The notes under the pieces are model-generated. The model worked only from the letters and a program-made list of their open reading frames with translations. It was not told the origin of the DNA and did not search any database. From Xylogone sp. PMI_703 (lineage: Eukaryota > Ascomycota > Leotiomycetes), in contig JAJTUQ010000004.1 of the NCBI GenBank assembly GCA_021399445.1, positions 186,001 through 250,000 on the forward strand: 64,000 bases of DNA. Reading direction: 5' to 3'. How positions within the stretch are numbered: position 1 is the first letter of the stretch; every line of letters begins with the position of its first letter. A program made the position numbers and the translations under genes. Shown here piece by piece: positions 1-64,000 of this stretch.

Positions 1-1197
1 TGCGTATTCGAGAAAAGGAAATTTTCTGGAGATCTCTTGTCGTAGTTGTTTAGCTCCATCAGAAGATGCCTTGAAGACGGGTACGCCATTGTTATACGTC
101 GTGTAACGAGAAATATCGACTTTAATGTAAGCTTCACAGCATTGTTTAAGGCGGTCGTGACTTAGACTTTCAAAATTTGTGGCGAATTCGAGCCATATAT
201 TAGAAACACCGTTCTCCTTGACGAAAAAGTCTCGTACTGATTCATGAATAAATTGAACAGTTTGATCATCGGATTTTGTAACCTCGACAAGGCCCTTGGA
301 GCAACTTAAGACGAATCGATCCATATCAGAGGTAGAAACCAGGTCAGGGTTCCATTCAACTAGATTTTCTGGATCTGGGGCAATTCCGGACACAAGTGCG
401 AAATAGAATTCTTCACGCTTTAATGGTCGTTTTGAATAAAGCATCCATTGAACACAAAGCAATAGATCGTTCATATTTTCGTTGTCCCTTCTTAATATAT
501 TCTTAAACAGCTCGCTTAACTCATTAGGTACTTCTTGAAGCCTTCTCTGGATTGCAAACATGCGACCTCGTTCAATTTCCTTGTTAAGGAAGTCGACTAT
601 TAGAACAACCCACATAAAAACACCAGTAGCCTTTGTAAGGATTTGAGATTTGATATCTTCAATCAGCTTATTTGAGCCTATGCGTAGCTTCCATTGTACA
701 TATTGTTCTAAGTCTCGTTCATGGCCGGCTTGATCTTCTAATACTAATCGTTGGCCCTTTTGGATAGAAATATATGGGTAATGACGACTAGAGAAGCAAG
801 TATAAAACCTGATCCCGTTCCGAATGGCCTCTCGACTAAGAGCTTGAAAATTTTTTATCACGGTCTGGACTTCTTCCTCATCACACTCGTCAAGTGCGTC
901 AATGTAGCAGGTTAAGCACTGACGATGAAGCCTCAATATTGCACTGGAGAAAATATGATAAATGGTCTCAGCTGTCCAGATTGGAAGGCTATTATGGTCG
1001 GGGGTACACTCTAAACCGTCCAGAATTTCCTGAAGATGCGGCGATGTCTCTAGGAGCTGGACAAGTAAAGACCGATACATTCCCATCACTGATTTTTCTA
1101 GGTCATGTCCTCGTGCATGAAAAAAGAATGAAATAATAGTTGTATCGATTTTATATTGTTCCTTTGCATTCGTATATGCAAACTTCATTCTTAAAGC
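1..1197 (-). pseudogene. NACHT-domain (STAND) NTPase, 5'-truncated, runs off the window
   Basis: Reading the minus strand from about 1197 down to 1 gives one uninterrupted frame of the type seen in fungal NACHT-ankyrin proteins. The order is MKFAYTNAKEQ, then a SFFFHARG block, LEKSVMGMYRSLLVQLLE, and the Walker B-like DALDECDEEE at about 903-870. These are followed by helical winged-type sequence with IHESVRDFF near 240. In family members the Walker A (GKxGSGKST) sits directly upstream of the LMKFA block. Here an in-frame TAA (1200-1198) comes first and no P-loop is visible, while a perfect hairpin lies about 30 bases further on. Such proteins act in fungal non-self recognition. I infer a truncated copy. 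A spliced upstream exon cannot be excluded, because an AG lies just before AATGAAG. The C-terminal repeats would lie left of the window. Confidence 0.75.
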
Positions 1198-1226
1198 TTA
1201 ACATGTATATTGAAAGTTAATACTTT

Positions 1227-1331
1227 ATATATGTTCTGCCCCATAGACCAATCGGCCCATTCGCCAATGGGGCAACCTATAGTTGCCCCATTGGCGAATG
1301 GGCCGATTGGTCTATGGGGCAGAACATATAT
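1227..1331. repeat. Perfect 50-base inverted repeat with 5-base loop
   Basis: Arms 1227-1276 and 1282-1331 pair without a mismatch around the loop CTATA (1277-1281). Each arm also contains a smaller inverted pair, GCCCCAT and ATGGGGC. The DNA would form a long cruciform, or a hairpin in RNA. It lies where the Walker A exon of the NACHT gene is expected. No clear target-site duplication is visible. It could be a MITE-like foldback element or a product of palindromic repair. Confidence 0.95.
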
Positions 1332-2725
1332 CACATCCTTTAGATTATCAAAGTAAGACTCCGTTCTACGAGTTTGATTTACAACGAACTCTATCACTCT
1401 AACCCTTTTTTAATCACCAGATCATCGCCAAAGTCATATCGCCAGATTTATATTTGGAACGAAGGATAAATCGATTGACAGACTAACCTCATTATCACAA
1501 TATCAAATCAAAAATTCAGACTATTTCCACGATCCGGCTGTCCATCTCTAACCTTACTCTTTGGGGTCATCACTAGATTCCAAATAACTTCATGTAGTTC
1601 TCACTTCTCAGCGAAGAGCAAGAGGTTTCCGGCTGCTTGTCGGACTCTTTTTGACGATAGTCCGCCCCCTCAAATTCGATCGAAGAAGTTCAGAAAAGCA
1701 CAAAGCACACATCATTCCGTATGGTTCCTATGTATGATATATCGGCTTAATCGATATTTGCTTCCAGGGCAGAGAATCCGCCTGTAGAGATGTATATTCG
1801 TCAACCTTGTTGGCGCCCGATTCGAACAACATACGCGTAGCTCTAATGTCTTCCGGGGCAGTAAACACATTCTCTTCTGCACCTTATCTACCAGAAAGGT
1901 TAATCCTGCAACTATTTAAAGAAGGATAACCTACATAGCACCCTATCACTCCAGTAGTTCTTATATTATTACACTGCTCTCCTTCCATTAGGGCGAATAA
2001 GGTCTCCTATCTTTTCATCGGCTCTCCCTGACGGCCTGTGATCCGTAGGAGCGTACTCAGTGTATCTGAAGACAATTAGGCGAGATAGAAGAATTTGATA
2101 AATGCTTCTTCCAACAAATCAACTATTTCGGAAAAGTGGAAGATACAGCCAAGGCTTGGCACTTGTAGAGCGGGACTTTCTCAATATTAGGAAAGCCCGG
2201 TGTTGCAAAGACTCTAGTGATCTAGTGAGGCAGACACATGGTTAAAGTTTTGTTACGACGACTGCCATTTCAGCTTCTAATACTGCCCAAACCCGAATGA
2301 TAGAAACAATAGCCTACCTCACGATAGTAAGATAGAAACCTGATTAAGGGTTGTGTGTGAGACGAGTGATCAATCACACGCTTAGTGAATCATAGAGGAT
2401 AGCGCTGGCAAAACCAATTCAATATCAATGCCACAAATGCCTAAGCAAATAGTAAATATATATAATATAATCAATCCTTCATATACACATCTGGTATTCT
2501 CCAGTTCTTTAAATATAAACATGACCGGAGCCTGAGTAATTTAGACAAAACAGAAAAATTGAACTATACATTATGGGGTATTTCCTCCCTTCCCAGACCC
2601 AGACTTCATCGTTAATTCATACTCGCAAGAGTCCTACTCTCGCGTAAATCATAAACCAAAGATACAGTGTACATCCCTATTCGCCACTACCCAACATGCC
2701 TCGTAGACTACAACGCACGTTAACT
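1332..2725. other. Gene-poor spacer with a possible ankyrin relic
   Basis: No intact gene is seen. On the minus strand, about 1885-1775 reads like a worn ankyrin unit (GAEENVFTAPEDI then RMLFESGAN) but a stop and frame changes interrupt it just upstream. This would be the tail of another NACHT/ankyrin-type gene. The rest shows no recognisable coding or repeat structure. Confidence 0.4.
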
Positions 2726-3579
2726 CTAATAGTCAGCACCGGGGAGCTCGCTCACATGGCTGGGCAGCTCGGCGACTATTGGCTGGTGCGGTGCGGGGAG
2801 TTCGACCGGCTTCTCACCGGAGAATTTCACTAGATCTCCTGCGCTCAGTCGGGCCCTTTGGTTGCTAGCCACCCGCCGTCCACGGCGACTGAATATCCAG
2901 CCAGCAATGATACCAACAAGAATGACGCCCAACGAAACACCGACGCCTAATCCGGCTTTGGCACCAGTGCTAAGGCCACTATTCGGGACCGTGGAGGATG
3001 TAGCCGGCGGTTGGGCGTAAATTGTTGATGAAGAGCTCGATATTTTTGAACGGGTACTAGTGAGATCCGCGGCTATAGTGTTGCTAGGAGTGGTCGTAGT
3101 GGCACGGGCGCTGCTAGAAGTGGTTGTGACCTGGGTAGTAAAAGAGCTGCTGTCCCTACTAGATGATGTAGCAGGAGCGGCAGAGGCGAAAGCAGCCGTA
3201 GAAGCCGTGGAACCGGCAGCGGAAGCATTAGAGCAACTAGCCTTAGCAGCAGAAAGGGCACCTGGTAAGAACCGTTAGTCTCACATTTACATATGAATGC
3301 AAGTATCGTGTTTGTCACAAACTCCCGGACCGAACGAGTCTCCGCTGGGGCCGGGTACATACTTAAAGCCTGACTACCGCAAGCACCAAAAATGCAGGAA
3401 GTAGCAGCAGCCTGGATGGCAGCTTGATTGGACGACTGGCATTGGCAGACAACGTCGTCAGGAGAACAAGAAGTAGTAGCGTCAACGGCTGCGGCCAGGC
3501 AAGGTTGGGCGCAGCTGGGGATCTGGGCCGATGCCAGAGCAGTAAAGGCTGTGGCAAGAACAGCCAATGAGCACTTCAT
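2726..3579 (-). CDS. CFEM-domain membrane protein
   Basis: Two exons, 3579-3363 and 3261-2726, joined across a 101-base GT-AG intron, encode 250 residues. The order is a signal peptide (1-18, cleavage after ALASA), a CFEM domain with eight cysteines (C23 to the SC in the first residues of exon 2), a Ser/Thr/Ala-rich stalk, and one membrane helix (GVILVGIIAGWIF). A short RRGRR-led cytoplasmic tail ends the protein. CFEM domains bind haem or act in surface sensing and virulence. With a C-terminal helix instead of a GPI signal, this one resembles Pth11-unrelated CFEM receptors or wall-anchored proteins. The start at 3579 is chosen because the signal peptide begins there; an upstream Met in frame (3633) would bury it. 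Family is secure, function is not. Confidence 0.9.
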
Positions 3580-5531
3580 CTTAAATTGGTTCGAAGGAGC
3601 ACTATTTGTTCCGCTGCAAATGCGAAAATGCAAGGGGAAAACGTCTTGCTAGGAGTAGAAAGAAAAAGGCCTAGTAGAGTGACGACGAAGCCGTGAACGA
3701 ATGTGAGATTTATGCTAGTATCAGGAGGAGGAAACAATAACAAGGAAGGACACGAAGGGAGTAGTGCTCTATCTGATATTTCATCCTTAGGAGGAAATGA
3801 GATATTCGCTTAAGGCTTTTCAGGGGACCGCCGGGGGAACGGATGGGGGTTAGTTGCGAGGGTGAGCCAGTACGGAGCCAGTACCGGGGTTCACTTTTTA
3901 CCCCCGTTGAGCTGATTATAACCCCCGCTGAGCTGGGACCTGCCTGAAAAGGGACACCATTAACCTTCCATTGATTACTTTGGCTAGGTTCCGGAGTCTG
4001 ACCAGACTTCCGTAGATACTCATGGCAACTGTAAATGGCGCTAGGCGTCTCAGCCTTATTACTAGCAAAACTGGCCTCCTCGTCAACCAATAACACTTGG
4101 GCTTAGCTGTGATCATGTAACTCAATCTCGTGAGGGACGTGCCTACGATGCTACTACTGTCGCATAGGATGCCGAACGGCCCGCCGACGGGTGGTGGGTG
4201 GCGCGGGGATGGCCGTACCGTATTCGCACTTGTACCAAGCTCCCTCGTAGGCCACGCGAACGTACTTCAAACTCTCGTTTTCAAGAACTATCTTAGCATT
4301 GTGGAGATTTTTAGTAATCGTCGGCTCGTCTGTGCGACCTTAGATGTGTTCATTATGGGAGATGTATTCTTCATTTTGGTATGTAATACCCAGGCTACCG
4401 CTAACTACGAATTTGTCTTAGGAAATCGGCAAAGATCACAATAAATCAGATATATAAATACCTCGAGATGAATCCTAGCCATTCTGGGTCTTGTACTGCA
4501 TCCTCTGTACGGATCACCACCGGCTATATCCATGTCTCCAGAGCTGCCATCCAGTCTAACCTCAACACTAGACTTGAGGGGCGTGATCTAGCAAAACTGT
4601 TAGATATGAAATGGATTTCCATCGCAAACAGCTCTGTACTCTTGGAATATATAGTTTTGCTACTGAAAAATGGTAAAAGCGTGGTCCGAATTTGCTGCGG
4701 AATTGTCTAAAGATCTCTTAAACACGTGCGTGGATGACCCACTAGCCGCAAGCTTCTCACAATGGTTGTTTGAGTAGCTTGAGGTAAAAGAATTTCAGCT
4801 AAGGTCCGGAGTGAAAGAGCCGCCTATAACCGATTCAACAGATGCTGTAACCCCAGAAGAACTGATCTGAGGATGATAAGTGGGAGGAGAGGCGGAGAAC
4901 CCGACGTCGGACTTCGATGCTGAGAGTGTTGCCAGGAAAGACATCTGTGCCTGCAGTCGTGGAAGCTGGCACTTTTCTTTCGGCGAGACTGACAAGCAAG
5001 AGACGCAGGAATATTCAGTATAACGGGACTACAAGAGAACATAGCCATCTGAATGGCGAGTATACCTACGACAGGGAGGTAAGTTACGAATACAAACCAT
5101 TCGCATACATCTCACTTCGGATCACGTCCAGGGTAATAGAGAGAGAATTATTCCTACAAGGCAAATATCTCCGTATCCACATAGACCCTCCCCCGACCCA
5201 TCAGCATATGAAGCAACCAACTTGGTCCTGACTGAAGTCACTAGCTAGCCGGCGGCCCGGATCTGTATGCGGTAAAAGAAGCTGCACGGATGGGACTGGT
5301 AACAGAGAATACAGAAAACTCAACCGTCTTTCATTTCGTCATATGGTACATCTCCAAGCGCATAGCATGGCGTTGTACTGACTCAGCTAAGAGTGATAAA
5401 CGTAGAATGAGCATCCGATATCATAAATCCAGCCTTAAAAGAAATTGCAAGTTACATTATTCTCTAGACGAATATCCTCTGCTTGATACCGCGAATCATG
5501 CGGTTTTAGTGCGGAAACAGTTCTACTACAT
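3580..5531. other. Spacer without recognised gene
   Basis: Several open frames of 60-130 codons exist on both strands but none resembles a known protein. A short imperfect direct repeat (CCCCCG[T/C]TGAGCTG at 3901-3914 and 3922-3935) and a nearby repeated GCCAGTAC lie in a GC-richer patch, which may be a transposon remnant. Confidence 0.4.
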
Positions 5532-7961
5532 TTAAACTATCTCCATCTCTTTGCATGCGTTCTCATCAAACGCCTCTCCATGCATAATACCATGCACATA
5601 AGTTTCTCCCAGTAGACACCATTGCTCAGCCTGACGTCTGACTAACAATGGCACTCTTCCTCCTTTAAAGATAGCAACCTCGTCCCCAGCTTTTGCCGTT
5701 GCAGACACCAGCGCAAAGTACCCTTTCTCCGTGATTGCAAACCGGCTAAACCACGCTGCTTTGAGTAGAACGCCAAATTGTCCGTCACCATCGTATATTA
5801 TATCAGTTACACCCTGTCCTACAGCAGCAAGGTAATTATAAAGTCCCGCAAATTTGTTTACTCGGTACTTTTTCAGGAATCGTGGCGCTTTCATTCCCTT
5901 TTGCCAACTGAGAAAAGCTGCCTCCGCGGCGTCCAGCTCACCAGGAGCAACATCTGTGCATAACGTGCGCCAGAAGGCACGATTTCGAGATTCATTTGTT
6001 GGATACACGAGATCTTGGTCCAATGGCCGTGCTAGATCTTCGATTTCCATAAGCACGTCGAAGTACGCAGCCATACCTGCTAATACTTTTGACTCTTCGG
6101 CATCCTTTTTATCATCTAGTTTCTGGCTAAGAAGCTTCATTTCAAGCTGATCAACCACAGGTGGTGTGATTATGGATGAAACTTCCGATATTCTGTCGAC
6201 CATATGACCAGAAAGGACTAAGCTACGACCGCGAAATGAAGGGACTTGGCTGGAGTCTTTGGACGCAGAGAATGTTCGGGCCGGCATTTTACCATTTTCT
6301 TGTGGCTTCGAAGAGAAAACCAAATCCATACCTTGGATGCGACGATAGGTCCAGTCAGGGACCCAAGATGGGAGCCGTTGTGCTAAATCCCCTGGACCGC
6401 GATGTATGGAGAGGAAGTCTAGATTTTCAGAGGTCGATAAGATTCGTTTCGCAGTGTCCAGGTAGACAGACTCTACACTTTTGGAGTAATCAATATCAAT
6501 GAAAGCACCCCCACTGTTTCGTGACGCGATTCCAAGAAGTCCATATATCTTATCTCTTGGATCCGTTGATTCAAAGGTTCGACACTCGTGAAGAATATCC
6601 AGTACCGCGGAGGAACCTTCATTATGTGTCGACCCTGCCGTATGAGCATATTTCCGTATTTGAACCAGTGTGCCAATATAATTCTTATCTGGATTCCAAC
6701 CGCCCGAAGCTTCTGCACCATTGATAAAGGTCATCCCGAAACCGAAAATGAATTCTTCCCAGGTAATGGAACGATGGCCACACACCAGAATTGCTTCGGG
6801 GGCAAGTGCTATTTCTTGAACAATCCAAATTCGTTGAAACCATTGACGAGACGCTAGGTCTCGGAGGGCTAATAACTCGTACACATTTGGAGGATTCATT
6901 CTGAGAGGCTTGCTTGGTTGGCCAGTTTCTTGCTTAGTTTCGGTTTCATCAGCAGCCTGAACTTCACTTTTCTCATACAGATCTTCCTTTTCTGTTTCTT
7001 TTTCCTGTGTCAGTTCTTCTGGCGCCTTCTTCTTATAGTCACCTTCATCCGTCTGGCTGCTAGCCGGATTAAATGCAGCTTCATCACTAGAAGCGGCCAA
7101 TGTCCTCCAGTTGAATTCCCTGTCTCGATATATCTCGAAGAAGTCATTCAATTTCTCACAGAGTTCGATTCCAAGCCCACTGTTATTTTCCTCTTTACCT
7201 AGCCAGACTACCACTTTCGATGAGGTCTCATATATCTCCCGCATAATCCCAACTTGCTGTGCTCGTTCCTGTAAATCTTCTTGATTAATACATATTGCAT
7301 CTATCCAAATTACTCGTTCTTCGGATCTGTGACGAAGGTGCAGAAGCGCTTCCTTTAGGTTGATGGTAACATTCAGGAGGCCATCATTACATTTCACAGA
7401 TGTCCTAATAGATGGATCTCCCCAACAGTATGATAGCGCCTCATATTCGGGAGATTCTAGTAGATCCAGACAGTGAAGCTTTAGGTCAATATCGTCTAGG
7501 TCATCTCCAGGCAGAAGCGTAACGAGCCTAACCAACAATTTTCCTCCAGATGGTTGCAGAGGCTCATATACATATGAGCCTTTAGCATCGCTACTAACAG
7601 GTTCGAGGGACCTCTTCCATGCAGCATCGCGTTCGAGCTCTTGCGGGGTAGCAGCAGCAGGTTGTGGTCGTCCTTCATCCACATAGTTGCGTAGATTTTC
7701 CCATGGAACTAAAGCTGTCTGACGGAGATGTTGTGCGAAACCTTCATCGGGATTGAAACTATCCCCGTAAGTGCTCTCCAGTTTGCTGTGCCAGTAGTCC
7801 TTTGGTTTGCTGAGTGTCTTGAGGGCACCTTGGAGAATTCCACCGGCTTCATTCTTCCGCGTTGATTTTTCCTCTCCATCACCGCTCTGATTCCCCTGTG
7901 TATTTGAGCGCAGTGGTAACTTCTCCTTCGACGAGCCAACAAAAGACTTGAATAGATCCAT
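5532..7961 (-). CDS. HET-domain (heterokaryon incompatibility) protein
   Basis: A single exon encodes 809 residues. The HET domain starts near residue 173 with EYEALSYCWGD, followed by VIWIDAICINQED (about 217-229) and QRAQQVGIMREIY-type helices. An acidic insert rich in Glu, Lys and Thr (about 290-350) comes next, then the second half, RQWFQRIWIVQEIALA and DPRDKIYGLLGIA. HET proteins trigger cell death after fusion of incompatible hyphae and act in the cytoplasm. The first 130 residues are polar and lack a recognised domain. The C-terminus contains GDEVAIFKGGRVPLLVRR, which fits the common tail of long HET proteins. The frame is intact. It lies near the NACHT relic, consistent with a non-self-recognition neighbourhood. 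Confidence 0.93.
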   Translation of the reverse strand: MDLFKSFVGSSKEKLPLRSNTQGNQSGDGEEKSTRKNEAGGILQGALKTLSKPKDYWHSKLESTYGDSFNPDEGFAQHLRQTALVPWENLRNYVDEGRPQPAAATPQELERDAAWKRSLEPVSSDAKGSYVYEPLQPSGGKLLVRLVTLLPGDDLDDIDLKLHCLDLLESPEYEALSYCWGDPSIRTSVKCNDGLLNVTINLKEALLHLRHRSEERVIWIDAICINQEDLQERAQQVGIMREIYETSSKVVVWLGKEENNSGLGIELCEKLNDFFEIYRDREFNWRTLAASSDEAAFNPASSQTDEGDYKKKAPEELTQEKETEKEDLYEKSEVQAADETETKQETGQPSKPLRMNPPNVYELLALRDLASRQWFQRIWIVQEIALAPEAILVCGHRSITWEEFIFGFGMTFINGAEASGGWNPDKNYIGTLVQIRKYAHTAGSTHNEGSSAVLDILHECRTFESTDPRDKIYGLLGIASRNSGGAFIDIDYSKSVESVYLDTAKRILSTSENLDFLSIHRGPGDLAQRLPSWVPDWTYRRIQGMDLVFSSKPQENGKMPARTFSASKDSSQVPSFRGRSLVLSGHMVDRISEVSSIITPPVVDQLEMKLLSQKLDDKKDAEESKVLAGMAAYFDVLMEIEDLARPLDQDLVYPTNESRNRAFWRTLCTDVAPGELDAAEAAFLSWQKGMKAPRFLKKYRVNKFAGLYNYLAAVGQGVTDIIYDGDGQFGVLLKAAWFSRFAITEKGYFALVSATAKAGDEVAIFKGGRVPLLVRRQAEQWCLLGETYVHGIMHGEAFDENACKEMEIV

Positions 7962-8494
7962 GTCTACAGGATTCGGGATGATTTAGGATGATGAATGCAT
8001 ATGCTCTATTCTAAAGATACGCTTAATGAACTGTGAGAAAATCCTGAAACACTAGGTCTGACATCAAATTTTGACTCTGCGGCTGAAAGTTCGCTTACCT
8101 GGATTACTGATTGAGGATGGCGGAGATAATTTAGTCTTGTATGTCACCATGTCAGATTCTCCGGGCATCTAACAAGAGCTCCGGATCCATTCATCCCTTA
8201 TATAAAATTATATGAGGGAGAAACTTCATTGGATGTACATTACACTCCAGGAGAGCCTAGTGTTTATTAGGGTGGCTCTAATCCGATTTAAGCTTATTTT
8301 AAGCTTCATTTATGCTTAAGTTTTAAACAGCCGGTTTCACAATCAAAACTTTACTCATATTATTTTCGTCTCAACATTCATTATTTGCCTACAATCAATC
8401 ATATAGTTAACCACCCCGCATATATACACTTATGCGCCACAATCCTATGTTAGAATCTACACAGGCCACTTATCATAAGTGAAACAGCCATGCA
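7962..8494. other. Intergenic, promoter of the HET gene and 3' end of the transporter
   Basis: AT-rich spacer. No gene or repeat recognised. Confidence 0.5.
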
Positions 8495-10860
8495 TTATTC
8501 CTCGAGGTGTTGATCAGCCTCTGGCTCCACCATCGTGGTTTTAAATTTCCGTGCCGGAATGCGACGTTGGAACAGGACATCAAGTTCATAGTAAGACCGA
8601 TGTTTAAACTCTGGAAGACGAAAGTAACACCAAATAATGCAGAGAAAGCAGATAGGTAGCCCTGGCGAAAAGGTAAAAGTTAGCAGAGCAACCAAAGACA
8701 AAAGAGGAGCAAGGGGAAGTTTGATTATAGAAATACGTATGAATTTAGAATTAAACTCACAAAAGAACGCAGTTTTGCCCCTCCAGTTCCAGGCAGAGGC
8801 ATTTATCATGTAGGTGTTAAGAATATTCATTACGAGGGTGAATATTGCGTATGCGATGCGGCCGAGGGCAACTGACTTGTTTCTAAGACGAGTGGATGAG
8901 GCTTCGCCAACGATTGAGTAGCATACGGGGCCTTGGTCGAGAAGTATTAGAATTGTATCATGGTTAATAAGAGGTGAAGAAGATGATAACCTACCAATGA
9001 ATGCAGTGTAACAACCGTAGAACACCATCTGAGTCACAGCTTGTGCCCACTTAGCCCAAGGGAGCTCCTTACCACCATCTCCGAGGAGGGCCCAGATACC
9101 AATCAATAGGAGGAGACAGTCGAGAATTGATAGTCCTAAGATATACAAAGTCCGGCGACCCATAATTGCGATGAAGTAGCTGAGGTTCTCAGAGTGAGTC
9201 ACGAGTACGAGCAAGAGGAAAAGTTTGGAAGTAAGGCAGGTTGGAGTAGGGCTTACAAGTTAACAAAATTAGCCAGAAAGTGAATTGCTGAAGCACCAAG
9301 GCCAAGGTTGAATGCTTCGGACTGAGGAAAACCAGCTTGCTCAAATACATACGTCGTTGATCCTGCAAAGATAACACCACAGGCATTTTGAACTGATTGT
9401 ACAAGTTAATAAGGTATGATACCCGCAGTTGCAAAAAGCTTAATATATAAAGGCAACTCACCAATCCAGGCCACACAGGTGATCTCAGTACGCCGCAGAT
9501 CACTGCCTTTGAAGAGCTCCAGCCAGCTTGAGTTGCCCATAGCCTTAGCCTCCTCCTGCTCGAGTTTAGTCACGCGGACCATATTCGCAACCTGCTCAGG
9601 TGCTCTATGAGCGGACTCAGCAGAGCTAAGGCGCCGAGCAGAGCGCTCTGCCTCTGCCAATTTACCGTGTCTAACTAGCCACCAAGGAGACTCGGGACAG
9701 AAGGCCATGGCAATCAGCAGTGGAATGGGCCAAATCCCTAGTGGTCTTTCGTCAGCAAAGCCAATAGTCATCTTTTCTTAGGCGAAAATGTAAGGACAAA
9801 CATTGAGTCATGTAAGGAATCCGGAATGACTTAAAAATTATCATGTTAGCTTCGCTACACTATATGTCTGAGTCATTGAAGGGAACTTACATAGTTGTTG
9901 TTGAGCTGGTTGGTGCCTGTGGTGACTCCTGTAGCGACGAACCCGCCCATAGACCAGCAGACATTTATCCAACCCGTCATGAATGCACGAAGAGAAATAG
10001 GGCAGATCTCAGAGGCGTAACTAACACCGAGAACAGCGAAGCAACCTGGGCCAAGATTGTTTCGATTAGTAATAACACCACTGGAGATACACGAAGCATT
10101 TATAAATCGACTCACCAAACGGTAGTCCACAGAGCAAGCTCCCAAAAAGCAGCATGATTTTGTTTTGCGCCCAAGATACAATGGCTAAGAATTAACACCC
10201 ACAGAATTAGAACAGTCGCACCACTCACGAAATACAGTGAAAACTAACCTATGAGAGGCATTATAATGATGTAGCCTGCAATAAGAGTCCTCTTGTAACC
10301 AAATTTGTCAATCAGCCAGCCAGATATGAAAATGCCGACAATGACGCCGCAGTTGACTGACTGGCCTAGCCCAGCCTGCCAAGCAGCACTGACTTGGTAT
10401 GATTGCGATTTCTCATCCCATTGTCCGTAATACTTATGTGAAATAAAGAGGTCTGATTAGCTCAGAAAACTAGGCAAAGAGCAGGAAAGTTTTCTCTAGC
10501 AACATACCTGACGGAACTGTGAGAGAGCTACATTGCCTCCTCCGGCGACTGAGTTATCGAAGCCCTCCATAATGATAGAGAGCGAAGCGACGAACGACCA
10601 AAAGAGAGCCTGTATCAGCTATTAGAGGATGATGACAAAGGGAGAAATAACTGCACCTTCTTGTACAATTTCATAGCCTCCCACAAGCCGAGCGAGTGCT
10701 CGTACGCTTCAGCTTCATTAGCTTTAATTCGGATTGCATGCCAATCAGCCTTGATGACATTTCCGTGAATGTCGACAATGGCGGGCAGATCAGTTTCCAG
10801 TGCTATCTCGCCGCCTCGTTCGGCATGTTCGATCTCGGTTTCTTTGGATTTCTCGGCCAT
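8495..10860 (-). CDS. MFS sugar transporter, maltose/alpha-glucoside permease type
   Basis: Ten exons join in frame to 560 residues: 10860-10657, 10609-10508, 10432-10249, 10184-10116, 10045-9891, 9771-9462, 9392-9257, 9179-8995, 8931-8761 and 8661-8495. The start of the sixth is least certain. Sugar-porter signatures are present: a DKFGYKR loop, PESPWWLVRHGK followed by a central cytoplasmic loop, the FIAIMGRR loop after helix 8, and a final LPEFKHRSYYELD tail. About twelve membrane helices are expected at the plasma membrane. The sequence is of the fungal maltose-permease (SP family) type, proton symport of disaccharides. It is divergent from the GH31 alpha-glucosidase with a shared 716-base promoter, which supports an import-and-hydrolyse pair. 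Confidence 0.9.
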
Positions 10861-11576
10861 CTTGTCTACAGTATACCACTCAAAGCAAATTTGCGATATG
10901 TTCTTTCAAGATATCAAGACCAGCAGAGCGATTGTTATGGTGTAGTTAGGTTAGAGTTGCGAGATGGCGGCTATGGTTACATTATGTAGAGTACCAGACA
11001 TCTGTCGCAACATCCTCCTGTCTTCTTCCCATATTGGTCATGCAACAGGACTATCCTTCGTGTTACCTAGTCGTCGGACTGATATTCCCCGGCTATCGTT
11101 CGCTATTGGTGAAAGGCCAAATCAGTAAGGTCATTAAAGGAAGCACGTTAGCCCACTTCTGGAGAGATTTGCACTCCAGTGCTGACTCTAACTCCCTATA
11201 ATGTTGGATTGATGATCTATAGTACGTACTCTCGTATCCTATACTTGAATAACGGCAGTAAGACGCTGCTTGTACCTCGTATAGAGTACTCTTTTTGAGA
11301 GGTAGCTGCAAGTAAGTTCCCCGCACTGAGAATCCGGGGCAATTGGCCCACACGGTAAGCGAGTTTAAGCTTTTCCCAGCACTCTGGCCCAGAGTTGTAT
11401 TCGGGGCAGTTCTGCTCCGAACTCCAACCTCCAACCAACCACGTGAACATCAACCAACCCGTTACCAACTTGAAATAGGGCTAATAAACTTGATCTTATA
11501 ACACATATGTATTTTCTGCTTCAATTGTGCTTTTTCTGTGGCGCTTCTACGACTAGTATAATACCACACTCTCAAC
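10861..11576. promoter_or_regulatory. Shared divergent promoter with CreA-consensus sites
   Basis: Between the transporter and the alpha-glucosidase start codons there are three matches to SYGGRG, the binding consensus of the carbon catabolite repressor CreA: 11087-11092 (minus), 11319-11324 (minus) and 11334-11339 (plus). The last two are 15 bases apart in opposite orientation. This would fit glucose repression of both genes. Confidence 0.45.
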
Positions 11577-14500
11577 ATGTCCGTCGTTGAGCGTGACCTG
11601 ACCTACTTGGTCCTTCCCGCCTCCCTCTCATCCCTTGAACCTGGAGACGGCCTGACCTCCTTCACGCTCATATCCGGACCAAAGACTCGCTTTCAGGGTT
11701 TCGAATGGAAACTCGAGTTTCCCTCCTCCCAAGCGTACCGCATCCTGCTTACTGGGCCAGGCCGTCCCCGTCCGCCTCATGATAATATCAATGCACCGTC
11801 CATATTCCGCATCTTCAATGTTCTCTCAATTGACCACGACAAATGCAGAGCTGTCTTTTCATTTCCTCCTCCGATATCGGATACACTAACAGTTGCCGGT
11901 CTCAGCACTGAGAAACTTGAGCTAAGACTGTATTGGAACTATCAACTCTTCTCTGAGGTTTGGCAAGTGGGTGGAGGCAAAGGCGAGGACAAGCTGGTAC
12001 TCCGTGACTTACAAGCAAGATCTTACGCACTGACTGAGCATGGCATAATAAGGCACTGGTCACTCGATCGAACACGTCTCCATCTAGGTTTGGGAGAGAA
12101 AGTAGCGCCAATTGACCTGACCGGCCGGAGATTCGTGCTCCATGCTACAGATGCAGCATGGTACGACTCGTACCGGACCGATCCATTATACAAGCATACT
12201 CCTTTCCTGATCTCTACGCCTCGCCCCAGTCAGAATGGCGAACAGGGACTCACTTACGCCATCGCTCATGGGACAAACAGTATTGCTACCTGGGATGTTG
12301 GTGGAGAGATTGACTATCCAAGTGGAGGCTGGAGTAAGAGATTCATCCAGGACTGGGGAGGACTCGAGGAATGGGTGATAGTTGGGAAAGGTGTCGAGGG
12401 AGTCGTTAAGACATACGCAGAGATGGTCGGTAAGCCGAGGTTGGTGGGCAGAGATTGGCTTGGATATCTCGGTATGTGTCTCCTTAATGGCCGTTATACT
12501 ATTTATCTAGCAAATCCAGCTAAAGCTAATACTAACATTCGATGTCAGGGTCTACAATGCTATTGTCAGACAAAGAAAATGCACAAGAGCTACTGGAACA
12601 ATGGCCTGAGATGTGCCGGAAACATGATATACCTTGTTCTGCCATGCATGTCAGTTGATCTTCTTTAGGACAATTTAGTGAATATGAATCTTGCAGCTGA
12701 CCACATACCCTAGCTATCTTCTGGCTATACTGCCGACGAGAACAGCAACAATCGCTGGGTGTTTTACATGAACAAAAAGCGGTACCCTGACTTCAAGGGA
12801 ATGGTCAAGGTCTTTCATAAGGCCGGCATGAAGATCATACCAAATGTAAAGCCTTGTATGCTGCTAATCCCGCCATTCTCTCTCTGTTTTCTTCTTTTTT
12901 TGATTCCCTAAAACAATACTGACCGGACTACAGATATCCTTCGCACACACCCAGCCTATGCAAAGCTAGAGAAAGGCGACGGTCTATTTTACGATCCCAT
13001 CTCCAAAGGCCCATCTAAACAAAATCTCTGGTCCACCGGCGAGGGCGAGAGCGGTGATGGCAGCTGGGTAGATTTCAGCTCTGCCGAAACCAGAAAATGG
13101 TGGTCCCAGGGCGTGCAAAGCTTGATCGACTTAGGTGTTGATGGTATGTGGGAGTGAGTACATTGGCAACACAAAGAGGTAACGTCGCTAACACTATGAA
13201 AATAGCGATAATTCCGAGTTTTTCACTAGAGACGATGAGCTATTGTTCAAAAATGAGTTTGATCATGAACGTGAAGTCGTGCTCAAGGGCAAGGTCAATA
13301 CTGGTTTGATGGGCAGGATTACAGGCAATGAGATGATGAACAAAGTCAGGTAAGTATGCCGGACAGCACTCGCAACCAAGTGTTTGGGGATTAGTGTATC
13401 CGCTATTAATACTCATATTCACAGCCATGATACGCTTCAAGCAGCAGCCCCTAAACGCCGTACCTTCGTACTTACTCGCTCAGGCAACCCAGCCTCGTTC
13501 AAGTACGCCTGCTCGACCTGGTCCGGAGATAACCTAACAAGCTGGCACAACATGCGTGGCTCACAGCATATTCAGCTTAACTCGAATATTTCACTCATGC
13601 AAAACACAGGAGCTGATGTTGGTGGATTCTGCGGCGACTCACCTACTCCAGAGCTACTTGTCCGTTGGGTTCAATTAGGTGTAACTCACTCTAGATTCTG
13701 TATCCACTCTGGCGCATATGACACTCACGGCAAGGAAAAATTTAGCACACCTTGGATGGTGAGTACCACCCCTAATAACAATCAAGGTCAAAGGTTACTT
13801 ACTTTTATAGTACCCAGAGATGCTGCCCACGATCAGGGAGCACATCAAGTGGCGATACATGGTGCTCCCATTCATGTAAGTCTGATAATCCTTTCTACCA
13901 CTCCTTCAAACCCCAACAAACAATGAGCAATATTTAATTCCTCATCCAGAAACAATCTCATGTGGCGCTCACACGTATACGCCGATCCACCCAACGCACC
14001 TCTATTCTATGGCCCCTTCACCACCGATCCAGTACTCTACACCGATCGTCTTCTTGAAGGATTCGATGCCTGGATGGGCGTAGGACAGCTGCTCACAGCG
14101 CCTCAACTATTCGAAGGCGGCTTGACGCGGGAGATTTACTTCCCCAAGGCATCTCCAGAAGACCGGAGTTTATACTTTGACTTGCACGCGCCTTTTGGTA
14201 CGCACAAAGCTGGTACGTGGGCCTCTGTCGCCACGCCTATTGAGCATGGAGGTATGTTCGCTAGGGAGGGTGCCATTATCCCCATCGGGAAGCCTAAGGC
14301 GACTGTCACGGCACTTTCCGGCCCGGCAAGGACACATAGTGATGGCGTCGATGTGGTGCTAGAGAGTGACGGAGGGCAGGTCGACCTGGACGACTGGAGA
14401 GGGGTGATGCTATTCCCGGGATATGAGGACAAAACATACTCTGGTGAATGGATTGAGGATGATGGCGTCTCTGTTGATCCAGATACCCGCATGTATAGGT

Positions 14501-14679
14501 TGAAGTATTCTGGGACAGAGGATGAGGTAAGGGTCAACGTGATCACGACTATGGGTGGATTCAAGCCGCTATGGGGGGAACAGCTACATGTTGTTTTGCC
14601 TGTCGGGGATGCGAGGAAAGTGGTGAACACTGAGCAGATAACCTGGAACGATAGAATTGCGTGGGTGATCAAGATATAA
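11577..14679 (+). CDS. Glycoside hydrolase family 31 alpha-glucosidase
   Basis: Eight exons join in frame to 876 residues: 11577-12471, 12549-12649, 12714-12855, 12934-13153, 13206-13349, 13425-13758, 13811-13875 and 13950-14679. No signal peptide is seen, so it is probably intracellular. GH31 landmarks are an N-terminal beta domain (HGTNSIATWDVGGEIDYP), a MHLSSGYT barrel strand, and the nucleophile strand DGMWDDNSEF, created exactly by splicing at 13153/13206. The acid/base strand STWSGDN, NTGADVGGFCGD and FCIHSG follow, then a C-terminal beta region. The enzyme should release glucose from alpha-linked disaccharides or oligosaccharides. It is paired divergently with the maltose-type transporter. 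Substrate is inferred from the pair. Confidence 0.93.
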
Positions 14680-15299
14680 AAAGAGTTATTAGGCCAACCA
14701 ATCATTATTAAGATTGGTCCTTTTCGATACTTATTGAAATTTGACAGGTTGATCATTGACCCTAGCTCACGTGAGAGCCCCAGCATCAAATTGGATATGT
14801 GTACCTCCGTAGTTTCAGGTGAAGTTCGGTGTGCTTAAAAGGCCAGAATTCTGGTAACTACCGGCCACTATGTGGGACACATACCGAACACACCAAATAT
14901 CTCTGCAGAAATATTGTTATAGTCCTTAGTCCTTCAGTATTTGAGGGTTCGGTGCTCCTTGACATACATTCAAACTACCAAATTAACATATAATGTAGCA
15001 TAACTAGTATACTGTGAAATTAATTAAAACAGCTATAGATATTAGCTACGGGTGGTTCGTACGACGCTACGAGTTTATGATGTACCTCCGCATATAATTC
15101 GTAGAGGATTATCATGAAATCACACAAATAAGACAAGTCAACAATACAAGAAATACCTATAACACATCATAGATCAAGAAGTATTCGTTGAGTCCCCCAG
15201 TATTAATTTTACCAGATTCTATGCTACTAATGACACGGCTGATTTTGAAGCTCATAAAATCAATAAAGTAATTCTATTTACGCCCTAATAGTATAACTA
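14680..15299. other. Intergenic between two convergent genes
   Basis: AT-rich. Nothing recognised. Confidence 0.5.
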
Positions 15300-17513
15300 T
15301 CAACAGCTAGAATCTTTAACTGAAATTAGACCTTGCAATTCATCCACGAAACGCTCAAAGATTGAATTGGCGTATTTGATTCTCATAATTTTGACCAAGT
15401 GTTCAACTTTCACCTTCGGGTTCTGACGATCTGCACCTGCTGAGCAAGTCGCAAGTCGTAAAATATTTTTTATCTCCCGTCCGTTTATTTCAAAGTAACC
15501 AAGGACCCTAAAAACATCTGCGTCTCTTGTTTCTTCAATATCAATAATCTCAGCATTGAACCTAATTAGATTCCGCCAAATACTGCTCCTGATTCTCGCC
15601 GTTATCTGGCTAAACTTAATCTCGAGCTGGACGCGGTTTCTGATAGCATCATCGATATCATCAGGCCTATTGGTAGTGAGGAAGAGTACCCCTTCGTAAT
15701 ATTCCAGCATTCGTAGGAAAACTCATCATCTTAGTTGGCTCATCCTATTCAGACGAAGATGGATACGTACCAGAAACTATGGCATTTACGTCAAGTGCCC
15801 CAGATTCCCTTTTACGCATGAGGACATCAGCCTCATCAAATAACACTATTGCATTCCATAATTTACCCTCTCTGAAAATCTTCTTGAGTGTGTCCTCCAG
15901 TTGACTTATATGGGTTGTAAGTTGTCCTGCTGTGACTATGTAGAGCGGTCGTCGTGCATGCTCTGAAATGGATTCTATTCATTGAGATTAGTTCATTTCG
16001 GTTCACTCTCCGTGGCAAACCCTACCTGCAGTCAATGTTTTTCCCGAACCAGGAGGCCCATGCAATAATAAAATCAGTCCCTGCCCCTTTCCGGCTACAA
16101 AATCATCAAATATCGGTCCGCCCATGTTCTTGTGCCCAATTACCAAGTCCCTTATCAATTCTTTTATACCGGTATCCATTTCCAGGTCTCTAAGTGGATT
16201 CTCTTTCCATATAATAGGAGTCAAGTGATCTTTGTCAATTAGGAACCAGCCCCATCGCCTTTCGTGGAGAGCAAAGCCGGGCATGTAAGCGGGATAGAGT
16301 AGATTATCATCTGGAGATACAAAATTTTCATCTCCATTTTGGCTTTCTCGAAAGACTTCCTTCTCTTCGGGTTGGTCAGACAGAAATGTTTTGTAGTCAA
16401 TGACGACTCTCCCTCTCATCTTGGTCCATGTCAGTACATGCGATAAGGTAGTAGCTTATGATTAGTACTTACAGAAAAGCCTCTAATCAGTGGCGTAGGC
16501 CGTTCATATCTTTCAGCTAATGGGTCAGGGATCCATACTAAGCCTTCATACTGTCTATGCGAGTTATTCTCTTCTAAGAGCGACTCAAAGATCCCACAAC
16601 GCTCATACAAAAGCTGTTCAAGACTCGACTTATGAGGGTGGAGTTTGAAGGGGAAAACAGGTAACGATAGCACATCTTTAGTTCCATTAAAATATGCTAT
16701 TTCCAATCTCTTTTCCACCATCCCAACACACTTTCCGTTAAAAGACTTCATCTCAACATGTATCAAGTAGCTTGGTTGACCCTGTCTTTTAACCTGAGAC
16801 ACATAGAGGCAGCGATAGACCTCTCTGATATCATCACTGTTAAGGATTACCAATTCTCCTGGAATGAATATAGTCCATAAAATGTTGAAGGTTACTTTCC
16901 TTGAAGGGAATAACTGATCGTATTCGCGAATAATCGAATTCAGTGTCTTGTTGTCTTCAATGAACGACTGAATAAGCATCATCTTTTTGTTTGAGTCATC
17001 CGACTTGGAATGTTCTTGGACATATTGATTGATCCACTCCCTCCGATAAAAGAGCAAATGATAAGGCGATGGGATCCTAATGGGATTGCTGTCCAAATTT
17101 ACGTCTCCGGGGTAATTCCTGAATGCAGTCTGAAAGATCTGTTGAAGTTGATGAGATTGTATCTCAAGTCTTACTGAGCTTGGTATATAAGTGTTTCTAT
17201 CAAGTTTGCATTTCCTGTGTAATAGAACGGCATGGGCTTCAAAACGCTTTCGAGAAGCCTTTCCAGTTTGTCGAGGTCTCAAACGCATGAGATCGGTTTT
17301 CACAATTTCATTGTCCGAATCTGAAGAATCATTCAGCAAAACATCTTGGATTTCCGTGATATCTTCGAATGTAGCTCTGAAAACTTCATTTTCGGCCTGC
17401 AGCTGTTCACTAATACTACTATCTTCATCCCGAGTCAACGTTACTCCGTTTGAGCCCGAGTTACTAGACCCATTCAAGATTTCAGCGTACTTTTTCACCG
17501 ACGCTAAAGCCAT
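15300..17513 (-). CDS. AAA+ ATPase with N-terminal fungal DUF7025-like region
   Basis: Four exons join to 682 residues: 17513-16473, 16419-16026, 15962-15771 and 15721-15300. Residues 1-100 are low-complexity and acidic. The middle holds the conserved region around VEMKSFNGKCVG and LPVFPFKLHP found in a large family of fungal AAA proteins (DUF7025, from memory). The ATPase core has Walker A GPPGSGKT (468-475), Walker B IVLFDEADVLM (exon 3), sensor 1 LFLTTNRPDD and an NRVQLEIKF strand with the likely arginine finger. The family is expanded in plant-associated ascomycetes and its substrates are unknown. The gene appears intact. It is divergent from the membrane protein at 18,115. Confidence 0.88.
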
Positions 17514-18114
17514 CTGACACAGCTTTTCGGTGAACGGTATATGTGACGGAATTTGTTTTTCGGTAAAAATGTTGTAATTCTTGAAGATATCTCACCGTCC
17601 TAGTTGAACACGTAAAAGGGACAGAAACTACCATTTCACAGGAGCTCCCCTCCGGAAGGCTTTCGTTGGTATTTTCGTGTAATTTTCTCCCTCGTGTCGT
17701 ACAGCATAAGCCATTGCTACGTGTTTGTACACAATTGATTGCCACTGTGCCCAATGCCTAAATGTGCAAATGTTTTATGCGCTGGCAATGCCAGTAGATA
17801 TATCACTCCCTATCGTTGGCCTATTTCTGAAACATGAAATGCGAATTATATGTCATGCGATGCCAGAAGGCTATCGTTCCCAGCTGCCTTGTTTAATGTG
17901 TGGCTTTACGCGAATTATTGATAATTTTACAACATCCCGTATTGTTATTAGCAAATGGCTCCGAATATAAAGCCATACCATTTGTATTCAGTCATAACGA
18001 TATGCATACAGAACAATAATTGTAGCAGTGATTACTTACCCCTTGTTACAGTCTATTATACCAGATCTAGCATATCCTAAAGACTCCCTTCCGCTTTAGC
18101 ACTTCAGAAACAAG
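17514..18114. other. Intergenic, divergent promoter region
   Basis: No gene recognised. A pyrimidine-rich AT stretch precedes the ATG at 18115. Confidence 0.45.
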
Positions 18115-20671
18115 ATGAGCGACCAAACCAGGAATCCTTTTAAAGTCTCTACGAGGCTGCCGACGAGATCAGGTTCAAAATCTTCAAAGCACAAAATTCC
18201 ACGAGCACCATTATCCTCATTCCCAGATAATCGCCTTCCGCCTGACGGGCCAGTCTTTCGGCCGCCGTCTTTAATTGACAAGTTCGCCCACAAGCTTGCA
18301 AAATACTTTTCCAGGCCAACTAGTTCTAATAGTTCTTCTGACGAGAAGCCTCAGCCCCAGCATTTGCAAGAATTTAACCTTGGATCTGAGTAGCGAAGAT
18401 GTACTAAAAAGTATTCTCTCCCATCATAAGGAGGTTATGGAGAATATCTCATCTATACCCCACCTCCCGTGGCCCAATGGAGAGAGCTATGTTATTCCTT
18501 ATGATCATCTTGAACACCATTTAATTCCCATCGTCACTGTTGAGCAGCTTTGGAAAATAGAAGGCGAAAGGTTGCTCACTGGTCTTCTTAATCCGGATAA
18601 CAGCCTCCATTTCCCAGATATGCATCTCGAAACTGCCAGTCCAGGGTCAACATACTCAATGTTACGTTCGTTGGCAGACGAGATTATACTTATTAGCAGG
18701 ATATATGATCTTGACTATGAGGCCTACCTCCGGGAATATTGTCCACGCCTTCACGACCCAGAAGAGTTCAGTAGTCAACGCCAATCCATATCGCAGCATA
18801 CTAATGACGCTGATAACTTTAAAGGGCCGGAGAATTCCACAAAGCCACCGATATTATCAGCAGAGAAGAAACTGGATATGCTATATGCCCTAGTTGATTA
18901 TAGCACTATAATACTAGGGAAAATTCTTGTGCATTCAGTCGACAGAGACAAATTCTGGGCTGCTTCCTGTATCTCCGTCCTTGCAAAGCTTGCAACAAAG
19001 TTCAAGGTATTCGCGACAGATCCCATCAGGTATGCCACTCAGTCCCTTGCTGCTGCCGATGATGTTGCAAGACTCCCACATCAATCACGAAAGATCAACC
19101 AGAGCCAAAGCACCAGCCAATTCGAGAATCAGCCTTTACGATTGGATAATCCCGATCGATTAAATGAAGATAAATTTCAAGATGACGGTCCGCAAGTGAT
19201 GGCCTGTGTGATGGACTCGGCCATTCGCTATTGTGTCTCTAATTTTATGAAAGCCTTACTCATCGGACTTCGGGGGGATCTGACCAGAATGGATACCCTG
19301 ACAAATTTTGATATTTGTTCAGTTGTTTACGAGACGGGCCTTGAGCGTTATAAGACGTGGGTTTACCAAGAGCGAGATAAGGATCTTCAAGCCTCAGCGT
19401 GTGTACAATCTATTCCAGTGGCGAGTATAGCATTTCAATTACTTCAGAAGACCGCTGAGAAGATACGTCAAGATCAAGGAATCTGTGAGCCGAAAAGAGA
19501 GTCTGAGATGTTAGCCAGAGCCTCATGGCATGATATCATTTATGATAAGAATTTAGACTCCAGACCAGCACCACAAGAGCCACCACTACAGACGATAACC
19601 CTTGTTAAAATTGAAGAGATCATCATGATCATAGTACCATTACTTATGGCATCTCCGAGTGTTATCACAAGCGTTCCAGGTGCCGTCAGAGTTACAAACC
19701 ACGTTCCCGCACGGTTTGGCGAGTACGAAAAGCCCTCTCTACCTTTACATTTCGGTAAATTTAAGGCATTTTTTCGACTGTATAAAGATGACGATCGAAG
19801 TAATAAGGATACGCTCCAGTTAGAAGGAGATGTATCTCCTTTATCACGTGGTCTCATGCACCGAGACAAACTTATGCATGGTCGACTCGGTGAAATCTAT
19901 GGGAGAACCCTAGAGGAGGCATCTAGCGAGCCACGTCTCAGTCATGAGGACCTTTACGAGGCTTATGCACAAGCAAATCAAATTATGAACACATGGATCT
20001 ATGATGAAAAAGCTGTCATTGTCAAGTGTACGTTATATGTGTGGACCATTATTACTATCGCGTCCATACTTGCGTTTGGGGGTATAGCAATTGGTTTCAC
20101 TGTCCAAGATCACATTGCCGGTGTGGACCCATTCGGCATCACCACATACTGCTGGGTTCTAGCAGGCTTTATAGTTCTAATTTCAAAGAGCGTACGAGTC
20201 GATACATGGTCCTGGAGAGACTTCTTGCGTGCTCGAGTCCAGTGCCGTAGTGTGAGTGAGCTACATGCTGTCACTGGCATCCCCGAGCCGCTTATTTTAG
20301 CAAAACTACTGAACGACGAGGAGACAAGTATCCTCAACACTCGTGGACCTTTCAATGCGGCTTTTCGCCGTAAAGTGGATAACGGATTCTCTATTGACCG
20401 CCCAATCACCATGTGGACAATGCTCTTAAGCGGGTTAATTATGGTAAAGGTGAGCACAGCTAGGGGCTTTGCCTTGATATGCCTAGATGTGAGGCGTGGG
20501 ACTCGTTTCTCATCGGTCGGACACTCAAACGGCCTTACGATAAATCCCAAAGAGCACTTAGTATGCACCGATATGTTACGCCAAGATTCACGGTTACCTT
20601 TGAAAGTAGAAGGGATAGACTGGAGAGGCTTATTAGGTATATATAGGAAAAAGGATGCTAGATTCTATTGA
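18115..20671 (+). pseudogene. Large fungal membrane protein of unknown function, one frame break
   Basis: The frame starting at 18115 gives 92 polar, proline-rich residues and stops at 18393. A second frame, one base later, is open from before 18275 to 20671 and continues naturally from LDLSSEDVLKSIL onward. The two overlap near 18,375, so about one extra base separates a head and body that look like one protein of roughly 860 residues. The body is helical and soluble for about 560 residues. Membrane helices follow (VWTIITIASILAFGGIAIGF; YCWVLAGFIVLISK), then a WSWRDFLR loop and another hydrophobic stretch (ITMWTMLLSGLIMVKV). I recognise it only as a conserved fungal membrane protein. Whether the break is real decay, an unseen tiny intron or an assembly error is open. 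Confidence 0.6.
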
Positions 20672-21157
20672 TAATGCTCTGACCCATAGGCTAAATTATT
20701 AATTAAAAATTGGCGAGGATTTCGAAGGGGGTGTCAGAATAGTCAACCATAGCTAGTCTAAGTAGTCTTACAATATCTAGATTATGTGCTAATTTGTTGA
20801 ATTATAACCCATGTAAAACTAGAGGTACAAGTTCAGGCCCTACAAGGCTCCGCTGACGGGGCTTTGGGACAACAATGGCATCACCAGTACTGGCCTCACC
20901 GTCCACGTCGAACAACCCTTCAAAATAATGCCCATGGTGCTGATCTAAAGAAAGTAATTGAAGGAGCTCCTATCCCCATGGAAACACTCTGCTCCGGTAA
21001 TAATGTTTTTCACTTCGCTTCATAACCAGTCTCTACTTGACACTTGGACTCTCGCTGCCCAACAACTCCTAGACCAGTTATACCTCCCATTTATGAACCC
21101 GCTCCTCTATTGTAAAAGTCCCAGAGTATGGAACATTCCATCAAGCCTCTTCAGGAG
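20672..21157. other. Intergenic between convergent genes
   Basis: Nothing recognised. Confidence 0.4.
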
Positions 21158-21593
21158 TCATGCGAACAGTGCCACCAGACCAGCACCAACTGCTCCACCA
21201 GCCGCAGCTACTCCTTGAAAAACAGCAGCTGCACCACCACCAGCTGCAGCACCTTGGGCAGCTGCGAATAAGCTGCCTGCTGCAACATTGCCGATGCCGG
21301 CTTGGATCCCCGCGGCCGCGGTACCTGTGATCAAGTTAGTCCCGTCATTCTGTGAAGAGAACGTGCAAAGCTGCTGCGTATAGCTACTTCTATCAGCTTG
21401 AACATACCTGCCCCAACTCCAGCCGCAGTAAAGCCAATAACTCCCAGTACGGGACCTACAAGGGCGGCGCTGACAATACCACCGACAGCCTGGTCATCGT
21501 CTATCAGTGACATTATCTTGGAATCGTAGAAAGGCCGGGGATGCAAGAGAGCGCCGGACGTACCGCTGCCACAACTGGACCTACTACGTTCAT
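21158..21593 (-). CDS. Small ISG12/IFI6-16-family membrane protein
   Basis: Three tiny exons join in frame to 92 residues: 21593-21564, 21489-21408 and 21324-21158. The product starts MNVVGPVVAA and is very rich in Gly and Ala, with GGIVSAALVGPVLGVIGF, TAAGVGAG and TAAAGIQAGIGNVAAGSLFAAAQGA blocks. This pattern is that of the interferon-induced 6-16/ISG12 family, which is widespread in fungi as small secondary-metabolism-era or stress proteins of unknown role. In animals these proteins sit in mitochondrial or nuclear membranes. The assignment rests on composition, glycine spacing and the clean splice joins. The first exon, only 30 bases, is the weakest part. Confidence 0.7.
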
Positions 21594-22595
21594 GATAGCG
21601 AGATATTAACTCTCTGTTGCTTTCTGGGTTTTGTTGAAGCCTCGTTCCAAGCTTGACTGTGCAGGATGTATGAGGCTGATTCGTATGTCGGAGTCAACTG
21701 ATGCTATGAAGATGAAAGGCAAAATTATAGATGTAGAAAGGAAGTCACAAGGCTTCCATTTTTTTTGGCGTGGGTTGATATCTAGAAGATTCGAAAATAA
21801 AGGGTTCGCTAGATGAGCTTCGTTGGCCTTGCGTCCTCTTTTATGACCTTATTGGTGATGGGAGACCTCAGGGAGGCCTCATACACGTGACCGTATGCCA
21901 AGCAAATATCTCCCAAAATGGAAATACCTCTCGACCCACTATACCGACCTTCCACATTCCCAAAGGGTTCAGTTTTATATAGCCTCAAATAAGAAGGCAC
22001 CGTATAACACAGAGCGGCGCTGTTATGGCATAATGGTAACGGTCAGGACAAGCTCGTGTTCGCGGGAGGGAAGGAATAAGTCTAAATGGATGAAGTGAAC
22101 TGACATTTAGCAGAGATGTAGGCGGCAGCCCGGCGGATCGGCTGTGGAAGTCCGAGCTCTTTTGTCACCTGACCTTTATTTTTTATATTCTCTGATTGTT
22201 GATTTTTTTTGTTTATATCCATGGCTTCTTTTTGTTCTGCTACGTGGAAAGTGAAGATAGAATAATATAGTTACTCAGAGTCTTCTCGTCTATGGAAACG
22301 AATATGGGTTCCCCTAAATCGATGGCTAGGATTGAATGAAGATGTGTAAATGCCAGGATGCAGGAATAATTGTACCAAAAGGAAAGCCAAAGAGCTCTCA
22401 GCCAGCATATGGAAACTTGCTCTAGTAGAGCGATTTCAGAAAACATTTCAAGTAGTTCATTATTATTCGGATAACAGTCAAGTCCAAATCGCCACGTAAT
22501 GAGGGCACTATCTCAACCCCCCTACTTACAAAAAGCGCATGGAACAAACCAACCATCCCTATGAATACACACACACATTTTATTTTGGTCTTTTT
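21594..22595. other. Intergenic
   Basis: No gene recognised. An upstream run of T near 22,200 and AT-rich sequence only. Confidence 0.4.
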
Positions 22596-24294
22596 TCACA
22601 GCCTCCACCTGAAAGCCGGATGCCTCCAATCCAAGTCCTGAATCTGCTTTTGCGACAACCCAATCAGATTTCCATCCACATCCATACCATCCCGCTTCTT
22701 ATTATCCCTCTTCATCCACATCACCAACAATATACTCAGAATGAGTATAACACCGGACGTCGCAAGATTGAGCCCGTTCCCAATGGGGTAATCAGGCCCA
22801 TCGAAGGGCAGGAAACTCCACGTGGAGATCAAGCCGCCGATATTACCGAACATGACTGTAGCTCCGATAGCGCTTGAGCGCGCTGTATCTGAGACGACGT
22901 TTGCTGAGACGTGGGCGTTGCAGAGGGAGCCGAAAGAGAAGGCACCGCTGGCGATGAGGAAGGTTGCGCCGTAGCGGGTCATGGCGTGGTCGGAGGCAAG
23001 GAACATGATGTATCCGATCATCATCAGGGGAGCGGAGATGATGAACATGATCACGCGTTGGTCGATCTTGCCGGAGATGTAAGGGAATAGGACTGTAAAC
23101 ACGGCTCCGACGATGTAAGGAGGCACAGTGTGAAGCTGCTGCGAGATGACGGAGGCTTTAGGATAGATGGTCTTGACGATGGTGGGCGCGAAGAAAGCAA
23201 GTCCTTGAACTGTGATGTTGTCGAGCAAGAAGATGAAAGCGGTTGCGAGAGTAACTGGGTTGAAGATGCCGCGGAGGACCTTGGTCTTGTCGAGACCGTC
23301 AAGCACCTCTGTCGTTGCAACACGCTCGGATTTCACGCGTGCGATAGCCAAATCTTTTTCTTCCTGTGAGAGCCAGCGTGCCGTCTCAGGCCTGTCTGTA
23401 AGAGTCACAAATGCAATCAAGGAGAGTCCGATCGTGATGATGCCTTCGATGCCAAAGATCATCCTCCAGGTGTGGAGACTTCCAAAGTGATTAAGCTTCA
23501 GGATTCCACTGGCCAAAAGTCCACCAAATGCGCCAGCTAGAGGCGCCATGACGATATACAGGGAGAGACGGAAGGCGAGTTCAGCACGACGGTACCATCG
23601 AGACAGGTAATACGCGATTCCAGGAAGCATTCCTGCTTCAAAAACCCCCAGGAGGAAACGCACACCGGATGCGGCGTGGATATCGTGTACGAAGGCGGTT
23701 CCAAGGGAACAGATTCCAAATCCTAGGGAGATGGCAGGGATGTACCAGCCTGGACCGATCCATTTGCAGGCCATGTTGGAAGGGATCTCGAAGATGATAT
23801 AGGAGATGTAGAAGACGGACAGGACTTTGTTATAGTCATATCCTTGAAGATGTAAGTCTTTCTCAAAGCCTGCGATTCTGGCGTTTCCTGTTACCAAGAG
23901 TTTGGGTTAGTGGAGGTCCGAGTTAACTGAATAGACAACAGTTGAAGGAACAAATGAGAGAGCTTACCAATATTGGCGCGATCGATGAAGCAAAAGAGAT
24001 AGAGAAGGGCGACAGTAGGGACGATATACAGATCAATCTTGCGCCGGAGTCGCGCCTCAGCTTTAGGATCGAAGACTACCAGAGAATGGCCGTATCTTTA
24101 GAAGCATTAGGATGGATTCAAGGGGAGGTAAGCACGCAGCGCTGCACTCACTGGTCCGTTGCCGCCTTGCCTCGCTCAGCAGCTCCATGAGCGGTCTCCT
24201 TGTGCATCACATCCTCAACCTGTGTCGCCGCTTCAAATTCCGAAGAGTGATGGTCTGCAGAGACCTGCTTCTCTTCTGTATTATGATCCACCAT
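22596..24294 (-). CDS. MFS transporter, anion:cation symporter (ACS, allantoate/nicotinate permease) type
   Basis: Three exons join to 520 residues: 24294-24152, 24095-23968 and 23887-22596. The start ATG at 24294 is in a good context (CAGCCATGG). The cytoplasmic N-terminus is followed by the ACS-type opening RRKIDLYIVPTVALLYLFCFIDRANIGNARIAG, split between exons 2 and 3. Then come GVFEAGMLPGIAYYLSRWY, the PETARWLSQEEK central loop and a RHPAFRW C-terminus typical of Dal5/Tna1-like carriers. About twelve membrane helices are expected. Substrates in this family are organic anions such as allantoate, nicotinate, biotin precursors or tartrate; none can be chosen here. The gene is intact and shows no obvious partner nearby. 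Confidence 0.92.
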
Positions 24295-27280
24295 GGCTGC
24301 GAAAGATCTCGATGTCAAGCCTCGGCTCAGCTCAGCTCACGCGAGAGCCCAACGTGTCAACGCGAACAAAAAGTATACAAATACAAACTCCCGAAACAAG
24401 TATATCTCAGCGAGATATAAACTATTCTGGGGCAAAGAATCAAAGCTTTGAAGAAAACCCCGCGATATCGAAACTTGACTGACTCTGGGGTGAGCTGCAG
24501 GGACGAAATCCTGGGGAAGGAGGGGCCAGAGATTTATATCAATCGACCTGTCGAACGTGGACGCCATCTGTGCTCCGAGTACCAAGGCCCTAGAACTGTC
24601 GCCAAGGCGACCAGCATGCATTCTGGTATCTGTCGCTGCTGCTGGTTATCTCTCACACGAAAAACAGCTTACCACGCAATGCAGCCAAGAGAAAGCGGAC
24701 GCGATGCGAGCTCGATCCTCATGGATTTGAAAGGTCCTAGGTTCCAGCTTCCAGCCCTTGTCGTAGCTGTCAGATCCAGCAAATCCTCGCCGCGCTTCCA
24801 TTTTGCGGGGGATCTTGGGGGGGCGCGTCCCGTGCAAGAATGCCGGGAAGCATGTCGGGGCGGGAAGGCGTCAGCGTCCACAGTTTGAGGCCTGCCTCAG
24901 CAATTACGAATACAGCTTGGATTCTAGTCTAGGAGAATCGAGTGAGCAAGTGTAGTTTACGGACACGCGGATGGACCTGGGATCTGGGGAAGATTACGGG
25001 CTTGGGAGGTTTGTGCCAATCATAAGTGCTCGAGCTGCGGCGTTTGAGCGTGTCAGTGCGCAGGTCTGGATTCCAGCTCTGGGCGGGCTTGGCAGTTGCG
25101 TTGTCCGGTACGCCGGAGGACGGTGCTAGAGATTGCTGGACGGGCTTGGCTGCTTAGATGAGGTTGGCCCAGCGCTGGAGGCTGTTCGGCATGCTGGGAC
25201 GGCTCTTGTAAGGGCCTATCCGAGAGGTGCTTTGAACGTATCCGTTCTCATCGTGGCTTGCTATTGTCGTTGAGGATATTGGGGAGTCGTTGGGCAAGGA
25301 GAAGGGAGGATAGAATTGTCGGGAGTTTGATGCGCGGTAAAAGATTTGTCTTCTTGCGAATCTTTTTCGCGCCCCTGGAGAGTGGATTATATGATGTAGA
25401 TACCGTAGTGGCCAGGGACATTCAACCAGGGTCCCGGCCGTCCACCACAGTCCGTAAGTCCGATATCAACAGCCGCTTGTACACTAACGATTCTGCCCCA
25501 TGGGGTAGAGATGGACTATTGTCCCCTGGGAATCATTCGTCAAAGCCTGGAGCGGCGATTTCCGCCCCAAGTGGCCACTCAACATATATTAATTAATGCA
25601 CACAAAAGATTCTCAAATGGTAAATTGTGACGAATACATAGCCTGACGTTTATCTTGATCCTAGTTAATCATAGCCATGCTCGCATAGCTAGCAAGTTCT
25701 ACACAAACGTACTCCAAGGCCACCAAGCCGCCTGTTTCTCGCCGCCAGACTAAATCCGCCAGCTGAGATCCGCCGATCCGCCTCCATTACCGCCTCGAAG
25801 CCACAGAACCTCGGACAACCCGTGATTTCGGGACCATTCCGAGATCTCGGGCAGTCTAATTGAAGAGCAGCTATTTCTTAGTTATCTGCTATCTGCTCTT
25901 CCGTATCCTTTGGAAATTTTTCGCTTATGCAAGGTACGTACGTAGAAGTTAATACAGTGTGTAAGCTGGGCTGTGTTCGTTTGTGAACTGGCGGAAGGGC
26001 GGGGCGGAAGAGATGTCGGCAGCGGAACGGATAGTGCACCACGTCGGGATCATCAAAGAATGAGAAGTTGACCTGCGATTAATAAACCATACAAATCCAG
26101 GTAACTATTTGTCTCGAAGCTGCATGTTGCATGATTACTAGGTTGATGCTGTTAATCTCTCGCACGGAGTTAGAGAATCTTAATATATTAGCACCGTGGT
26201 TGTTTAGATCCGTTACGCGTTGTTCCGCCGTTGCGGCTGTACTGTTGGGCAAGATATCTCACTGCCAAGTATCTAAGCGTTCAACTCGTCTGCATGATGA
26301 AATTAGAACAAATTTCCCTGAAGGTGTTTATAGGCGTAGATTTCGACTTTATAGCATGCCTTAAATCTATGCCCTTCTTAAATGGGGTCTTTAACGATAC
26401 CCTTCAAGTTTACCCTACCGTACCATTTACCGGCTGAGTTGTGAACCATAATGAGTAAGGGGGTCTAAGCGCGAGCTGAGAAAAGCATATAAGGGGGCCT
26501 CAAACCCCCTCTATGCTCTTCAAGCTCTTCAGGCCTTTCGCACCTGAACACCACACTCGACTTTTTCACCCACCCACCTCTATCCCCCTGTTTTTCGCGC
26601 TGTATCAACAGCTTCATGTATTTACATAGTAGCGCCCTGTACAGTCCGCTCTGGTCACCCACACAGTGGGGTCCTAGGACAGTCACAGGCTCCCTAGTAG
26701 CTAGCTGTAGTTTAGGAGGCCTTCTTAGCCTAGTACAGCACTCGATTCGGCCTTGCCGGGAGCAAATCGAGCTCGTACGGGAGCCTGGTACCCGCCAAAT
26801 ACATCTCATGAAAAAGCTCTCTGTGTTGTTCATGTGCGTAAGAAGTGAGGCGCTTAGAGAATACTACATTCCTAGTGTTATGAACTAACCGGACAATTTA
26901 CAGCTGACTAAGCAATTACTCAGATTCCGATGTTATAACTAACAAACTGTTTTAAGGCCTCAAGATCTAAGTTTATACTATAAAGTGAGTCTTGTAATAT
27001 AAAAATTACTAATAAATTGCTTATTAACATGGAAATAGATAGAACTGGTTTTCATCTAGTTAATCTTATAACCGTTAACAAGTTCTACTTATTAATGATA
27101 ACCATGATAACCGTAGTTATGTGCTCACCTCTGATACGTCTTCAGATATACCTTTTCTCTTCGTCATCTAAGTACCATGTGAATAACTCCATTAAAAGGA
27201 TACTTAAGAGTCAGCCTAATCGGCTCATAACTTTGCCTATAAAATGGTTTCCTATTAATAGAATTATAATAACGTATTAG
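24295..27280. other. Three-kilobase gene-poor stretch with a possible LTR remnant
   Basis: 24,300-25,250 is GC-richer and contains open frames without similarity to known proteins. From about 26,450 to 26,900 the sequence resembles a retrotransposon LTR: a CATATAAGGGGG TATA-like promoter, then a pyrimidine-rich leader. No matching second LTR, primer-binding site or pol motif was found, so this is weak. 26,900-27,280 is strongly AT-rich. Confidence 0.3.
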
Positions 27281-28036
27281 TTCCACGAAACAAAGATGAG
27301 CTGACGACAATTCATGATCAACTGTCGCCAAAATATCCCAAGACACAATTTGTGGTAGCACCAACAGATCTGACCGACGAGGGAGCTGTTTCGAAATTAT
27401 TCACGATCGCGAAGAAGAAATTCGGGACTGCTGATGTGCTTGTGAATAACGCCGGCTCATGGGGCCGCGAATTACCTATCGCAAATCCACCAGCTAAGGA
27501 CTTCTGGGTCGATTTTGTAAGCCAGTGCTCATCACTGGAGCCAAACCAAAGGCAAAGCAGTCTGAGAATTACAGGAAGTCGACGTTAAAGGCGCCTTTTT
27601 TGTTACAAAAGCCTTTCTCAATATAGTCGGACTTACGAGAAGAGCTACCATCATAACTGTTTCGTTGCAATGGGACACCTTGTTGTCCCAGGATCAGCTA
27701 GCTACTCTCTCACAAAGCTGGTCACAACGCAACTCTCTCACTTTATAGCTTCAGAGAACTAAAACATCGTTGCTAATCGATGCATCCTGGAACAGTCACT
27801 ACAGACATCACCGCCCCATTTCTTCACACGCATGCACGAGCCACACCACAGCTAGCGGGAGGAGCCGCCGTTTAGCTCTGTACCGAGTAGGCTGCTTTCC
27901 TAAACCAGCGCTACGTTTCCGCCAATTGGGACGTTGATGAGCTATTCGAACGGAAAGATGAGATTATCTCGGGGGAGAAACTCATGCTTGATCTAGTTGG
28001 CGAGATTGGATTTCAACTCAGATTAGATGTAGCTTA
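27281..28036 (+). pseudogene. Decayed short-chain dehydrogenase/reductase (SDR)
   Basis: The reading frame enters at about 27281 with VPRNKDELTTIHDQL and then APTDLTDEGAV and the SDR motif LVNNAGSWG. An intron (27517-27574) splices DFWVDF to EVDVKGAFFVTKAFL. After a frame change the active-site region SASYSLTKL keeps the catalytic Tyr and Lys, but a stop follows at FIASEN. HPGTVTTDI appears in another frame, with further stops before WDVDELFERKDEI and the end near 28036. The N-terminal TGxxxGIG cofactor loop is absent and the sequence upstream is AT-rich. Several stops, frame changes and a missing 5' end make this a pseudogene. Confidence 0.8.
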
Positions 28037-29839
28037 AGCTGTAGAAGGGTTGTTTGATTCTAATAACTTAAAGATAGTGTTTCAGATGATGAGAATCTTA
28101 GAATGCTCAAGGTCGCTGTCACATAATACATGACTATGATCAAATATTTCAATAATATCTGTAATTCCAGAGTAGTTATCACATTAAGGGAGGATGTTTT
28201 AGATGTTGTATAATCCGAGTATATGTGTTTTAACCTATACAGGAATGATAATATTTGTATATCCCTTTTGCGTTTACAAGCCGAATAAGGTAACAGGACC
28301 TGGCTTGGAGACCGCTCTGTACGGTGTTACACCACTCATCTCTATTGCTGTTGTTTTTACTCTGAAAAAGAAACTGCTAAACCTTCTCTTTCCTGTGCGT
28401 AACTGTGCCAAAATCCGCGCATGTGTCTTGTTGTGCAGTATTCGGGTGTGCTTTCGTGGTAGTGCTCGTCTAAAAGATTCAAGCTGAACGAACTGAGTTC
28501 TCAAAGATGGAACTGAATCCAAGGACCTTTCTCGGACCGTACTATTAAACATATTAATATCACTTCAAAAAACTCAAGCTTTTCCCAACCGCCACTTAGA
28601 TCTTAGCTTTGTGATTCGTACATAAATATAGCTCAACTAAGGTTGGAAAGCATTTACAGCTGTATACAACCCCTTATAACCCTTCGATCTAGTACTTCGA
28701 ATGCGAGATAAGGAAAAGACAGCAGATTTGATCTTTTGGGCCGAGGTAGGAACAAGCCCCACTGAACATAAGACTGGAAGACTATGTTCATTCGTTAACT
28801 TAGTTACGCATCGCATCTTTAAATTTACACAGCTCCATGCCGGGTAATTGTTCTGTTGCTTATTAAAGCCTGCTGAGGAAATAGGAAATATGTCTTACGA
28901 GTTGTATGCACAAATTGTGTCGAGCCACGCAGCATCCAACAAGCACATGGGTCATGCTAAGTTACAAACACGACAGATCTGTATATACAAAAATATCCAG
29001 TGTCAGTTTACATTTCACGCAGGTGTAGCAGCCTATCATTTCATCATTCCGTTTACTCGAGATGCATTTCAAAAAAAAAAAAAAAAAAAACTCTATTCCT
29101 CTACTATTTCGGCAACTTCCAGTCTGCTACTGTTCGGACATACAAGTCTAGACGCTACAGCTAGACCTGGGAAATCTGGCCAAAGTTTCAATAAAGTATA
29201 TGTAACTCAGCCAGACTCTGTATACGTTAACCATTTTGGATATATCTGAATTTTGATTGTGATGATGGCTAGTAACGTGTGACAGATTATATTATTCACG
29301 AGGAGTCCCTCACAACATCATTAGATGAGTAATGAACACTTACTGCTCTTCATAACATGAGTTCACTAATTTATATATATATATACAACTGGTATGGTAA
29401 ACAACTCCAGCCGCCCTGCTGCTTGCCGTGTAATCTTGAGTATGAATGACTTTAAGCACGGCTACCCCTATCTATCTACTCGAAATCCGTTCTCTTTTTA
29501 AAAGGCATTGAACCATACTTCGCATCATGCCTTGAGTTATTAGTGTCATTTTGATAGGAAGATCCGCATTCCATGCGAACCGAGTCGGTCTATACACATC
29601 GTCTTCGATTGTAGTACTTGCCACCATGATCGAGACGCCATTGACTATCCAGCTGCAAAATTTCTAGTGCTTCTAATGATTCTTCATGGTTGGTTTGGCC
29701 TTCTAAAAACTGTTGACCAAACGGAGACAGCCTTGTGTATCTCTTGCGGTTGATCTTCTGTTCCCATTAGCTCACAGGGAGAATATGCGAGAAATGACAA
29801 GGTGTTACCTGTGTAATAGAGGAGAACCATTTCTGAGGA
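28037..29839. other. Gene-poor stretch with repeat copy and poly-A tract
   Basis: Contains one copy of a dispersed repeat (28335-28747) and a run of 20 A (29071-29090). No supported gene. Confidence 0.5.
28335..28747 (+). repeat. Dispersed repeat, longer copy
   Basis: Matches 62979-63212 in the same orientation over the blocks TTTTTACTCT, ATGTGTCTTGT, ATTCGGGTG and GATTTGATCTT. It carries about 165 extra bases (about 28534-28703) absent from the other copy. No coding potential recognised. Confidence 0.8.
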
Positions 29840-30878
29840 TTAAAGTTGAATCTTTTGGATCCATGGATCCGCAAATACTTCAACCATATTTGGGCGCTTA
29901 AAAGGATCAATATTAAGCATGACGTCTATAAGAGGCCTTGAATCCGGCTGAATCAACGTCATCAGCTCTGCCTTGCCAGAATTATTCGGATGGAAATAAC
30001 CCGCAAATGCCTCATCATCGGCAGTTGCACTCTCCCAAGGCAGGTCCCCTAGAATCATCGAGATATAGAGCACCCCAAGAGACCATATATCTGCCATATG
30101 TGGGTCGTACTTCCACTCATCCTGGCATTCAGGAGCAGAGTAAGGATGAGAACCCCACAGTCCTTATGAATAATCGATTAGATTTAAATATCATGATACG
30201 GAATCTATACTTACCATAAACCAATTCAGTTTCCCCAGAAACCAAGTGTCTTCCAATCCCCGCCCTTCCAAAATCAATAATTTTTGCATTTCCATATTCA
30301 TCTAAAACCACATTGTCCATCTTTATATCTCTATGCGCTATACCAAGGCTGTGCATATGAGCAATACCAGTCAATATTTGTTTGAACATTACATCAATCT
30401 GAGATGTCGGAAGGCGTCGCGGGACTAACGTTCTGGTCATATCCGTAGGGAAGTATTCCATAATGATACAAGGAGTCGGGCTGGCTTCGACAATCTCAAT
30501 TGAGTGAGCAATATTTTCGTGCGAAAACATATGACCAAACATAAATTCTTGATCCCGAACCCACTCATCTAGTGGATCATAGAATTTTGCTGCCAGGATC
30601 TTGGAGTCTGCAAGGCGCTGGACTATACGAATGACAGTCCCAAGGCCTTCCCCCACAGGATCTTCATCCATAATGGCATACCGGGGATCGTGGATAGCAG
30701 TCCAATATGACCCAGCTGCTCCATTCATAAGAGTCCCAAAGACTACTACTCCAGGCACAAAATAATCAAGCCACATATTGTAACACTCTTGCAGACTTTG
30801 AGGTCTATGTAATACCGTAAATAGCAGGAAGTAGATAAATGAATAGTAAGTAGTACACAGGCTCTTCAAATATTGCAA
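29840..30878 (-). pseudogene. Serine/threonine protein kinase with a frame break
   Basis: The first block (30878-30215) holds the N-lobe GEGLGTVIRI and AAKFYD, then the catalytic loop HRDIKMDN and DFGRAG. It splices at 30215/30163 into LWGSHPYSAPECQ (the APE motif), then hits TGA at 30119-30117. The expected continuation EWKYDPHMADIWSLGVLY, which carries the helix F aspartate, lies in the other frame down to 29840. One extra A near 30121 explains this. So either the gene is broken between activation loop and helix F or the sequence has an error. The first residues include a hydrophobic stretch (FIYFLLFTVL). Further 5' exons may lie up to about 31,100, so the true start is unresolved. It is too divergent to name a pathway. 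Confidence 0.7.
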
Positions 30879-31249
30879 TCAATTTGGGTGGGATTTCGGA
30901 ACTGTTGATTCTGGGAATAGGGACTAGAAATCGAACTTTACTCAGCTGGAAGCTGACTGCTTACGCTAGTAGGGATCTGCGAGTAATCTAAGGAGGCCAA
31001 TTGCACCGAGGATGCTAAGATGCCTGCAAATACACATGATAGAATGTGAACAGATATTATTAAGAGTACAAGAGCAATCATCATCAAAAAAGCCAGTATC
31101 TGTGAGCTTGAGAAGTTGCTACCTACAAGCTAATCGAACAAATAATCACTTTATCCTTAAACTACTGCGATAACATACAATATCTTCCCCCATCCACTTT
31201 TTCCCCTTCGACACCCTTTTCAACAAGCTACACAACCCTGTCACCTACT
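30879..31249. other. Spacer with possible 5' exons of the kinase
   Basis: The kinase frame stays open upstream on the minus strand to a good acceptor (CCCAG near 30910). Another short open piece (SILGAIGLLRLLADP) lies near 31,000. I cannot assign it. Confidence 0.3.
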
Positions 31250-31912
31250 TCATGCCCACGTCAAAGGGACGCAGGTCTGAAACATCAATGGACTATGAGT
31301 GTAGTCACGTTGGAACCACCAGCCATTCTTTGGATCATATGCCCTCGCGATTAAACCAGCAATGGTCTTTGCACAGTGAGCTGTGTGGTGCATATCATAC
31401 GACTTGCTATCTATCATGGGGAGCTTTTTCTCAACTGCAATTGCAAGTTTTCGCCATGCGTACAGACAATGCTCATCATGGAAGTACCGCGTGTAAGCGT
31501 CCTCTTCGTCACCCGAGCGCAAACGATCCATGTTTGATGGGATGGTCATGTTTACATCTTGGTACCATTCACGATCGCTAAATGGGTTATATTCGTCGGA
31601 AGGCTCATTGAAGTAACAAGCTTCGGGAATCCAGGAGCGCTGCATTGGCTCATAATGACATCCTGCTGCTCGAGCTGAAGCAGCTGTCTCTCCGCAAGGT
31701 ACCCATTCAAACTGTTGCCGATAGTGTCGTGCTTCCACGATTAGGCGAATAACCCAACCAAGAAGCAATATGGAAATGCCTCCAGCCACGAGGAATGTGA
31801 TAATCCTCCTGTTTGCTCCAGTTTTCTGCGTTGGTAGCACGGATTCTATTCCAGTCAGTGGCTCAGACACATCATCATCTGAGGAAACTGAGCTATATCT
31901 AGGCTTGTCCAT
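31250..31912 (-). CDS. UstYa-like membrane protein with two HxxHC motifs (copy 1)
   Basis: A single exon encodes 220 residues. A polar cytoplasmic N-terminus is followed by one membrane helix (about 36-60) and a lumenal domain. That domain has a cysteine motif (PCGETAASARAAGCHYEP, then WIPEAC, 72-99), HDEHC (145-149) and HTAHC (176-180). Paired HxxHC motifs after one membrane helix are the hallmark of UstYa/DUF3328 proteins, which oxidise or cyclise dikaritin peptides in the secretory pathway. The N-terminal cysteine motif is not a UstYa hallmark I know, so this may be a sister family. It is divergent from the repeat precursor at 32,956, with about 1 kb of shared promoter, and paralogous in layout to 38,874-39,540. 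Activity is inferred, not shown. Confidence 0.75.
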   Translation of the reverse strand: MDKPRYSSVSSDDDVSEPLTGIESVLPTQKTGANRRIITFLVAGGISILLLGWVIRLIVEARHYRQQFEWVPCGETAASARAAGCHYEPMQRSWIPEACYFNEPSDEYNPFSDREWYQDVNMTIPSNMDRLRSGDEEDAYTRYFHDEHCLYAWRKLAIAVEKKLPMIDSKSYDMHHTAHCAKTIAGLIARAYDPKNGWWFQRDYTHSPLMFQTCVPLTWA

Positions 31913-32955
31913 GGCTTCCAGATTTGGACCGTCTCAAGGAAAAGGTCTTCGTGAGATTGATTGTTGTTGTTGACAATCCCAATACGTAATCTAACCTCTG
32001 ACAAGAGTTGAGTAATGCAGATGGCTAATGTTCAAAACGAATAAGTTCCACGTATGAGTTGATAAGAAGTCTTTGATTGCACGAGAATGAGATGTCGGGA
32101 GGAGGAGGAGAAGAAGGAAAAGATGGAGAGTTGGTTTACAGTCTCATTTCACCCATTAGAATATGAAAGCGGGAGACTGTTGAGACCGCTGCTTCAGCAA
32201 TTATCTTGTTAGTGTACACTCCATCCTCAGCTGACTCAATTTCCCGGAACCTCTACTCCACTTAATTCTCAGCTACCCCTTATTACTACATCTGGGAAGA
32301 GGGTAGATGAAGAAAGACGGTAAGGTGAGATTACCGCAAAGTCCACCCTGTGGGGGGACACATACTAATCTGATTCCTTGTATCAGAGTAGTCCAGATTG
32401 TCAGCTTACCATTTACCTACATACTAATCGAAGATATTGTATAATCTCACGAAAATAGCCCTCGACCTAAGCCCCTGTATTACTCTCTACCGTATACTAC
32501 CGAATGATTGCACTGTATAGCGTTACATTCGCTTTCTAGTTCGAGAGCCATTTTCATGGGATAATCACGGTATATGCTGAGTCTCCTATATTTACCTTCC
32601 TTAAGTGGTTATGCCGTTGGTGATCAGAGATCAAAGCACCATGTTGTGGTGTACCAGCAGCATTAATCTTAGTACTGTACATGGCTAGCTAAGTTCATCA
32701 GATAGTAGCTCGGACCGACTTAATACAGTAAAATCTTACAATCAAGGGGGTGTAAACTGGCCAAAGAGCTTCTCATCATTTGACGGTTTGGTTAATGTAT
32801 TTGTAACACTTGAAGTGGAATTTGGTCTTGGAAAATACTAATATATAAAGCAGACTTCTTCCACTGACTTACTTCTACAACCAACTATCACATTCTTATC
32901 CTCTTCTGAATTATAATCTTTGACAGATTCTAAAGACCAAAAATTCATTACCAAG
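31913..32955. promoter_or_regulatory. Divergent promoter of UstYa-like gene 1 and the precursor
   Basis: A TATA box (TATATAA, 32842-32848) stands about 108 bases before the precursor ATG, followed by a pyrimidine-rich CTTCTACAACC-type start region. No repeated regulatory motif recognised beyond this. Confidence 0.5.
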
Positions 32956-33507
32956 ATGAAGCTCACAACTACCGTCCTCATAGCTTTAGCTGGTACTTCA
33001 TGGGCAGCTGCTATTCCCAGCCCACAATCCGGCGTGTCTCTTGCTGGGGAAATGAAAGCCCGTACTCAATCTTCACCATTCAGAGTTGAGAGTAACGAAG
33101 CTGAGGTTTTCAAGAGGAAGACTCAATCCGCTCCATTTAGAGTTGAGGCCGAGAATGTCAAACGCAAGACTCAGTCCGCACCATTTCGCGTTGAGGTTGA
33201 GAACGTAAAGAGAAAGACTCAATCTGCTCCATTTAGAGTCGAGGCTGAGAATGTCAAGCGCAAGACCCAATCAGCCCCATTCCGTGTCGAGGCTGAGAAT
33301 GTCAAGAGAAAGACTCAGTCTGCGCCATTCCGTGTTGAAAGTGCTGAAGTTCTCAAGCGCAAGACTCAGTCAGCCCCATTCAGACTCGAGAGCGCCGAGG
33401 TTCTCAAGAGAAAGACCCAGTCAGCTCCTTTCCGTGTTGAAAGTGCTGATGTCCTCAAGAGGAAGACTCAATCCGCTCCATTCCGCGTTGAGACCGCTGA
33501 GGCCTAA
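32956..33507 (+). CDS. Kexin-processed multi-repeat precursor peptide, candidate RiPP precursor
   Basis: A 183-residue product. The start ATG at 32956 follows a TATA box and gives a clear signal peptide (MKLTTTVLIALAGTSWAAA). After a short leader come nine units built on TQS[A/S]PFR[V/L]E with spacers such as AENV or SAEVL, separated by eight KRK sites. Kex2 would cut after KR to free eight or nine 14-18-residue peptides beginning KTQSAPFR. The repeats are tandem, and core residues are constant while third codon positions vary. This layout is that of dikaritin precursors (UstA, PhomA type) and of other fungal kexin-processed proteins. The cores contain Phe but no Tyr or Trp. It is flanked by two UstYa-like genes. 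Product and chemistry are inferred; a pheromone-like or structural peptide is the main alternative. Confidence 0.88.
   Translation: MKLTTTVLIALAGTSWAAAIPSPQSGVSLAGEMKARTQSSPFRVESNEAEVFKRKTQSAPFRVEAENVKRKTQSAPFRVEVENVKRKTQSAPFRVEAENVKRKTQSAPFRVEAENVKRKTQSAPFRVESAEVLKRKTQSAPFRLESAEVLKRKTQSAPFRVESADVLKRKTQSAPFRVETAEA
33064..33504 (+). repeat. Nine tandem 48-54-base coding repeats
   Basis: In-frame units starting at the ACTCAA/ACTCAG/ACCCAA/ACCCAG codons for TQS. Units 2-5 are 16 codons and units 6-8 are 17 codons. The first unit has SSPFR and a longer spacer (SNEAEVF) and the last ends the protein. Units differ mostly at silent positions. Confidence 0.95.
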
Positions 33508-36500
33508 GATCACAACACATATTGGCCAGTGGAGTGTCGATTGACTAAACCTAGTTATCAGGGGGTGCACACAGCGCTCGCAAAAAGGTACATCCTGGTT
33601 GGCGAGTATGGTCTATGTAGAGAAGGGGTGTTCTAGATGCTAGTAGATCGGGTTGGTCAGCTAAGGTGGAGATGTAGAAGGTTAAATGGAGTGATAGTAT
33701 TTCATTATTAGCATAGCATAGCAAATAGACTATTTGTTCTGTTATGAAGATCGTTTCCATACGAAGTGCATGATGTGCGCGCAAGTCAAATACAAGGAAC
33801 CATGCTCCCCGGGCGCTAAAATGTAAACAAACCCAGCGTATCATTCTGTCCCCAATATGAGAAAGAATGGCTAGTTTCAGTCCGTGTAAAGATCTGGTTC
33901 TCATCCAGCACTGGTCAAAAATTGAATCCTGTTATACAAGAAAAAAGCACAGCATGCCACCACCGCATTAATACGGCGCGCCCAGAACATGTGCCGGAGG
34001 GTGGTTGGGATTAGAGTATTGCCAAGGAATATCCCAGAAGCCCTGCATATACACAGCATCGTCGCTCCCGTATGCTTAATCGCCCCACTCGGTAATTAAT
34101 AACTAATTATAACTAATCACAATAGGACAATGGGACAATGGAAGCGGGTCAGCCGTGGCTTGAGGGTAGCTCACCGAGGCCGTAAACCAAAGCTTGGCTT
34201 CTTCGTGCCCCTGTGCAGGGTCAAGTTATACCGCCATCAGACCAAAATGCGGATACAGGAAATATAGTTCAGAAAAGAAAACGAACCATGACTGAACACA
34301 TACTACATCTAGGTGTGAACCTGTATCCTACCGTGCCGCTACAGTACCACGCATATGACAAGAGGTTCTAGATGCTTGATGTAACATCCACTCAGACCCG
34401 GGGGACTATCCCCACTGGAACTAGTGTGTGGTAAGTCGTATCAGCCTGTACTGTGTCCGATGCGGTAGGTAAGCACGCGACATTGAACTGAGCACGATCC
34501 GTATCCTAGGTTAAGTTAGTTAGCCTATGGCCACTCCGCTCAGCTCGGAATAAGACACGATATCACAGCTCACTACGACAATTTAATTGTTGGCACGCTA
34601 GAGTAATTAGCCTATTGTAGAGAAAAACAAAATTATTTACTCCGAGATTGAGCAGGTTACTCTTCACTCCGCGAGCATGGATACTTGATATCTCTGACTG
34701 CGTAATTATGCCATAGCTGCCACTTCTCGGACCAGGGTGCTTCAAGACATAAGATCTTTGCCGTGGTGGAGATTCTTCCTACGGGGAGATACCACGCATT
34801 GCTACGGCCGAGGCCTCTCCCTGTAGCCCTCACCGCAGAGACAAGGCTTCTCCCACCCGCTTCGTGAACCCTGAATCGTGAGTGGTTTGCCGCCTTTTTG
34901 CCGCCTTTCAGATGTTATTCCATGACCCTGTCGAGATTTCGTACATGGGGCGTACATCATCATTTCCGCACCGGTGTTCGAGACCGATTTTGAAATCCGC
35001 AAAAATCCTGAAAACTTAACCCCCGTCAAATATCAATGTCTTAAGGATAACCAGATCCGATGATTTATGAGCTACTTCATAATATACATTTTTGTTGGCC
35101 TTTTTTATCTGTAAATGTAATATGATTATATTATAGGATGAATACAAACCGGCGATTTTACTCTGTTATCAAATGTAGATGTTCTACACATAAAAAACCA
35201 GATCCGTTATTCTCTTGACTTTAAAGTTATATAGTTTTATATTTTTAGCCCTGGTGTAAAGAAGCCAACTAAATATTGATTAAACAAGAGAAAATATAGT
35301 TTATAGAGTTTTATGAATATTCAAGGATTTTACCCGAATAGGCGAATTTTCATGATTTTTTGGAGGCGTTTAGGTTACCTCGAACTCTACTGGGTATCAT
35401 TGCCACATATGGAGAATAACAGTATTTGACGGAGCAACTTAAGATTGTTCAAGACAAGAACGCTGGTAACGACAATACAACGTTACTATAGACTCTGAAT
35501 ATGTACGAGCTCCTGCGATAGCGGTTACCTAAGATGGTCGACCGCAAACGGAAATTAGGTTTGAAATTGAAACGTTGACAAATTTAGAGCTTGAAAGGAT
35601 GAGAAAGCTCACGGAGTGCGTTACAGCCTCATTGTCTTCCCACTGTTGTGGTGCTTAGCCTGGCTACCTAAAATTGTCATTAGTTGCTCTAAGGAGCATA
35701 CGATAGACGAGTGAAACGTCAAACTAAAGATTACGCACCATAAGATCTTAGTTACTCGCCTCTTCAGATACCTGTAGTATGCACAGACTTCTGGAATTGG
35801 CAGGTGAGCACGCGACGGATTAGTGCAATGCTTGCCTATGCTGTACCAGTAACAAATGCTCCACGGTAATAGAATTCCCCCAATGCTGTAAGGGTCTCGC
35901 TGCTTTACCATAAAATTGGGACTTTCCCGGCATCTGCATCCGCCAAAGTCTGATAGTGATCTTACGCCGAACCCTTGTATATGGTGTAGATACAACACTA
36001 TCGTGGCTGTCAATACGGCTTCCACGACCCTAAGAGCCTTCACTTCCTATTGAGTCCACAATTTAGGGACAAGGCATCTGACCGTTGTCTAATCATGCTA
36101 GGATTTGATCATTAATCGGCTTACTCAGTACCCCCGGTGGGGACCAAGCTAACGCACCGTATCTTTCGTCCCTGTCCGTTCACCCTGGAATTTACCCCTA
36201 TCAACAATTACCAGATCGAAAGAGATCCCCAACAGAAGATTAGTGATTCTATCGTGTTTCCGAGGTAGGAGCAATGGCGTTCTGAGCTTGAGGTTACAAT
36301 AATTCTACTATCGCTCCCCTTAAATGCATCCCCCAAGCAGTGTACAGTAAAAACGAGGGTTGAAGTGGATGTTATTATGGGCACTTAGTGAGATCTAACA
36401 AGGACGCTAAAGATTTCATTCTCTTATTTGAGTAATATTTTTATTTGAGAAAATGTCCCCAATACAGGGGATTGAGCAATCAGACCATTGAATGACCTTG

Positions 36501-36984
36501 TTTACACTGCTTTGGGGATGCATTTAGGGGGGGATAGTAGAACCATTGATAGAACCAAACTTGCTGATTGTATTGTCATTATTGTCGTTATTGAATGGCA
36601 AAAAAACAATTGAGATTGAAACCTGTTCCCGTTTTTGCTCGTGATTGTGGTAAGTTACATATAAACCGACTAGGCGGGAAATACGCTAGCTCATGTACTC
36701 TCACTCTTGAACTCGTACAGTATGCGCACCAACACGGTGTCTTGGTCTTGTAACTGACTTACTAACAGGGATTATCCGCTTTACAAACTTTACGGAGAGT
36801 AAGCGTCGGCTTAGCCCTCAACAAAGTTGATCACTAAATATCTCGTTTAGATCAAGTAGGTGTAGCCAATTCTGTATCAGTATGCCCACACCATAGAAAA
36901 TTATACAACAAAGACATGTTCAGTAATATCAGCTGGTAAATAGAACTGCCTATGCACTTGACTTGGGTCGAGGCAGTGTTCAAA
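33508..36984. other. Gene-free 3.5 kb between the precursor and DOMON-b561 gene A
   Basis: No supported gene. Open frames here are short and unlike known proteins. 35,040-35,400 is very AT-rich. A MITE-like element lies at 36303-36542. The stretch may be decayed transposon sequence. Confidence 0.45.
36303..36542. mobile_element. MITE-like element with about 40-base imperfect terminal inverted repeats
   Basis: The left end 36303-36346 (TTCTACTATCGCTCCCC, AAATGCATCCCC, AGCAGTGTA) pairs with the right end 36501-36542 read in reverse, with a few mismatches. The total is 240 bases with an AT-rich centre and no coding capacity. No convincing target-site duplication is seen. Confidence 0.65.
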
Positions 36985-38491
36985 ATGAATCCCGCAAGTC
37001 TAATATTCTACCTCTTGACACATATCGTCCTCATCCAAGTTGTACGGTCATCACGTTTCTGTGAAGAAAGATCTAATCTCTGTATCAACTTCACCCTGGC
37101 CCAAAATGTGTCAACTGGCTACACAGACTTCTATATATCCATATCCTATAAATTCGGACATGATGGTGGCTGGGCGGCCCTGGGTACTGGCAACGTAATG
37201 GCTGGATCCTTAATGTTTATTGTATACCCGGATGAGCAGAAGAGTAAACTCCCAAGCACTCCTCTGAAATATTTACCAGGCTAATTGGTTAATTATTGAT
37301 AGAGATCTCTCTTAGCGTCCGAGCAGCTAGGTATGTGTATCGCTATTACATTCTTACTTGATTCTACGCACAAACTTCCTAACAAACACATCAATTGACC
37401 ATAGTGGACATGCTCAGCCTGAATCTAACTCAGATGTACCAGAGGTATGCGTCTTAAACTCTTCTCTTACAGCATTGGGCGAATCAAGTGTTGCGTTTGT
37501 TTGCTATGCCTGTGACCATTGGCCCGGGGTAAATGCTATGAGCCAAGCCCAGTCATTCATATGGGCGAAAAGGGACCATAGAATCATTCCTGGCATATCA
37601 ACAGAAGTTATGCTAGGAATACATACGGAAGCAGGTAAGTAAAAGCAAGATATTTTTTGTTCATGTCCTCTTATATGTATTTTGCATTAGTTAATTGGTA
37701 GATGCTGATGTAAAAATGGTAGGTTCATTCCAATTGGACTTGGCTCAAAGCTACCTAGATATAAATCAACAGCACCAAAGCTACATCGATGCAAATGATC
37801 AGTGGATGGCAGATACGGCTATGAAAACCAGCGCAGCCACGGAAACGAGTACTATCAAGACAAGTATGCGAGCTCTGCATGGTCTCACCCTTGGGTTCTC
37901 TTTCATGATACTATTTCCAGTTGGCACTGTGCTTATTCGCGCTAATTTGAAGCAATCATTTGTGTATCACTGGATCTGGCAGAGCTTTCTCGCAGCAATC
38001 TGCCTTGCAACTGTTATACTAGGCATAGCTTTCTCCCAGAAAAGTACAGATGTAGGTCCAAAAATCTAGCGACTTGCATACCCTTCTGACGGGTTGACGA
38101 TAGTTTCGTAACTTTCGCGATCCTCACCAGATATTAGGTCTAACTATTCTGAGCTGTCTCCTCTTGCAGATTATAATGGGGTATCGGCATCATACAAATT
38201 ACAAAGAGCTCAAACGTAGGACACTCGTATCCTACGGTCATATTTGGGTTGGATGGACCATTCTTATCCTTGGAGTTGTGAACACCAGAGTGTGAGTTTC
38301 GTGATAACAGTTAAGATTTCTATTGCTAACTTCCTAGGGGTCTCGCCTACTCTGTAGTTGACCGAAAATGGGTGATGTTGTGGGGCCTGGTTCTGATGGT
38401 CGACATGGTCGCCTTATTGTTTTATATTTGCTACAAACTGCAGGAATACAGAAGAAGCAGGACCGTGTCGTACATGCTTCTCAATAATTAG
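36985..38491 (+). CDS. DOMON-cytochrome b561 membrane protein A
   Basis: Six exons join in frame to 395 residues: 36985-37243, 37303-37330, 37405-37634, 37723-38051, 38104-38291 and 38338-38491. A signal peptide is followed by a DOMON domain (GHDGGWAALGTGNVMAGSLMF), which binds haem b in relatives. The b561-type membrane part follows, with HGLTLGFSFMILFPVGTVLIR, DPHQILG, a GYRHH loop, SYGHIWVGW and further helices. Such proteins move electrons across membranes. Exon sizes match gene B closely (the second exon is exactly 28 bases in both), which proves recent common descent. The ATG at 36985 is preferred to 36952 because it starts the signal peptide directly. A link with the nearby UstYa-like proteins is inference. 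Confidence 0.85.
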
Positions 38492-38873
38492 CAATGTGAC
38501 CTCCTAACAAATGCGTTTTATTTATGATCTTATAATATGAAGGGTCCAACATTAAAGATTGAGAACGTTATTGTGTGTTATGTTGAGGTATTCTGATTTG
38601 CTTTAAGCTAAAGAAGAAATAAATACGGCATTCTGTAGTATAAGCATGTTAAGATAGCGGTCAACGATGGCCTCTACAACTAAAAGTTATTCGTCTAAGG
38701 ATTTCTGACAGTTTGGCTGAATTGTTTCAAAACGAACTATAAATGTTTTATTCTAGTAAATTACTCTATTAGACTCCCTTTAAGTTAATCATCAGGTACA
38801 ATAAGACTTATAGTAATGGGTTACAATACACCCGGGTGACATCATCTCGTGGTAGCTATGTAAAATATCAAAA
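38492..38873. other. Short spacer between convergent genes
   Basis: AT-rich. Nothing recognised. Confidence 0.5.
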
Positions 38874-39540
38874 TCATTGCACATCGGAGTCAAGAGCCAC
38901 TGATGCTCCTACCGCGCCATCCCAGGTTGTGATCATTGCTATGCAATGAATAATATGATCCTCAGTATCGTACCGTGGCTCTACAGTGACATGATTATAC
39001 CTCGCTCGAAACTGCTTCCTCCAGTAGAAGAGACAGTGCAGTATGTGCCACTCAGAGCTCGAAAACCAGTGAAAATCTTCATCACCTCCCTTAGTCTGCA
39101 ACTCTTCTAGGCTTATCTCCTGACTCAGGTTCCCGTCCCTCCAGTACTTCCATTCTCCATTAGGCCCATCACCAGATTTTTCAAATTCGTCAGAGAGTTG
39201 TTCATCCAGACAGTGCGGCGGTAGCCAAGCTGATGCAAGAGGGTCGTATTTGCAACCCATTTCGATTGCTTCAGCGACAGTGTTACCACAATTGCAGATA
39301 CCAGGAGGCACTTGTCCTGTATTAGCTATATGGTCTTTCCGGATCATTCTTCCATCTTGGTCACAGATAAAAACTGGATTTAGGATTGTGAATAAACCGG
39401 GTATTGCTAAGCTGAGTAGTATAAAGTCTTTTAACACCAGTAGAGGATATCGGAAATATTCCTTGAGAATTCTATGAAGTCCTTGTGGTTCGTCGATAGT
39501 CGTATAGTCACCTCTTTCAGCAGAATGGTCACACTCTAGA
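38874..39540 (-). CDS. UstYa-like membrane protein with two HxxHC motifs (copy 2), first exon unresolved
   Basis: The open frame runs from a likely acceptor (CCAG, exon from 39540) to the stop at 38874, about 222 residues. No ATG lies in frame, so a short upstream first exon is needed and is not identified. The order is polar, a membrane helix (FILLSLAIPGLFTILNPVF), a cysteine motif (CNCGNTVAEAIEMGCKYDP, WLPPHC), a GPNGEWKYW block, WHILHC followed by FYWRKQFR, then DHIIHC. The spacing mirrors the protein at 31,250-31,912, so both belong to one family with two HxxHC motifs like UstYa/DUF3328. It sits between the two DOMON-b561 genes, which suggests joint function with the precursor. Confidence 0.72.
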
Positions 39541-40337
39541 CTGGCCGAGGGTTGGATCCTAAGTTGACATTACTTAGCCTTGAACAGCATAAATTTAAGA
39601 GACAATTTGGCACACTTTGTGTATTTTTGACCCATTGCTCCTCTGTTCGGAATACCCCTCTCAGCTTTGGGAGGGCTGATTCAGCAGTTTCAATAGCGTT
39701 CGCATAAAAGGCAACACGATTTTTTCTTTTTTTGAGAGTGCCGTTGAATAGTGGTCCTTTCAGGAAGGGAATAAAGGGTGACATAGCCCGAAAGCTAACA
39801 GGTAGGGTAGAAATGCAGAGCCCAGTTTAGAGTCTCCAGCAGTATCAAGGAAACTAGTCAAGAAAGTAATAATGCCTTGCGCTGAAAATCTTTTGGCGGA
39901 TTTGATATTTTAATCTGCTTATGCTGATAATTAATACAACGGCGCATTCGGAATGTGCGGTGCCATGTTATCCGGGCGGAACGCTACTAATACGGTAATT
40001 ATACTAATGCACGGACGGGATTTAGCTTTGAGAGCATGGTATCCTGGGCTCACAGTTCTTGGCGGCCTTGGCAACGACAACCTTGTCGCGGGCTGGGATG
40101 TTACGAAACTGAATAGCCGGTTTAGGTCCTAGGTCCTAGAGTTGCAAGGGCAGAGTTTGATTCCAAAGATGGCAGGATGCAGTAATATCCCATGCGGATG
40201 ACATACCTGTAAGCTTGGACATGTGATGGTTTTGAGCTTGCACCTGTTGTGTGCTGTGTTTCAGTTGTAAGTCTGGATGCTTTCGACCGTCCAGGTCTTT
40301 CTCCTGTTTTTACTTCTCGCCTGGTTTCTTCATCGAT
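39541..40337. other. Divergent spacer before DOMON-b561 gene B
   Basis: May hold the missing first exon of UstYa-like copy 2 in its left part (about 39,540-39,800). Otherwise nothing recognised. Confidence 0.4.
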
Positions 40338-41846
40338 ATGGCTAGGCGTTTACTGTGTTTAATGACAGCATGCTTTCTGCTATCAATTCATGTTGGAGTG
40401 GTACATAGTTCTATGCAATACTGCTATGAAGACTTACAAGTGCCCATCCATTTTTGCCTTGCGGTCGAGACATGGCACAACAAGACATCATCTTCGACAG
40501 ACCTCCTGGTAACATTTGGACATCAAAGGTTTCGAGAAGGTGGATGGACTGCTGTAGGGGTTGGCAGAAGTATGTTCGGAGCTTTAATGTTTATTGAATA
40601 TACAGGAATTGAAGAAGGTAATGATAGCTATTTCTGACGTCTTATGCTGTATTTTACAATAACGAAAACCTTGAACTAACAGATTCCAATAGCACCTGTC
40701 TTTAGTCCTCGTCATGGAAGGTTAGTGAAGCTCGATTCGTTAATGACTATGACTATGCTCCTGAGCTAATACCGACTTCTCAATTGACAGAGGCCACGTT
40801 GAACCCCGACCTTCTGATGCACTACCTGAAATCCATGTCTGGAATCTTGCTATGAACAATAGCCGCTGGCTTGAAGCTAGTTTTACATGTTATGGCTACG
40901 ATAAATGGGTTGTGGTTGACAAACAGGCCGACTTACAGCAACTAATCTGGGCTACAAACACTCGATTTAATACCGACGACGCACTGGTAGATACAGAGCT
41001 CAGTATCCACCAAGAACATGGCCGGTTTGCTCTTGATATGAAGCAAGCACAAAGCCATGGCGAGATGCCTACGATACCGGTAATCGATTTTACAAAACCA
41101 AATACTACTGAGGATGATCACTATAGACATGGTGATACATGGCTTTCTTTTTGGGCGTCGTTGTTACCTTCCTTGCATGGAGTCTTGCTTAGCTTCTCAC
41201 TCACGGTATTCTTTCCAGTTGGAGCTATCATAATCCGTAGCGGCTCTAGTCGGGCATTTCAAATGCACTTATTCTTTCAACTCACCGCTTCATTCCTATG
41301 TCTTGTCGGTGTTAGTATTGCCGGATCTCAAATTATTGCTAGCGGATCGGTAAGATGATGAAGGGCGCTTTCCAAATATCTTTACTCATCCACAGTTATA
41401 GCAGGCAACTTATTTTCGCGAACCTCATGTGCTATTCGGAACACTCCTTGTGACCCTCATCGCAATCCAGATACTCCTGGGTCATACTCATCACCAACGG
41501 TATAAACATAACGCAAAATCAATTAGTATAACCTTCTGGCATGTTAATTTAGGCCGTGTCATCGTAGTAGGAGGTTGTCTCAATGTTCTTTTGTAAGTTA
41601 CGCTGGGAAGTCTGGATAGTATCGTGCTACCAAAGGTGCCGTAGAATATACTGACCGACCTTCTCCAGAGGTTTACGTTTGGCCGGGAGTTCTGTATTAA
41701 TCAAGATTCTATTTACTACCGTATCCCTCCTTGATATCGGCATCGTCGCAAGCCTTTCTTACATAAAATATAAGGAGCGTGCTACAATGCCACCGGTTTC
41801 GTATGAGGATGATATTCCGTTGCTTGACACTGCTGAGCGAAAATGA
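40338..41846 (+). CDS. DOMON-cytochrome b561 membrane protein B
   Basis: Five exons join in frame to 411 residues: 40338-40617, 40693-40720, 40791-41349, 41402-41592 and 41669-41846. A signal peptide (MARRLLCLMTACFLLSIHVGVVHSS) precedes a DOMON domain with EGGWTAVGVGRSMFGALMFIEY. The membrane part has LHGVLLSFSLTVFFPVGAIIIR, REPHVLFGTLL, GHTHHQRY, HVNLGRVIVVGG and two last helices. It is a paralogue of protein A, with identical phase and length of exon 2. It probably passes electrons across the secretory or plasma membrane. The fourth-exon acceptor has two near-equal AG choices three bases apart, changing one residue. Confidence 0.86.
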
Positions 41847-43326
41847 GGCATTCATGGCAAAGTTAGGGTTCATAGATAGGTTTGAATTTTCTAAGATATA
41901 GATTTGAAAATTAACTGCAAATGACTGCACCGTGTTCATTACTTTGCTGCTTAGTCCTCATATTCATAAGCGCTACTTCGTTGTGTGAAGTGGCTCGGCC
42001 TCCGAGGGTAAGGTTGCTGCTACGTGGGTAGAATTTGTTGGCCCTTGGGTCGTTACTCTACGCGCTTCAGTGATCTGGCATGCCCCACCCTCACTGTACA
42101 CTAGATATGTGGTTGAGCGGTCCGCATCCTTCAAAGCTACCGATATCTCTGCATGACAGTATAGTGCAATACCGTAATACTGTACCCAAGCACCTTATTA
42201 AGCTTACCGGCTTTGACTTCCCAGAGCAGTTTCATCTAGTAGTACTAGCAAGAGTATTGGTACGGGGCTTCTTACCAACAGCAACGAATAACGCTCATGT
42301 CCCCACGCAAAGGACGTACTCTATAAAAGTCTATATACTACCCATAGATGACTATGACTTACATAATAATTGCCTCTTACTTGCCCGGCCCAAAATGAGA
42401 TCATGTTAAGGATTCCACCCGAAGATAATACTCAACATTCTTGATAATTGTAGTGACCAACCGATTTGGTCGCTTTTTGTATCCGGCACATTCTTCGCCA
42501 TCCCAATGGCGGGCATAATAATCCGCCAAAACAGCCTAACGAGACTTAACGGTACCTGGCTTATTATGGCCAGTAATATCGACGGTGTGATGACGACTTT
42601 GGGATTCTAATTATTAAAGAATTACGACAGTAATATGAAAAGCTAGAAGATCGGTATTAATCGCGAAGTTTATTAACTAGTTAGTTACGTAGCGTTGGGA
42701 ATCGCAAGGAGGCTGTTGATACTACCAAGCTTTAATCACTTATTAGATAGGACTGGTTGTGACAGAAGGATTTACGGACAAATCTTCTAATCACCCGACC
42801 ATGTTTAGTCAAACCCGCAATTTGACAGTCCGCATTCCCTACACGCCATTCGCGGCTTTCCAATTCGATATGATACCAGCAGTAACTTTGCTCAGAGTCT
42901 CCTATATTGCTGTTCTGAACCCAGTTTCTCCTCATCAAGTTCTCTGATACCCTTCCTATTTGCTCCATACTTGGATAGTCTAGGCAGTATCAGCCATTGG
43001 GATTCTGAGCAGAGAAATCACGTTGCGGATTGCGTTTAGGCTCAATATACTCTCTCACGAAAGAGTGATAGTACGGGTTATAGAGCAAACATTCTAAAGC
43101 TTTGTCCGATTTATTGACGGTAATATACAACTTAGGAATCGGCAGAGACGGTATGGGCAGTTCGACAAAACCTCACAATAATCGTTGTGTAATTGTATCA
43201 TGACGATTAGTTAATTCAGGTAATCATTTAGTACTATCATAATCGGATCATTGTTCAGTAGAAGCATTTTGTAGCCTGCACCGGTGGTAACAGTCCCGAT
43301 ATCTCAACTTATTAAAGGCGTTTGTA
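41847..43326. other. Spacer with a possible third DOMON-b561 fragment
   Basis: At 42,454-42,609 the plus strand reads SGTFFAIPMAGIIIRQNS, resembling the helix FFPVGAIIIR of proteins A and B, without flanking exons. No other feature recognised. Confidence 0.35.
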
Positions 43327-45893
43327 TTACAGTATCTTATTTCCACCGATTGTCAGTGGTCCATGTATCAATAATGTAAATAAAGATCTGAACTTTCCAG
43401 ATATTCCCCAGTGACCACTACGCTTTAATAAATCTACCAGGCAACAAAGCGTACTAGATTGCCTCGGAATTGGACGGGCAAACTTAAACCCATTTGCTTC
43501 AAAAAGCAGTTTTACGCCATCGATACCAAGCTTTTTCAGCTCTAGAAAATCAAGCTGAGCGGTCGCATTGAAGTCATTATCTTTACCCAGGTGGGTATAG
43601 GTATACCAGATAAGCGATGCCCGGTAAAGCAATCGAGGTACATGTATTGGTAATGCAGACCCAATTGACATATTCTCCAGCCTTCTCAAGACCAGAGCAG
43701 CATGGAGCGCGCATCTATGTCCGTTTCTGGAAGATGCCCAATCAATAGCATATTGCCGTTCCTCTATAGACCGCGCATAACCCTCACGTCCAACAGCAAT
43801 TTCAAGTCGGTCAATGTCGCAAAACAACGATATAAAGACAGAATGCCATAAGGCCTGTAGGCAAAGAGTGTCCGACTTGATTCCTTGGAGATGGCTATCG
43901 TATAATTGGAGCAATGATTCTAGAATATCTAGGGAGGTTCCGTCCAACGAGTTCGAAGATCTGTTTTCTATAATATTTGCTGCTATCCCCTCCAGTGTAC
44001 CGTAAACAACCAGCCAATTAGGTGCAGCACACTCTTTCTGGACTAACCCGTCTTGAATAGAGTTATTGTATTTAACTGATGTTGGTTGTTCACTATTCCG
44101 TTGTTCGAGAACAGATGCCCACTTACTTGCTGTAGGCGCTGTCCAGAGTTCGTCGTGACCAATATTCGGGGTCGTCGATTGTGAACTCCGCAGAAATGGT
44201 TCTGTCATAAATAATTCCGCAAGTTCGCAATCATGAACGCGAATGGCAACAGCTACTCTATGATAAAATTAGAATTGAATATGGGAACTTATTAGTCACT
44301 GTTCTATACCTTAGTTTCTCTTCTCCGTGAACCCAGCTTTTCCAAGCTGTGTCTAAATCTAACCGTGTAATACCCGTTTCGACAAGTACAGACTTTTGCT
44401 CAAAAATCCTCTGCCGACGTGCCCACTATATACTCAGTTATCTTCCTTTAGAATATGAAGCTTATTTACCGCAATAATTGTTCCATGAAGGCTTTGTACT
44501 ATTGCAAGGTATCGTGAACTCTACACTCGTTGGTAAGTTTCGCCTCTAAAACATGTGGTATTTCAATTTAATTACCCCGGACAACATTCCGAACGTCTGA
44601 CATATTAATGCCGCCTGGGTTATTACCAGAGCCTCCTCACTGCCTTGGGCCATATGCGACTCCCACTATATCCATTGTCAATCTCAAATATGATATGGAT
44701 TTCTGGCATACTTACAGATGCCAGAATAGCCTTATTTAGGAATTCAAAAATTTTTCTCCCTTTGGAAACGCAACAAGATGAACCTAAAAATAGGCTTCCT
44801 ATTGAGCACATAGATAATAGTAGAAGTGAGTTCCTTTCAGATGGCTGAAATGTCGGGGCATGAACGATTGGAAAAATTGGATCAAATCGAGTAAAATACG
44901 TTTGCATACAGAGGTTCTGTTTCTTTTAGCCCGGAGTTAAAAGTGCGAATACCGGCATAAATGACCTACTAAAAAATAAGTTGAAGGTAGAGGTTCGCAC
45001 GGAACACGCTGCTGAAGCTGGTTGGACAGATTCTCGCGATATCGCTCGTCTACTTGCGCTTGCTCATCCCGTGGAGTGATATGGCCGTTCTGCTCCGGAG
45101 CGAAAAATGTAAACCATTGGCGGCGGATAATCTCTTCGCGCTGTTCCAAATTAGCATCAATTAAGAGGCCCACCTGACCGGTGTTATCGTTCTGGATGTT
45201 CAAATCTGTCAAGTTATTTGGAAATTCCTGAAAATCGAGTAAAGGTATCGTGGAAGAGTTGAGAGCGCTGATGTCAACGTTGCCTTTATCAGGCCAGCCG
45301 AGAGTTTGAGAGTTTATATCATAATCCAATATGTCATCGTAAGCTGGTGAGTCAGAAGGAAATGACCCAGCACTTGATGGAGATGACTGCATCTGTTGTG
45401 AAGTGGCGGGCGGCTCGTACCAGGAGTGGTGTTCCATACCGGGAAATTCAGCTAGCTGAGCTGAAGAATTTCCGGTTTGTATGGACGCAGGAGGCCTTGT
45501 AGAGACGCCACCATGTGATTCTCCATGTGATTCGCGTGTTTGATTGTCATTAATGCTAGTGGAAACGTGTTGTAGATTAAGAAGTGGAGTAATCGCATTC
45601 AAATTCTCTGTTGCACCTTGACCAGTCTTCCCACGGCTATGAAAATTATCCTCGTGCAATCTTGCGTGGCGGAGAAGTGTATCACTATAAAACTAAGTTA
45701 TCTTCATTCATGGAAGTTGGTCATGAGGTGTATCAACATACTTGCGTGTAAATGTTTTACCACAGCTGGGACAACCAAATGGTTTCTCTTGAGTGTGAGA
45801 CCTGATATGTCTTAGTAGATGCTCCCCTTTCGAGAAGGTCGAGGAACAGATATGGCAGTGCCGATCCTTCCGGACCCGTCCTGTGTGAACCAT
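43327..45893 (-). CDS. C2H2 zinc-finger transcription factor with fungal-specific TF domain
   Basis: Seven exons join in frame to 751 residues: 45893-45742, 45684-44970, 44916-44716, 44665-44576, 44520-44470, 44425-44310 and 44257-43327. Two C2H2 fingers at 13-33 and 41-61, each C-x2-C-x12-H-x3-H, are joined by TQEKPF. An acidic, Ser/Gln-rich linker comes next. The fungal TF regulatory domain contains YFTRFDPIFPIVHAPTF, LSMCSIGSLFLGS, WESHMAQGSEEALVITQAALICQTFGM, YLAIVQSLHGTIIA and ARRQRIFEQ. This type is common as a pathway-specific regulator. It sits between the precursor block and the oxidative tailoring genes, so it may control either or both. The frame is intact. Confidence 0.9.
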
Positions 45894-47381
45894 AATCAGA
45901 GTCTGGTTAAATGTTCATTGATCCCTAGTCAGAGTTTTATTTCTAAAGGAACCAAATTTGTAAACGGATGTTAGAGGAGATGATATCGGACGCAATATAG
46001 TATAGATATTCAGGAGGCCGCTTAACAAGAAGAATTATATGGAGGATCGTTAACAGATCAGTAATAAATAACTAGTGAGCTTAGTAGAACTTTACAAAGA
46101 TGTTACCGTATAGTTTGCTGAGTAGAGGCGATCAAATAATTGGAACCTATTGCTGTTAAGTTCCTGGTTGTTTTAATTATAAAGGCATGACTTTTATATC
46201 TGTAAATCTTGATCGGCCGTAAATACATAAGCGCGCCACCATTCGGACTCCTCCGGACCCCGAACTTCTTAATCAGCCACCTGCTTGTCCAATTCCACCC
46301 GCCACAGCTAGTTACCCGCACAATAATCTCACATACTCTCCCAGTAACACACACGCGCTCTGGCGAGCTGAAGCGCTGTTAACAATATATAGCTTTAGAA
46401 ATTATAGTATACTTATAACAATTACAATACTTGAAGTGCACGAAAATAATGCATATCACAGAAGCTATGGCTTAAAAATCCACTCTACGTGTTGTGACGT
46501 TGTGCTAGACAGTAGTATAGCCAACTCTCTATGACAATATGCTTGAGTGTAATGGTAGGTATCTTGTAGGGCCCGTAATCATAATGAACCAGTCCACAAG
46601 CTCTTCACTTAACACTATATAGCTAACAGGTCTCCAAACCACCTGTGTCTTATAGTATATCGTATTAGGGTAAACTTTACGCGTCATTAATAGGAACTTG
46701 CAAGCTAGCAAATTGTAAGGACCATAAAAATTAGGGTCACTATGCTGGTATCGGTCTGGCAAGCGAATTTAGACAGGTGCTCAAGTGGACTTAGACACCC
46801 TTATAGGCATTATATGTTTATGCGTGCTGTGCTCTACACTATCATTCAACTAAAACATACTGAGAACTATCTTAGATAGTTTATATATTTATCAAGCATG
46901 TTAGACAGTTGAAATTTTAGTAGTTGATGTTTATTGTACACTCAACAATAGAGTTAGCTCTTCTAGGAAATAACCAATATCTATTTAGTCAGATAGAACG
47001 CAAGGTCCTCCCCTCTTGCATCCCGTTGAGTTAGTCCGTTCCCAAGATATCGAAATCTATTAGGTGAGTTATATGTAATATCAAAGTCTTCTCCTCGGAT
47101 CTTTCTCAAGCATTCTTTTATTTAGTTAGCACAATACCCCAAACTTAGGTGATAGAGATATAATGCACACCTCGATAATGGATAACGCTCCCTGCGTGAA
47201 GAGCTGACACAGAGCCCGTCACTTTGTTATTCTTATACCAACTCCTACACTCCCCAGCCCATACAGTCCTTTTCAACAGCTCCTGTGACCAAACGAATAA
47301 GTCATCAACAACTTGGGCCCTTGGTGAGACGGATCTACCGCATAAAAGTTAGCATCTTCAAATTTCCGTGCACACAATCAT
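45894..47381. other. Gene-free AT-rich spacer
   Basis: Nothing recognised beyond AT-rich sequence. It is a possible boundary between the precursor/TF block and the oxidative block. Confidence 0.4.
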
Positions 47382-49066
47382 TTACTTGATGTCCTCCGTC
47401 GCAATCTTTCGGCACCAATTTAAAATGTAACCAGTCATCGCGTCCATCGAACCCATTAAAACACCGTGTGCAACAGGGGAGCCAGGGCCAGAATAGATGA
47501 AGTAGTTTGGCTGACCAGCAGCGCACATTCCAAAGTAGCTTTTCGGCTCTTCCAACCAGTCATCCAATGAAACACCATTTCGTCCTGCATGCTTCCACGA
47601 TGGCCGGAAGCTCACATCGAAGCCAGTAGCAGTAACAATAAGGTCGAATTCTTCCTCGCCTTCATCTGTCAAGATACCCTTCTCGGTCACTTTGATTATT
47701 GGGCTCCATATAATGCGGGCATTTTCCTGCTGGAGAGCCTCAAGGTAGCCGTCTCCAGGAGTTAGCCGACGACAACCCGGGTCAAATCTAGGTATCATGC
47801 GTTTGATCAGCTCTGGATCGCCGCCAAGGCGGCTATGCATTATCTTTCTATATGTTTGGTCCATAGCTTTTTGTTCTGGTCTACCCTTAAGCATAGCGAG
47901 GAAGATTTGATTGAATCTGCCAAATTGTAATATTAGCATAGAAGCACGGGAAGAAACTGGAATATCAAAATTAGAATAGTACGTACGTATGTTCCATCTG
48001 TTTTCGCATCTGGAAATGTTTCTCCGGATGCTCGCGGAACTCTCTCTTTTTCTCTTCAGAGTATACGTAATTTCCACCATCCGAAAACTCATCAAGGTAG
48101 TTTGCTGCTATCCAAGTTGGATTTCGGATATAATTCACTATTGACTTGGCAGTTTTCTGCACCTGTGGCACCAGTTGTATTGCTGACGACCCATTACCGA
48201 TAACACCAACCTTCTTCCCAGTCCAGTCATATGATGGATCCCTATGTTAAAAATTAGATGAAACTCAAAGCAATGTGCCACTGCACTCGTCAAAGGCTTA
48301 CCAGTTAGCCGTATGGAGGAGTTTCCCTTTGAAATCATGAAGACCTTCAATTTGAGGCCATGCCCACTTACTAGAAATTGCTGCGTTAATTATTATCATG
48401 TAGATAGCATGTAGAACTCACTTCAGGAAACCGGATGCATTGACCAGAACGTCACATTCGTCTGTAATTGATGTCTCTTGTTGACTAACTTTTAGCCGCC
48501 ATTTACCACTATCCTCATCCCAAAGAGCCTTAGTGACCCTCGAATTGAACTGCACGTGTTCTTCAAGATTCCATTTAATGGAAGTATCCTTCATATACTG
48601 CCATATTTCTGGACTAGATGCGTAAAAGGATGACCAGTTTGGATTGGGTTCAAATGGAAAAACGTAAATATCTGAACGACTATTTGGTCAGTACATAATG
48701 ATGAGACGTATAACGTTCGTACTTACGGGCTGGAACATCACTAAAGAACTAAAATTAGTATATAACGACAAAGCAAGCGAAACCTAGGTGAAGAGCTAAC
48801 CATGCTGCCCCTGGATATCGATTCTCGTACCAGGTTCCACCAATATCTGGATTTTTCTCATAAATCTGTAAATCAACTATATCTTCCATCTTCCAATCAT
48901 ATTTCACCTTATGGGCAAGCATCAAGCCGCCATATCCTGCACCGATGCAGACCACACGCAACTTACGCGGGGTGAGCGACGGCTGTTCTGAGATAGGCAC
49001 CCAGTTCCCCTGCTCTAAGGGACCTTTGTTAGTCAGAACAGCTTGCCCGTTTACTTGAGAATTCAT
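47382..49066 (-). CDS. Baeyer-Villiger-type flavin monooxygenase
   Basis: Six exons join in frame to 462 residues: 49066-48801, 48740-48727 (14 bases), 48671-48422, 48370-48302, 48241-47987 and 47916-47382. The FAD motif GAGYGG is near residue 43, then GGTWYENRYPGAACDVPAH, in which the 14-base exon supplies CDVPA. The fingerprint FKGKLLHTANWDPS spans the exon 4/5 join, and the NADPH motif GNGSSAIQLVPQ follows. Later comes FDLIVTATGFDVSF. The enzyme would insert oxygen into a ketone, or oxidise N or S, using FAD and NADPH. It is divergent from the CocE-type hydrolase, with two GCGGGGC heptamers in the shared promoter. The 14-base micro-exon is unusual but restores both frame and a family motif. 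Confidence 0.9.
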
Positions 49067-49668
49067 TTTGACGATGATATTGGTGGTATTTAGAAAGTGT
49101 TTGTGCAGCAGAACTTAAGATGCTGGCGGATAATCATTGCTATACGGATAGAAAGGTGGTACTTCTTATACTTAGACCTTACTTTACTTTCCGTGACAAG
49201 AATCGCGAGTAATTTCCTAAAGAATCGACGAGTTAGTTAAGCCCTTGGCATAAGGATAGTCTGAGTAGCCCCGTAAACATATCTGAGGGGCATATCGCCC
49301 CCAGATTTCTGCCCCGCGCCCCGCAGACTAGTTAACATGACATTATTGACGGGGAATGATTCAGATCCCGTAATTCCGAACAGTCGAAATAATAAGTCAT
49401 ATAGGAAAGTGCGCTGGATCCGAATCGTTGCGTAGGTAAACATAACGTGTTAAGGAGTTGGCATCTGGGGTGTGGGAAGGGAAAACCTATTCGGTGGGGC
49501 GGCATATCTTTCCCTGTTGTTCTATGGAGATACACTGCAATGCTTAGCGGAAGCTTTAAATATTTCGCATGTAGCTATATCAAAGATATATTTTGTATCC
49601 TCTATATATGCAATATCTTATATGCTATTACAATAAAAATACGAACAGCTTTACTTATATCAATCATT
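49067..49668. promoter_or_regulatory. Divergent promoter with two abutting GCCCCGC heptamers
   Basis: GCCCCGC occurs twice in tandem at 49311-49324 (minus-strand GCGGGGC). The same heptamer occurs four times upstream of the P450 and flavin monooxygenase. It matches the C2H2-type CreA consensus SYGGRG, but could also serve the local C2H2 regulator. Confidence 0.45.
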
Positions 49669-51544
49669 ATGCCTACTACCGCTGAGATATATCAATCCAG
49701 ATTCCCGGATTTGGAATGGTACCCCCTGCCAAACCCTGAAGATCACCCCCGCTACACTTATTATGGTTTCAAACCCGAGCGAGTCTTATTAGAAAAAGGC
49801 CATGTTAAATTTCCTGGTCGTCGACCATTTGCTTCAGATGCAATATTGGAGAGAGATGTTGCAATCCAAATGAGAGATGGGGTCAAGATATATGCCGATA
49901 TTTTCCGTCCTGTCACCTCAGATCGTGAGCTTAAAGTTCCTGCAATTCTTCCCTGGAGTCCTTATGGCAAGTCAGGAACTGGCTGCCAGCATTATGAGAG
50001 CATGGCACCTTTCCGTGTTGGTCTGCGTTTAGATCAGACCTCCGGGTATGAGAAGTTCGAGGGCCCTGATCCCGCTGACTGGGTGCACCGTGGATATGCG
50101 ATTGTCAATATTGACGCTCGGGGTGCCAATAAATCCGAAGGAAATATAGTATTCTGGGGCCAACAAGAAGCTGAAGACATATATGATGCCGTTGAATGGA
50201 TCTCAGCACAGCCATGGTGTAATGGTTCCGTCGGCATGGCTGGTAACTCATGGTTAGCCATTTCACAAATCAACTTTGCATCCCGTCTGAAACACCCTGC
50301 ACTTAAAGCGATAGCACCTTGGGAGGGTCGAAATGATATCTACCGAGACTCACTTTCTCGAGGTGGAAAAAAACACAATGAGAGTCTCCACAAATTTCTA
50401 TTGACTGGATTTGCTGGTCCAAACTCTGCAGAGAATATGCCCCTGATGCTCCAAAACCATCCGTTTTTCGATGATTATTGGGAAAGCAAATATATCCACA
50501 CGGAGAACATTGATATACCAGTCTACGTTGTCGCATCCTTTTCGTCTCAAATCCATAGCCGCGGGTCGTTTCATACGTTCCGGACAGCGAAATCTGCGCA
50601 GAAGTGGCTGCGGGTCCATCCATATCAAGAGTGGTATGATCTATATCGTCTAGAAATGGTTGATGATCTACAGAAGTACTTTGATCGCTTTCTTAAGCAT
50701 ATCCAAAACGGCTGGGAAAATGATACACCACCTGTTCATCTCTCCTTGCTTGGTTTTGAGGCTAGTGGCGGTATAGCACAAAGCATTTGCGAACGGCCAG
50801 AAAAAGAATGGCCTTTGGCTAGACAGATATTAAAGACATTCTACCTTGATGCCTCTGAAAATAAGCTTGAGCCGCTGAAAGCAGAAAATGTATCATCAAT
50901 TTCTTATGCCAGCAAAGATTTAGATGCTCACTCGGTAAGTTCCATTACTCGTTTTGTTATCCAGTTCGCCTCATAGTACTATTGAATTGAATTGAAAATA
51001 ATCTATTAAATCATAGGATTTCACTCTCTATTTCGATAAATTCACTGAAATAGCTGGTTACGCTAAAGTAATCCTTTGGATGTCCTGCAAAGACAAAGAC
51101 GACCTTGACGTTGCAGTACAGATTCGAAAAATATCTGAAGAAGGAAACCTACTGGAGTATCTCAACTATCCATGCCCTGTACCGATTGAGAAAGTACCAA
51201 ATGTCAATACCGCCAAGTACTTGGGGCCACAAGGACTTTTGCGTACTTCACACTCAATCACGAAAGTGGATGAGCTTTCTACTGACCAGGAGATTTATTA
51301 CAAGCACGACCGACGTGAATCAATCTCTCCAAGTTCTATTATTAGGCTAGAAATCACATTATGGCCTATGGGAATGGTGTTTGCACCCGGTGAGGGAATT
51401 AGACTTCGAGTTTCCGGGCATGACATGTGTTATCAAGAGACCGATAAGATCATCGGGGCATCAGTGAATACTGAAAACGTAGGAGATCATGTAATCTACA
51501 CTGGTGGAGAGTATGATTCGCATTTAATTCTACCGTTCATTTAA
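49669..51544 (+). CDS. CocE/S15-type (X-Pro dipeptidyl-peptidase-like) hydrolase
   Basis: Two exons, 49669-50934 and 51017-51544, encode 597 residues. The alpha/beta-hydrolase part starts RDVAIQMRDGVKIYADIFRP and has WSPYGKSG and the nucleophile elbow GMAGNSWLA (Ser). WLRVHPYQEWYDL carries the likely catalytic His. A C-terminal jelly-roll (LRLEITLWPMG, EGIRLRVSGHD) is typical of CocE/NonD hydrolases and S15 peptidases. I do not see the usual acid (Asp) at the expected VVASFSS position, so this is a fungal subfamily. It may be an esterase or a peptidase. In a peptide cluster a peptidase role would make sense, but that is inference. An ATG at 49669 is chosen because upstream sequence is AT-rich and lacks domain sequence. 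Confidence 0.88.
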
Positions 51545-52053
51545 TGACAGCTATGAAATACTACTATTATAGCAACAGAGAAGATTAAGTTAAGACTTGA
51601 CTGATTTTAAACGCAGTATGTATTGGTAAATAAGCGGTCCTTCTCTGTGAACAGCTTTCTATATAACGTTGAAGACATAATAAACTACAGTCATCTACGG
51701 CTGCACAGATTTATAAAAGCCGTCATGAAATTGCGTTAGTACACATACAGCGGGGTATTCTCGTGAGGAGGCAGAACCAGAACCTTTAAATATCGTGCAT
51801 AATCTAACAATTGCACTAGGAGACATCATATTGAACGGGATAACAGCTCAACTATGCTAGCGCCCTATTTTCAGTGTGATTGACGATACTTCTACTTGGA
51901 AATCAAAATAAGCAGGTTGGTTGTCTAAAACACTCAGTGAATCTAGATTCCTCTTCCGTTCACTATTAAATGTACATGTGCTCATTGTTACATGAAACTT
52001 AATCTACGCTTATTGCGGGACTTCTTACTTGCATCCTATACTAGAGCTCTATA
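51545..52053. other. Spacer between convergent genes
   Basis: Nothing recognised. Confidence 0.5.
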
Positions 52054-52988
52054 TCACAAAGTAAATCTAAACCACGCTAGGGCTTGAAGGAAAGCTTGCT
52101 CTTTTGCAAAATTGTTATGCAGTTTGCTTAGATCTGCACGAATGGCATATCCATGGGTGACGCCACTGAAAAGATTGATTTGATAAGGCTGACCAGTATT
52201 TTCCAGAATGACTTCAGATTTGTGGCGAAGCTCACGGGTGAAGATCTGATCTATCTCTATAATACAAGTGTCAGAGGTCTAACTTTAAATAGAAGCAGCT
52301 GGGAGGTGTACCTGCAGCGGAAATGGAAAAAGGTTTCTGAATTGCCGCAAGCTCGTCCTCTGTAATAAAGGATGGATGGCCGCTGTAGCCGGTATCGACT
52401 TTACCATCTTTTAAGAACCGAACAACATACTAGATGTAGGAGAGAACACATTTTCAGCATTGTTATAATTCTCTATCAGGTATAACTACATACCTTCCCC
52501 CCAAAGCAGTACCCCGCGGCGGCGACCTTTTTCACACCTATGTCTTCTCTCAGATATTGAATAATAGCCTCGACAATAGGATCGACGGCATCGGGACCAT
52601 GTTTCGAGATCCAGTTGGGAATATCGATCCTTCCAGCGTCAAAGTCACCAATATCCATCTGGTCACCACCAAAAAGATCTGGCAGAATTGCTAGATAACC
52701 ATTGGCCGCAAAATCATCCGCGAGTAATTGGCTGTTGGTGAAGATACCAAAGACGTCACTGAGGATCAATACGGCGTTATCGTAGACTTTGACGTCTTTC
52801 GGATAGGCAATATAAGTACGAACTACATATAGTGAATCAAATTAGTACCCATATTCATACAGATTCCGGCATGTATTGGATGAAAGGTGGTATATAATAC
52901 CATTGCTGATCGACTTGAACTCTCCTTCGGGGTTCCCTTCATGCTTGAAGCCAGTAAAACAGCAAGCACCCGGCGGGTTAGAAGCCAT
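52054..52988 (-). CDS. Dienelactone-hydrolase family protein
   Basis: Four exons join in frame to 245 residues: 52988-52901, 52822-52494, 52429-52312 and 52256-52054. It starts MASNPPGACCFTGFKHEG, a common fungal DLH opening. Key features are the strand VLILSDVFGIF, LPDLFGGD, the nucleophile elbow GYCFGGK (Cys instead of Ser), the acid in EIDQIF and GVTHGYAIRAD with the catalytic His. The enzyme hydrolyses lactones or esters in the cytoplasm. In secondary-metabolite clusters relatives open lactones produced by Baeyer-Villiger enzymes, and one such enzyme lies 4 kb away. Length and motifs are complete. Confidence 0.92.
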
Positions 52989-53657
52989 CTTTATTATGTG
53001 TGTTGTAGTATGTTATCAGATATCATACAAGTCTCTCCTTAAAGCTAATGGGAGTATAATTTATGGCTACTTCGGCTTAAGCTATTTCTCTTGGAAGCAC
53101 CTGGGGTAAAGCGATGATATAGGAAACTCGCCACTCTTAACGCCCCTGAGTTTGTCAGAGTACATAGCGTCAATAACGTGCCCCACGATCCCACTGACAC
53201 AGATTCTCATTGTCCCACGACCCGCAAAAATTTCCGATATTCACCTGTCCCTCCTATGCCCCACCCGATCATTCCGTGTCGGATGAATAAGGCTCTTCGG
53301 AAGTCATTCTTTACGAAAGAAATATCGAGGTAGCAATCACCTGGGTCATCTTTGATATCCTTGTGAGGTAGGATTTCACCTAAATCAAAATTACTAGGCA
53401 ACAGTCATCCGTATTAGAAGTATCCAACGGAGTCTAACATTTTACATTTTTCTATAGCATGTCTCTCAGGTTCAACTCAGAACTACGGATGCACATCTAT
53501 TTCTAAAGTACATTACCTATGTTGCTAGACATGGTAAAGGCTGGGAAGCTCAAGAAAACAGGAACTGAGACCACGGCTTATGGACTTAGCGCTGATGTAA
53601 ACTTGAGAAGTAATTATGCTTGCCATATTCGAAAGGCAGAATATGGTATCCACTTCA
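52989..53657. other. Spacer upstream of the DLH gene and downstream of the flavin monooxygenase
   Basis: Nothing recognised. Confidence 0.5.
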
Positions 53658-55934
53658 CTATTTCCCATTATAGACAGGGAAAGGTGTTCCATCTAAATCA
53701 GCTCGAATCTGCAGTGCTATGAAGCGGGAGCCCCATCTCGTATGCCCAAGCGTGCCAGCTGCGTACCACAAACCAGGCTCTAAATAAAATGTCAGTAAAA
53801 TGTTGAACATCGGTATGAGATTAGTCGTTTACTAACGTCCAGTCGGTTTGAAAGCACCTCTTAGTTCACCTTCATCATCAAGTCCCCATAAAAGATCGGT
53901 TTTCTGTGCAGTTTGAGAGCCAAAAGTCGCCTCAACCACTTCCCTCATATTGCCAGAGAATCCAGTTGCGAATACAACGACATCTGCTTCAACGTGACTA
54001 CCATCAGCAAACTTTAGCCCTTGCTCGGTGTATTCAGTAGGAGGAGAGGTAGATTTCATTTTGATCTGTATGGCCTGTTAGCGGTATGCCTGAGAGCTAG
54101 TTTATGTTTCTCGCGCCTACAAGTCCTCTGGCAATCTTAGATGAGCAACCAACGTCAATATAGTGACCTCCTCGGCGAACCGTAAGTTGATAAGTGAGAT
54201 CTCCATATCTTTCTGTGTTAAATCCAGCACGCTCTAATGACTCAAATCGTTCTGGCTCCTGAGAGGCCAAGTGGTGTAAAAAGGATCGTGTATAGAGCCT
54301 CGAGACTGCCCAGGGCGTAGAATATGAGAGGCGATCTGCAACTTCTGTTGGTATATCCGAATTGTAGGACCCTAGTACTAATTAGTCGGATCCATAAATC
54401 TGCTGCGCAACATACTATCGGAAAACTTCTTGAATTGCTCCACTGGAAGAACATCTGAGATATGATAGTCAGATTAGTGTCTTTCATAGGCTGCAATTTG
54501 CTGCTCACAAGTAGTCCCCCGTTGGACCATTGTAACAGATTTGAAACCTGCTTTCTCCATATCATCGACGATATCATGAGCTAATTTAATGGGATCAGAT
54601 TATCAAATTTAGCGGTTGGATGATTGGGCAACTCACCTGTATTGGCAGATCCAATGACAATACCATTTTTACCCTTCCACTGGCTCATATTTCTATAGTT
54701 GGAAGAATGGAGTATAATGCCTTTAAACCGTTCCTATTGTAGTTAGCATCTATTGCAGACAAAACTTTTTTGTTGAGCCGAACTTCATTCTCATATTTTG
54801 GGTAATAAATATGTGGACCATAACCTCCAGTAGCCATTACAACATGCCGGCAGGTAAAAGTCGCCTCTTTACCATTGCGATTGATCTTCAGAGTATACAA
54901 TTCCCTCTTCTCGTCCCAGGTTCCATTTTCAAGACTTGTAGATAGCTGTACATTCTGCAAACATGTCAGTTACATTGAAAGAGCTCGAAACTGCTTGCGA
55001 TGACGAACAATTTTATATTCTCTCACCCACTGTTTAAAGCCATTCGAAATATCGTATTTATCCAGATATTCTTGAAACGTTGGTGGAAAGGTACGTTTAA
55101 ACGGTAAATGCGCTTAAAGAAGATGTTAGTAATTGCCAAGGGTTAGTAATTAGGACATACCAAATTCTCGTGGGGTGTGAACTGGTTCCTAACAGTCAAT
55201 TATATCTCTAAAGTATCTGGGAAAGTTTTTTTTCACTTACGACGAGTTGAATCATATCTCAACAGCCAGTTGTCTCCAATTTTCTGCATCTTGTCAATCA
55301 CAACGTACGAGACATTCAAAGCTTTTACTCTGCCGGCTACAGCTAGACCTGCTTGACCTGCTCCGACAATTACCACGTCAAAGTAGTCGGATTTGTCAGA
55401 CCGAACAACATCGTGTTGACTTTGCCCTGGAGCATCTTGCATGTCCGGGGTAAGTTGGTCCACACGTGGGTGACCGATAAGTTGATCCAAGACTGTTGTC
55501 ATCATCCAAATTTTCCACTCATTCTCACGAGTCGGTATCAAGGAAACAGATCCAATACACTCTCTGCTAGGTATTCCCATTACCACAAAGTTGAATTCGG
55601 CAGAAAGCCATTGATTATTGGCAGGGGTCTTTATTATGCGGACGGAGGATGGATTTAGTTTCAATGTCTGAATGTCCGCGTGACGGCAGAGTTCTTGCCA
55701 TGCAGTTGTAATAGATTTGCCTGAGTAGAAGGTTCGAAACGTCCCAGATAGAGCCATAGAGTCGCGCCAAACTGCATTATCAGTAAAGTCCTCATCTATT
55801 AGCCGTGGGAAGTTCTCGAGTGTTTTGACAACAATAGCCTGAAAATCTAGTTGCTCCGAGATTTGAATCTGGGGCAGCTCAACTGGTAACTTTTCTAGTA
55901 CATAATTATGAGTCTCTCCACGTAGGCTCATCAT
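53658..55934 (-). CDS. NTF2-like/flavin-dependent monooxygenase fusion
   Basis: Ten exons join in frame to 593 residues: 55934-55241, 55181-55161, 55112-55027, 54954-54784, 54733-54637, 54580-54509, 54454-54416, 54371-54121, 54065-53837 and 53779-53658. Residues 40-180 form an NTF2/SnoaL-like region (FTDNAVWRDSMALSGTFRTF). The flavin part follows, with VIVGAGQAGLAVAGR, YDSTRLHTPREF and ATGGYGPHIYYP. FKGIILHSSNYR and the NADPH strand VIGSANTGHD come next, then VQRGTTYVLPVEQF, YNSDIPTEVADRLSYSTPWAVSRL, VVVFATGF and PGLWYAAGTLGHTRW. This is the fungal YUCCA/FMO-like group often seen in metabolite clusters. An apparent in-frame stop at AYERH is removed by the intron at 54508-54455. The substrate is unknown. 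Confidence 0.9.
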
Positions 55935-56961
55935 GATTGATCAAGTTGTGCTGATGGTTACAGAGTGATACAAGTGCTCTAAGTAGAAAATTAGTCAAAT
56001 TTCCTAGTTCCAATGACATAAAATGCTCCGGTTTTTAACCATACCTTCGGATATAATCCCTTCACTTATGGGAGTCACCGGGGTTCGACTTTGCCATCCC
56101 TAAGCGGGGCTAGGTGGGACAAACTAACTACCTTCCAATTTTCAATCTGTAGAAACATAGCATATTTCTAAATGTCCGTAATTCCATACTTAGCCCAGAA
56201 GACCTCGGTAATACCAGTATTGTCCCCGCGTATCAGGAGGCGAAAAGAACGCAGAGCCCTGTTGAACCAAAGAGAGTTAAGTAAATCACATACTCCGTTG
56301 CATGGCTTAGGTGTGTCATACCAGCAAAATTACGATTAAGGTCATAACAAACTTAAGTATGTTGTACACCACAATATATCTTATCCTCAACTTATTTTCT
56401 ATGCACATATTACGTTGCACCCATGCTCTGCTGCACAGCCTGGAAGTATAAAATATGCAAATAGACATCGGAGGATTCAAATCCCGCTCTATTCTCTTTG
56501 CGGGTAATGCTAGCCTCAATTAAACTTGTGGTTGAAAATATACTTGGTAGTCAATGTGATGGGACTAGCGCGGAATACCTCCGTAGGAGGGACGGCATCT
56601 GAGTGGCGGCGGACAAGGGAATTGGGGGCGGGGCGCAGCGGGGCGCGGCGGGGCATTAGGGATAGCGACTTCATGAGCGGGGCCCCGGAGGATATCGTCA
56701 TAAATGGAATTGCAAGTATTAACAATAATCGGGATTGATAAATTGGAAATAAAACATCAATAGACAGTAAGTGAAGTAAAGATTTGACTAGGCTATATAT
56801 GATAGTGTAGCCCTAGTAGTAAAATATTTCATAATCTGTACCGTTTTTCCCTCAGCCTTCCTCATTTCTAAATACCTTGCGCCTCAAAATAATTTATCCA
56901 GTTTTTGGCTTTAAGAACTGTTTGCCTAATTGCTTTTGGACAAAAACTCGTTACCATAATT
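55935..56961. promoter_or_regulatory. Divergent promoter with phased GCGGGGC heptamers
   Basis: GCGGGGC occurs at 56104-56110 and three times at exactly 10-base steps (56628-56634, 56638-56644, 56648-56654). The three in a row lie on the same face of the helix, about 310 bases before the P450 start. They may bind a C2H2 regulator or CreA. Confidence 0.5.
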
Positions 56962-58797
56962 ATGGAATTTAAAGTTCAGATCTTATTACTTGCTGTGCTA
57001 ATTTTCATTCTTGTAAATATTCTACGCACCGGGCGGAGACCTAGAGACTATCCCCCTGGTCCACCAACACTGCCAGTCCTTGGCAATATCCATTTGGTGA
57101 GCAATCTCTATGAAGACATCAGAATCAAGAATTTGATTTATTGCAGATGCCAAAACATGATGCACACAAGCAGTTTCGAAAGTGGGCTGAACAATATGGT
57201 CCGGTCTATAGCCTAATCCTAGGCACAAAAACTCTTATAGTCTTAACCAGTGACCAAGCGGTGAAAGATTTGTTAGATAAACGGAGCGCTATTTACAGCC
57301 ACCGGCAAGACATGTATCTTGGGATGACCCTATGTTCCGGAGGCCTGAGAATGTTGATGATGGTATGTTTCCAAAATCTTTGACCAATTAGTACTAATCA
57401 TGGCACTAGGGATACACCGCAAAATGGCGAATGGTAGAATACAGCATGTTCGTGTAAATCTCGTTCTGACTGGATCATAGATACGGAAAATGGTGCATAG
57501 CCTGCTGAATGTTTCGGCTGCACGATCGTACGTCCCATATCAGATGCTTGAGAATAGGCAGATGCTCCATGAACTTCTTGTCGAACCGGAACAGTTTATA
57601 CGGAGCATCCAGCGTTATTCAAATTCTTTAACAACTAGCATGGTGTTCGGGTCAGTATCTCCTTTGAAGGAATGTCAGTATAAGTATATTAATCCGACCG
57701 CAAGTAGTTGGCGTACCCCCACATATGATAATGAGGATATACAGCAATTCTTTAGCGGCTTTGAGCAGTTTGCAATTGTCAATCAGACAGGTACCGCAGC
57801 CATTGTCGATTATTTCCCATTATTAAGGAGGTTACCGGACTGGCTTCTCTCAACACAAAAGAAAGCGAAAGACCTCCACAAACGAGAAAAAGAGTTATAC
57901 TTGCGTCATTGGCTTAACTGCAAGCAAATAATCTTAGATGGAACCGCAAAACCATGCTTCTGCGTTAATATGGCTAAGATGCAGCAGGAGGAAGGTTTCG
58001 ATGACGACCAAGCTGCTTACATATCTGGCACACTGCTAGAGGCTGGCTCCGACACAACATCTAGCACTCTGGTAGGGTTTATACAAGCGATGGTTTTATT
58101 TCCAGAAGTTCAGAAAAAAGCCCAAGCCGAAATCGATAAGGTAGTGGGAGATCAGCGCCTTCCGACCATGGACGATGAACCAAATCTTCGGTATATCAGC
58201 AGCTGCGTCAAAGAATCCCTCCGTTGGATGCCAACGACTATTCTCGGAGCTGTTCCACATGCAGTCATACAGGATGATTATTATATGAATTACAGGATTC
58301 CAGCCGGTGCAGGCGTGCTTAACAACGTCTGGGGAATACACCAAGACGAAAATCGATATCCCGAGCCGCGGCGGTTCAACCCAGACCGATTCAAGGACTA
58401 TGTTCAGAATGCTGCGGAGTCCGCCAGTAATCCGGATGCTTCTAAAAGGGATCATTTCACATTTGGTGCAGGCCGTCGTATCTGTCCCGGGATCCACGTC
58501 GCGGAGCGCAGTCTCTTTCTTGGGATATCGAGGTTGCTATGGGCGTTTGACATCACTTCTACAACAGACACTACGGGAAAACAGTTGCTACCTGATCAAG
58601 ATCATCTAACGCAGGGCTTCGTTTGCATGCCTGAGCCTTTCAAGTGTCGAATCGTTGCGCGGAGTGCTGCAAGGGCTCGAATTATTGAAGAGGAATGGGA
58701 AGAAGCGCAGAAACAGCTGAACTCGACGACGAAACAGTGGGAGGTAATCCCGGACGGATTAGCACTACCCACTTTGTCAAAGAATTTAGTAGGATGA
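56962..58797 (+). CDS. Cytochrome P450 monooxygenase
   Basis: Five exons join in frame to 544 residues: 56962-57096, 57147-57362, 57410-57433 (24 bases), 57481-57650 and 57708-58797. An N-terminal anchor (ILLLAVLIFILVNIL) and proline hinge YPPGPPTLPVLGNIH are followed by FGWRTPTYDN, the I-helix AGSDTTSS, ESLRW (ExxR), RRFNPDRF and the haem loop FGAGRRICPG with Cys441. It is of the type active in fungal secondary metabolism (O-methylsterigmatocystin oxidoreductase-like). It would act at the endoplasmic reticulum. The last intron (57 bases) keeps the frame open if retained, adding 19 residues, but removal restores the family motif GWRTPTYD. It is divergent from the flavin monooxygenase. Confidence 0.93.
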
Positions 58798-59981
58798 ACC
58801 CCCAGAGGAAAAAAGAAGCTTAAATCCACTTGGCCGTTTTCTTATTTTTACTCGACCCAGACCACCACGGCCGACATCGGCACTACGACGTGGTTGACTT
58901 TCTGGTATAACTGTGAATTAGGTATAAGCACGTTCTAGGCATACTAATACGTGCATACGAAAATAATATTATAAAGTGTAAAAATCTCACAGTATGGGCT
59001 GTACTGTCCTGTAACTGTATGGCCCACGCCCTACGGCCGTTGGCTCTTTTGAGTTTGCTGACAGGGCCTCAGGCCTGAGCCCGTAGGGCATATAGCGAAG
59101 AGAGCTTACGCTATAACGAAATACCTCCTTCTTTATAGAGAACCAGACCTTTAAGTCCTCAATCAAATTAACGTGGAAAGTCTGCCAGCAAGCTGTGACA
59201 TTTATTAGTTATAGTCTGTTGGCCTATGCTCCTGAAGTGATGCGTCAACATCACCACCCGTGGGGCGAGCTAGACGTACATTTAGGAAGGAAGGCTATAT
59301 TTCGCGAATATGCACAGAAAAAAAGCTGTAAAGTATTGCTGCCTGTCGTAAAGTATTACGCCGTATAATTAGTACAACATCTCGGACCAATCAAACCTAG
59401 TACCGCGGTCGATTATACAAGTAAGCGCGCGAGCCAACGAAATCCATCACACCAGGTAGAGTATTAGTAATAGTCCCAGTCATGAGTCGTTCAATAATCC
59501 ACTTCGATCAGCTGTCCGATGAATAGCTTCGGCTAGATAGATACACCACTCACTCCATGGTAGTTGAGAAAGCTCAACAGCCGTCCACTATTTTATTTCC
59601 GAACCCATCGCGTCGACGGATCCGCAACGGCATATCGGTGTGAAACCTGGGATTGAAATGTCCAACGGCATTTTGCGGGCCCGAGTTCCCGAATAGCACT
59701 TTTATCCTACGCAACCGGCCGTCAGTTCGAGAGTAAGTTGTAGTCAAAGAATGAGACTAAGGATTCTTCAGGAAGTGAAGATTATTGTAATTCGTAAACC
59801 AGATTGTCATGATGATTCCCGATTACCAAACTGCCCACCAATAACGTTGAATTGTTCTACTATAAAAAATTCTTAGTAGGAGATATATCTGAGCAAATGT
59901 AACCAATTTTGAAAGGGCTACAAGCCGTTGAGAACTCGCAGCCTTCACCAACGCATTCCAGCTGATTCATTTACAGTCAAC
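58798..59981. other. Spacer with short inverted repeats
   Basis: GCCCTACGG (59029-59037) pairs with CCGTAGGGC (59080-59088), and a CTCAGGCCTGAG palindrome lies between them. No gene recognised. AT-rich elsewhere. Confidence 0.4.
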
Positions 59982-60828
59982 ATGCCTTTCGTAGCAACGC
60001 CGTGGACATTTGACAATGTGATTGAACTCAAGAAAATAAGTCCAGCATATTGGATTGCCACATTCAATGCACCTCCTCTTAATGTTTTCACTCCTCGAAC
60101 TTATCAGGCTCTGCGGGAGCTGATTGACCTCCTTGAACATGATAAGCAAGTCAAGGTCATTGTATTTGACAGTGCTGCCAAAGATTACTTTATCTCTCAT
60201 TTTGATCTTTCCATTGGCCCTGCTGACTGGGTTGTCGATGAGCCGGGGACAGAAGTTATTGTTGACTGGGCCAATTTCGTTTACGCATGGCTCGCCTCCC
60301 TGTGGTCAGTATCGCGAAGATTCGAGGACGTATTCGTGGACATGGAAGTAAATTCGTACTGGCTTGTTACATTCGCTTTGCAAGTCGCGAGAAAGCTATT
60401 CTTGCTCAACCAGAGGTTGGTGCTGGTGTCACTTGCGGTGGTGGAGGAATCGAATGGTTACCACGTTTGACGAATCGTTCACGAGCTCTTGAGATCTTGC
60501 TAGGAAGTGAGGATATCGATGCTCCAACGGCCGAACTATATGGCTACATAAACCGAGCTATTGCAGATGACAAGCTGGATGCACATGTTGACAACTTCGC
60601 ACGTCGTGTTGCCGGTTTCGATCACCAACCACTTATGGAAACAAAACGGTCAGTGAATGATCGCATAGGGCTGCCTAGTGACGCTGATTTCCTGGCATCT
60701 ATGCAAATCTTTGTCTGGTCTTGCAGCTGGCCAAGGACTCAGGTTTGCAGCAAGATGGAGAATTGGAGCAAAATTTGGGCCATCACTTGCACAGAACTTC
60801 CGTTAAATTGGGCTTCGCTGAGAAATAG
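59982..60828 (+). pseudogene. Enoyl-CoA hydratase/isomerase (crotonase) with two frame breaks
   Basis: Frame 1 starts MPFVATPWTFDNVIEL and runs through APPLNVFTPRTYQALRELI and FISHFDLS to VDWANFVY. At about 60,289 the continuation (LPVVSIAKIRGRIRGHGSKF, ASREKAILAQPEVGAG, GGGGIEWLPRL) lies one base earlier. At about 60,715 a second shift of the same direction leads to LAKDSGLQQDGELEQNLG and the stop at 60828. Joined, the pieces match a complete crotonase of about 280 residues with the usual RGRxxGxGxEF oxyanion segment, here with Lys replacing the usual Glu. Both shifts are single-base losses. So this is either a young pseudogene or a sequence error. If functional, it would act on CoA thioesters. 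Confidence 0.75.
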
Positions 60829-61753
60829 CGGTAGATCAATCGACGTGGCATGTTAGCAATTTACTTATACATCAAGTATTCTGCCAAATGCCATTGATTG
60901 CAACCCAACTTACAAGTAGTGCTAGCAAAAAAATTCCAACTATTTGAATAATTATTCGAATAATTCAAGTATTATCCAATTATATTAAAATAATGGATTT
61001 TAAGTTCACACTCAATATAGAATGAGAAAGACGATCAGGATCCATGACCACTCTATGAGTGGGGTAACTGGTGGTTGTAAGTCCCCCTTCTGTTACTTTA
61101 TTCTGTAGAGACTTCCGTTCCACGTCCCTAGCTGAGATAATGGAGATCTAGATTTAGTAGCGTGGAAACTGGCCGGGCGCCAAAATCTGACACGAGCAGT
61201 CTCGCAAAGCCGGGGCTTTTCTTATGGATTATCACAGTTAAACTACTTCGTGCTGGCCAAACTAAATCCCCTCCACAGTCCATGCTTTCTTGATTGGACC
61301 GGTTGAGAAGCTTATTCCAATAGTATAATATACTTATAAATGAGCACAGGCTACAGGAGGTTTATTACGGCCTGTAAGGGGCACCAACATCCGCCTGATA
61401 CGACCCCTATCCTGTCCCCTATTTGGCATCTAAGTGGAGATTGTATTGAGTTTCGAGATAGCTTAATCCTAGATGGATCAAAGTATCCGCATATTTGAAT
61501 CATTTAGCACAGTACCAATTTTATGTAATCATACGCCGTTGTGCTCCTAAGATTGTTGCCGGTACTACTGCTGTGGGTATATTTTTAAAGTCGAGAGTAG
61601 ATGTAAACTTCTGCATCCAATTCTATACAAAATGGATATCCTCATCTAATAAGATCAATACTTTTCTCAAGAATTGCACAAGAGTGAACCAGCTCCTTTC
61701 ATCACGATCTTGATCTTTCATCTTACTACTATAATCTCAGTTCTACAACAGTC
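60829..61753. other. Spacer, promoter of the esterase
   Basis: AT-rich, with a GAATAATTATTC palindrome near 60,945. No gene recognised. Confidence 0.4.
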
Positions 61754-62809
61754 ATGGAGCCAGAGGACAAGAGTATCTTCACAGAAATCCCTCCGCCAAT
61801 GCCCAAAGTTCTGTTTCCTCTCAGTAATCGTATCAATTGGTGTTTGAAACTTTATCTATGCAAGGTTTTGGCCAGCATCTACACCTTCTTTCAGCGCCAT
61901 TTCGATCGTAGTACACCTACCTCGTGGCCAACGCTAGTCAAGCGATATCCATGTCGACCTATGTTAGAGAACCGAATCTTCTTTCCGCCGAATTACCAAT
62001 CGGGCATATGTCCTCTCCCTCTGTATCTGAACATGCATGGTGGTGGCTTTGCTTTCGGTGAGCCGCGACAAGACGACGAATTTTGCGTCTCCTGGGCTAA
62101 ACGTACGGGAATGCTTGTTGTGAGCATTGACTACAGGAAAGCACCTCTTTACCCATTTCCCGCAGCTACTTACGATATTGCTGCTGTTGCAAACGCAGTT
62201 CTCCAGGACGAGACGTTACCTATCGACAAATCCTGTGTCGCAATTGGAGGCTTCAGCGCAGGGGGCAGTCTTGCACTTTCCGCCTCCCAAATGCCAGGCT
62301 TAAAGGGTATCATCAAAGCTGCCGTGGTATATTATCCTGTTGTTGACTTTAGTGTTCCACCGAATGAAAAGCTGGAGGCTCGACCTTACAAAAGCGGACG
62401 GAAAGATCGCTTTGGAGACGCGTCGTGGTGGCTTGACTGGGGATATATACGTGTTGGCCAAAACAGACGAGACGCACTGTTGAGTCCTTGCTATGCGAGA
62501 AAAGAAGATCTGCCCCCATGGATCTATATAATTGGAGCACAGTGGGACATGTTCCGACTAGAAGCACAGAATATGGTTCATAAGTTAGCAGGACTAGAAG
62601 CTAGGGAGAACCAAGAAGTACCGTTCGAGAAGGAGACCTATAAATGGACTCTAGCACTGGGTTGTTCGCATGGCTTTACACATAGCCGTAAGAGAAAACA
62701 ATCGGGAAAATCTAAGAATGAGCTGAAGTCTGAGGAGATCTACCGCGAAGCACATGAGTGGCTGAAGAAGAGCGTGTTGATAGAATATAGCTCACGACAA
62801 CATAGTTGA
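61754..62809 (+). CDS. HSL-type alpha/beta-hydrolase (esterase/lipase)
   Basis: A single exon encodes 351 residues. Key motifs are HGGGF (oxyanion hole), YRKAPLYPFPAAT, the nucleophile elbow GFSAGG, AQWDMF (Asp) and CSHGFTH (His), so the catalytic triad is complete. The N-terminal 50 residues contain a moderately hydrophobic helix (LKLYLCKVLASIYTFF) that may attach it to a membrane. The C-terminus is lysine-rich. Family members hydrolyse short esters or act in detoxification and metabolite clusters. The ATG at 61754 sits in good context after a CTACAACAGTC leader. There is no sign of decay. Confidence 0.92.
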   Translation: MEPEDKSIFTEIPPPMPKVLFPLSNRINWCLKLYLCKVLASIYTFFQRHFDRSTPTSWPTLVKRYPCRPMLENRIFFPPNYQSGICPLPLYLNMHGGGFAFGEPRQDDEFCVSWAKRTGMLVVSIDYRKAPLYPFPAATYDIAAVANAVLQDETLPIDKSCVAIGGFSAGGSLALSASQMPGLKGIIKAAVVYYPVVDFSVPPNEKLEARPYKSGRKDRFGDASWWLDWGYIRVGQNRRDALLSPCYARKEDLPPWIYIIGAQWDMFRLEAQNMVHKLAGLEARENQEVPFEKETYKWTLALGCSHGFTHSRKRKQSGKSKNELKSEEIYREAHEWLKKSVLIEYSSRQHS

Positions 62810-63790
62810 CAAGCGTGAGGAGAACTAGCATGTTATTATTAGATAAAAACAGTACTTATATGGTGTGCCAGATTCCTCTCTCTCTCTTGCATTTTGCATC
62901 ATCGGTTGTCTTTTCGATTCCCACTATATAGACCTAAATAGAGAATGTTCCATTGTTTCTTCACTTGCCCGCATGTGCACACCTCTGTTGCCGTTATTTT
63001 TACTCTAAAGAGGTAATTGCTAAACTTCCTCTTTCATGTACATAACTATGCCAAAATCCACACATGTGTCTTGTGCAATATTCGGGTGGCTTTCCTAGTA
63101 GTGCCACGTCTAAACAATTCTAGCTGAACAGAGTTCCCAAAGATAGAACCAAATCCAAGAACCCTTCTCGAGATAAAGGTAGGACAACGGATTTGATCTT
63201 CCGAACCGAGGTTATCTTTGAAACCGAGGTTTAGTATAATATTCCATTAACAAGTGCATGACTCGTAGTAATGATGGCACTTTGCATCTCTACCAGACTG
63301 TTACAATATTGTTGACCATCAAGCCTTACTCAGCAACTTCTTCGCTACGTATTTCTTGGTTGTATTATATTGTAGTATTGAAGTATTGTCGCCACTTTGA
63401 GATATTCTTGGCTGATTACTGGTGATTTCAAATAGCGTCATCACTTAAGAATTCAAGGTGCAGCCAAGGCAGGGGGATTAAAAGGCCGTATGTTAACTAT
63501 TCACACCAATGGAAACGGAGCATCCGAAAAAAACAGCTCTCTCGATGTTCATACAGCTTAATGGTAAGGAACTAGAGGGAGGCAAGGATTCTAAGTCGGC
63601 GTTGTGTGGTTGCGGACGGGGCAATTATCGTGCCGCTGTTCTATCTATGGGGCATATCTTCGTAATGACAATGAACGCTCGAAGAAATGTATTTAATCAG
63701 GATGGCATATACAGTTTCATCCTTTCACAATCAACTTCCTCCCGGTCTAAAATCCACTAAACCATAATATTTCCACAGTCTATTCTCCAG
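62810..63790. other. Spacer with the second copy of the dispersed repeat
   Basis: Holds the repeat copy 62979-63212. A frame of 83 codons at 63509-63760 has no recognisable similarity and is not called. Confidence 0.5.
62979..63212 (+). repeat. Dispersed repeat, shorter copy
   Basis: Same orientation as 28335-28747, lacking its central 165-base block. Differences are mainly transitions, often G in the other copy and A here, as expected from repeat-induced point mutation. Confidence 0.8.
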
Positions 63791-64000
63791 ATGGTAGGTG
63801 GCACTAGGATAGTTGTCCTGCTGCTGCTAGGAACAGCGGCAGTAACTTATGTCTTATGTGCTGTAGCAAGACGACATCTCCCAGAATACCCATTCAAGTT
63901 AGTCTTCGTAGGCCTCATAGCATCACAAAGTTTGCTCTGGGTCATATATACGATTGAAATCTATCCTCACTTCATCAGTCCTCTTCGACATCTTCCATCA
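63791..64000 (+). CDS. Cytochrome P450, N-terminal part, cut by window end
   Basis: The frame is open from ATG at 63791 through the last base (70 codons). Two hydrophobic stretches (VVLLLLGTAAVTYVLCAVA and LVFVGLIASQSLLWVIY) precede IYPHFISPLRHLP, the proline-rich hinge of fungal class-II P450s. No catalytic part is visible. It would be the second P450 of the right-hand gene set. Confidence 0.75.
   Translation, partial: MVGGTRIVVLLLLGTAAVTYVLCAVARRHLPEYPFKLVFVGLIASQSLLWVIYTIEIYPHFISPLRHLPS

Follow-up and report, generated by a model that had tools for sequence, protein, structure and literature searches.

The locus described here, in Xylogone sp. PMI_703, is best read, with a probability of roughly 60%, as a Kex2-type RiPP pathway, which would make an oxidatively modified TQSAPFR peptide and in which DOMON-b561 (CYBDOM) proteins would deliver electrons to the copper of likely dicopper HxxHC enzymes. 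Within the window, i.e., the whole stretch of 64,000 nucleotides that was analysed, the locus comprises a repeat precursor, two HxxHC genes, and two CYBDOM genes (Table 1). A sequence-only reading had noticed the same set of genes, which was confirmed with corrections to the count of TQSAPFR units and to the kinship of the two DOMON-b561 proteins.

Table 1. Features of the locus, in window coordinates.
Feature	Position	Strand	Description
HxxHC1	31250-31912	-	220 aa, membrane-anchored, HDEHC + HTAHC; likely copper enzyme
Repeat precursor	32956-33507	+	183 aa, single exon, signal-peptide-like start
Nine-unit array	33064..33504	+	one TQSSPFR, eight TQSAPFR; acidic spacers, KRK junctions
CYBDOM-A	36985-38491	+	DOMON + cytochrome b561; 6 exons, 402 aa
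CYBDOM-A exons	36985-37243, 37303-37330, 37405-37634, 37702-38051, 38104-38291, 38338-38491	+	
HxxHC2	38874-39569	-	231-aa open frame, HILHC + HIIHC; same family as HxxHC1
CYBDOM-B	40338-41846	+	DOMON + cytochrome b561; 5 exons, 411 aa = NCBI P0047
CYBDOM-B exons	40338-40617, 40693-40720, 40791-41349, 41402-41592, 41669-41846	+	

The repeat precursor and its core

The precursor opens with a putative signal peptide, MKLTTTVLIALAGTSWAAA, which was assigned from its hydrophobic start by eye and hydropathy only, and its array consists of nine units of 13-19 aa each, with KRK at 8/8 junctions. According to the available part of the report that defines Kex2-processed repeat proteins (KEPs; PMC7329392), these proteins possess a SignalP signal peptide and at least three repeats of at least 8 aa between KR, KK, RK, or RR sites, and the nine KRK-bounded units of the precursor fall within the repeat part of that definition. 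Nine TQSAPFR units with KRK sites had been claimed before; the nine units and the KRK sites hold, but not all of the units are TQSAPFR, one of them being TQSSPFR. At the core codons of the nine units, pS is 0.71 and pN 0.05, i.e., synonymous sites vary freely while the protein stays constant, and, judged from pS against pN, the array is under purifying selection.

The TQSAPFR-type array was the sole array in a whole-window run of Tandem Repeats Finder and the single match of an open-frame repeat scan of the window; the open-frame scan returned 0 arrays in two random 10-kb stretches and, in both of its versions, 0 arrays in 60 Markov-2 sequences of 10 kb. A search for paralogs of the precursor found none, nor did a search for homologs, and owing to the latter result this precursor could not be traced as co-conserved across related species.

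The seven-residue core lacks His, Cys, Asp, and Glu, although the spacer is acidic. This composition speaks against a metal-binding peptide system, in which copper or iron would be bound by the peptides and freed through reduction by CYBDOM, and, as well, a transporter was not found in ten scanned pieces between 30 and 44 kb. A known metal reductase does occur among CYBDOM proteins, as described in the available part of PMC10784544, but such a system is considered very improbable.

HxxHC proteins and their family in the genome

Both HxxHC proteins carry two HxxHC motifs, a trait of the dikaritin enzymes, with a spacing of 31 and 30, respectively, against 30-50 in the UstYa proteins compared. 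By hydropathy, HxxHC1 has one membrane segment, while HxxHC2 has a strong one and a weaker one that overlies its second HxxHC. The 231 aa given for HxxHC2 is the length of the open frame, in which the start codon is not fixed, and an additional first exon is possible. The predicted structure of HxxHC1 (pLDDT 86.9) contains a membrane helix (32-66) and two HxxHC helices (144-161 and 174-191), an arrangement that is a trait of UstYa/DUF3328 proteins and was seen in the model of HxxHC1, and no similar solved structure was found in a structure comparison with this model.

A profile search against DUF3328, which had been proposed as a check on the two proteins, stayed below the cut-off, i.e., the PF11807 profile gave no match to HxxHC1 and 17.1 bits with HxxHC2, where 25 are required. 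Profile comparison by hhalign with six UstYa proteins was weak (probability 64.6 for A5 and 5.0 for A1). In the genome, the HxxHC family comprises at least 41 genes in 24 clusters and is marked by the stretch CG..(A)EA...GC...W(I/L)PxxC; PF11807 was matched at E 0.01 or better by 9/30 family members (best 1.1e-5). The family is likely a sister family of UstYa.

The co-location statistics were obtained from one genome, that of Xylogone sp. PMI_703. A PF11807 match lies at most 10 kb from 18/24 HxxHC clusters, as compared with 2.3% of points placed at random on the seven contigs that served for this test, and a repeat precursor was present in 10 of the 15 further HxxHC clusters inspected (7/12 of those picked without sight of a repeat, and 3/3 of those picked after a repeat had been seen in a short flank). 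The RiPP reading is well supported by this context. No repeat precursor was found in the other five clusters, including L037, which holds the closest HxxHC1 paralogs, and PF11807 matches are absent up to a distance of 50 kb at the window, at C19:0.86 Mb, or at C20:0.73 Mb, the last two belonging to the 10 further precursor clusters.

These neighbourhoods also bear on the idea that the locus encodes a linear secreted signal or effector, whereby Kex2 would free unmodified peptides, as happens with mating factors, and the neighbouring genes would be there by chance. In the part of PMC7329392 that was available, a DUF3328 neighbour is absent for 78% of published Kex2-processed repeat proteins, and Tyr, which the core here lacks, is present in 65.6% of DUF3328-linked repeats, both in favour of this idea. 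Against it, the mating-factor genes in the same part of that source are almost all without DUF3328 neighbours, whereas two HxxHC genes occur within 6 kb here and the family accompanies precursors in most of the further clusters inspected, so that a linear peptide appears improbable.

As for the dikaritins (ustiloxin, phomopsin, and asperipin-2a), the locus resembles them in the signal-like start of the precursor, in the repeated cores between Kex2 sites, and in clustering with membrane-anchored HxxHC...HxxHC proteins. It differs in that its HxxHC proteins stay below the UstYa (PF11807) cut-off, in the absence of a tyrosinase and of Tyr in the core (TQSAPFR or TQSSPFR), and in carrying two CYBDOM genes. 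None of the 108 PF11807 matches and none of the 13 tyrosinase (PF00264) matches in the genome falls in the window. A tyrosinase is part of the ustiloxin and phomopsin clusters, and not of the asperipin-2a cluster. Since the PF11807 match, the tyrosinase, and the core Tyr are all absent, a strict dikaritin was rejected, and the label proposed from the sequence does not hold by these markers.

CYBDOM genes and the proposed electron supply

CYBDOM-A and CYBDOM-B directly flank HxxHC2. They had been taken for closely related proteins, but they are only 28% identical and therefore not closely related. The NCBI counterpart of our 402-aa CYBDOM-A model, P0048, has 395 aa, is 98% identical to it, and differs in the third intron. 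PF16010 (DOMON/CDH-cyt; cut-off 27) matches both proteins, at 69.1 and 55.7 bits, and PF03188 (b561; cut-off 23) matches CYBDOM-A at 31.6 bits; no Pfam b561 match at E 0.01 was obtained for CYBDOM-B, yet its whole b561 domain aligns with CYBDOM-A. Six residues, M72, H169, H232, H262, H297, and H335, are invariant among CYBDOM-A, CYBDOM-B, and a relative on C19, and by analogy with HYP1 they are likely heme ligands (Met and His of DOMON, and four His of b561). In a wider set of 12 CYBDOM relatives, the ligand columns are conserved at 90% or more, except for the third b561 His. The CYBDOM-A model aligned with the cytochrome domain of cellobiose dehydrogenase (1d7b) at TM 0.77 of the target, while the comparison with ascorbate-bound b561 (4o7g) was not significant (E 0.0068).

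CctR, a dicopper enzyme related to the HxxHC proteins, binds two coppers and depends on Cu(I), O2, and electrons; the 2025 paper on it postulates an accessory protein supplying electrons or Cu(I) (PMC12435403), for which the window offers a candidate. The window HxxHC proteins share with CctR/DUF3328 dicopper enzymes a membrane helix, paired HxxHC on two helices, and a presumed lumenal placement; they differ as a likely sister family, in which copper binding and activity are predicted. HYP1, an Arabidopsis CYBDOM protein, was found to reduce cupric substrates, for which it uses ascorbate, and iron chelates (PMC10784544, available part). Compared with HYP1-type proteins as that part presents them, the window CYBDOM proteins have the same DOMON and five-helix b561 domains, the conserved likely ligands of three hemes, and a signal-like start, but they are fungal and their genes stand next to RiPP-type genes, not in a metal-nutrition setting. 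Similarly, a heme domain that is also of the PF16010 family, the cytochrome domain of cellobiose dehydrogenase, acts as the reductant of a copper oxygenase, the copper LPMO, according to the available part of PMC4507011; whereas that system, as described there, joins the heme domain to a flavin dehydrogenase, the heme domain in the window is joined to a membrane b561, and a likely dicopper peptide enzyme is proposed as its partner. Among the papers accessible to our literature search, none linked DUF3328 to b561 or DOMON.

Of the nine CYBDOM genes outside the window, two have an HxxHC gene at most 5 kb away, at distances of 2.3 and 1.8 kb (binomial P 0.0013); both are in clusters holding repeat precursors, and one of these clusters has a tyrosinase and UstYa too. 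The remaining seven are at least 68 kb from any HxxHC gene found, and in one search an unlinked gene ranked second among the relatives of CYBDOM-B outside the window. At 21/24 HxxHC clusters no PF16010 gene occurs within 20 kb, and a linked CYBDOM is therefore not general. The two linkages outside the window, together with the need of CctR for Cu(I) and electrons, strengthen the earlier guess of an electron supply by b561 proteins.

The clusters without a nearby CYBDOM would suit a RiPP pathway that runs without electron feeding, in which peptide modification is still the likely task of the HxxHC proteins and CYBDOM serves, e.g., metal-uptake reduction or self-protection from the product. The reduction of iron chelates besides copper by HYP1, in the available part of PMC10784544, is consistent with this, as is the activity of CctR in vitro with copper and no protein partner, which ascorbate, NADH, or NADPH stimulates (PMC12435403). 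However, the 2/9 linkage is unlikely by chance, both linked genes outside the window belong to repeat-precursor clusters, and those in the window are immediate neighbours of HxxHC2, and we regard this alternative as rather unlikely.

Proposed pathway and its meaning

UstYa-type copper enzymes carry out peptide hydroxylation, halogenation, and crosslinking, with the active site in the oxidising lumen. In the proposed RiPP pathway with electron feeding, the precursor would enter the secretory pathway and be cut by Kex2 at KR between the units, where the sites are observed. HxxHC1 and HxxHC2 would be anchored in the membrane, project their HxxHC...HxxHC helices into the lumen, and hold two coppers, as published for CctR, and would modify the peptide in an O2-dependent reaction. 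As Tyr is absent from the core, the Tyr ether of the classic dikaritins would be less likely than a C-H hydroxylation or crosslink on Pro, Phe, Arg, or Ser/Thr. The CYBDOM proteins would relay electrons from a cytosolic donor along their two b561 hemes and the DOMON heme and so turn Cu(II) into Cu(I), a role likened to that of the cellobiose dehydrogenase cytochrome domain serving copper LPMOs. Overall, the sequence-only interpretation keeps its RiPP context and gains support for electron supply, and it loses the dikaritin label.

The in-cell reductant of UstYa-type copper is the question addressed here, for which the CctR authors postulate their accessory protein (PMC12435403). At the window and at two further loci of the same genome, a plausible reductase gene adjoins likely UstYa-type enzymes, and the question of copper reduction is therefore directly testable. 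In addition, the locus adds a Tyr-free core, and clusters with repeat precursors are often marked by a large family of HxxHC proteins, most of which score under the cut-off for UstYa. More broadly, we tentatively propose, at somewhat less than even chances, that CYBDOM proteins may be the missing electron donors of UstYa/HxxHC dicopper enzymes and may have been recruited by some fungal RiPP clusters, together with a UstYa sister family that mostly escapes the current Pfam model. If true, CYBDOM would be the lumenal counterpart of P450 reductase, i.e., a module of membrane b561 and heme domain that keeps the copper of the secretory pathway reduced.

Repeat precursor and gene order of the cluster

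The repeat precursor encodes 183 aa in one exon. The sequence-only reading had described nine TQSAPFR units with KRK sites; the nine units are present with KRK at all eight junctions, while the core is TQSAPFR in eight units and TQSSPFR in one. In each unit, V/L-E and an acidic spacer come after the core. Across the nine units, the seven core codons show 0.71 synonymous differences per site and 0.05 nonsynonymous differences per site, i.e., the DNA of the array has drifted and the peptide has been held. The spacers give similar ratios over few sites and, because these resemble those of the core, the array is described as a constrained coding repeat and not a sharply bounded core. No paralog of the precursor was found in its own genome, and no homolog was found among the 7993 candidates scored.

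The cluster, on contig C20 (of which the window is 186001-250000) in a genome of 50.1 Mb, is arranged as HxxHC1, precursor, CYBDOM-A, HxxHC2, and CYBDOM-B, where CYBDOM denotes a DOMON plus cytochrome b561 protein. Precursor and HxxHC1 each occupy one uninterrupted frame, and both CYBDOM genes read through once GT...AG introns are removed, CYBDOM-B being identical to NCBI F5884DRAFT_899568. HxxHC2 is modelled as an open frame without an assigned start codon. A RiPP product of this cluster is considered probable (about 0.8). As well, an X-Pro dipeptidyl-peptidase (S15) gene lies 8 kb past the cluster and could in principle trim Pro-containing peptides. A separate metabolic cluster may be represented by a cytochrome P450 gene, which neighbours an enoyl-CoA hydratase-like frame and an alpha/beta hydrolase.

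Locations of the features discussed (L numbers are stretches of the same genome read for clusters)
Feature	Location	Strand
HxxHC1	window 31250-31912	-
Repeat precursor	window 32956-33507	+
CYBDOM-A	window 36985-38491	+
HxxHC2	window 38874-39569	-
CYBDOM-B	window 40338-41846	+
X-Pro dipeptidyl-peptidase (S15)	window 49405-51544	
Cytochrome P450	window 57481-58797	
~410-aa HVCPRD HxxHC protein	L045:1728-2957	-
~410-aa HVCPRD HxxHC protein	L049:351-1607	-
~410-aa HVCPRD HxxHC protein	L053:4302-5000 with L036:1-570	+
Precursor, apparently intron-split units	L038:6390-7031	-
Precursor beside two tyrosinase matches	L048:7992-8597	
Precursor, single Arg	L053:1561-2402	-
Precursor, single Arg	L034:3469-4029	

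HxxHC proteins and their likely relation to UstYa

The UstYa-type identity proposed for the two HxxHC proteins was checked with the Pfam profile (DUF3328, PF11807), which gave no match for HxxHC1 and matched HxxHC2 at 17.1 bits, below the cut-off of 25; none of the 108 genome matches to PF11807 lies in the window. A database search with HxxHC1 gave 46 matches, itself among them; none carries a precomputed Pfam domain, and those named include Xylogone, Cadophora, Chlorociboria, Pseudogymnoascus, Hymenoscyphus, Talaromyces, Rhizodiscina, and Pyrenula. Their alignment shows full or near-full conservation of CG, C.YE.M...WIP..CY, and the His and Cys in each HxxHC motif. The motif spacing is 29-35 in the family members read versus 30-50 in six classical UstYa proteins, and profile comparison with these six gave a probability of 64.6 (E 6e-5) using 30 family members and 5.0 using HxxHC1's own family. 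Based on the Pfam scores, motif spacing, and profile comparison, we regard the HxxHC family as probably a sister of the UstYa family that falls short of the membership cut-off. In the predicted structure of HxxHC1 (pLDDT 86.9), a single long membrane helix is accompanied by two helices bearing the HxxHC motifs, a modelled layout that matches the one reported for CctR.

Searches of the own genome returned 42 matches with HxxHC1 and 39 with HxxHC2, which merged by place into at least 41 HxxHC genes in at least 24 clusters, both being lower bounds. Together with the PF11807 matches, counted exon by exon, these further genes likely form a large set of peptide-modifying enzymes. A further subfamily of ~410 aa, whose members share an HVCPRD stretch between both HxxHC motifs and score near or below the UstYa cut-off, recurs in HxxHC clusters.

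Repeat precursors at HxxHC clusters across the genome

A PF11807 match lies within 10 kb of 18 of the 24 HxxHC clusters, compared with 2.3% of random points; the window's cluster is among the six without one. Besides the window, 15 clusters were read, each over at least 8 kb, and 12 of them were picked without sight of a repeat, some after a repeat-free 1.5-kb flank scan. Seven of these 12 hold a repeat precursor (contig:Mb C19:6.46, C20:0.73, C1:3.45, C19:2.20, C3:0.24, C1:8.10, and C12:7.72), and none was found in the other five (C19:1.48, C21:3.53, C21:2.51, C1:0.82, and C1:6.86), which were read without the extension from 9 to 19 kb on which the C20:0.73 precursor emerged. All three clusters picked for a repeat visible in the flank (C21:5.39, C19:0.86, and C1:1.01) hold one. 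The eight remaining clusters comprise six with a repeat-free 1.5-kb flank and two outside both the reading and the flank scan.

The controls, small for random stretches (n=2), gave no precursor-like repeat in either 10-kb stretch by three methods, no further one in the rest of the window, and none in any of the 60 Markov sequences on which each scan was run. Given a mean of 5.25 Kex2-processed repeat genes per Ascomycota strain in a published survey (PMC7329392), precursors in 10 of 15 stretches are also far above expectation. The closest HxxHC1 paralogs sit at C19:1.48 Mb, in a cluster without visible precursor.

The C1:3.45 Mb units, apparently intron-split, were detected by Tandem Repeats Finder plus reading; the L038 precursor, with a 141-bp tandem period, is of a kind that open-frame-only scans miss. 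The L048 cluster, with UstYa and HxxHC genes and two tyrosinase matches (C1:8096533 and C1:8102267), is likely dikaritin-type.

CYBDOM proteins and possible electron supply

CYBDOM-A (69.1 bits) and CYBDOM-B (55.7 bits) pass the PF16010 cut-off, and CYBDOM-A passes that of PF03188. Six residues, the likely heme ligands Met and His of the DOMON and four His of b561, are invariant in both and in the C19 relative, and five of the six are kept at ≥90% among 12 relatives. The CYBDOM-A model (pLDDT 68.5, moderate) combines five long helices with a beta-sandwich. In the PDB it comes closest to the cytochrome domains of pyranose and cellobiose dehydrogenase, then to dopamine beta-hydroxylase, and the match to ascorbate-bound cytochrome b561 is not significant by E-value.

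The genome has 13 PF16010 matches, counted as 11 genes, two of them inside the window. Of the other nine, two have an HxxHC gene close by, at 2.3 and 1.8 kb (binomial P of 0.0013 for a distance of 5 kb and of 0.013 for 20 kb, assuming random gene placement in one genome), and seven lie at least 68 kb from any found. At one linked locus (C19:6.461-6.474 Mb), a precursor with 12 repeats is accompanied by three HxxHC genes, UstYa, tyrosinase, and the relative outside the window that is closest to both CYBDOM-A and CYBDOM-B. At the other (C20:0.730-0.741 Mb), the precursor has a signal-like start and ~25 short units, and the locus also holds a CYBDOM gene, an HxxHC gene, and a UstYa-like gene that scores below the cut-off. 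The L053 precursor has ~25 eight-residue units with single Arg in place of dibasic sites, as likewise in L034, and such precursors may be processed unlike Kex2 at KR. The CYBDOM-HxxHC linkage was examined in this one genome; our literature search, which covered few subscription journals, found no paper joining DUF3328 with b561 or with DOMON.

Fungi may use an ascorbate-like electron donor. The DUF3328 hydroxylase CctR binds two coppers per monomer in its HxxHC...HxxHC site, uses O2, and requires Cu(I), and its authors postulated that, in the oxidising lumen, an accessory protein supplies electrons or Cu(I) (PMC12435403). According to two further reports, Arabidopsis HYP1, a CYBDOM protein, carries electrons from cytosolic ascorbate through the membrane and is able to reduce cupric substrates (PMC10784544), and the cytochrome domain of cellobiose dehydrogenase, which shares its Pfam family with the DOMON of CYBDOM-A and CYBDOM-B, reduces copper LPMO (PMC4507011). 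By analogy with these systems, the most economical reading is that the CYBDOM proteins would feed electrons to the predicted copper of the HxxHC proteins, for which we see roughly even odds. Counting against it, 21 of the 24 HxxHC clusters have no CYBDOM gene within 20 kb, so that most would depend on unlinked genes or small reductants. If electrons are fed by CYBDOM proteins, the two genes may serve one HxxHC enzyme each, or both may form a chain.
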